Made by a program: the position numbers and the translations under genes
In this document: positions 1-33,751 of the stretch, one piece after another
Layout of the letters: the number at the start of each line of letters is the position of its first letter
Position numbering within the stretch: position 1 is the first letter of the stretch
The notes under the pieces: model-generated
The model's database searches: none
Told to the model about the DNA's origin: nothing
Seen by the model: only the letters and a program-made list of their open reading frames with translations
Assembly: GCA_015068345.1 (NCBI GenBank)
Contig: SVKS01000012.1
Span: forward strand, 1 to 33,751
DNA: 33,751 nucleotides
Direction of reading: 5' to 3'
Source of the DNA: Oscillospiraceae bacterium
GTDB lineage: Bacteria; Bacillota; Clostridia; Oscillospirales; QAMX01

Positions 1-213
1 GGTCACACTGCGCACCTGCTGTGAGATGGCTCTGGACTGGTATTCTTCGTGACGTATGATCTGCACATCGGTCAGGTGATATAAAAGGTACGGCAAAATC
101 CCCCCTAACACGATACATAAAATAATCAATACGCGATTGAACATTTTGCGATCGGGTGCAAGGGAGACGTAGCTATTCTGATTGATTTCGTTTTTATTTG
201 CCTTTTTCTTCAT
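1..213 (-). CDS. Penicillin-binding protein (FtsI/SpoVD type), N-terminal fragment
   Basis: The first 71 codons of a minus-strand gene that runs off the left edge of the window. It starts at ATG 213 with a strong GGAGGA ribosome binding site five bases or so upstream. The N-terminus is short and basic, followed by one hydrophobic membrane segment at about residues 27-47 (IILCIVLGGILPYLLYHL) and then a stretch ending RAISQQVRSV, which resembles the start of the PBP dimerisation domain of class B transpeptidases. Its place directly after mraZ-rsmH-ftsL is where ftsI/pbpB or spoVD normally lies in Firmicutes. The catalytic domain is outside the window, so division-type PBP2B and sporulation-type SpoVD cannot be separated. 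It would act as a septal peptidoglycan transpeptidase in the cytoplasmic membrane. Confidence 0.75.
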   Translation of the reverse strand, partial: MKKKANKNEINQNSYVSLAPDRKMFNRVLIILCIVLGGILPYLLYHLTDVQIIRHEEYQSRAISQQVRSVT

Positions 214-284
214 ATTCCTCCGAAATCAGAGTCCCTGGCCGCTACCGCACGGCGAGGATAGGTGTGGTCAACAAAACCCACTCT

Positions 285-313
285 ATTATACACCATGTAG
301 GGATAAAATGCAA
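285..313 (-). promoter_or_regulatory. Probable sigma-A promoter for the PBP gene
   Basis: On the minus strand a perfect -10 TATAAT (290..285) has a 17-bp spacer to a poor -35 TTGCAT (313..308). It would start transcription near 278, about 65 bases before the PBP start codon, giving this gene its own promoter inside the division cluster. The weak -35 keeps confidence moderate. Confidence 0.5.
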
Positions 314-321
314 CCCGCAAC

Positions 322-436
322 CCCATATCATGGGTTTCTTCCCGAGAATCGGACCCGGTCGAAAATTCTGCCGGGTCACAATAGCAAGAGAAGGAAATGC
401 CAAAGCATTTCCTCCCCTGTCGGTCATGCCCGACGA
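322..436 (-). repeat. Cluster of inverted repeats between ftsL-like gene and PBP gene
   Basis: The 267-bp gap between the FtsL-like gene and the PBP gene holds no convincing gene but several dyads: CCCAT/ATGGG at 322-334, GACCCGG (352-358) with CCGGGTC (371-377), GGAAATGC (393-400) with GCATTTCC (405-412, four-base loop), and GTCGG/CCGAC at about 420-435. The 393-412 hairpin is followed on the minus strand by TTCTCTT, a weak terminator-like tail. They lie mostly upstream of the putative PBP promoter, so they would act on read-through from mraZ, for example as a partial terminator or processing site. Confidence 0.45.
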
Positions 437-480
437 ATTCTGTTTCATTGTATGCAATTTCTGCCATTCCTAACACCGGA

Positions 481-1020
481 TTACAGGATAAACTCCAAAG
501 CTGCAGACAGAGATCTTTTAATCTCTTCAAAGGCATTTTGGGCTGTTTCTTCCCCCAGGGTCACGTTTTCATCATAGGAAATGATGCTTTCCTCGGCACC
601 ATAGTCAACGTATTCCACATCATCCCTGTTAATCTGATCCATGTCGTAACGACGGATAAAGGAATCCAATTCTTCTTCGCTAATCTGTGAAAGAGTGAAT
701 TTCTTCATTTTGGAAATTTCCTCATCACAGGTCAAAATGGTATCCTTATAATCGCTTACCTGCAGGGAGATTTCGGTCAGGGTCATGTACTGAGAAACCA
801 GCAACATATAAAGCCCTGCCACTACCACAAGGGCCGCCATCCATACAGGCTTGACCCGGCTCTTTTCCAGAGGTCTGGAGTGGGTACGAATGCCACGTTT
901 GGGAGCCGGCTGAATCTCCCGAATGGGAGCTTTTTCTTCCTGGCGCTGGGGCTTACGGGCAAGGTTATCCCGGTATGAAGTATATTGATTTGTGTCGATG
1001 CGGATGGTTCTCTTTTCCAT
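481..1020 (-). CDS. FtsL/DivIC-like cell division protein
   Basis: A 179-residue bitopic membrane protein. The N-terminus is cytoplasmic and basic/proline-rich (about residues 1-58), followed by one hydrophobic segment (about 59-79, AALVVVAGLYMLLV) and an extracytoplasmic region that begins with a coiled-coil-like stretch and ends in an acidic tail. This topology, and its place 23 bp after rsmH and before a PBP gene, is that of FtsL, which with DivIC and DivIB recruits the septal synthase at the divisome. FtsL sequences diverge quickly, so the call rests mainly on topology and synteny. The long acidic C-terminal tail is larger than in Bacillus FtsL (about 117 residues). The RBS GGAGAA precedes the chosen ATG. 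Confidence 0.7.
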   Translation of the reverse strand: MEKRTIRIDTNQYTSYRDNLARKPQRQEEKAPIREIQPAPKRGIRTHSRPLEKSRVKPVWMAALVVVAGLYMLLVSQYMTLTEISLQVSDYKDTILTCDEEISKMKKFTLSQISEEELDSFIRRYDMDQINRDDVEYVDYGAEESIISYDENVTLGEETAQNAFEEIKRSLSAALEFIL

Positions 1021-1043
1021 ACCGGTTCTCCTTTTATTTTATC

Positions 1044-1991
1044 TTACTCTGTGTAATCAGTTTTTTCGCTGACACGAAGTTTGGCACTCCGCGCTCTGGG
1101 ATTGGCTTCCAGTTCCGCCTCCCCTGCTTCCAGGGGTTTCCGGATGACCGATTGCATTTTTGGTTTTTTCCCGCAAACACAAATCGGAAACTCCTTGGGA
1201 CAGGTACAACCGGTTTCCTTGTCCCGCAGAAAGCTCTTGGTAAGCCGGTCTTCCAGGGAATGGAAGGTGATTACCGCCAGCCGTCCGCCGGGCTTAAGGG
1301 TTTCATATGCGGCTTCCAATGCGTTTGGCAGACCGGTCAATTCTCCGTTGACGGCAATTCGAATTGCCTGGAAGGAACGCTTTGCAGGGTGCTTGTCCCG
1401 TTTCATTTTTGCGGGCATCGCCCGTGATATGATATCCACCAGTTCGCCGGTGGTCTCAATGGTCTTTTCTTCTCTTTCCCGCACGATGAAGCTTGCAATT
1501 CGACTTGCGGCTTTTTCCTCTCCGTAATCCCGGAGAATTCTGGCAAGTTCACTTTCCGGAAGTGTATTGACCAGGGTTTTTGCGGAAACCTCTTCTCGCC
1601 GGTCCATACGCATATCCAGAGGCGCATCCCCATGATATGAAAAACCACGGGAAACGTCGTCCAGTTGGTGGGAGGATACCCCAAGATCAAAAAGGACCCC
1701 ATCTGCTTTTCCAAGGATTCCTTCCTCTTCGGCTACCGACCGTAGAGTATGGAAATTGGCGTGAATCGCTTTGAAATTTGGATATTTGGAAAGTCTTGCG
1801 CTTGCCGCCGCAATCGCTTCGTCATCCCGGTCAATACCATAAAGGAAACCATTGGGAGACAGGCGTTTCAGAATCTCTTCCGAATGTCCGCCACCGCCTA
1901 ACGTGCAATCCACGTAGATACCGTCAGGGTTGATTTCCATGGCGTCAATGGTTTCGTGAAGTAAAACGCTGATATGATGAAAGTCAGACAT
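1044..1991 (-). CDS. rsmH: 16S rRNA m4C1402 methyltransferase RsmH (MraW)
   Basis: A 315-residue protein of normal family length. RsmH transfers a methyl group from S-adenosylmethionine to N4 of C1402 in 16S rRNA, in the decoding site of the 30S subunit. The N-terminal HHISVLLHE and the SAM-binding LGGGGHS loop (residues 31-37) are diagnostic. Further family signatures are DLGVSSHQLD, GFSYHGDAPLDMRMD, RSFQAIRIAVN and the C-terminal FHSLEDRL with a cysteine-rich CTCP segment. The start overlaps the end of mraZ by 8 bp, indicating translational coupling. It is part of the dcw transcript from the promoter at 2510-2538. Confidence 0.97.
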   Translation of the reverse strand: MSDFHHISVLLHETIDAMEINPDGIYVDCTLGGGGHSEEILKRLSPNGFLYGIDRDDEAIAAASARLSKYPNFKAIHANFHTLRSVAEEEGILGKADGVLFDLGVSSHQLDDVSRGFSYHGDAPLDMRMDRREEVSAKTLVNTLPESELARILRDYGEEKAASRIASFIVREREEKTIETTGELVDIISRAMPAKMKRDKHPAKRSFQAIRIAVNGELTGLPNALEAAYETLKPGGRLAVITFHSLEDRLTKSFLRDKETGCTCPKEFPICVCGKKPKMQSVIRKPLEAGEAELEANPRARSAKLRVSEKTDYTE

Positions 1992-2409
1992 TTCTCTTTT
2001 TCCCTCCCATCATAGCGAAAATATTGGCCTGCATAACTTCTTTCATATTTTCTTCCCATGCGCTTCCGCTCCATACTTCCACGCACTCACCGGTTCCCAC
2101 CAGCACCACATCCTTTGTGATACCGGCAAATTCCCGCATGGTCTGGGGAATGACCATTCTTCCCTGGGGGTCAATGGTTACTTTGGAAGAACGGGCGATG
2201 AAGAAATGAGAAAGCACGTAGGACTCTTCAAAATCCTTTGCTTTGATCATAGCTACAAATTCCTGCCAGCCCTCCTTGGAGTATACCATCAGGTTATTTT
2301 TGTAGCCATAACAAATAATCGGTTCCTCACCAATGTTCTCTTTCAAGGGTGCCGGAAAGAAACAACGGCCCTTGCTATCCACAGTATGGTGAAACTCGCC
2401 TTGCAGCAC
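1984..2409 (-). CDS. mraZ: Transcriptional regulator MraZ
   Basis: MraZ is an AbrB-like ring-forming DNA-binding protein that usually represses its own dcw operon. Both half-domains carry the DxxxR signature: DSKGR near residue 11 and DPQGR about 70 residues later. I chose the GTG start at 2409, giving 141 residues that begin LQGEFHHTVDSKGR, because GGGAGG sits nine bases upstream and this N-terminus aligns with the usual MFMGEYxHxID start. The ATGs further upstream (2451, 2427) would add a tail that the family lacks, and one overlaps the ribosome binding site. The 3' end overlaps rsmH by 8 bp. It probably binds the AGTGG repeats at 2477-2503. Confidence 0.93.
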   Translation of the reverse strand: MLQGEFHHTVDSKGRCFFPAPLKENIGEEPIICYGYKNNLMVYSKEGWQEFVAMIKAKDFEESYVLSHFFIARSSKVTIDPQGRMVIPQTMREFAGITKDVVLVGTGECVEVWSGSAWEENMKEVMQANIFAMMGGKKRNV

Positions 2410-2476
2410 GTCTTCTTCCCTCCCCATCCAGATTGCAGTACAGGGAATCACTTACACAATTACAGGGATTATACAT

Positions 2477-2503
2477 CCACTTTTCTTCCACTATACTACC
2501 ACT
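2477..2503 (-). promoter_or_regulatory. Probable MraZ boxes: three AGTGG repeats spaced 11 bp
   Basis: On the minus strand AGTGG occurs at 2503..2499, 2492..2488 and 2481..2477, each start exactly 11 bp from the next; a fourth degenerate AGTGC (2508..2504) precedes them. The repeats begin at or just after the predicted transcription start of mraZ. MraZ of other bacteria binds short direct repeats with a GTG/TGG core in this position, so autoregulation by blocking promoter clearance is the likely role. Confidence 0.75.
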
Positions 2504-2509
2504 GCACTA

Positions 2510-2538
2510 ATTATAGACCGTTGTGATTTTGTTGTCAA
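2510..2538 (-). promoter_or_regulatory. Consensus sigma-A promoter of the mraZ/dcw operon
   Basis: A perfect -35 TTGACA (2538..2533), 17-bp spacer and perfect -10 TATAAT (2515..2510) on the minus strand. Transcription would start near 2503. No better promoter is visible between this site and the upstream terminator. Confidence 0.9.
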
Positions 2539-2604
2539 GAGGCAAATTGTGATTTTTGTATCGAAATTCCCTATTTTTTGCGATTTTTGCCTTTTAAACA
2601 TCTG

Positions 2605-2707
2605 CGAACATTTGTTTTTCTCGTATTTTCTCATTTTGTCGCAAACGCTTGTTCGATTTATTTGTTCTGTTTTGCCCGCTATAAGTTCCGCAAAACATCT
2701 GTTTTGC
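2605..2707. promoter_or_regulatory. Three RAAC-N4-GTTY dyads (LexA-like) upstream of the dcw promoter
   Basis: Within the AT-rich stretch between the mraZ promoter and the upstream terminator are GAACATTTGTTT (2606-2617), AAACGCTTGTTC (2643-2654) and AAACATCTGTTT (2693-2704). The second reads CGAACAAGCGTTTG on the minus strand, one base off the Bacillus-type SOS box CGAACRNRYGTTYC. The third is the core of an 18-bp palindrome at 2690-2707 with 8-base arms. The rest of the 177-bp stretch 2539-2715 shows no gene. Confidence 0.45.
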
Positions 2708-2715
2708 TCAAAATC

Positions 2716-2761
2716 AAAAAAGGTGGTGTTTGATCCTGTGGGATCAAACACCACCTTTTTT
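2716..2761 (-). terminator. Intrinsic terminator after the Tet-like GTPase gene
   Basis: A perfect long stem (AGGTGGTGTTTGATCC against GGATCAAACACCACCT, extended by A/T pairs) around a four-base loop at 2737-2740, with T runs on both sides. It ends the minus-strand gene whose stop is at 2776 and isolates it from mraZ. Confidence 0.93.
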
Positions 2762-2775
2762 GTTTTCCATGCAGT

Positions 2776-4722
2776 TTATTCCTGGTACGCACCGCGTTTG
2801 AATAGAATCCATTTGGATCGATCTCTGGGATCTACTCCCCGATGGGGTGTAGTCTTACCAAGCTCCATGGGACAGTCCCGCCACCCCTCCAGCTCGCTTC
2901 GAAAGATTCCCCTGCCGCCCGTCAGGGAGGCCAGGCGAATGGGATAATCCATGGAGGTTGCCGCAGGAACCGATGCATCCACCGTCATAATTCCCCGATT
3001 GACTACAGGTGTATCAAATTCACCCCGCATTTGGGTAATATCTCCCAGAATCCTTCCCATATACTCTTCTCCGGCGGAAATCCGGATCCGAAGATAGGGT
3101 TCCAGAAGGGTCATACCGGTGTTGGTAAAGCCATTCATAACCGCCATAGGAGTGGCCACAAAGAAATCCAAGGGATGAGTGTGGATGGTATGATGTCCCC
3201 CACCCACCAGGGTAGCCTTAAAATCGGTTGCTTCCCAGCCATAGATGCCCTGGGAGAGGCTTTCGAAAAAGGAGCGGCGAATATGCTCCTGGTATTTATA
3301 AAAAAGTTGATTATGGGGTACCCGACCCGGATCATATACCACACCGCTTCCCCGGGGCAACGGTTCAAACAGGAACTCCACAATGGCCCAACATGGCTTC
3401 GGCATGAGATAATCCGCATAAGCCCGGCCCGCTTTCGCAGGCGTTTCCTTGTAGATAACCGAAGGCTCCGAAAAGCTGGTTTCTATTTGATAACGATCAA
3501 GAATCAGTTGTCCCAATATTTCCAGTTCGATCTTACCGGTGATATTGATGACGATTTCCCGTTCATTTTTTTCCCATTTTACTCCCAGCAAAGGATCCTC
3601 CGCTTCCAGCTCGGACAGAGCCGCCACCAGATTCGTAAGCTTTGCGTCATCTTTGGGCATCACCTTGACCGTCAGGAAAGGAGGCTGAAATTCTGCCCGA
3701 TTCCGCTTTGGTTTTTCACCAAACCAATCGTAGACCCGGGCTTCGGTCAGACCGCAAAGAGCTGCCACATCCCCAGCCCCCACCCTACCTACGTCGATCA
3801 TCTTTTGGCCGTTGGATTTTCGAACTTGGGAGATTTTTCCATCGCTTCTTGCCTCTTCCCCATCCAATACCGGGTAAGCCACCGTGTCCCGGGATTTCAG
3901 TTCTCCGGAAAAGAGCCTCACGTGGGCAATACGTCCCATTGTTTTATCATGTTCCACACGGTACACCAAAGCCGACAACGGGTCGTTTTTTGCCTCTGCT
4001 TTGGGAAGATATTTCAGAATCGCATTCAGCACATTTTCGGTCCCAAGACCGGAAATAGCGCTTCCAACAACCACAGGGATCACCTTTCCGTGAAGCACCG
4101 CATCCCGGAACCAAATCTCGGTTTCCGACTCTCCTGCATTCCCCTCCAGATATGCCTCCGCCGCTTCGTCCGAGTCATCGGCCGCCGCTTCCAGCTTTCG
4201 CTCCGTCAAGCCATCCGGGATACGAATTTCCGCACTCCTGCTCCCCTCCCCAACCGGTTCGGAAAGGAACACAGGAGTAACCCCAAACTGCTCCCGAAGG
4301 GCATTCGCGATTTCCTGACAATCGGAACCGGCCCGATCAATCTTGTTGATAAACACGACCACCGGCAGATTCATCTTTCGAAGGCATCGCCATATCGTTT
4401 CGGTATGGGATTGGATTCCCTCCACGGCAGAAATAACAAGCACCGCGCCATCCACCGCCGCAAGACTTCGTTCCACCTCGCCGGAAAAGTCCACGTGCCC
4501 CGGCGTATCGATCAGATTCAGTTCTTCGCCTTTCCAGGAAAATGAGGTTTGAGACGCCCGGACCGAAATTCCTCTGCGTTTTTCCACTTCCAGGTAATCA
4601 CTCTGGGCAGTTCCATCATCCACTCGTCCCAGGGTACGTATTGTCCCCGCATGGTAAAGAATCGATTCTGTCAGGGTAGTCTTGCCCGCATCCACGTGGG
4701 CCAGTATGGCAAAATTGATCAT
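2776..4722 (-). CDS. Tet(M)/Tet(O)-like translational GTPase (ribosomal protection family)
   Basis: A 648-residue EF-G-like GTPase, close to the 639 residues of Tet(M). From the ATG at 4722 the GTPase motifs are AHVDAGKTT (8-16), DTPGH (72-76) and NKID (126-129), followed by EF-G-like domains II-V and the family-specific C-terminal region. An upstream in-frame ATG (4794) lies inside the preceding terminator, so 4722 is preferred; AAGGAAGG serves as RBS. The switch I region (SDYLEVEKRRGISV) is closer to RF3 and the divergent clostridial members than to classical Tet(M). In domain IV the loop after GIYGWEATDFK reads HHTIHTHPLDF where Tet(M) has the tyrosine-containing YYSPVSTPADF that dislodges tetracycline. 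It may therefore be a housekeeping ribosome-rescue or translocation factor instead of a resistance gene. It is monocistronic, with its own promoter and terminators on both sides. Confidence 0.85.
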   Translation of the reverse strand: MINFAILAHVDAGKTTLTESILYHAGTIRTLGRVDDGTAQSDYLEVEKRRGISVRASQTSFSWKGEELNLIDTPGHVDFSGEVERSLAAVDGAVLVISAVEGIQSHTETIWRCLRKMNLPVVVFINKIDRAGSDCQEIANALREQFGVTPVFLSEPVGEGSRSAEIRIPDGLTERKLEAAADDSDEAAEAYLEGNAGESETEIWFRDAVLHGKVIPVVVGSAISGLGTENVLNAILKYLPKAEAKNDPLSALVYRVEHDKTMGRIAHVRLFSGELKSRDTVAYPVLDGEEARSDGKISQVRKSNGQKMIDVGRVGAGDVAALCGLTEARVYDWFGEKPKRNRAEFQPPFLTVKVMPKDDAKLTNLVAALSELEAEDPLLGVKWEKNEREIVINITGKIELEILGQLILDRYQIETSFSEPSVIYKETPAKAGRAYADYLMPKPCWAIVEFLFEPLPRGSGVVYDPGRVPHNQLFYKYQEHIRRSFFESLSQGIYGWEATDFKATLVGGGHHTIHTHPLDFFVATPMAVMNGFTNTGMTLLEPYLRIRISAGEEYMGRILGDITQMRGEFDTPVVNRGIMTVDASVPAATSMDYPIRLASLTGGRGIFRSELEGWRDCPMELGKTTPHRGVDPRDRSKWILFKRGAYQE

Positions 4723-4750
4723 GGGTGTTCCTTCCTTGGTTTTTTCTTCT

Positions 4751-4779
4751 ATTGTACCACATTTCTGCATTCTTGTAAA
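4751..4779 (-). promoter_or_regulatory. Sigma-A promoter of the Tet-like GTPase gene
   Basis: TTTACA (4779..4774), 17-bp spacer and TACAAT (4756..4751) on the minus strand, each 5/6 to consensus. The transcript leader would be only about 20-25 bases, so the leader-peptide attenuation known upstream of tet(M) is absent. Confidence 0.75.
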
Positions 4780-4783
4780 ACAG

Positions 4784-4822
4784 AAAGGTTCCATTCCGGA
4801 ACTTTCCCGGAATGGAACCTTT
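4784..4822 (-). terminator. Intrinsic terminator after the GH2/GH109-like/DUF4015 operon
   Basis: A 16-bp perfect stem, AAAGGTTCCATTCCGG (4784-4799) with its complement (4807-4822), seven-base loop, followed on the minus strand by TTTCTGTTTT. It lies just after the stop at 4830. Confidence 0.88.
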
Positions 4823-4829
4823 AAAGTAC

Positions 4830-6134
4830 TTAACCCACCGGTTCCGGAGAGACTTCGGAGTCGGTTTCGATTTCGCTTGATACTTCAGTTTCGGTGGTCT
4901 CCTCATCGGTTTCGGTGGAAGGCTCGGGGGTATGAATATCCCGCAGAATCCATTCTCCTTCATTGCCGAGTAAACGGAACAGATCTGCCTCGTACACACC
5001 CCAATCCAACGAGATGCCGAAATATCCGGGACGCATCCCACGGATTTTCTCCATATTTGACTTCATGGATTCCATGAAAGACAGATTGACCTCCCCATTA
5101 ACTTCCATCAGGGGGAATCCATCGGGAGCCACATCCGACAGGACTTGCAAAGCCGATTCCACCGTTTGGTATTCCACCGGATTACAATAATTTTCCTCGG
5201 AAAGCTCATAAGCCAGGTTTCCTACCGAGGACACGGTTAATAGGGGAACCACACCAATACCCTTTTGGGCCAGACTCCGGATATTCACTCCCGTAACCTG
5301 GTTGGATCCGTCTGTTAAGACGGTTGGCACATCCAAAAGATACCACACCGGTCTCTCCCGAATGGCTGCCTTGATTGCATCGGCGGTGGCCTCCACTTCC
5401 TTGGTGCGTTCTTCGGGATTATCATCAATATAGTAACAATCCTGAATTTTCCCATCATAGGGGAAGGCCGCATTTTCAAAAAGATAGCCATCCACCGGCA
5501 GGGCTTTGTATTCCTCCAGGCGGGCCGCAAAGTGATCGTTGAACACCGAACTGTAGGGGTTGGCCCAGCTATGTCCATTGTTGTCCTGCCAGGCTGTCTG
5601 CGAAATGCTCTTCAGGGCCGATTTTGGGTTTGCCACCGCAAAAGCATCATCAGCATACACCGATATCCGGGCAATCACCTTGTATCCCGCTGTCTGCAAT
5701 TCAGATACCTTCCGGGCAATTTCCTCCCCGGTACCCACCAGTGTTCCGCTGCCATCCTGCAGGGTTAAAATCACCGTGTTTACGTTGTAAGCACCCAGTT
5801 CCTCAACCGTAACCGAAAAGGGAGCCGACAGGGCAAACACTGCATCCTTGGATATGGCAGTAGGATAACAGCGTTCTTCCTCCGGCGGAACCTCGGATTC
5901 GGGTGTATTTTCGATCACAATTTCCGGAACCTTTACAAATTCTGGCACTTCCTCTTTGGGGGCCATTTCCTCCGAGGCAAAATCGAAAAACAAGCCGTTT
6001 TCGGTGAACACCAACCGTTCCTCCACCAATACCAGGCCGAAAAACAATGCCACAGCAAACAAACCCAGGCTAACCGCCCAGATGATAGGAGCCATATTTT
6101 TTCGTTTTTGTTCAAATGGTCTGTATTTTGCCAA
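4830..6134 (-). CDS. Membrane-anchored putative glycoside hydrolase (DUF4015-type TIM barrel)
   Basis: A 434-residue protein with a short basic N-terminus (FEQKRKN), one membrane segment at about residues 16-37 and a large external domain. The domain resembles the clostridial putative glycosyl hydrolase family (DUF4015): beta-strand/helix repeats with YNVNTVILTLQDGSG, GYKVIARISVYADD, and the segment DGYLFENAAFPYDG, where the family has its proposed active-site acid. The C-terminal 35 residues are a Glu/Thr/Ser-rich low-complexity tail (TETDEETTETEVSSE) that may be a cell-wall spacer. I chose the TTG start at 6134 because it retains the positive residues before the membrane helix and has GGAAAT upstream; the alternative ATG at 6095 lacks a ribosome binding site. 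It is the last gene of the operon starting at 9996. Substrate unknown. Confidence 0.6.
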   Translation of the reverse strand: MAKYRPFEQKRKNMAPIIWAVSLGLFAVALFFGLVLVEERLVFTENGLFFDFASEEMAPKEEVPEFVKVPEIVIENTPESEVPPEEERCYPTAISKDAVFALSAPFSVTVEELGAYNVNTVILTLQDGSGTLVGTGEEIARKVSELQTAGYKVIARISVYADDAFAVANPKSALKSISQTAWQDNNGHSWANPYSSVFNDHFAARLEEYKALPVDGYLFENAAFPYDGKIQDCYYIDDNPEERTKEVEATADAIKAAIRERPVWYLLDVPTVLTDGSNQVTGVNIRSLAQKGIGVVPLLTVSSVGNLAYELSEENYCNPVEYQTVESALQVLSDVAPDGFPLMEVNGEVNLSFMESMKSNMEKIRGMRPGYFGISLDWGVYEADLFRLLGNEGEWILRDIHTPEPSTETDEETTETEVSSEIETDSEVSPEPVG

Positions 6135-6160
6135 ATTCAGATTTCCAAGCCTTTCTCAAC

Positions 6161-7408
6161 TTAAAATGCTTCGTCACAGACTTCGTCCAGGGAATATTTG
6201 CCTCTGGGAGCCTTCTTGGGATAGATCCACTTGCCCCGGGTGAAGTCGGGTACCGCCACTGGCATAGATCCCATGTTACAGGAATCTTCCGACAGGGTGG
6301 TAATGCTCATCCATGCGGCAGTATCGTAAACGGTGATGGGAGGTTCTTCCCCCTTCTTTACGGCTTCCACGTAAGCCCTGAGAACCAGATAGTCCATACC
6401 GCCGTGTCCGCCCCGGACGCCGTCGTTCATGAATTCATTCCACAGGGGATGTTCATATTCTTTGAAATAGTTTTCCATGGATTCCCAATTGTGATGATCC
6501 CAGCCATCGTGGGAATTACGGCCTTCCAGCATGATGGCATTCTTATCCTCCGACCACAAGCCACGGGTCCCCTGTACCAGACAACCACGGGAATAAGGAC
6601 GGGGCAGGCAGTCATCGTGGGTCAGCACGATGGTTTCTCCATGGGCACAGCGAATCATGGTAGTGACCACGTCCCCAGCGGCAAAACGACGGGTGGCAAG
6701 ATCATCATCCTCGCCACGGTGTTCCTTGGCCCACAGGTTCAGGCCAACCGACTTGGTCTGCATGGAAACCAGGGAAACAAAACGGTTTCCGTTGTTGATA
6801 CCAAGCATTTTGGCAATGGGGCCCAGGGCATGGGTGGGATACAGGTCACCTGCACGGTTGGAGAAGTTATGGATGCGGTAATGGCGGTTTTCCCGACCCA
6901 TACAGATTTCATCCCGCAGGTCGTGGGCATAAGCACCCTTGCAATGCACCAGTTCCCCAAACAGGCCTCCGTGCACCATACGGGATACCATCATTTCTTC
7001 CCGTCCATAGCAGCAGTTTTCCAGCATCATACAGGGCATACCGGTTTCTTCGGATGTACGAACCAGCATCCAGCAATCCTCGATGGAGGGTGCACCGCCC
7101 ACTTCGGTGGCTGCATATTTGCCCGCCTTCATGGCCGCCACGCAAACATCCACATGGCTGGTCCAGCTGGAGGGAGTAATAACGGCATCCACATCCTCTC
7201 TGATAACCACTTCCTTATAGTCGCAGGAAGCAAACGGAGAGACTCCGGTTACTTCCTCCACCCGGGCACGCGCCTTTTCGGTGCGGTCTTCGTAAAGGTC
7301 GCATACTGCGGTAATCTTCACGTCATCCATGGTGGTCAACATCAGATCCATCAGACCGTAACCACGGCCGGACAGTCCTACAAAGGCAATTCTAACAACA
7401 TCTTTCAT
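6161..7408 (-). CDS. Gfo/Idh/MocA oxidoreductase, GH109 (alpha-N-acetylgalactosaminidase)-like
   Basis: A 415-residue cytoplasmic protein with an N-terminal Rossmann fold (IAFVGLSGRGYG, residues 7-18) and the C-terminal domain of the Gfo/Idh/MocA family. It carries features of glycoside hydrolase family 109: ENCCYGREE (130-138), GELVHCKGAYAHDLR (151-165) and LYPTHALGP, with Tyr190 and His193 spaced as the catalytic Tyr/His of known GH109 enzymes. Those enzymes hold NAD tightly and cleave alpha-N-acetylgalactosaminides by transient oxidation at C3 and elimination. There is no signal peptide, unlike most characterised GH109 proteins, so it would act on imported sugar. A relative with different glycoside specificity is possible. 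It lies 14 bp after the GH2 gene and 26 bp before the DUF4015 gene. RBS AAGGGAG. Confidence 0.8.
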   Translation of the reverse strand: MKDVVRIAFVGLSGRGYGLMDLMLTTMDDVKITAVCDLYEDRTEKARARVEEVTGVSPFASCDYKEVVIREDVDAVITPSSWTSHVDVCVAAMKAGKYAATEVGGAPSIEDCWMLVRTSEETGMPCMMLENCCYGREEMMVSRMVHGGLFGELVHCKGAYAHDLRDEICMGRENRHYRIHNFSNRAGDLYPTHALGPIAKMLGINNGNRFVSLVSMQTKSVGLNLWAKEHRGEDDDLATRRFAAGDVVTTMIRCAHGETIVLTHDDCLPRPYSRGCLVQGTRGLWSEDKNAIMLEGRNSHDGWDHHNWESMENYFKEYEHPLWNEFMNDGVRGGHGGMDYLVLRAYVEAVKKGEEPPITVYDTAAWMSITTLSEDSCNMGSMPVAVPDFTRGKWIYPKKAPRGKYSLDEVCDEAF

Positions 7409-7422
7409 ATTTTCTCCCTTTC

Positions 7423-9996
7423 TTAACCACGGGCCGCAACACGGAGCCCGGTGGGGTAACGGCCGCTCTTTCTACCATACAGAGCAAAGCCGCAATCGGA
7501 TTGCATTTCAATTTTCAGTGTCTTATCTTCCCCAACCAAGTCGGCAGGGATCATCATGGAAACCAGATAGCCGTAGCTTCCGGCTTCGTCCAGCTTCCGA
7601 TCATTTTCCTGGTAATGCCAGGACAGGCAACCCCGGGCATCCGCCGGCGCATCCGCCAGCTGGGTCTTCATGATCTTATCGTTGACGGTAACCACCAGAT
7701 TGGTTGGATAGGGGGTCTCATCGGTCATATAGTAGCAGTTCTTATTTTCGCCCCGGTCAACCTTATAGCCAAGCATGTAGTTGGCATCCCGCACATCATC
7801 CCGCAGATTTTCGGGATGATCGTGGGAGAATTCTTCTCTGGCAGAAGCTTCAAAAACAAGCTCCAAGCCCTTGGAAACATCCAGGTCACCAAGCGCCACA
7901 TCAAAGTATACCTTACCGGTGCCAAGCAGGTTAAGCTTTTCGCCCTTTTGGCACAGAATGGCATCGCCTTCGGTTCTGGCATCCTTCAGGGAAACCACGA
8001 CACCCTTGGCGCTGTCCGCCACATCGAAGCAGACAAAGTTACGCATCACAATCTTGCCACAGGCAGTTTCCAGATAGAGGCGAACCACCGCCACCGCATC
8101 CTGGTTGGGGGCTGCAAAGGTGACCTTTCCAAGGGAGGTCAGACCGTAAGCATTCCAGGAAACCGGCAGAAGCTTACTGTCGCCAAAGTGCTCCGCTCCA
8201 TCCCCGTCTGCGTACCAAAGTTCAGCACGAACCAGCATGTCTTTACCATGGTTTTCATCGGTGAAGGAGGAAACAAAGAGGGGCAGAGAGATGGTCTCCC
8301 CTGCTTTCACGGTGGTCATGGGAGCCATGTCGCAGGCCAGGAAGTCCTGGGCGTGCAGGTCCACCATGCTCATACCGGGGACATAGGCATCGTAGCCAAA
8401 GATCTTCTCGCTGTTATCAATGCGGTAGTAGCCGTTGAATTCGTTGATGACGTCATGGAATTCGGTGAATACGAAACCGCAAAGCTTTTCAGTCAGGCGG
8501 AACTGATTGATCATGTAATGATAGTGCCATGCCATATCAGAGTCACCGGCATTGCCATCGATGCCCCACACGTTGCCGCACTCGCTGTTCATCAGGGGAA
8601 CGTCGGCCATGGTGTTACCTTCAGTATAGTTAAAGGTGCTACCTACGAAGCTCTTTTCGGCAAAGGAGGAAATCACTTCCTTCACCGGGCCGTAACCATT
8701 GGAATAGAAATGCCAGGTGTTGATATCGGTTTCCACGTGGTCGTAGTTACAGGGGGAGTTGTCCTCCACCAGACGGGTAGGATCCATAGCCTTGGCCAGA
8801 TGGTAGTTTTTGCGGACCCATTCCTGGGTTTCCTTGGTGTAAGAACGATTCTTGGCATCGGTCCGGTCGCCGGTAAAGAGACCCCAGGTTTCGTTGTAAA
8901 GGACCCAATGGACGATGGCAGGGTGGTTGATATCCCGGCGCATGCATTCCACCATCTGTTCGTCAAAGAGGGTTCTGGCCTTTTCGTTGGGTTCACCCCA
9001 GAAGCAGGGGATATCCTGGATGATCATCAGACCGTGCTTGTCCGCATAGTAAAGCTTCAGGGGTTCTTCGGTCTTGATATGGATACGGGCCGAATTGAGT
9101 CCCAGCTTCTTCATGCGAAGGATTTCAGTCTCCTCTTCCTCATTGGTGGGTAGAGTAAAGAAGCCCCAGGGATTGAAGGACTGGTCAAGAGTAGAGTTGA
9201 TATAAATAGGCTTCCCGTTGAGGGTCACGTAGCGGCAACCGTTTTCGCACTTGATGGTGCCCACTTCCCGAATACCAAAATAGCTTTCCACCACGTCCAC
9301 CACACCGTCTTTGTGAAGGCGAAGGGTTCCTTCGTAAAGGTTAGGTTCATCCGGGCTCCAGAGCTTTGGTTCGGCAATGGTGAGCTCCAGGTGGTTATCC
9401 TTTCCCCAAACCGTAACGCCGCCAAAGGTGGCTTCCAGAAGATCAAATTCTCCCACCGTTTTGAAGTCAAAGGTGACTTTACCGGAGCATTCGGTACGGA
9501 TCACCACGTGGTCAATGTAGTTTGCAGGACGTTCTTCCAGATAAACCGTCTGCCAAATGCCGCGGATATTGCCGTAACCCTGCTTGCCGTAGGTTTGGTA
9601 ATCCTTGTTGTCCAGGTCTTCGGCAATGACAATGATCTCATTGTCCCCATTCTTGTTCCAAACAGAAGTAACTTCCACTTCGATGGGAGCATACCCTCCC
9701 TGATGAGTGGCAAGCTTTTCCCCATTGACGTACACTTCGGTGGTGTAATCGCTGGCACCGATAATTAAGAAGAGTTTTGCGAGGGTCGGGGTATAGCGAA
9801 CCACCTTCCGATAGAAGCCCTTGCCGGTCTTATCTTCCTCATGGACTCCCGACAGGGGGGCCGCCCAGGAGAAGGGAACGGTGATGGTCTTATCAAAAAT
9901 CGGTTCGTCAAAGGAGAACTGCCAGGGTCCGTTCAAATTCTGCCAATTGGTACGTTTTTTATCGGGGCGGGGATGCATGGGTTTGGGAATGTTCAT
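7423..9996 (-). CDS. Glycoside hydrolase family 2 enzyme
   Basis: An 857-residue GH2 protein without signal peptide. Domain order follows the family: N-terminal jelly-roll sugar-binding domain (to about 170), immunoglobulin-like domain (about 180-260), TIM-barrel catalytic domain (about 265-570) and C-terminal beta domains. The acid/base is probably Glu369 in WVLYNETWG, the nucleophile Glu472 in LMNSECGNVWG. The family includes beta-galactosidase, beta-glucuronidase, beta-mannosidase and alpha-L-arabinofuranosidase; LacZ- or GusA-specific loops are not recognisable, so specificity is left open. As first gene of a three-gene operon with a GH109-like enzyme, it may trim a glycan containing N-acetylgalactosamine. 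RBS ATGGAGG; promoter at 10081-10109. Confidence 0.9.
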   Translation of the reverse strand: MNIPKPMHPRPDKKRTNWQNLNGPWQFSFDEPIFDKTITVPFSWAAPLSGVHEEDKTGKGFYRKVVRYTPTLAKLFLIIGASDYTTEVYVNGEKLATHQGGYAPIEVEVTSVWNKNGDNEIIVIAEDLDNKDYQTYGKQGYGNIRGIWQTVYLEERPANYIDHVVIRTECSGKVTFDFKTVGEFDLLEATFGGVTVWGKDNHLELTIAEPKLWSPDEPNLYEGTLRLHKDGVVDVVESYFGIREVGTIKCENGCRYVTLNGKPIYINSTLDQSFNPWGFFTLPTNEEEETEILRMKKLGLNSARIHIKTEEPLKLYYADKHGLMIIQDIPCFWGEPNEKARTLFDEQMVECMRRDINHPAIVHWVLYNETWGLFTGDRTDAKNRSYTKETQEWVRKNYHLAKAMDPTRLVEDNSPCNYDHVETDINTWHFYSNGYGPVKEVISSFAEKSFVGSTFNYTEGNTMADVPLMNSECGNVWGIDGNAGDSDMAWHYHYMINQFRLTEKLCGFVFTEFHDVINEFNGYYRIDNSEKIFGYDAYVPGMSMVDLHAQDFLACDMAPMTTVKAGETISLPLFVSSFTDENHGKDMLVRAELWYADGDGAEHFGDSKLLPVSWNAYGLTSLGKVTFAAPNQDAVAVVRLYLETACGKIVMRNFVCFDVADSAKGVVVSLKDARTEGDAILCQKGEKLNLLGTGKVYFDVALGDLDVSKGLELVFEASAREEFSHDHPENLRDDVRDANYMLGYKVDRGENKNCYYMTDETPYPTNLVVTVNDKIMKTQLADAPADARGCLSWHYQENDRKLDEAGSYGYLVSMMIPADLVGEDKTLKIEMQSDCGFALYGRKSGRYPTGLRVAARG

Positions 9997-10080
9997 TCAC
10001 ATACCTCCATATATTTATCAAATTCCATACGTTTCTCATCGGGAAAAGGGCATACTACCCCTTCCCCATTTACATCTTCT

Positions 10081-10109
10081 ATTATAGCCCACGCGATTCA
10101 AAATGGCAA
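10081..10109 (-). promoter_or_regulatory. Sigma-A promoter of the GH2 operon
   Basis: TTGCCA (10109..10104), 17-bp spacer and perfect TATAAT (10086..10081) on the minus strand. Transcription would begin near 10074, leaving a leader of about 78 bases. It is divergent from the spoIVA promoter, whose -35 is 18 bp away. Confidence 0.8.
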
Positions 10110-10127
10110 CTGTTTTTTCGCACTTCC

Positions 10128-10158
10128 GGCATATTCCCCCTCGTCCATTCATAAGTAT
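10128..10158 (+). promoter_or_regulatory. Sigma-E-type sporulation promoter of spoIVA
   Basis: GGCATATT (10128-10135), 14-bp spacer, then CATAAGTAT (10150-10158). This fits the sigma-E pattern of a GKMATATT-like -35 and CATACAMT-like -10. No sigma-A promoter is visible on this strand, consistent with mother-cell-specific expression. Confidence 0.7.
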
Positions 10159-10191
10159 GAAACACAATTTGAAAATTCACGGAGGGACAAC

Positions 10192-11676
10192 ATGACCGTT
10201 TCCAAAGAAATATATCGGGATATCGCCGAACGCACCGGGGGCAATATCTATATCGGCGTGGTGGGCCCGGTGCGGACCGGTAAATCCACCTTCATCAAAA
10301 ACTTTATGGAATCCCTGGTTTTGCCAGCCATGACCGACGAAGCCGCCCGGACCCGGGCCAGGGACGAATTGCCCCAAAGCGGATCGGGCCGAACCATTAC
10401 CACCTCCGAACCCAAATTCGTCCCCGAACAGGCGGTGGAATTGGATTTGGAAGGGGTTCATATGCGGGTACGCCTGGCCGATTGCGTGGGCTACATGGTG
10501 GATGGCGCTTTGGGTGGGGAAGAAAACGGTGAAGAACGGCTGGTGGATACCCCCTGGTTTGATAATGCTGTAGCCCTGACTGCCGCCGCAGAGGAGGGTA
10601 CCCGCCGGGTCATGCGGGAACATGCCACGGTGGGTATTGTTATTACAAGCGATGGCACCATCACCGACCTGCCCCGAGAGGCATATGAAAAAGCAGAAGC
10701 CGAAATTCTTTCGGAAATGACCGATTCCGGCAAGCCTTTCATCCTGTTGGTCAACTCCAAGTCCCCCGCTTCCCCGGAATCACAGGCAGTATGCGAAGCC
10801 CTTTCCCAGCGTTATGGCATTCCTGCCCTTGGGGTAGACATTCTTCACATGGGATCAGGTGAGATTTGTGACATTCTTCGATCCCTGCTATTTGAGTTCC
10901 CCCTGGGTGATTTATCCTTTGACCTGCCAAGTTACCTGACGGATCTTCCCATGAATCACCCGATCAAGCGAAGCATCTGCGATCTTCTGCTTGGTGTAAC
11001 CGAAGGCATCGGGGTAATTCGGGAGCTGGAAGCGCTTCCTGCCCGTCTTTTGGAATGCCCTCAACTGGAAGAAGCCCTTCTTTCGTCTGTTACTCTTTCG
11101 GATGGTTCCGCCAGAATTACCCTTTCTCCTCCCCGCTCGTTGTTTTTCGAACTGCTTAGCGAATCCCTTCCCCAGGGGTATCAGGTCACGTCTGACGAAG
11201 CACTGGTCCCCCTGCTTCGGGAGCTTGCGGAATTCAAGGAGAAATACAGCCGCTACACCGCAAGCCTGGAGGAAGCCCTTGCCAACGGCTACAGTATGAT
11301 CACCCCGGAAGTCACCGAGCTCAGACTGGAGGAACCTGAGATCGTGCGAAAGGGCGGCCGCTTCGGGGTAAAGCTTTCCGCCTCCGCTCCCTCCCTCCAT
11401 TTGATGCTCACCAACATCGAAAGCACCGTCTGTCCCATGGTGGGCAGCGAAAAGCAATCGGAGGAGCTGGTGGATTACCTGATTGGGGAATTCGAGGACG
11501 ATCCCCAAAAGCTCTGGGCATCCAACATTTTTGGCAAATCCCTCAGCGACCTGATCAACGATGGTCTTTCCGCCAAGCTTGCCCACGTTTCAGGGGAAAC
11601 CGGGCAAAATTTCCGTGGTACCCTGGAACGGGTCATCAACGAAGGCAGCGGCGGTATGATCTGTATCATTTTGTAA
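10192..11676 (+). CDS. spoIVA: Stage IV sporulation protein A (SpoIVA)
   Basis: A 494-residue protein, matching the 492 residues of Bacillus subtilis SpoIVA. It is the ATPase that polymerises on the forespore outer membrane and forms the basement layer of the spore coat. The Walker A motif GPVRTGKST is at residues 25-33, in a nearly invariant context (GNIYIGVVGPVRTGKSTFI). SGSGRTITTSEPKF, ADCVGYMV and the hydrophobic C-terminus GGMICIIL, needed for membrane targeting with SpoVM, are all present. The start is the ATG at 10192, preceded by GGAGGG; a longer open frame upstream runs through the divergent promoters and is rejected. It is the only clear plus-strand gene, monocistronic, and shows that the organism's lineage forms endospores. 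Confidence 0.97.
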   Translation: MTVSKEIYRDIAERTGGNIYIGVVGPVRTGKSTFIKNFMESLVLPAMTDEAARTRARDELPQSGSGRTITTSEPKFVPEQAVELDLEGVHMRVRLADCVGYMVDGALGGEENGEERLVDTPWFDNAVALTAAAEEGTRRVMREHATVGIVITSDGTITDLPREAYEKAEAEILSEMTDSGKPFILLVNSKSPASPESQAVCEALSQRYGIPALGVDILHMGSGEICDILRSLLFEFPLGDLSFDLPSYLTDLPMNHPIKRSICDLLLGVTEGIGVIRELEALPARLLECPQLEEALLSSVTLSDGSARITLSPPRSLFFELLSESLPQGYQVTSDEALVPLLRELAEFKEKYSRYTASLEEALANGYSMITPEVTELRLEEPEIVRKGGRFGVKLSASAPSLHLMLTNIESTVCPMVGSEKQSEELVDYLIGEFEDDPQKLWASNIFGKSLSDLINDGLSAKLAHVSGETGQNFRGTLERVINEGSGGMICIIL

Positions 11677-11713
11677 ATGCAAAACCATATCTCCTAAAAC
11701 CTTCTCCCATACA

Positions 11714-11741
11714 AAACAGCCGCCCGAAAAGGCGGCTGTTT
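11714..11741. terminator. Bidirectional terminator between spoIVA and the converging lipoprotein gene
   Basis: AAACAGCCGCC (11714-11724) pairs with GGCGGCTGTTT (11731-11741) around a six-base loop. A/T-rich flanks on both sides suit termination of both converging genes, although the U tracts are short. Confidence 0.75.
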
Positions 11742-11751
11742 ACCATGGGTA

Positions 11752-14103
11752 TCAACTTTGTTCCGCAAGGTAGATGGATATACGGTTTTGCACATACTCG
11801 GCGGCTTGTTTGGCGGTACTGCTTCCGGAAAAGTATCGTCCCGCTTCCTCGTACATGACGTCAAACACATCGTTACGGAAATACTGAAAATGGTCACCCC
11901 TGCGGATCACTTCCCAAGTTTTGTCGTACTGTTCCTGCCCACATCCCCGGTTGTGTGCCTCCAGCATTTCTCTCAGCACTTCCAGGTCTTCGGTGATTTC
12001 GATCTCCCCGTCAATGTTTCGTTTCAAAAACCGATCGGTTTCATCCCGGTTGACCGAAAGCGGATAGAGGGAAACGTTCAGGTCTTTGGACGGGAACTCT
12101 TCTATAATGTTTTCCAAAAAGTGCCACTTCAGAAATTCTCCCGAAGCTTCCCGGCTTGCCTTGTCATCCACTACTGCGAAAAACTCTGGCACGTAGATCT
12201 CAAACCCATCATAAACCGAGGAGGGAATGGGGTAAATAACCCAAACCCATTGCGTAACTCCCACTTCCGAGGCAGGTAAGCTTATCAGATATTCCTTCGA
12301 TTCTTCCACATTCAGGAACTCATTGTTCGGCATGGAATCTTGAAGAGGAATATTCAAACTGTACATAGAATAGGGCTGGGCGGTGTACTGATCCACCTCT
12401 TCCTGGGTGCTTCCCTTGTTGCAGAATTCCAGCAGGGCTTCGAAGGTCCCATCATCGAAGTGACAGGTGTTGGTTTCCCAATTGATCCACTCGTCCAGAT
12501 CCTGGCCGAAGGTGGTAAACAACATCCGTTTGGTCAACGGCTCAAAATAATCGGGAACCTTTTCCGAAAGATAATCGTAGTATTCCAACCGATTCTCAAA
12601 GGTTACCCCTTCTTCCATATACCGGGCGTCGGTGGATTCTCCTCGAATCCAGAAGCTTCTGGGCAGATAATAGCAGACTCCGTCCAGTCGGGTGGCATCC
12701 ACAATGTTTTCGACCAGTACGTCCTTTTCAAATAGCTCCGGAGCCACCTCTTCCAAAGGTGCCAGAATGTCCTGCTTCACGTAGTTTTTCAGCATAAACT
12801 GATCCCGGGAGATCACCATGGAGATTTCTCCCGAAAGAAGAGCCAGGTTTAGGTCGGTTTGATCATCAAATTCCTTCACCACAAAAGCATAGTTTTCCGA
12901 AACCCGATTGAATTTGGAGAAGGTCAGGGTCAGTTCACTAACATCCCCATACAGGTTGATAACCCCGGCGGTAAAAACCTGTTTTTGCTCTCCGGTAGCA
13001 ACCTCCGCCCCGGAAAGTTCGATCAAAATTCCGTCGGTTGCCACTAAAATGCGTCCATCCGAAAGGGCACGTACTGCCCGCACGTGGGAGGATTCGTTCA
13101 CCCCAAAAAAGATCAAATCGGCAATTCGCTTGCTTTCCTTCCCATCGGTGCGCCATAGCTCACTTCCACACATGAAGTAACCATATTTACCGTCGCTGAA
13201 AGCGCCGCCAGTGGCTTTTCCGTCAATTTTCTTTCCTTCCAGAGGAAGCTCAGTCATTTCGGGGGACAGGGGTACCAGCCGGGTTTCCTCCCAAAGGGTA
13301 TCCACCACCTGTTCACTCCGATCGTTCTCCCACACGTGCACCAGTGCATAGGGGATTCCGTCAATGCCGATCAGCCCGCAATACTGATATTCCGGAGCGC
13401 CGGGACGCCACGTTGGTTGTTCTACAAAGTGGTCATTGATGTAGAGTTGCCGCCAACCGTCAATGTAGTAATGGACACCGGCATAGATATTCCCATCCTG
13501 TTCCATTAATTGAGCACTAGCACCATAATTGGCCAATATCCATCCATTGCCATCAAGCCATTCTTCCGGAACAACCTTGTTTTCCAATCGTTCACCATTC
13601 CTATAGAAAAAATATTCAACACACCAATATACAGGTTCTTCCTTTGCTTCCACAAGAAAAGGTTCTGCACCAAAAGCAAGATCAACCGAAGAATTATAAT
13701 ATACCGAAGCCTCATACGGAGAAATCGTTTTCTGCCGTTTTTCTGTATTCTCTACGAAATCCATGTCGTAATATCGATGTTCTGTTATATAAGGAGTTCC
13801 CGCCACACCTGAAACAATGATTCCGCCTATTTCCCAATTTTCTACTCCGATGGTGGCACGGAGCTCGCCATCCACTTCAATGACATCGAGAATGGTTTCG
13901 TTTTCGGCAAGACCAAGGTTGATAATGTTACCGACGTAGTTGTTGTAAGTAGATACCCTGCTTTGAAGTTCCTTATTCTCCTCGTAAGATTTTCCCATAC
14001 ACGAAGTAAGAAACAAGCAAAGAAAAAGGTTCAAACATACCAGTGTTACAATTATGCCTTTTTTTGATGCACACAACATTCTTATATTTTTTCGATATGC
14101 CAT
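11752..14103 (-). CDS. Large lipoprotein with ABC solute-binding-like C-terminal half
   Basis: A 783-residue lipoprotein; the signal sequence ends in the lipobox LTSC with Cys35. Residues of roughly 60-380 form a beta-rich, propeller-like region with SDGKYGYF and LWRTDGK repeats. The C-terminal half resembles family 1 extracellular solute-binding proteins (LALLSGEISMVISRDQF, DILAPLEEV), ending in the motif VQNRISIYLAEQS. Whole-length relatives lie at 20503-22467 and 22564-24540. No permease or ATPase gene is adjacent, so it may bind a ligand for a distant transporter or act as a receptor. The 5' third (about 13500-14103) is visibly more AT-rich than the rest, suggesting a mosaic gene. RBS is weak (GGCGAG). 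It converges with spoIVA on a shared terminator. Confidence 0.7.
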   Translation of the reverse strand: MAYRKNIRMLCASKKGIIVTLVCLNLFLCLFLTSCMGKSYEENKELQSRVSTYNNYVGNIINLGLAENETILDVIEVDGELRATIGVENWEIGGIIVSGVAGTPYITEHRYYDMDFVENTEKRQKTISPYEASVYYNSSVDLAFGAEPFLVEAKEEPVYWCVEYFFYRNGERLENKVVPEEWLDGNGWILANYGASAQLMEQDGNIYAGVHYYIDGWRQLYINDHFVEQPTWRPGAPEYQYCGLIGIDGIPYALVHVWENDRSEQVVDTLWEETRLVPLSPEMTELPLEGKKIDGKATGGAFSDGKYGYFMCGSELWRTDGKESKRIADLIFFGVNESSHVRAVRALSDGRILVATDGILIELSGAEVATGEQKQVFTAGVINLYGDVSELTLTFSKFNRVSENYAFVVKEFDDQTDLNLALLSGEISMVISRDQFMLKNYVKQDILAPLEEVAPELFEKDVLVENIVDATRLDGVCYYLPRSFWIRGESTDARYMEEGVTFENRLEYYDYLSEKVPDYFEPLTKRMLFTTFGQDLDEWINWETNTCHFDDGTFEALLEFCNKGSTQEEVDQYTAQPYSMYSLNIPLQDSMPNNEFLNVEESKEYLISLPASEVGVTQWVWVIYPIPSSVYDGFEIYVPEFFAVVDDKASREASGEFLKWHFLENIIEEFPSKDLNVSLYPLSVNRDETDRFLKRNIDGEIEITEDLEVLREMLEAHNRGCGQEQYDKTWEVIRRGDHFQYFRNDVFDVMYEEAGRYFSGSSTAKQAAEYVQNRISIYLAEQS

Positions 14104-14159
14104 ATCATTACTCGCCGACTATGATGTAACATTTACGGAAATACCATGTACATAGTCCG

Positions 14160-14190
14160 TCTCCCTGTCTTGACAAACAAGTCAGGGAGA
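14160..14190 (-). repeat. Strong hairpin in the leader of the large lipoprotein gene
   Basis: TCTCCCTGTCTTG (14160-14172) pairs with CAAGTCAGGGAGA (14178-14190), 12 of 13 positions, loop of five. No U tract follows, so it is not a standard terminator for the SH3 gene. It lies downstream of the putative promoter at 14216-14244, so it would sit in the 5' leader of the lipoprotein mRNA, as stabiliser or regulatory site. Confidence 0.6.
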
Positions 14191-14215
14191 TGGAACTATA
14201 TACTTCCGTTTACTT

Positions 14216-14244
14216 TTTATATCCAGTTGCTCTTTTATGATCAA
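14216..14244 (-). promoter_or_regulatory. Candidate promoter of the large lipoprotein gene
   Basis: TTGATC (14244..14239), 17-bp spacer and TATAAA (14221..14216) on the minus strand; 4/6 and 5/6 to consensus. It would give a leader of roughly 105 bases that includes the hairpin at 14160-14190. Confidence 0.5.
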
Positions 14245-14256
14245 CCGGATGTATTA

Positions 14257-14592
14257 CTAAAAGAAATATGCGTCCACATGAGTTTTCAGAAGATAACCGT
14301 TATACGCTCTTCCATTAACGGTCACATCCACATGATAAAAAGATCCGGTTATGTCAAGGATTTTTACCGGTGTATTCAAAGGAACATTCCCATTAAATAC
14401 ATATCCGCTACTCGGAGACGCAGAGTTATATAGGTAGGTTCTTGTTGAGCATACCTCTCCTGTTCCGATATAATTTGCTCTGACGGTAGCCTCCGCTTCC
14501 GGAACTTCGGCAAAACTAAAAACAGAGCACAGGCTCAGTACCAGCACCAGGACGCAAACAAGCGACAGGGTACGGTAAAAACGTGTTTTCAT
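14257..14592 (-). CDS. Small secreted protein with bacterial SH3-like domain
   Basis: A 111-residue exported protein. The N-terminus is a typical signal peptide (MKTRFYRTLSLVCVLVLVLS, cleavage likely after SVFSFA near residue 28). The mature part has the pattern of a bacterial SH3 domain: YLYNSASPSSGYV (the usual LNVRSGPSTSYxV position), GNVPLNTPVKILD, SFYHVDVTVNGRAYNGYLLKTHV. Such domains bind cell-wall peptides or proteins outside the membrane. With only one domain and no catalytic partner, its role is unknown; adhesin-like wall binding is an inference. RBS GAGG is at 14601-14598. Its most notable feature is the long, highly structured leader upstream. Confidence 0.75.
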   Translation of the reverse strand: MKTRFYRTLSLVCVLVLVLSLCSVFSFAEVPEAEATVRANYIGTGEVCSTRTYLYNSASPSSGYVFNGNVPLNTPVKILDITGSFYHVDVTVNGRAYNGYLLKTHVDAYFF

Positions 14593-14870
14593 ATAAACCT
14601 CGTTTCTTTGTGACGGCAGAAACGGCAGGTCCTTTGCCCTTACCGAAGTGTTTCTGCCGCTTCCCTTCGGTAAGGACGCATCATGGCTTCAACCAATGGC
14701 GTCATTCCCTTCTTTCTGGTGTTTCCTTGGTTGATCTGAATTTCTTCCGATCTTCTTTCGGGAAACACCGTTTGCTTAATTTCATCCGCCGGACACCCGG
14801 CGGTCAATCAGCATCCTTTTGTGAAACTGCCCCATGCCCTTTTCCGGACGTTTGGGTGCAAGACTCTCCG
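14593..14870 (-). ncRNA. Highly structured leader RNA with H-type pseudoknot and kissing helix
   Basis: No gene fits this 412-bp gap (14593-15004). A promoter at 14876-14904 would start RNA near 14870. In RNA order: hairpin CCGCCGG/CCGGCGG (14803-14797 with 14792-14786); GGTGTTTCC (14769-14761) with GGAAACACC (14726-14718); GACGC (14703-14699) with GCGTC (14679-14675); and TCAACCAA in the loop of the second (14734-14727) complementary to TTGGTTGA in the loop of the third (14696-14689). Then CCTTACCGAAG (14675-14665) with CTTCGGTAAGG (14648-14638), interleaved with CGGCAGAAAC (14659-14650) and GTTTCTGCCG (14623-14614). This is an H-type pseudoknot with loops of 5, 1 and 14 bases, good geometry in this orientation but poor in the reverse. 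It could be a riboswitch-like leader or a separate RNA. I do not recognise a known class. Confidence 0.65.
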
Positions 14871-14875
14871 TCTTC

Positions 14876-14904
14876 ATCGTAGCACACATTTTATATATTG
14901 TCAA
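14876..14904 (-). promoter_or_regulatory. Promoter of the structured leader/SH3 gene
   Basis: A perfect -35 TTGACA (14904..14899), 17-bp spacer and extended -10 TGCTACGAT (hexamer TACGAT at 14881..14876) on the minus strand. Start expected near 14870. Confidence 0.75.
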
Positions 14905-14918
14905 GTATATTTTACTGA

Positions 14919-14952
14919 TTGTGCAGTATTTTGTGCAGCTTGCAAGTTGCAA
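14919..14952. repeat. Short direct repeats upstream of the leader promoter
   Basis: TTGTGCAG occurs at 14919-14926 and 14931-14938 (12-bp period), followed by the palindrome CTTGCAAG (14939-14946) and TTGCAA (14947-14952). They lie 15-48 bp upstream of the -35 on the minus strand, the usual place for an activator site. Confidence 0.4.
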
Positions 14953-15004
14953 TTCTCTCTTCCACGAAAAGTGCGCCTTGCAGGACATTTTGTATTTGTT
15001 TCGG

Positions 15005-16960
15005 TTATTTTTTTGCAAGAATCGGCATGAAGATGCCGCCCTGGACGCTCCGTCCCATGAAATGGACGTATTTTCCGGTTTTGGTATCGTACCAATCGCT
15101 GAAGGGTACCCGGGTGGTGGTGGTTTTCAGGTAATGGGCCACCGGGGCGATCAGTTTGGCAGCCTGACCGGCATTTTCGGTCATGGCGGCGCACCACAGG
15201 ATCCAGTCGCTCTTGGTGTAATCCGCCCGGTTATCCAGGGGAACCCCGTACTCATTGGTCATTTTTTCGTAATAGGCCAGTTCCTTTTCATAAACCTCGT
15301 CGGAGAAAAGTCCGGTACCCCAGACCTTGTCCCAAACCAGGTTGTATTTCAAGCTCCAGCTGTTTTCATTGCCAAATGCCAGGGCGTAGTGGTCCCCTGC
15401 TTTGGCACGATTTTCCCAGCTCTTTGCCATTTCAACGGCCTTGGCGTGGTAGACTTCAGCCTCTTCGGCAAGACCCATCAGCCCGGCCAGCTTGGCATAG
15501 GCTTCCACACCCATGATGGCCTTGGCGGAAAGATTCACGTTGTGGGCCAGATGCCCCGCAAAGTCATCGGTGCAGAGCTGGTCTCCGGGGTCAACCCCGT
15601 ATTCCAACAGATATTCCTTCCAGGCAGAAAGCAGATGCCAGAAGGGTTTGGCAAATTCCGCATTGCCTTCCCCAAGGCAAACAGCGGCAGTCATCACCAG
15701 CATATTACCGCATTCCTCCACCGGCATCTGATAACGGAAATCGTAGATGCCGCTATCGGCAGGATAGAGGTAGAAGGGTGGATACACCGCCCCCTGCTCC
15801 ACGCTGAAGGCTTCCCCTTGCACTCTCATTTCCCGGTCCAGGCCGTAAACCTGCCCCCAGGCATAGGGGTAACGGCCCACATCGTGGGGGGCAAAGTCAA
15901 AGGGCCAAACCTCCAGATCGGCAAAACGGAACACCGGACGGAGCATTCCCTTCACAAGCTCGGGGTTATAGAGCAGGAAAAGAGGGGTGGAAGGATAGCT
16001 CACGTCCACCGTGCCGATGCAGCCGTTGGAATCGTTTTCTTTTGAAAGGAAGATCACCTTTCCCTCTTCGTCAGTGATGATCTTGTGGGCGGCCATCACG
16101 TGGCGAACACTCATGCTGCAAAGGAATGCATAGTCCTCCCCGCCAACGGCATAGGCTCGGTCATAAATTTCCTTATCAAAAGCCGCGGCCTTTGCCAGAG
16201 TTTCTTCCTTGTCACCAAATGCGGCACCAATGGCATCCAAAATGGTGGGATAGGTTTCGGTCCAATACGCCTTGCGCCAGGCTCCAAAATAGTTGATGGA
16301 AAGCAGGTCATCATAAGCCAGAATCAGATCGGTAGCTTCCCCATCGCCTCCCAGGGGCAACTCAACCGAAAGCTGTTCGTTTTTGTGGTCGAAAACAATC
16401 ACCGAATCGGCCTTGCTTGCGGCGTAAAGATAACCCCAATCAATGGTGACTTTATCCCCGCTGGCACCAAGGGGGGTCTGCTTGGCTTTGCCCATGGATC
16501 CATAGTGGAAGCCCTTTTGACTTCCGGCAAAGCCGATGACCTTGTCCGCCTTTTCCCGAACCAAATCGGCAGAAAGGGCCAGGTGAATGGTCACGTCTGC
16601 TTCTACTTTCCGTTCCACACCAAAATCCACATAGGTGCAGGGGCGGGATGCCAACAGCAGATCACCAGGCAGCACGGGAGAGGTAAACCGACAGGTGAAG
16701 GTCAGCTCTTCGATTTCAAAGGTGTAGGTGGTACTTGTGGCGGTTATGTCCAGGCTTACCTGTGGCAGGGCTTCCAGGAATTCCGGATCCCCCATAAAGC
16801 AATAGGTTTTCCCGTTTACCACCAAGTAGCCCCGGATCTTCTGCCGGATACCCGACCAATGCACAAGATCGGCATCATTGAGTTTGTCAGCCGCCGACCA
16901 AACCGAAAAGAATGGGTCGTGGGTAATCAAAGGAATACTCGCAGCACGTTCAATTTTCAT
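15005..16960 (-). CDS. Glutaminase-A-like / DUF4965 family protein
   Basis: A 651-residue cytoplasmic protein starting at ATG 16960 (RBS AAAGGAG). It opens with the family's characteristic IPLITHDPFFSVWS and contains the DUF5127-like N-terminal beta domain (to about 260), the DUF4965 segment and an alpha/alpha-barrel-like C-terminal region (DUF1793). Recognisable stretches include DVSYPSTPLFLLYNP, FAPHDVGRYPYAWGQ and CTDDFAGHLAHNVNLSAKAI. The fungal founding member is annotated as a glutaminase, but bacterial copies usually occur in polysaccharide-utilisation operons, so a glycosidase-like role is plausible. Here it is the last of five co-directional genes, after a NUDIX hydrolase and a PL22-like lyase. 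No terminator is apparent after its stop, so transcription may run into the structured region at 14593-14870. Confidence 0.8.
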   Translation of the reverse strand: MKIERAASIPLITHDPFFSVWSAADKLNDADLVHWSGIRQKIRGYLVVNGKTYCFMGDPEFLEALPQVSLDITATSTTYTFEIEELTFTCRFTSPVLPGDLLLASRPCTYVDFGVERKVEADVTIHLALSADLVREKADKVIGFAGSQKGFHYGSMGKAKQTPLGASGDKVTIDWGYLYAASKADSVIVFDHKNEQLSVELPLGGDGEATDLILAYDDLLSINYFGAWRKAYWTETYPTILDAIGAAFGDKEETLAKAAAFDKEIYDRAYAVGGEDYAFLCSMSVRHVMAAHKIITDEEGKVIFLSKENDSNGCIGTVDVSYPSTPLFLLYNPELVKGMLRPVFRFADLEVWPFDFAPHDVGRYPYAWGQVYGLDREMRVQGEAFSVEQGAVYPPFYLYPADSGIYDFRYQMPVEECGNMLVMTAAVCLGEGNAEFAKPFWHLLSAWKEYLLEYGVDPGDQLCTDDFAGHLAHNVNLSAKAIMGVEAYAKLAGLMGLAEEAEVYHAKAVEMAKSWENRAKAGDHYALAFGNENSWSLKYNLVWDKVWGTGLFSDEVYEKELAYYEKMTNEYGVPLDNRADYTKSDWILWCAAMTENAGQAAKLIAPVAHYLKTTTTRVPFSDWYDTKTGKYVHFMGRSVQGGIFMPILAKK

Positions 16961-16974
16961 GGTTATTCTCTCCT

Positions 16975-17424
16975 TTATTTGATCAAGGCAATCCATTTGC
17001 CGTCTTGAATCACGTATTGAAATTCCGATTTTTCCGGTTCCTCCATTACGTCCATTAGCTCAAAGAAGTCATCGACCAGGTTGACCTTCGACAGTTCTTC
17101 CTTTTTGATCCAATGCATCTCCCCCTCCTCCGAGGAGGTCAGGGTGCCGGTGTATGCGGTTGCCTTGAAAAGGAACACAATATACCTTCCTCCGTCAATG
17201 GGAAACTGCTTCACTCCGCAAAGGACGGGATCCAGAATGGTCAGGCCGCTTTCCTCTTCCATTTCACGGACGACGGCATCCACGAAGCTTTCGCCAGGCT
17301 CCACATGTCCCCCGGGAAGGGTATAGCCCGCCCAATCTTTTTTTACCCGGTCCTGCAGAAGGATTTTCCCATCCTCTTCCAGGAGGCAGAGGACTGTCAA
17401 TTCGGTTTTCTCTGTTTTTGCCAT
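16975..17424 (-). CDS. NUDIX hydrolase (MutT-like)
   Basis: A 149-residue NUDIX protein. The Nudix box is complete: Gly39, Glu45, Arg53-Glu54, Glu57-Glu58, Gly60 (GGHVEPGESFVDAVVREMEE then ESGL). It begins with a strand containing LTVLCLLEEDGKILLQDR, as in MutT/8-oxo-dGTP pyrophosphatase relatives. Such enzymes cleave nucleoside diphosphates linked to another moiety using Mg2+. Because it is embedded between PL22-like and DUF4965 genes (gaps 11 and 14 bp), a substrate such as a nucleotide sugar is possible, but the sequence does not decide. RBS AGAGGAG lies within the tail of the upstream gene. Confidence 0.85.
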   Translation of the reverse strand: MAKTEKTELTVLCLLEEDGKILLQDRVKKDWAGYTLPGGHVEPGESFVDAVVREMEEESGLTILDPVLCGVKQFPIDGGRYIVFLFKATAYTGTLTSSEEGEMHWIKKEELSKVNLVDDFFELMDVMEEPEKSEFQYVIQDGKWIALIK

Positions 17425-17435
17425 TGGCTTCTCCT

Positions 17436-18473
17436 CTAGATCTCCATAATTCCCACAACCACCTGGCCTTCGTCATCCAGTTCGTGGAAGGCAATCCTGG
17501 TATCGCCTGGATTGAAATGGGGGTGCGGGTGACAAGGATGGACCCAATTGATGCGGCAATCGGCCAACAGGGTCTCCTCCCCTGTCTTCATATCCGCCAG
17601 GCACACACAGCTCCGCTCGCCGGATTGGGTATCCGCCGCCAGGTAACGCCCGCCGTTATCCGCCGATACGTGCCAGTAGGGATATTTTGAGAAGAGCATT
17701 TTCACTTCGTTGGTTGCAATGTCCACGTAGCAGAGCCCTCTGGGCGGTTCAGGGGAGCAGGGATATTTCACAAAATAGAGTCCCTTTCCGTCGGCTGCCC
17801 AGCATTCGTGGCCATAGCAATCCCCAAGATCCCCGTCGGCATTCAGCTTCTGCTTGGCGATGTTCCGGGGTTCCTTCCCCAACTCCGCAATCCACAGGCG
17901 GTTGGATACGTAGAAGGTGATCCCCTCGTGGGAGAAGAAAATGGTATCCGGGTCGGTGGGAGAGATCATCATGTGATTTGCCACAGGGAAGGGCGGGGCA
18001 AACTTTTTGGTGAACATGGTCACAACTTCCCCGGTTTGAAGATCCAGACGAATGCCGGAATTTCCCTCCTCCCCTTCTCCTGTGTGGTGCCAGTTGAGAT
18101 AGCGCCCATCCCGGGTCATGTGAGGGAACCCCATCCCCTTGTATCGTAGAATTTCGTGGTTTTTCCGGGTTTCCAAATCAAAACAGTACAATATTTCCCG
18201 CTCAAGAACGTAATAAACCTTGGTTCCCGAAACCACATAGTCGGCTGCCTTGACCAATACTTCCTCAGTTCTCTTTACAAGATCCACCAGCACCAACTGA
18301 TCATCATAGCGATCGTTTTCGTTTTTAGGGTCTTTTGCCAGAAAGCGGCATAAAACGATGCGATGATCGTCCACCCAGGAATTATTGGAATAATAGCCGA
18401 AGGTATAGTGATAGCAGGGATCGGAAATACGCAGATAACTTCTATCAATGCCCTGTTCCGTCGTAATTTTCAT
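17436..18473 (-). CDS. Oligogalacturonate lyase-like beta-propeller (PL22 family)
   Basis: A 345-residue intracellular protein from ATG 18473 (RBS GGGAGG). It has the seven-bladed propeller pattern of oligogalacturonide lyase: NHMMISPTDPDTIFFSHEG (166-184), YGHECWAADGKGLYF (220-234), YWHVSAD (266-272) and VHPCHPHPHFNPGD (311-324). In PL22 enzymes one His (here probably His222) is the catalytic base and a cluster of later His residues binds Mn2+; His268, His315, His317 and His319 are candidates. Such enzymes cleave short unsaturated galacturonides to the ketouronate in pectin breakdown. The Gln metal ligand known from the Yersinia enzyme is not obvious, so it may act on another uronide. No KduI/KduD genes are in the window. 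Gap to the SGNH gene is 1 bp. Confidence 0.75.
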   Translation of the reverse strand: MKITTEQGIDRSYLRISDPCYHYTFGYYSNNSWVDDHRIVLCRFLAKDPKNENDRYDDQLVLVDLVKRTEEVLVKAADYVVSGTKVYYVLEREILYCFDLETRKNHEILRYKGMGFPHMTRDGRYLNWHHTGEGEEGNSGIRLDLQTGEVVTMFTKKFAPPFPVANHMMISPTDPDTIFFSHEGITFYVSNRLWIAELGKEPRNIAKQKLNADGDLGDCYGHECWAADGKGLYFVKYPCSPEPPRGLCYVDIATNEVKMLFSKYPYWHVSADNGGRYLAADTQSGERSCVCLADMKTGEETLLADCRINWVHPCHPHPHFNPGDTRIAFHELDDEGQVVVGIMEI

Positions 18474-18474
18474 G

Positions 18475-19260
18475 CTATACCTCCCTGTACTGATGTTCGG
18501 TACCGATGAAGCCAACCTGGGCGAAATCGGTCATATTGTGGCGGATGATGTAGTCGATGTAGGAAGCCACCATTTTTGCGGTGAGCATATAGCCCATGGG
18601 ATTCATATGGCCTCCTAAGAAAAACTTTTTACGGAAATCGTCATCGTACACCGGAGCATACTTGTGCAGATCGATGACGTAGCAGTTGTCGAAGACTTCG
18701 GCAAGCTTGTAGATGGTTTCGGTCAGTGCATCCCCAAGGGCTTCGTCCCGACCACCCCGGGGGGTGGTCACCAGGAAAAACTTGGCATCGGGCTGAATGC
18801 GCTTGTATGCCTGGATGATACGGGCGTAGTAGCCTACGAAGGTGGGCTTGTTGTTTTTGTAGTTCTCGAAATCAATATCCTCCACCGAACCCATCTCCTG
18901 GTGCTGATTGAATATATCGTTCACACCCAGGGCGATGATGTAGGCGGTACAGGCCTTGTCCCGATCCCAGTAGCCGTTGGCTTCGGCAAAGGTGAGGCAG
19001 TATTCCCTGGCGGTCATGCCGCCCCGGGAGAAATTGAGTACCGTACTGCCCGCCATGCGGCCCAGGTACTGACCCCAGGAATAGTCAAAATAGTCGTGGT
19101 AGGTCTTCTGTCCTTCGGCGTTGATCCCCTCGAATTCACCGGAGGAAAGGCTGTCGCCAATGCAGGCAATTCTGCGGAAAATGCCGCAGAAGCCCCCATC
19201 GGTCACCATATTGTCCAGGGGCTTTTCCCCGGGAATATCAAAGAATTTGGTAAGATCCAT
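18475..19260 (-). CDS. SGNH/GDSL hydrolase (probable carbohydrate esterase)
   Basis: A 261-residue protein without signal peptide. The start chosen is ATG 19260, nine bases after AGGAGG; an ATG at 19287 overlapping the preceding gene lacks a good RBS. SGNH blocks are visible: CIGDSLSSGE with nucleophile Ser37, NFSRGG (block II Gly), ALGVND (block III Asn) and the C-terminal GGHMNPMGY with the catalytic His. The Asp normally three residues before that His is missing (LGGH), so a Ser-His dyad or another acid is implied. Relatives remove acetyl groups from sugars or pectin. Placement between a URO-D-like gene and a PL22-like lyase supports deacetylation of an oligosaccharide after uptake. Confidence 0.75.
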   Translation of the reverse strand: MDLTKFFDIPGEKPLDNMVTDGGFCGIFRRIACIGDSLSSGEFEGINAEGQKTYHDYFDYSWGQYLGRMAGSTVLNFSRGGMTAREYCLTFAEANGYWDRDKACTAYIIALGVNDIFNQHQEMGSVEDIDFENYKNNKPTFVGYYARIIQAYKRIQPDAKFFLVTTPRGGRDEALGDALTETIYKLAEVFDNCYVIDLHKYAPVYDDDFRKKFFLGGHMNPMGYMLTAKMVASYIDYIIRHNMTDFAQVGFIGTEHQYREV

Positions 19261-19279
19261 TGTCACGTCCTCCTGATTC

Positions 19280-20407
19280 TTAGTCACAGTATTCCTTCAT
19301 GAGTTTGCGGTAGAGCATATAGTTTTCGAAGCTGGTTTCCTCCGGCACCCCGTGGTCGCAGGTGGGGATAAAGCCGCCCCGCTTCCGCAGGGGAGGCAAA
19401 ATGGCTTCCAGATGGCGCTTAACGGCGTCGCCCCCTTCGGCAATCTTGCGCTTGTCGATGCCGCCCGAAAGCCGCAGGTCGGGGTACTTTTGGGACACTC
19501 CCACAATGTCGCATCCCGCCGCCACCTCAAAGGGGCTCATGTAATCCATACCGATCCCCCGGTAAAGGTCGATCACGCCATCCGCCCGGCCATCGGTATC
19601 AATTTGAATGTGCAATGTCCGCCCGCCGTTGCGCTTGCGGGTATTTTCAATGAGCTGTTGGTAATAGGGGAAGAGGAATTCCCGCATCATGTCCGGGGAA
19701 ATCAGACAGCCCCCGTTGTAGCAGATATCCTCCGCCAAAAAGAGCTCGTCCAGGTCCACCACCTTCTGGTGCTCGGCCACCACCGCATCCGCAAGCTCCA
19801 ACCAAGCTTTCATACAGGCATGGATCAGTTCGGGGTCATCGTAGAAGGCGTAAAGCAGATCCTCCGGCCCGATAAGACTACGCAGGTACATATAGCCCCC
19901 GATGGTCTGCTGGACCACCACCTTGCCATCCTCCCGGGCGGCTTTGGCGGCCAATGCTGCCTTCGCTTCCCCAGCCATGCGGCCCGGGGCCTCCACCGCC
20001 AGGCGCCACTTTACGTTTTCTTCGAAGGTTTTCATGTCCTTCACCGGATGGTCCACGTACTCCGGCATGAAGCCCTGCCGCCGACCCTTGAAGCAGAGAA
20101 GCGCCCGCCCGGCAAAATCCTGCACCAGTTCGCAATCTCCCCGGTCCTCCAAAATCTTTTCCTCAAAGGCGGGGATAAATGCGGCTTCGCACCAGCCGAG
20201 GCCTCCCAGATTGTGTACCATGGGTTCGTCGTAATCGAAAAGCTCCCGCAGGTACTTGTCGTAATCCGCCACCTCGCTCCGGGGTTTCAGGTAGCCCTCC
20301 CCGATCCAGCGGTCAAGAACGTAGTACCCAAACTCCTTTTTGAAGATGGGAGCACCGGGTTTGATATTATAAAAATCCCAAATTTTCTGTTTTGCGGTAC
20401 TGGCCAT
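19280..20407 (-). CDS. URO-D superfamily protein lacking the HxC metal motif
   Basis: A 375-residue protein related to uroporphyrinogen decarboxylase and the methyltransferases MtaA/CmuA, as a TIM barrel (IGGYMYLRSLIGPEDLLYAFYDDPELI, LAEDICYNGGCLISPDMMREFLFPYY, IPTCDHGVPEETSFENY). Where corrinoid-linked methyltransferases have a His-x-Cys zinc motif it reads LHIQIDTDG, so cobamide methyl transfer is unlikely, and the substrate Arg cluster of HemE is absent. Such URO-D-like proteins are common and uncharacterised in gut clostridial sugar operons. It is the first gene of a five-gene operon ending at 15005; RBS GGGAGG, gap of 19 bp to the next start. The region is GC-rich compared with the lipoprotein gene upstream. 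Confidence 0.7.
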   Translation of the reverse strand: MASTAKQKIWDFYNIKPGAPIFKKEFGYYVLDRWIGEGYLKPRSEVADYDKYLRELFDYDEPMVHNLGGLGWCEAAFIPAFEEKILEDRGDCELVQDFAGRALLCFKGRRQGFMPEYVDHPVKDMKTFEENVKWRLAVEAPGRMAGEAKAALAAKAAREDGKVVVQQTIGGYMYLRSLIGPEDLLYAFYDDPELIHACMKAWLELADAVVAEHQKVVDLDELFLAEDICYNGGCLISPDMMREFLFPYYQQLIENTRKRNGGRTLHIQIDTDGRADGVIDLYRGIGMDYMSPFEVAAGCDIVGVSQKYPDLRLSGGIDKRKIAEGGDAVKRHLEAILPPLRKRGGFIPTCDHGVPEETSFENYMLYRKLMKEYCD

Positions 20408-20440
20408 AAGCTTTGCCTCCCGATCGATTGATTTGTCCCT

Positions 20441-20449
20441 ATCATATCA
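20441..20449 (-). promoter_or_regulatory. Extended -10 promoter candidate for the URO-D-led operon
   Basis: On the minus strand TGATATGAT (TG-n plus hexamer TATGAT at 20446..20441) lies about 35 bases before the start codon at 20407, just after the terminator at 20470-20493. No good -35 is visible. The same element is repeated at 22502-22510. Confidence 0.45.
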
Positions 20450-20469
20450 CAAACCAATAGAAAAGAAAA

Positions 20470-20493
20470 GCGGGAAAGTGAAAACTTTCCCGC
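20470..20493 (-). terminator. Intrinsic terminator after lipoprotein gene 20503-22467
   Basis: GCGGGAAAGT (20470-20479) and ACTTTCCCGC (20484-20493) form a perfect 10-bp stem with a GAAA loop; the minus-strand RNA continues with a U-rich UUUUCUUUUCU. Confidence 0.88.
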
Positions 20494-20502
20494 TTTTGGT
20501 AA

Positions 20503-22467
20503 TCAGCTCTGTTCCGCAAGGAAGATGGATACCCGGCTCTGGATATGGGCTGCGGTGGTTTCGGCATCCTTGTCCCCGGCGAAATAAGGTGCTGTTTCCT
20601 CTTCAATAATGTTGAAAATATCCCGATAGAACGTGCCGGTTACGTGGTCTGCCCTTTCTGCGTATTGATAGACGTCCATATATACGCACTCTGCCATTCT
20701 TCTCGCTTCTTCCTCCGGATAGGAAGAGTTGGCAATAAATTCTTCCATCCACTTTTGCGTCAGCTCCTCATAAACATCCTTTCTAATGGTAATGCCATAG
20801 GAAACGTTTACTTTCTCTGCGTGTTTTCTTTGGTATTCCGTCGAAAGGATCCAGCGGATAAATACTTCTGCCAATCCTTTTTCTTTACTTGAAGCCAATA
20901 CTGCAAAATATTCTTCTGCATCAAAAGCAAATCCTGATGTTTTTTGTGTTGGAAGGGGAATCAATGAACCCTCTACACTGTATTTGCTGAATGGCTTTCC
21001 CGTACCATTTATTTCATATTGCATATACAAGTTGTCACTTATGGCTCTATTGATTTCATGATAGGGTGAAAACAGTGAAGGATCATCGGCTTTGTTTGCT
21101 TGCATCTCGTCCTTATCTGCGGCATATCTGCTCACAAATGCCAGCAGCTCCAAAAAACTTTCGGTCTCAAAGCTACAGCTTCCCTGTTCCAGATTCACCC
21201 ATTCATCGATTCCATTCATGAAGAAGTAGCGTATAACAAACTCTCTGGTACTTCTCCGGTAAAAACTCTGATCCTCCAGAGTATCTAACACTTGGATCAG
21301 TGCAGATATCGATTGTGGTTCTCCCATCTCTTCAACCACCGATTTCGGTAGTATCATACCAATGATCCTAAAGGAAGGAAATATCAGGTAGGTTTTTCCG
21401 CTGATTTCCAATGCCTTAACGGCATTTTCAAACAGAGCACCAGATTCCAATACATCGCCGATCAGGTCGTCCATAGGAACCAAATATCCCTGTTTGGCAA
21501 ATTTCATCAATGCTTCCCCATTGCCCCCCGCAATCATATCCACCTCCCCGGACAGAACCGCAAGATTCAGCTGCACCTGATTCTGAAATTCCTTGATGAT
21601 AATCTTGCTTTCAGAATTCAAATTAAATTCTGCAATAAGCTCCTTCAAATCGGGTTGCGCTTCAAAAGCTCCCATGATTAACGAAGAACCTTTTTCCGAT
21701 TGCGTTTCTGCTTCCCCCTGTTCCAATACAATCACCATTTTTTCGGCTACCAGCAGAATGGTGTCTCCCACTACCGCAAAGGATTTCAAGTTGTCTACAC
21801 CATATTGACTTAGATGTCCAAGTTCTTGTATAACCTCCCCATCGGTCCGGCACAGCATCCCCGCTTTCACCCAGTAATTCCAGGTTCCGTCATATCCAAC
21901 AGGCGCAATATCCGCATTTATTTCATTGACAACGATTGGCTTCCCAAGCATTCTCCCAAGTGGAAATAACATAAACTCCTGCGATACCGGAATGTCTATA
22001 TCGACACTGTCATATACAATCTTGATTGCCGCAAGATATGGCACCTCTTCCCACACCCAAAATCCAAGTGGAAAATAACAGCCATTATCTTCCGGTAACT
22101 CAATCTCTTCTTCATCACATAATAGGCGATCATTCAAGAGTACATATTCTTCATCTTCCAACTGAATCGAGTAAGAAAAATAGACTTCTTCCGGCACAAT
22201 CTTTCCTTCTTCAGAATGGTACAGATTCAGAATTGACTGTTTTCCATACTCATCTATCATAAGAACATCTTCCGAACACGTGATTCGTTTAAGTCCATTT
22301 TCGCTTTCGAACACGCTACGAGAATTCATCTCGACAGTTTCTGTTTCCATTGGTAGTTCAATCATGTCCTTTCGGGAACGCACTTCTTGATAATCACAAG
22401 AAACAATCAATCCTGCGAACAGTATCACAATAATTACTAAAGATATGATTATCCTGTTACTTTTCAT
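20503..22467 (-). CDS. Solute-binding-like lipoprotein, repeat-flanked cassette
   Basis: A 654-residue lipoprotein from ATG 22467 (RBS GGAGAA); the lipobox LIVSC gives Cys24. The N-terminal 270 residues are beta-rich, including LGFWVWEEVPYLAAIKIVYD and LCRTDGEVIQELG. The C-terminal half resembles ABC solute-binding proteins (LNLAVLSGEVDMIAGGNGEALMKFAKQGYL), ending IQSRVSIFLAEQS. It is related over its full length to the neighbour at 22564-24540, but the DNA is markedly more AT-rich, while its last codons are nearly identical in DNA, inside the 146-bp repeat. This points to a diverged or transferred paralogue homogenised at the 3' end by recombination. Own promoter and terminator. Ligand unknown; no transporter subunits nearby. 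Confidence 0.75.
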   Translation of the reverse strand: MKSNRIIISLVIIVILFAGLIVSCDYQEVRSRKDMIELPMETETVEMNSRSVFESENGLKRITCSEDVLMIDEYGKQSILNLYHSEEGKIVPEEVYFSYSIQLEDEEYVLLNDRLLCDEEEIELPEDNGCYFPLGFWVWEEVPYLAAIKIVYDSVDIDIPVSQEFMLFPLGRMLGKPIVVNEINADIAPVGYDGTWNYWVKAGMLCRTDGEVIQELGHLSQYGVDNLKSFAVVGDTILLVAEKMVIVLEQGEAETQSEKGSSLIMGAFEAQPDLKELIAEFNLNSESKIIIKEFQNQVQLNLAVLSGEVDMIAGGNGEALMKFAKQGYLVPMDDLIGDVLESGALFENAVKALEISGKTYLIFPSFRIIGMILPKSVVEEMGEPQSISALIQVLDTLEDQSFYRRSTREFVIRYFFMNGIDEWVNLEQGSCSFETESFLELLAFVSRYAADKDEMQANKADDPSLFSPYHEINRAISDNLYMQYEINGTGKPFSKYSVEGSLIPLPTQKTSGFAFDAEEYFAVLASSKEKGLAEVFIRWILSTEYQRKHAEKVNVSYGITIRKDVYEELTQKWMEEFIANSSYPEEEARRMAECVYMDVYQYAERADHVTGTFYRDIFNIIEEETAPYFAGDKDAETTAAHIQSRVSIFLAEQS

Positions 22468-22501
22468 CTTGTCTTCTCCGATATGTATATCCGTTTTTTC
22501 T

Positions 22502-22510
22502 ATCATATCA
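22502..22510 (-). promoter_or_regulatory. Extended -10 promoter candidate for lipoprotein gene 20503-22467
   Basis: TGATATGAT on the minus strand (hexamer TATGAT at 22507..22502), 35 bases before the start codon at 22467; identical to the element before the URO-D-led operon because both lie in the 146-bp repeat. Confidence 0.45.
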
Positions 22511-22530
22511 CAAACCAATAGAAAAGAAAA

Positions 22531-22554
22531 GCAGGAAAGTAAAAACTTTCCCGC
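22531..22554 (-). terminator. Intrinsic terminator after lipoprotein gene 22564-24540
   Basis: GCAGGAAAGT (22531-22540) and ACTTTCCCGC (22545-22554). The single change from the other copy becomes a G-U pair in the minus-strand RNA, so the stem is kept; U-rich tail follows. Confidence 0.85.
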
Positions 22555-22563
22555 TTTTGGTAA

Positions 22564-24540
22564 TCAGCTCTGTTCCGCAAGGAAGATGGATACCCGGCTC
22601 TGGATATGGGCTGCGGTGGTTTCGGCATCCTTGTCCCCGGCGAAAAATACCGCCGCTTCCTCCTGGACAATGTTATATATATCGTAATAGAAGCTGCCGC
22701 TCAGGTGGTCAGCCTGGTCCAACACCGCCAGCGTGTCGAAATAACCCTGGCGGCGTTCCTCCTCGCTGATTCCGTAATAGATGCCCTCTTTGGGCTTCAA
22801 CCACTCTTCAATGCAGTTTTCCACCACGTCCCGTCGAACGGGGATGCCAAACCCTTCGTAGGGTGCACGGTCGTTGTACTCCGCCTGCACCTCCTCCGAA
22901 AGCATCCATTCCAGAAAATCGGTAATACTCCCCTTCGCGTCACTGCTTGCCAGCACCCCAAAGAGATTTCGGGGTTTGATGGGATACCCTTCCCCGGGCT
23001 GGGTAGGTGACGGAAACAGAACCCCTTCGGTTCCGTATTTATAGGTGGCGGTTTCACTTTTACCATCGTTGTAGAAAATATGATTTACATCCTGAATCAG
23101 CGAAAACATGGTAATCTGACGGAAGGGGACAAATATGGCCTTGTCAGGTGCGTTGTTGGCAAACACCTCGTCCTGATCTTTGGCATAGTTCTGCAGCAGC
23201 TTCAGAAGGTCCACAAAGCTATCCTCTTCAAAATTACAGGTTCCCTTTTCCAGGTCCACCCAGGCACTCATGCCATTGAAAATGAAATTGTTCATGGCGA
23301 TTTCCCTGGTATGTTGCTTATAGAAATTTTTGCTGTTCAGCCCCTCCAAAACGTCAATGAGCTCTGCTACGGTTTCGATTTTCCCCACCTTATCCATGAC
23401 CGGCTTGGGCAAAATCATGCCCCCACTTTCAAACATGGGACAGATGAGGGTGACCTTACCATCCAGCCGAAGGGCATCCAACACCCCATCGAAGAAACCG
23501 CCCGAATTCAGCAAATCTCCAATCAGGTCCTCCACCGGAATCAAATACCCCTGCTTGGCCATGTGGATCAGGGAATCCCCGGCGAAGCTCACCACCATAT
23601 CCACCTCCCCCGAAAGCACCGCAAGATTCAGGGAGGTTTGGCTATCAAAATACTTCACTTCGATTTTGTTTTTCGAGGAAAGATTATACTGGGTGATCAT
23701 GTTTTCGAAAATGTGGTCGGCCCCAAAGGCGCCCACCACCACCGTTCCGGTGCCTGCTTCGGGCTTTGAGACCGATTCGGTTTCCTCACTCCCCGCAAGC
23801 AGGATCAGCATATCCCCGGTGAGCACCAGAAGATCCTTTCCCACCGGCAAAAGATCCCGGATTTCCACCGACCGAATACCGTAACCCGCGAGATTCCCAA
23901 GAGTTTCCAGGGCTTTCCCATCGGTTCTGAAAAGATTCCCATCCTGAACGTAATAATTCCATCCCTCCCGGTGGCAGGTAATGCTGCCTCCAGGCAGAAT
24001 CTCCTCCACCCAAACCGGAGTTCCCAGCGCTTCCCCCAGAGGGTAGAGAAGCAGATCGTTTTCAAGGACCACTTCAATCTCCACCGAATCGTACACCCGG
24101 CGAAGGACGGCAAGATAATCGGCCTCCTCTATTTTCCAGAAGCCCATGGGGGTATAGTATGCGTCATCCGGCAGAGTAACCGGTTTGCTATTATGTTGTA
24201 CCTCTCCCGTTTCGGTGATGCTCCAGGCGTTTTCCCCAACCACCACCGACTTGGAGTCAGGCCCGGTTTCGCTTACTTCAAATGCTCCGGGTTCATAGCC
24301 TTCCCCCAGAAGGGCTCTCTGCCCATCCCCATAGAGCCAGACTTCCGCCCCGGTTTTCTCCAATCCAATGAGCGGCTCCTGGCTCCGGTAAACCAGGCGG
24401 GAAGTGTAGCTTGTCCCCTGGTCGGCCTGGGGCAAGGACAAGACGTCCTTGCCATCCTCTTCTTCCCCACTGCATCCGGCAAACAGGCTCAGGAAAAGAA
24501 GCACCACCAATATATAAGCGGTTATTCTCGTTTTTTTCAT
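22564..24540 (-). CDS. Solute-binding-like lipoprotein with N-terminal beta domain
   Basis: A 658-residue lipoprotein with lipobox LFAGC (Cys23). Residues about 40-260 form the beta-rich domain shared with the neighbour (MGFWKIEEADYLAVLRRVYD, LFRTDGKALETLG). From about 270 onward comes the solute-binding-like part (FENMITQYNLSSKNKIEVKYFD, LNLAVLSGEVDMVVSFAGDSLIHMAKQGYL), ending IQSRVSIFLAEQS. RBS AAGGAGG. It begins 12 bp after the stop of the lipoprotein gene at 24553, so the two form an operon. The joint presence of a classical binding protein and this two-domain form suggests they sense or deliver the same ligand. No permease or ATPase is encoded here. Confidence 0.78.
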   Translation of the reverse strand: MKKTRITAYILVVLLFLSLFAGCSGEEEDGKDVLSLPQADQGTSYTSRLVYRSQEPLIGLEKTGAEVWLYGDGQRALLGEGYEPGAFEVSETGPDSKSVVVGENAWSITETGEVQHNSKPVTLPDDAYYTPMGFWKIEEADYLAVLRRVYDSVEIEVVLENDLLLYPLGEALGTPVWVEEILPGGSITCHREGWNYYVQDGNLFRTDGKALETLGNLAGYGIRSVEIRDLLPVGKDLLVLTGDMLILLAGSEETESVSKPEAGTGTVVVGAFGADHIFENMITQYNLSSKNKIEVKYFDSQTSLNLAVLSGEVDMVVSFAGDSLIHMAKQGYLIPVEDLIGDLLNSGGFFDGVLDALRLDGKVTLICPMFESGGMILPKPVMDKVGKIETVAELIDVLEGLNSKNFYKQHTREIAMNNFIFNGMSAWVDLEKGTCNFEEDSFVDLLKLLQNYAKDQDEVFANNAPDKAIFVPFRQITMFSLIQDVNHIFYNDGKSETATYKYGTEGVLFPSPTQPGEGYPIKPRNLFGVLASSDAKGSITDFLEWMLSEEVQAEYNDRAPYEGFGIPVRRDVVENCIEEWLKPKEGIYYGISEEERRQGYFDTLAVLDQADHLSGSFYYDIYNIVQEEAAVFFAGDKDAETTAAHIQSRVSIFLAEQS

Positions 24541-24552
24541 GTATTATCCTCC

Positions 24553-26037
24553 TTATTGGGGAACGTGCCCCATATTCTGATAGTAGAGTCGCAGAACCTT
24601 TTGCAAAAAGTCTCCCCAATCGTCAAAGGATTCTACAGTCCGGGGCTCCGGATTATCAAGGATTCCCTCCTCCATACACTGCCGAATAAAGGGATACACG
24701 TTATCTACGCTATAGGTTTCGATGGTTTCCCGAATACTGCCGGTACCCCGAAGTCTGGCACCTACGGCCATACTGATACTCATGGCAAGTTCCGAAGACG
24801 GCTCCGCCGTGAGACAATCCGCCGCCGCAAGAATCGGTTCTCCTTTTTCAATGGCCATTGCACGGGTCACCTCGCCGTCGCTTCCGATCCAACCGAGATA
24901 ATACTCAGCCGCATCCTTTCGGGTCCAAAACCCCATACTGTAGCTGCCCGGCGAACCGTAGGAGGTCCCCCGGTAGGCATTCTGTCCCTCCTCCGAGTAA
25001 AGCCATTGGAGATATGCCGCCGCCTGGGGATGACCGACTCCGTTTTTCACAAGGCTGTAACACATTCCCCTGATGGAAAGGCCATTATGCCCGGGATAGG
25101 GTACTACGATGGCCTCCTCCCCGGGGTTCGAGCTCAGCCGATCCCCCAATCCTTCCAGGGCAACCCGATTGGCCTTCGTCAATTCGTCAAAACGGAAAAA
25201 TTCATCGTCATAAATGACAAACAGAGAATTGCTTCCATCTTTCTCCACTGTTTTGTTATCCAGGTACTTCTGGCTTTGCTCGCAATCGTTTGTTATCTTT
25301 TGGTAAAATGCCATCTGCTGATTTACTCGGTTGTTCGTCAGGGATGCAAGCCCCTCTTCGGTCATCACACGCCAATCCAAAAGGGGCATGATGAATGAAT
25401 CCAGTTCTCCTCCACCACCCTTCAGGCTCCGTGCTTCGGCAGGAAGGCTTTCGTAAAAGGTATACACATCATCCCAGGTTTCAAACGGCTTACCATAGCT
25501 TTCGTAAGCCGCCTCAGGCACCCGAATCCCTGTCAGATTGAAACAGGGTATGACCATCAGGAGTTCCCCGTTCACCCGCCCGGCTTCCAGGACGTTGGTA
25601 TAGTAGTCGGTGTCATTTTCCAAATATTCTTTCAAAACGCCCCCCATATCCAGGAGCATACCCTCTGTCCCAAGCATCATGGCAAGATCGGTGTAATTGC
25701 TTTGCAGCAGGTCAAATTCACCCTTTCTTGCCCCATCCAGTAGGGCTTCCAGAGTTTCATATTCTACCTCCTCCACCGTCACACCGCTGGCTTTCTCATA
25801 ATCCCGAAAAGAGGCAGAAATCGATTGTCCGATCACTCCACCCACCCGGAAATCCCCGGTCAGGGGCAGGATTTCATCCTCTGCCGCCATCTGGGTTTCG
25901 GTCTCTGTTTCAATTCTTTCTTCCTCCGGCGGATCAAACGTCACCTTTTGGGCGTTCTCCTTTTTGCAAGCCGCAAGGAATCCCATCACACAGATGACGG
26001 CCATCGATATGGCAATCATTCTCTTTCCATACTTCAT
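24553..26037 (-). CDS. Extracellular solute-binding lipoprotein (family 1)
   Basis: A 494-residue lipoprotein, start ATG 26037 (RBS AAGGGGG); lipobox FLAAC, Cys24. An acidic, Glu/Thr-rich linker (about 37-55) joins it to a family 1 solute-binding domain: FRVGGVIGQSISASFRDYEK, VEYETLEALLDGARKGEFDLL and C-terminal HPQAAAYLQWLYSEEGQNAYRG. It lacks the N-terminal beta domain of its neighbours. Family members usually capture oligosaccharides for ABC importers in the membrane, but no permease gene follows. First gene of a two-gene operon; three phased GYGAC repeats lie just upstream of the probable promoter. Confidence 0.8.
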   Translation of the reverse strand: MKYGKRMIAISMAVICVMGFLAACKKENAQKVTFDPPEEERIETETETQMAAEDEILPLTGDFRVGGVIGQSISASFRDYEKASGVTVEEVEYETLEALLDGARKGEFDLLQSNYTDLAMMLGTEGMLLDMGGVLKEYLENDTDYYTNVLEAGRVNGELLMVIPCFNLTGIRVPEAAYESYGKPFETWDDVYTFYESLPAEARSLKGGGGELDSFIMPLLDWRVMTEEGLASLTNNRVNQQMAFYQKITNDCEQSQKYLDNKTVEKDGSNSLFVIYDDEFFRFDELTKANRVALEGLGDRLSSNPGEEAIVVPYPGHNGLSIRGMCYSLVKNGVGHPQAAAYLQWLYSEEGQNAYRGTSYGSPGSYSMGFWTRKDAAEYYLGWIGSDGEVTRAMAIEKGEPILAAADCLTAEPSSELAMSISMAVGARLRGTGSIRETIETYSVDNVYPFIRQCMEEGILDNPEPRTVESFDDWGDFLQKVLRLYYQNMGHVPQ

Positions 26038-26064
26038 CACAGGTATACCCCCTTTTCTATATAA

Positions 26065-26090
26065 GTCGCATCGAGTCACAAAAAGGTCGC
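26065..26090 (-). promoter_or_regulatory. Three phased GYGAC repeats, likely operator of the lipoprotein operon
   Basis: On the minus strand GCGAC (26090..26086), GTGAC (26079..26075) and GCGAC (26069..26065), spaced 11 and 10 bp, one per helical turn. A TATATA -10-like box (26063..26058) follows at once, and no -35 is evident, as expected for an activator-dependent promoter. Confidence 0.5.
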
Positions 26091-26110
26091 AAAGTTTTTG
26101 AGATTTTTTA

Positions 26111-26144
26111 AAAAAACCTGGTTTCATCTTATCGTGAACCCAGG
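26111..26144 (-). terminator. Intrinsic terminator after the GNAT-HAD pair
   Basis: On the minus strand CCTGGGTTCA pairs with TGAAACCAGG (one internal mismatch) around an eight-base loop, followed by seven Ts. It separates the HAD gene from the lipoprotein operon. Confidence 0.85.
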
Positions 26145-26172
26145 CATTCTTCCCTATATACCGAATCGTTAT

Positions 26173-26868
26173 TTATATCAACCCTATAAGATGCTCAAGA
26201 TGGGTGATTTCGTAATCCACCGTCATCCCCTCCGGCAAGCCCTTGCCGAAGCGATTGAAGTAGCAGGTCTTCATGCCGTACCCGATGGCACCCTTCATAT
26301 CAGAGGACACCGAGTCCCCCACCATCAGGACCTCTCCCGGCAGGATGGGGTCGACTCTCCCTTCGTTAAGTTCTGCCATGCAAGCATCGAAAAAGGCCGG
26401 GGCGGGCTTGGATACCCCAATCTTCTCCGACACGAAAATCCCGGTGAAACAGTCCAGCATACCACCGTTTTTCAGGCGGTTCACCTGTTGGGCGTAGGGG
26501 CCATTGCTGGCAACCGCCAGGATATAACGTCCATACAGGTATTCCAGAAGCTCCATGGCTCCCTCCACCCGGATGGCACTGTGAAAGAGCCGGCCACGGA
26601 AATAATCCTCGAAGGCAGCCCCATCATAGGTAACGCCCAATTCCCCGAAAATACGATTCCAACGAACCCGACGAAGGTCGGGGATGGTCAGCTTTCCCTC
26701 CTCGATCTCGTGCCACAGGGCGGTATTGATCCTGGTGAAGGTGGCGTAGACCCCTTCGTGATACTCACCCAAATTGAATTCCCGAAACCCTTCCTGCAGG
26801 GATTCCTTTACGTACCCCTGGAAATCCAACAGGGTATCGTCAATATCCAATAATACGACCTTGATCAA
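26173..26868 (-). CDS. HAD-superfamily phosphatase, YjjG-like
   Basis: A 231-residue HAD hydrolase. Motif I LLDIDDTLLDF has the nucleophile Asp8 and acid Asp10; motif II is VASNGP; motif III Lys lies in SKPAPAFF; motif IV is GDSVSSD. The alpha-helical cap after motif I (KESLQEGFREFNL ... RWNRIFGELG) resembles YjjG-type nucleotidases, which hydrolyse non-canonical or ordinary nucleoside monophosphates. Sugar-phosphate phosphatase activity cannot be excluded. Its ATG overlaps the stop of the GNAT gene by four bases (ATGA), so the two are translationally coupled. Confidence 0.85.
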   Translation of the reverse strand: MIKVVLLDIDDTLLDFQGYVKESLQEGFREFNLGEYHEGVYATFTRINTALWHEIEEGKLTIPDLRRVRWNRIFGELGVTYDGAAFEDYFRGRLFHSAIRVEGAMELLEYLYGRYILAVASNGPYAQQVNRLKNGGMLDCFTGIFVSEKIGVSKPAPAFFDACMAELNEGRVDPILPGEVLMVGDSVSSDMKGAIGYGMKTCYFNRFGKGLPEGMTVDYEITHLEHLIGLI

Positions 26869-27395
26869 AGCATTCCCTCCTCCGCAATTCCGTCTTTTCG
26901 GATCCGAACATAGTACTTGTCTTCATCCTCTCCCTCGATATAACCCCCATTATGGAGCTGAACACGCAGAGAGGCGGGGTTGTTTTTATTGACCCGCAGA
27001 TAGATTTCCTCCTCCGGGACGATCTCCTTTGCTTTCAGGAGGGTCAGCCGAAGTCCTTCCTTGGCATATCCCTTCCCCCGGAATTCCTTCCCGATATAAT
27101 AACCGATGTGACCGGCTCCCGTCCGAAGGGAGTCACAGAGATAATGTCGAATGCGGAATTCCCCAACAATCACATCGTCATTCCACAAAAAGTAGAAGGT
27201 TTCGGGCACAAATCCCTCCGGAAGATTCTTCCCCATGGCATAATCCAGCATTTCGGGAAGAGCCTTTTCCATAAAGGTATCCCAATCACAGCCATGCCAC
27301 CTGTTGGTAAATCCGTTTTCATCCGCGGGAAGCTCCCTCACAAATTCATATTCCGCTTTTGCATCCTGCAGGTTGGCTTCCTTGAGATACAGCAT
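26865..27395 (-). CDS. GNAT family N-acetyltransferase
   Basis: A 176-residue GNAT protein starting at ATG 27395, five or six bases after GGGGAG; a longer upstream frame lacks an RBS and enters the terminator. The acetyl-CoA-binding segment is HIGYYIGKEFRGKGYAKEGL (R/QxxGxG/A as RGKGYA), followed by IYLRVNKNNPASLRVQLHNGGY, which is the typical C-terminal strand-helix with the Asn. Relatives acetylate small amines or protein N-termini; no substrate is indicated. Coupled to the HAD gene. Confidence 0.88.
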   Translation of the reverse strand: MLYLKEANLQDAKAEYEFVRELPADENGFTNRWHGCDWDTFMEKALPEMLDYAMGKNLPEGFVPETFYFLWNDDVIVGEFRIRHYLCDSLRTGAGHIGYYIGKEFRGKGYAKEGLRLTLLKAKEIVPEEEIYLRVNKNNPASLRVQLHNGGYIEGEDEDKYYVRIRKDGIAEEGML

Positions 27396-27423
27396 ACTTC
27401 TCCCCCCTGTACCTTTTTTCCTC

Positions 27424-27452
27424 ATTATAACATAACAAAAGGCCTGCCGCAA
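27424..27452 (-). promoter_or_regulatory. Promoter candidate for the GNAT-HAD pair
   Basis: Perfect TATAAT (27429..27424) with a 17-bp spacer to a poor TTGCGG (27452..27447). The -35 lies inside the stem of the preceding terminator, so the two signals overlap. Confidence 0.55.
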
Positions 27453-27462
27453 GCGACAGGCC
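27433..27462 (-). terminator. Intrinsic terminator after the GH127 operon
   Basis: GGCCTGTCGC pairs with GCGGCAGGCC on the minus strand (27462-27453 with 27450-27441), then TTTTGTT. It lies 9 bases after the GH127 stop. Confidence 0.85.
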
Positions 27463-27470
27463 GATTTCGC

Positions 27471-29408
27471 TTATTGATCGTCTTCCAGCATCCAGACCCG
27501 CATCTGGGTCTCGCCCCGGTTGCCCCAGGCGTAGTAGGGTACCGCCACCATGTTGGCCAGGCGCTTGATGGGTCGGATTTCGCTGTAAAGTTCCCCATCG
27601 GTAACCATGCGCCGTCCGGTGATGTGCAGGATCACGTTGCCCGCCAAAGTCCCTTCGGTGCAAAGCTCCGCCTTGGCAGAAAGCTCCCGGGGAATCCGCA
27701 GGTTCTGGATATCCTCCCCATTGTCTATCCCTTCGAAGGCATAGACGATGGGTCCCCGGAGAATAGCCACCTTGCCGGCGTTTTCCATGACCTTGCCATT
27801 GGCAAACACCTTTCGTACTGCAAGGTCGAAGGTAAGCTCCACCTCGTCCCCGGATTTCCAGGAGCGGTTGATATACAGGTATCCCTTTTGCAGGATGGAT
27901 GCCGCATCCACCGCTTCCCCATTCACGGTCAGGCTGGCCTTCCCGGGCTTCACGTAGCCCGGCAGGTGGATGGCCAGGGTAAACTTCTCACTTTTCGGCT
28001 CCACGTGATAGGTTACCTTTCCCTCCCAGGGGTAGGCGCTTTCCACCGTAATATCGGCATGGGAAAGGGATGCCTTCTGTCCCACCAGCAGATGGGAAAA
28101 GAGTGTGGTTTCGTTTTCGGTCCAGGCATAGGATCCCATGGCGGTGACCATGCGCACCAGATTCGGAGGGCAGCAGGCGCAGGCATACCAGCCCGATCTT
28201 TCGGGCAGGACGTGCTTATGGCCAAAGACCTTCCCCGAAATACCGGGGTTGACCTCCAGGGGATTCACGTAAAAATACCGTTTTCCATCCAGCTGGATAC
28301 CGCTGATGGTGCCGTTGTAAAGCTCTTTTTCCAGAATATCTGCATAGCGTCCGTCGGCTTCCATTTCCAGCATCCGCTTGGCGAAAAAGACCATGGCGAT
28401 GGAGGCACAGGTTTCGGCGTAGACCGTGTCATTGGGCAGATGGTAATCCTCCGAGAAGGCCTCCCCTTCCACCGTGGCACCGACCCCGCCGGTAATATAC
28501 ATTTGCCGATTGACAATGTTGTCCCACAGGGTCTTGCAGGCCGAATAGAGCTTATCATCTCCATCCTCCGCCGCAAGATCCGCCATGGCGGTATACATAT
28601 AGGCAGCACGGACAGCATGCCCCACCGCCCGGGTCTGCTCATAAATGGGCTTGTGGGCCTGATTGTAGGAAACGTCCATCCGGTCCTCGTTGTGGGGGCC
28701 CCAATGAGACCAGCCACGACGCACCTTCTCCTTGTAGAAATAGTCGGGATCCTTCCCCCGCTCTTCCAGGAAAAAACGGGCCATGTCCTTGTATTCCGGT
28801 TTGCCGGTGACACGGTAGAGCTTCATCAAGCCAATTTCCACCTCCTGGTGGCCGGGGATGCCTCTTCCCTTACCTTCCCCAAAACGACTGATGATATGCT
28901 GGGCCATCCGTTCCATGACTTCCAGGAGTTTGGTTTTGCCGGTGGCCTGGTAATAGGCCACCGCCGCCTCCATCATGTGCCCGGCACAATAAAGCTCGTG
29001 GCACTCATGCAGATTCTGCCAACGGTGTTCCGGTTCCTTGATGGTGAAGAAGGTATTCAGGTATCCGTCATCCTGCTGGGCTTTGGCGATGATTTCAATG
29101 ATCTCGTCTGCCCGTCCTTCCAGTTCGGGATCGGGCTTCACCGTCAGGGAGTATGCCACCCCCTCCAGCCATTTTGCCACATCGCTATCCTGGAACACCA
29201 TACCGTAAAACTCCCCTTCCGCAAGCCCGGCGGCAATACGGAAGTTTTCAATGGCGTGGCTTTTGGCAACTCCTTCCACCTGGTCATTAAGGACCTTCTC
29301 CTGGAAGGGGATCACCTCCCGGATGACCCGCTCCTGCAGAGTGGACCAGAAGGAATCCTGAATGCGTACCTTATCAACGGTAACTTCATTTGCGATCTTT
29401 TTCATCAT
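27471..29408 (-). CDS. GH127 beta-L-arabinofuranosidase
   Basis: A 645-residue enzyme of glycoside hydrolase family 127, of normal length (the Bifidobacterium enzyme HypBA1 has 658). The zinc and catalytic residues are all visible: Glu316 (acid/base position, GEAFSED), Glu332 and Cys334 in AETCAS, and Cys410, Cys412, Cys413 in YACACCPPN, matching Glu322, Glu338, Cys340, Cys415-418 of HypBA1. Cys412 would be the nucleophile. The first half is an alpha/alpha barrel (LNDQVEGVAKSHAIENFRIA), the last third beta-sandwiches. No signal peptide, so it acts on imported arabinosides, releasing L-arabinose. Two ATGs (29408, 29405) are possible; the second has the better spacing from AAGGAG. Last gene of the operon with GH43 and an isomerase. 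Confidence 0.93.
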   Translation of the reverse strand: MMKKIANEVTVDKVRIQDSFWSTLQERVIREVIPFQEKVLNDQVEGVAKSHAIENFRIAAGLAEGEFYGMVFQDSDVAKWLEGVAYSLTVKPDPELEGRADEIIEIIAKAQQDDGYLNTFFTIKEPEHRWQNLHECHELYCAGHMMEAAVAYYQATGKTKLLEVMERMAQHIISRFGEGKGRGIPGHQEVEIGLMKLYRVTGKPEYKDMARFFLEERGKDPDYFYKEKVRRGWSHWGPHNEDRMDVSYNQAHKPIYEQTRAVGHAVRAAYMYTAMADLAAEDGDDKLYSACKTLWDNIVNRQMYITGGVGATVEGEAFSEDYHLPNDTVYAETCASIAMVFFAKRMLEMEADGRYADILEKELYNGTISGIQLDGKRYFYVNPLEVNPGISGKVFGHKHVLPERSGWYACACCPPNLVRMVTAMGSYAWTENETTLFSHLLVGQKASLSHADITVESAYPWEGKVTYHVEPKSEKFTLAIHLPGYVKPGKASLTVNGEAVDAASILQKGYLYINRSWKSGDEVELTFDLAVRKVFANGKVMENAGKVAILRGPIVYAFEGIDNGEDIQNLRIPRELSAKAELCTEGTLAGNVILHITGRRMVTDGELYSEIRPIKRLANMVAVPYYAWGNRGETQMRVWMLEDDQ

Positions 29409-29416
29409 TTTTCTCC

Positions 29417-30364
29417 TTATTGCCAGCCGTGGTCGGTAAAATCGTGGGTTTTGATTCTTTCATACTCTTCCAGGGTAATGGGAAGGATGGTGCCGTGTTT
29501 GAAGCCGTATGGGAAGGAAAACTCCTCGTCTGCCCGACGGAAGCAACCGCTTGCCAGGCTTTCAGCTACGAAAGGCACGTAGCCCTGCCCCTCCCCGGGA
29601 ACACCATAGTAATCCAAAAACAAGCACCAGCGTCCATCCTCCAGACGCACGGCGGTGGCAGCTTCATAAAGACCGGATTCCACATCCTTCATGCTTTCGT
29701 CAAAGGCTTCCACCCGCTTGTAGGGACCAGTAACCGAATCGGATTCCACCATGATGATCTTGGCGGGATCCTTTTCGCTTTTCAGGAACATATAGTACCG
29801 GCCATCCTCTTCGTAAAGGGCGGAGTCGATGACACCGCTGTCGGACTTTCGGTACAGGAGTTCCGGTTTGGCAAAAGCTTTGAAATCCCGGGTACGGGTG
29901 TAGAAAATGCCCTTGAAGCCATACTCATTATCGGCGTGACTGCTGGACCAGTGGAGGACGTAGTCCCCCTTTTCCTTGTCAAAAATAATATCCGGAGCCC
30001 ACAGACACCCGAAATTCTCGTCCCCGAGCTTGATCAGGCTTTGCTCCGACCAGTTTACCAGATCCTCCGACTCCCACAGGGAAAGGCATTTACTGCCGTT
30101 TCGGGAAATCTCCTCCCAATCATGGTGGTACTTTCCCCGCATACCATAAGACAAGCTCAAGTCGGTGGCAATGATACGGAACTTGTCCTCACACCGGACG
30201 ATGGTGAAATCCCGGACACCCTTGTCTCCGTGGTACGCCCAAAGAACCGGGGTGCCACCGTTGATGGCATCCCAATGGAATCCATCCTTGCTGACGCCAA
30301 AATATACCTGTTCTCCATCCGGGGTGGACTTTTCCCGAAAATGCACGAATAAATAGGCTTGCAT
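29417..30364 (-). CDS. GH43-like glycosidase (five-bladed propeller)
   Basis: A 315-residue intracellular protein with the GH43 five-bladed beta-propeller pattern. Recognisable parts are the N-terminal YLFVHFREKSTPDGEQVYFG, LWAPDIIFDKEKGDY (Asp125, the pKa-modulating Asp), IDSALYEEDGRYYMFLKSE and GLYEAATAVRLEDGRWCLF, where Glu234 is the likely general acid. The usual EGP at the acid is replaced by EAAT, as in the less characterised GH43 subfamilies. The family cleaves alpha-L-arabinofuranosides and beta-xylosides; the GH127 neighbour 8 bp downstream favours an arabinose-containing substrate. RBS AAGGAG. Confidence 0.82.
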   Translation of the reverse strand: MQAYLFVHFREKSTPDGEQVYFGVSKDGFHWDAINGGTPVLWAYHGDKGVRDFTIVRCEDKFRIIATDLSLSYGMRGKYHHDWEEISRNGSKCLSLWESEDLVNWSEQSLIKLGDENFGCLWAPDIIFDKEKGDYVLHWSSSHADNEYGFKGIFYTRTRDFKAFAKPELLYRKSDSGVIDSALYEEDGRYYMFLKSEKDPAKIIMVESDSVTGPYKRVEAFDESMKDVESGLYEAATAVRLEDGRWCLFLDYYGVPGEGQGYVPFVAESLASGCFRRADEEFSFPYGFKHGTILPITLEEYERIKTHDFTDHGWQ

Positions 30365-30373
30365 AACCGCTCC

Positions 30374-31174
30374 TTATAAACCAGCTTCACGCAGGAAGGT
30401 CACGTCACGCTTTACCGCTTCCACAGCCCCTTCTCCGGCATAGTTGTTTTCCAGAACCAGCCAACCCTTGTAATCAATTTCCTTCAGGGCTTCGGCACAC
30501 TCCGCCACCCGGGCATTTCCGCCCCCAAGGGGACGGCAGGAGAGAGTTTCTTCGGTGCCATCCTTCAGATGGAGCTCGCAAATGGCACTTCCCAGGGTGC
30601 GGATCATATCCACAGGATCCTCTCCCCGGAAGAATACCATATTCTCGTTATCAAAATAGACCTTGCAGTTGCGTTCTCCCACCATGGCCAGGAGAATTCG
30701 GTTTTCGGCAGCGGTCAACGTATTTTCGGTACCGACGGTCACCCGGAATTTCTGGGCAATACGGGCAGCATAGCGAAGATATTCGGCGGTGATCGCCATA
30801 TCTTCCCGAGTCTTCATGGCATTTTCCCCAAAGCTTGGCACCTGTAGAATGGGAATTCCCATGGCGGCGGCGGTCATGACACCACTTTTCAGAATATGCC
30901 GGGTCATTTCCGACCGGGGATCACTCCAGGCACGCAGCATGGTATAGTCCCCACCAAATACGTTCAAAGCCAGGGAAGGGAAACGGATACCGTACTTTTC
31001 GGCTTCGGCAAGATATTTTTCCCGGACAGCCGGGTCGGTCATGGGCATTTCCTGATCCAAAGGCCCGATATCCAGTTCCACACCGTTCAAACCGGCTTCG
31101 GCGGCAAAGCGGCACACATCGGGACCTTCTACCGGTGCACACCATTGACAAATCGCGATACGACGTTGACTCAT
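30374..31174 (-). CDS. Sugar phosphate isomerase/epimerase family protein
   Basis: A 266-residue TIM-barrel protein of the AP-endonuclease-2-like isomerase/epimerase family. Motifs include ICQWCAP near the N-terminus, GLNGVELDIG (metal-side Glu), VTVGTENTL (Glu ligand), KVYFDNENMV, ICELHLKDGT (His ligand) and GWLVLENNY (last Glu). These give the two-Glu, Asp/His metal site of xylose isomerase-like enzymes. Members epimerise or isomerise keto sugars or inositol derivatives. It heads the unit with GH43 and GH127 (gaps 9 and 8 bp), so conversion of the released pentose is a reasonable inference. RBS GAAGGAG. Confidence 0.82.
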   Translation of the reverse strand: MSQRRIAICQWCAPVEGPDVCRFAAEAGLNGVELDIGPLDQEMPMTDPAVREKYLAEAEKYGIRFPSLALNVFGGDYTMLRAWSDPRSEMTRHILKSGVMTAAAMGIPILQVPSFGENAMKTREDMAITAEYLRYAARIAQKFRVTVGTENTLTAAENRILLAMVGERNCKVYFDNENMVFFRGEDPVDMIRTLGSAICELHLKDGTEETLSCRPLGGGNARVAECAEALKEIDYKGWLVLENNYAGEGAVEAVKRDVTFLREAGL

Positions 31175-31193
31175 ACTTTTTCTCCTTCACAAT

Positions 31194-31209
31194 ATCCCCT
31201 CTTGGGGAT
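31194..31209 (-). repeat. Small hairpin between methyltransferase-like and epimerase genes
   Basis: ATCCCC (31194-31199) and GGGGAT (31204-31209) with a four-base loop, in the 54-bp gap. It has no U tract. It lies just upstream of the epimerase RBS and may only tune read-through or stability. Confidence 0.4.
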
Positions 31210-31228
31210 CCGATTTCTTCCCGTCCGT

Positions 31229-31717
31229 TTATTTTTTCCCAAAGGTATATACCACCACGTTGGGATATTTCATGGGAAGGGTCTCCATTTTATAGGAAAT
31301 TCCATTTTTTTCATAAAACAATGCAATATCTTCTGCTATGGCCTTTGATCCCAGTTTTCGGGTTTTGTCCCAAAAATTACAACATGGGACCAGGATAGTC
31401 GGCCTTTCAAACGCACTTTCCGCCACCGGTCGGGTAGCTTCGTCGGGGTGCAGACCGATGATCAGATCATAATAGGAAGCCATATCCGGCGTATATTCAC
31501 ATACCCTGCGTTCCACCCCCTTGACGCTGTATTCCCGGGGATCAATGACTTCGGTAACGTAGTTGAATTTCTTGTTCAGGAGTTTTGCTAGCATTCCCTG
31601 ACCGCCGGCCACGTCTGCTATGTATTTCACCGACTTGCCATAGTGCTCATACACAAAATTGGCCAGCACTTCAAATCTGGTTTCATCCCCGTGACAGCGT
31701 ACCTGAGTTCGTCCCAT
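31229..31717 (-). CDS. Small Rossmann-fold, methyltransferase-like protein
   Basis: A 162-residue protein from ATG 31717 (AAGGGAG 11 bases upstream; an in-frame ATG at 31750 overlaps the promoter-proximal leader and lacks an RBS). The segment YIADVAGGQGMLAKLL resembles SAM-binding motif I (DxxGGxG), then VTEVIDPRE (acidic end of strand 2) and YDLIIGLHPDEATRP (motif IV-like). FERPTILVPCCNFWD carries a Cys pair reminiscent of class I methyltransferases of unknown function. It is short for a methyltransferase, having only the core. Its substrate is unknown. It has a near-consensus promoter of its own. Confidence 0.65.
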   Translation of the reverse strand: MGRTQVRCHGDETRFEVLANFVYEHYGKSVKYIADVAGGQGMLAKLLNKKFNYVTEVIDPREYSVKGVERRVCEYTPDMASYYDLIIGLHPDEATRPVAESAFERPTILVPCCNFWDKTRKLGSKAIAEDIALFYEKNGISYKMETLPMKYPNVVVYTFGKK

Positions 31718-31764
31718 TGTAACATTTTCTCCCTTTTCAATAAAAACCAATTCATCTTTGGCTC

Positions 31765-31793
31765 ATTATAGCAAAAAGAGGGTTTATCGTCAA
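31765..31793 (-). promoter_or_regulatory. Strong sigma-A promoter upstream of the methyltransferase-like gene
   Basis: TTGACG (31793..31788), 17-bp spacer, extended -10 TGCTATAAT with TATAAT at 31770..31765. It could drive the methyltransferase-like gene and, by read-through of the 54-bp gap, the epimerase-GH43-GH127 genes, as no other good promoter was found for them. Confidence 0.85.
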
Positions 31794-31865
31794 TACTTCA
31801 TACTGCAGAACAATTTTGATCCCCCCGAAAAGAGGAATCTATAAAATCCCTTCCATCTCTCATAA

Positions 31866-31903
31866 AAAACACCCTGCCAGGAAATTGTTTGACAGAGTGT
31901 TTT
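31866..31903 (-). terminator. Intrinsic terminator after the second URO-D-like gene
   Basis: On the minus strand AAAACACTCTGTCA pairs with TGGCAGGGTGTTTT (G-U pairs allowed) around a 10-base loop, ending in a T run. Confidence 0.85.
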
Positions 31904-31917
31904 CAGACTTGTAGTTT

Positions 31918-32919
31918 TTAAAGCCTGCAGTTTTCGACGATTACGTCTTCCGCCCACTTGGCCCACACCGGGTCGATACCGATATCCTGGTAAGAAGGAT
32001 AGTCCTTTGCGATCCAGCCACCACCCGCTTCCCGGAACAGATGGCACATCTCCAACGCACGGCTTTCAATCAGTTCCCGATTTCCCGTGGGAAGCACCTT
32101 TTGAATATCCACCGGGGAGTGGAACATCACCCTATTGGCAAATTCCTTTGCCAACACTTCAGTGGGGTAAACGTCGGGCTGATCGAACTGGAATCCATCC
32201 ATACCCGCATCAATCAGATCCTCAAGAAAGGCGTAGTTGTAGCCGCAGGAATGCATGATCACATCCATTCCCACTTCGTGAGCCGCATCGCAAACCTTTT
32301 TATACGCACCCTTGAAAAGCTCCCGGAAGGACTCCGGCGAAATCAATGTCCGGTCCTGGGTTCCCCAATCGTCCCCCAAAAACCAGCCGTCAATGCCACA
32401 GCCCGCCAGGCTCTTAATTACAGCAACCTCATGGTCAGAGATCTTTTCCATAAAATCGGTTACCGCGTCCGGGTCGGTAATGGTATCAGCCAGGGCATTG
32501 GAGATCAATCTTGCATCCCGTAAAGCAGAAAACAGAGATCCACCGGATACAAAAACGTATTGATCACACGCTGTCAGATTCTTTTGAAGCAGTTCTTCCC
32601 GATAGGCAGGGTCAAATTTGGGAATCGGATAGCTGTAATCCTCCCAATCCTGAATGGCACCACGGATACATTCCCCCTTGGTTTTCCCTTCAAACCGGCC
32701 GTAGATATTGCCAAACATATCCCGTCGGGTTTCACCGTTAAATCCGGTCAGTTTTTCAAGTTCCGGATATTTCCCCCATGCATCATAAGGATTATCGGGC
32801 AAATTGACATATCGCCTCGATCCAAATCCGGTAAGGTCCGACCGATCGAGAAAGTCAAAGCCAATACGTGGCGGCGTATCGTGGTGAATCAACCTTTTAA
32901 TTATTTCTTTTGAGGTCAT
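31918..32919 (-). CDS. URO-D superfamily protein with HxC motif (MtaA/MtbA-like)
   Basis: A 333-residue protein starting at ATG 32919 (RBS AAGGAG). It is a URO-D/methylcobamide:CoM methyltransferase-like barrel: PPRIGFDFLDRSDLTGFGS near the N-terminus, FVSGGSLFSALRDA, GWFLGDDWGTQDRTLISPESFRELF and VIMHSCGYNYAFLEDLIDAG. The HSCG gives the His-x-Cys of zinc-dependent methyltransferases, unlike the paralogue at 19280-20407, but the distal Cys of MtaA is replaced within GGGWIAKDYPSYQ. A role in methyl transfer from plant methoxy compounds or in an unknown sugar step is possible; no corrinoid protein is encoded here. Monocistronic. Confidence 0.72.
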   Translation of the reverse strand: MTSKEIIKRLIHHDTPPRIGFDFLDRSDLTGFGSRRYVNLPDNPYDAWGKYPELEKLTGFNGETRRDMFGNIYGRFEGKTKGECIRGAIQDWEDYSYPIPKFDPAYREELLQKNLTACDQYVFVSGGSLFSALRDARLISNALADTITDPDAVTDFMEKISDHEVAVIKSLAGCGIDGWFLGDDWGTQDRTLISPESFRELFKGAYKKVCDAAHEVGMDVIMHSCGYNYAFLEDLIDAGMDGFQFDQPDVYPTEVLAKEFANRVMFHSPVDIQKVLPTGNRELIESRALEMCHLFREAGGGWIAKDYPSYQDIGIDPVWAKWAEDVIVENCRL

Positions 32920-32949
32920 GATACTTCTCCTTCCCTCTTCGTTGCCCAA

Positions 32950-32978
32950 ATTATAACACAGGCTTTATGAATTTACAA
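32950..32978 (-). promoter_or_regulatory. Promoter of the second URO-D-like gene
   Basis: Extended -10 TGTTATAAT with TATAAT at 32955..32950, 17-bp spacer, weak -35 TTGTAA (32978..32973). Confidence 0.65.
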
Positions 32979-33027
32979 GCAAGCGATTCCGACTATTTCT
33001 CCTATATTCCTGTTCCATTTCAAGAAA

Positions 33028-33060
33028 AAACTCTGCCGAACGAATCATTCGACAGAGTTT
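33028..33060 (-). terminator. Intrinsic terminator after the MetRS-tail gene
   Basis: AAACTCTGCCGAA (33028-33040) pairs with TTCGACAGAGTTT (33048-33060), one mismatch, loop of seven, with a short T run on the minus strand. Confidence 0.8.
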
Positions 33061-33073
33061 TGATTACTGATTA

Positions 33074-33568
33074 TTAGTAAAGCTTGGCACCTGCGGGAAT
33101 GTGATCATCCACCATGAGAAGATGGAGCTTTTCTTCGCCCTCTTCGGTATGGATGGCCGACAGGAGCATACCGTTGGATTCGACACCCATCATAGCTCTG
33201 GGGGGCAGGTTGGTGATGGCAATCAGGGTCTTTCCCACTAACTCTTCGGGTTCGTAGTAGGCATGGATACCACTGAGGATGGTGCGTTCGTTTTCGGTAC
33301 CATCATTCAGGGTGAACTGCAGAAGCTTCTTGGACTTCTTCACAGCTTCGCACTTGAGGACCTTCACAGCGCGGAAGTCCGACTTGGAGAAGGTTTCAAA
33401 GTCCACAAATTCCTGGAACAGAGGCTCAATTTCCACCTTGGAAAAGTCGATGACTTCGGGCTTGGCTTCTTCTGCGGGAGCGGCAGCAACCGGAGCTTCT
33501 TCCTTCTTGGGCATATCCAGGGGCTTCATCGTGGGGAAATGAAACACCCAAACTTCATGGCTCTTCAT
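33074..33568 (-). CDS. tRNA-binding (EMAP/Trbp111-like) tail of methionyl-tRNA synthetase, detached
   Basis: A 164-residue reading frame. Residues about 60-164 form an OB-fold tRNA-binding domain (FSKSDFRAVKVLKCEAVKK, LLQFTLNDGT, ILSGIHAYYEPEELVGK, NLPPRAMMGVESNGMLLSA, DDHIPAGAKLY), the C-terminal dimerisation/tRNA-binding part of bacterial MetRS. It is preceded by an Ala/Pro/Glu linker that normally joins this domain to the catalytic part. There is no HIGH/KMSKS catalytic domain; a TGA stands just upstream of the frame and no ribosome binding site is seen at ATG 33568 or at 33529. It may be a separate beta-like subunit or a remnant of a split metG. Ends with a good terminator. Confidence 0.7.
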   Translation of the reverse strand: MKSHEVWVFHFPTMKPLDMPKKEEAPVAAAPAEEAKPEVIDFSKVEIEPLFQEFVDFETFSKSDFRAVKVLKCEAVKKSKKLLQFTLNDGTENERTILSGIHAYYEPEELVGKTLIAITNLPPRAMMGVESNGMLLSAIHTEEGEEKLHLLMVDDHIPAGAKLY

Positions 33569-33644
33569 CAAGCTTCATCTAAGCTTGTTCGCAAGGATTT
33601 CCCTTTAATTAGCTCTTCATATTCCTTCAGGGAGCATTGCTAAT

Positions 33645-33686
33645 TTGTTGTCAACTTGTTGTCAACGCACGCAATTTGTTGTCAAC
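33645..33686. repeat. Three copies of TTGTTGTCAAC
   Basis: Exact 11-mers at 33645-33655, 33656-33666 (head to tail) and 33676-33686. Each holds the palindrome GTTG-n-CAAC on the other strand and a TTGACA hexamer. The first and third are preceded by the same AAT. No well-spaced -10 box follows any of them. They lie 77-118 bp upstream of the MetRS-tail frame. The remaining sequence 33572-33709 holds a 23-codon open frame ending in TGA at 33575 but nothing recognisable. Confidence 0.85.
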
Positions 33687-33709
33687 CCGTCAGCACTGAG
33701 AACCCTTCC

Positions 33710-33751
33710 TTAGAAGATATCCAGTTTTGACAGTTCTTCAAACGTTTCTTG
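33710..33751 (-). CDS. Possible C-terminal end of an upstream gene cut by the window
   Basis: From the right edge the minus strand reads 13 sense codons (QETFEELSKLDIF) to a TAA at 33712..33710. The helix-like composition is protein-like but too short to identify or confirm. It is listed only because a gene end is expected near here. Confidence 0.25.
   Translation of the reverse strand, partial: QETFEELSKLDIF

Follow-up and report, generated by a model that had tools for sequence, protein, structure and literature searches.

In this DNA, a gene for a small secreted SH3-like protein is preceded by a 5' leader that is a genuine structured RNA and has not been catalogued before. The leader contains one conserved pseudoknot, its known distribution is very narrow, and its function is inferred. 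It occupies about 277 nt of the minus strand (14593..14869) of the window, by which we mean the whole stretch of 33,751 nucleotides that was analysed. An earlier note had described this region as a structured minus-strand leader upstream of a secreted SH3-like gene, and the description is borne out by the helices, by the fold statistics and by conservation of the pseudoknot. We suggest, with moderate confidence, that the RNA is a cis-acting leader of the mRNA, and that its pseudoknot, which borders on the ribosome-binding site, most probably sets translation, message stability or both. In our judgement this reading is favoured because the promoter, the type of downstream gene and the spacing to the Shine-Dalgarno element are all conserved between copies.

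Promoter and predicted topology of the leader RNA

A putative sigma-70-type promoter, TTGACA-17-TACGAT with an extended -10 element (TG), is present on the minus strand at 14876..14904, just outside the structure, as had been proposed from the sequence, and the same arrangement is repeated before the two homologues described below (L002 and L004). From the position of this promoter, the 5' end of the RNA is expected near 14869, which places the start codon of the secreted-protein gene, at 14592, about 277 nt downstream. By its consensus score alone the promoter is near chance, and the leader region has as many promoter-like sites as shuffles give; all three copies, however, have the 17-nt-spaced promoter in the same position, with -10 elements of TATGAT in L002 and TAGTAT in L004. 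The nested fold of the leader alone was computed at -100.9 kcal/mol (z = -5.15 against shuffles), and that of L004 was only mildly stable by the same comparison (z about -1.6 to -2).

The earlier note had drawn an 11-bp and a 10-bp helix as an H-type pseudoknot in the minus-strand RNA, and we found every segment of it, with loop sizes as claimed. Stem S1 pairs CCUUACCGAAG with CUUCGGUAAGG (14665-14675/14638-14648, 11 bp) and stem S2 pairs CGGCAGAAAC with GUUUCUGCCG (14650-14659/14614-14623, 10 bp), both perfectly, with a loop 1 (GGAAG) of 5 nt, a junction of 1 nt and a loop 3 of 14 nt. As judged from the sequences, the two helices are interleaved and their loops appear sterically feasible, both for the 11/10 bp of the window copy and for the 10/8 bp of L004, whose own sequence contains a perfect interleaved pair of that size that was reached by 0/200 shuffles. 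When the 283-nt leader was put through 2000 dinucleotide shuffles, interleaved pairs of at least 8/8 bp were observed 9 times, of at least 9/9 bp once, and of at least 10/10 bp in 0/2000. Interleaved pairs of at least 8/8 bp occur at only four places in the whole 33.7-kb window, two of which are in the leader, the other two being 8/9 and 8/8. The Shine-Dalgarno element GAGG, as read from the minus strand at 14598..14601, lies 12 nt after the end of S2, and the spacing is again 12 nt in L004, where the element is AGGAGG.

Directly upstream of the S1/S2 pseudoknot, the leader contains a second interleaved pair, of 9/8 bp. Stem P2 (GGUGUUUCC/GGAAACACC, 9 bp, minus strand, 14761-14769/14718-14726), which has an inner hairpin in its loop, encloses the octamer UCAACCAA (14727-14734), and the perfect complement of this octamer, UUGGUUGA (14689-14696), is located to the 3' side of P2, an arrangement that might allow loop-loop or interleaved pairing. 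The octamers had been proposed to be complementary loop sequences, and they are indeed perfect complements at the positions described, but 4/8 of the pairs fail in L004, the only complete homologue, and the loop-loop contact is therefore not supported. P2 itself retains its five outer pairs in the same alignment, with three of its four inner pairs lost.

Conservation of the pseudoknot in a second species

A DNA search of the genome's family detected matches to the leader at two places, both of them in G003, another genome of the genus. The first, L002, adjoins the same glutaminase-like gene and is the orthologous site; only the first 79 nt of the leader (79% identical) precede the end of its contig, and the promoter is kept. 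The second, L004, is a complete copy and belongs to another species of the genus (JAFYNU010000259.1, an uncultured Clostridia bacterium from the cecum of water buffalo). Its neighbour is not the glutaminase gene but a gene that by eye is radical-SAM-like, and the L004 leader directly precedes a gene for a related secreted protein with the same type of signal peptide.

Comparison of the window copy with L004 revealed two double compensatory changes in S1 (C-G to G-C and C-G to A-U), together with a wobble repair (U-G to C-G) and a change of A-U to G-U. One pair of S1 was broken, and the inner 8 bp of S2 showed no variation. Since only two complete copies exist, the covariation rests on these two compensatory pairs, and on this count, over two copies, the leader qualifies as a conserved structured RNA. 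That another species has preserved the pseudoknot through compensatory changes, in front of a related gene, strengthens the original proposal.

We considered whether the conservation might instead reflect a leader peptide that acts through ribosome arrest or attenuation. In each copy an open frame that ends in ...EAETLR* overlaps the pseudoknot; its internal indels are both of 3 nt, and its stop codon lies within the 3' strand of S1. Nevertheless, the differences between the copies fall 9/6/7 at codon positions 1/2/3, and 11 codons differ non-synonymously as opposed to 3 synonymously, so that there is no sign of selection on a protein; as read from the sequences, the frames also have neither a common start codon nor a convincing ribosome-binding site. 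For want of any codon-position bias we rejected a conserved upstream peptide, and we regard a peptide-based explanation as very improbable.

The RNA might also be, or might additionally give rise to, an independent trans-acting small RNA resembling the raiA-motif RNA ModT. The putative promoter of its own, the compact tertiary structure that is predicted and the copies at unrelated loci would all suit such a role. Against it, a search for an intrinsic terminator between the leader structure and the gene found none, and a start codon for the secreted SH3-like or related protein follows within 21-25 nt of both complete copies. A trans-acting role is highly unlikely in our estimation.

Distribution of the leader

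We built a covariance model (R1) from the two complete copies (window and L004) and applied it to 21 genomes of the family, 394 of the order and 391 of the class, and observed no further convincing member beyond the known copies. The other matches to R1 were weak, with per-genome E values between 5.8e-5 and 0.9. Of these, the order-level matches were inspected and the two class-level matches were aligned; none had the S1/S2 pseudoknot, and several were in coding DNA. A pattern scan of 84,980 GTDB genomes returned a sole real match, L051, which is L004 itself, and a pattern scan of IMG/VR found no member. A 36-nt DNA match in genome G006 (L003, E 1.3e-4) was judged to be due to chance and lies inside a gene for a helix-turn-helix-like protein. 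From these sequence searches the leader appears to be restricted to one genus, in which two species are known so far to carry it.

The downstream gene and its paralogues

The gene at 14257..14592 (minus strand) encodes a 111-aa secreted SH3-like protein with the signal peptide MKTRFYRTLSLVCVLVLVLSLCSVFSFA, which is clear by eye and common to relatives in the genus. The SH3-like assignment comes from an alignment of the family and from a match to SH3_3 (PF08239) of 14.5 bits (E 0.041), which is below the Pfam cut-off of 27; a paralogue, L039, matches the same model at 40.6 bits (E 2.9e-10). A single-sequence structure model of the 111-aa protein (pLDDT 51.6) was too poor to be used for the fold.

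Leaders of the SH3-like paralogues L028, L029, L031, L032 and L039 contained no interleaved helices beyond the level of shuffles. A GGGAAAC/GTTTCCC pseudoknot considered for the L032 leader was rejected, the pairing being better explained by a nested hairpin. The protein family does not need the pseudoknot, because paralogues within the genus have leaders that lack S1/S2. One further SH3-like paralogue in the same genome, L041 (contig C132 of genome G000, about 49534-49620, minus strand), has a transposase-looking frame directly upstream where a leader would be.

Two of these paralogues, L028 and L031, are preceded by TTGACA promoters and by structured leaders of 196-326 nt whose sequences differ (z of -2.6 for L028 and -3.5 for L031). 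To the 3' side of the SH3-like gene in the window, a long and very stable hairpin without a T tract is present at 14137-14213 (minus strand), possibly a 3' stabiliser or a terminator; the fold of 14100-14256 gave z = -5.93. TTGACA promoters and long leaders before paralogues and a very stable hairpin after the gene are what might be seen if the leader merely stabilised or insulated the mRNA of a highly expressed secreted protein, with no regulation. Such a role would not call for a perfect 21-bp pseudoknot with conserved loops, which exceeds the needs of a stability hairpin, and we consider it unlikely that the leader does only this.

Other features of the window

Neighbouring genes for solute-binding lipoproteins at 20503-22518 and 22564-24540 (minus strand) have identical C-termini (FAGDKDAETTAAHIQSRVSIFLAEQS), and the gene at 11752-14103 has a similar one (ISIYLAEQS). 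The common C-termini suggest, from sequence comparison, a recent duplication or gene conversion. A gene at 2776-4794 (minus strand) would encode a 672-aa GTPase that by eye looks like a ribosomal protection protein of the TetM/EF-G type.

Proposed mechanism

We propose that transcription would start near 14869 on the minus strand, and that the leader would fold into a 5' hairpin domain, the long stem P2, a connecting hairpin and the 3' H-type pseudoknot. If formed in the cell, the pseudoknot would end 12 nt before the Shine-Dalgarno element, and so on the upstream border of the ribosome-binding site, from where it could set ribosome loading on the secreted-protein message, the stability of that message, or both. 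Possibly, a regulator or a ligand tunes the pseudoknot.

One form of such tuning would be a new class of riboswitch, in which binding of a small molecule would stabilise the pseudoknot and so alter access to the Shine-Dalgarno element; the earlier note had called this much tertiary pairing typical of a riboswitch or a large structured RNA. The loops and junction of the pseudoknot are conserved to an unusual degree from one copy to the other, an 18-nt block (GCAGAAACACTTCGGTAA) being identical, and the window copy has an alternative 7-bp hairpin, CGUUUCU/AGAAACG, which would use the 3' strand of S2 and abut the Shine-Dalgarno element. This hairpin is not conserved, however; L004 has a Shine-Dalgarno hairpin of a different kind, in which S2 takes no part. 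In the models, the Shine-Dalgarno element was exposed to the same extent whether the pseudoknot was present or absent (0.49 vs 0.50; 0.63 vs 0.65), and a Shine-Dalgarno switch was rejected. Between the structure and the gene there is likewise no terminator. Most riboswitches occur across taxa and gene types, and this leader does not; nor does the function of the gene hint at a metabolite. A riboswitch is rather improbable. Similarly, there is only a slim chance that the leader represents a new ligand-sensing or self-contained class, with two tandem interleaved helix pairs, of recent origin in one genus of gut Clostridia, that controls a family of secreted cell-surface SH3-like proteins.

Structured leaders are normally discovered through their wide distribution. 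The present leader seemingly occurs in one genus only, yet compensatory change has preserved its long pseudoknot at two unrelated loci. Should the cis-acting leader work as we propose, it would exemplify a regulatory RNA that is young and lineage-specific, and would offer a lead on how small secreted SH3-like proteins are controlled in gut Clostridia.

Comparison with known RNA classes

The earlier note had recognised no known class in the RNA, and comparison with Rfam bears this out. No family of Rfam 15, including the riboswitches, ribozymes, ROOL, GOLLD and OLE, matched the window at gathering score, and a permissive Rfam scan near the leader returned sub-threshold chance matches only. The raiA motif (RF03072), which the earlier note had wished to see excluded along with an Rfam scan, gave no covariance-model match at E<=10 in 14560-14960 and none in 5 genomes of the genus, and is excluded as an identity for the leader.

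Among known RNAs, preQ1-II and SAM-II are translational riboswitches of the H-type pseudoknot kind. Like them, the leader has an H-type pseudoknot close to the Shine-Dalgarno element; in contrast to them, its helices are much longer (11 and 10 bp), its S2 excludes the Shine-Dalgarno element, and it is without an Rfam match. The raiA motif RNA, or ModT, is a Bacillota RNA of roughly 200 nt that contains pseudoknots and is transcribed from a sigma-A promoter of its own (PMC11706538). Pseudoknots, a predicted promoter of its own and a Bacillota host are features that the leader shares with this RNA, whereas it differs in having no terminator, in being joined to a gene and in lacking a match to RF03072. 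ROOL, GOLLD and OLE are large ornate bacterial RNAs with many tertiary contacts, ROOL being from rumen (PMC12286853); they are larger than the leader and standalone, and the leader has no Rfam match to them. Many tertiary contacts are predicted for the leader too.
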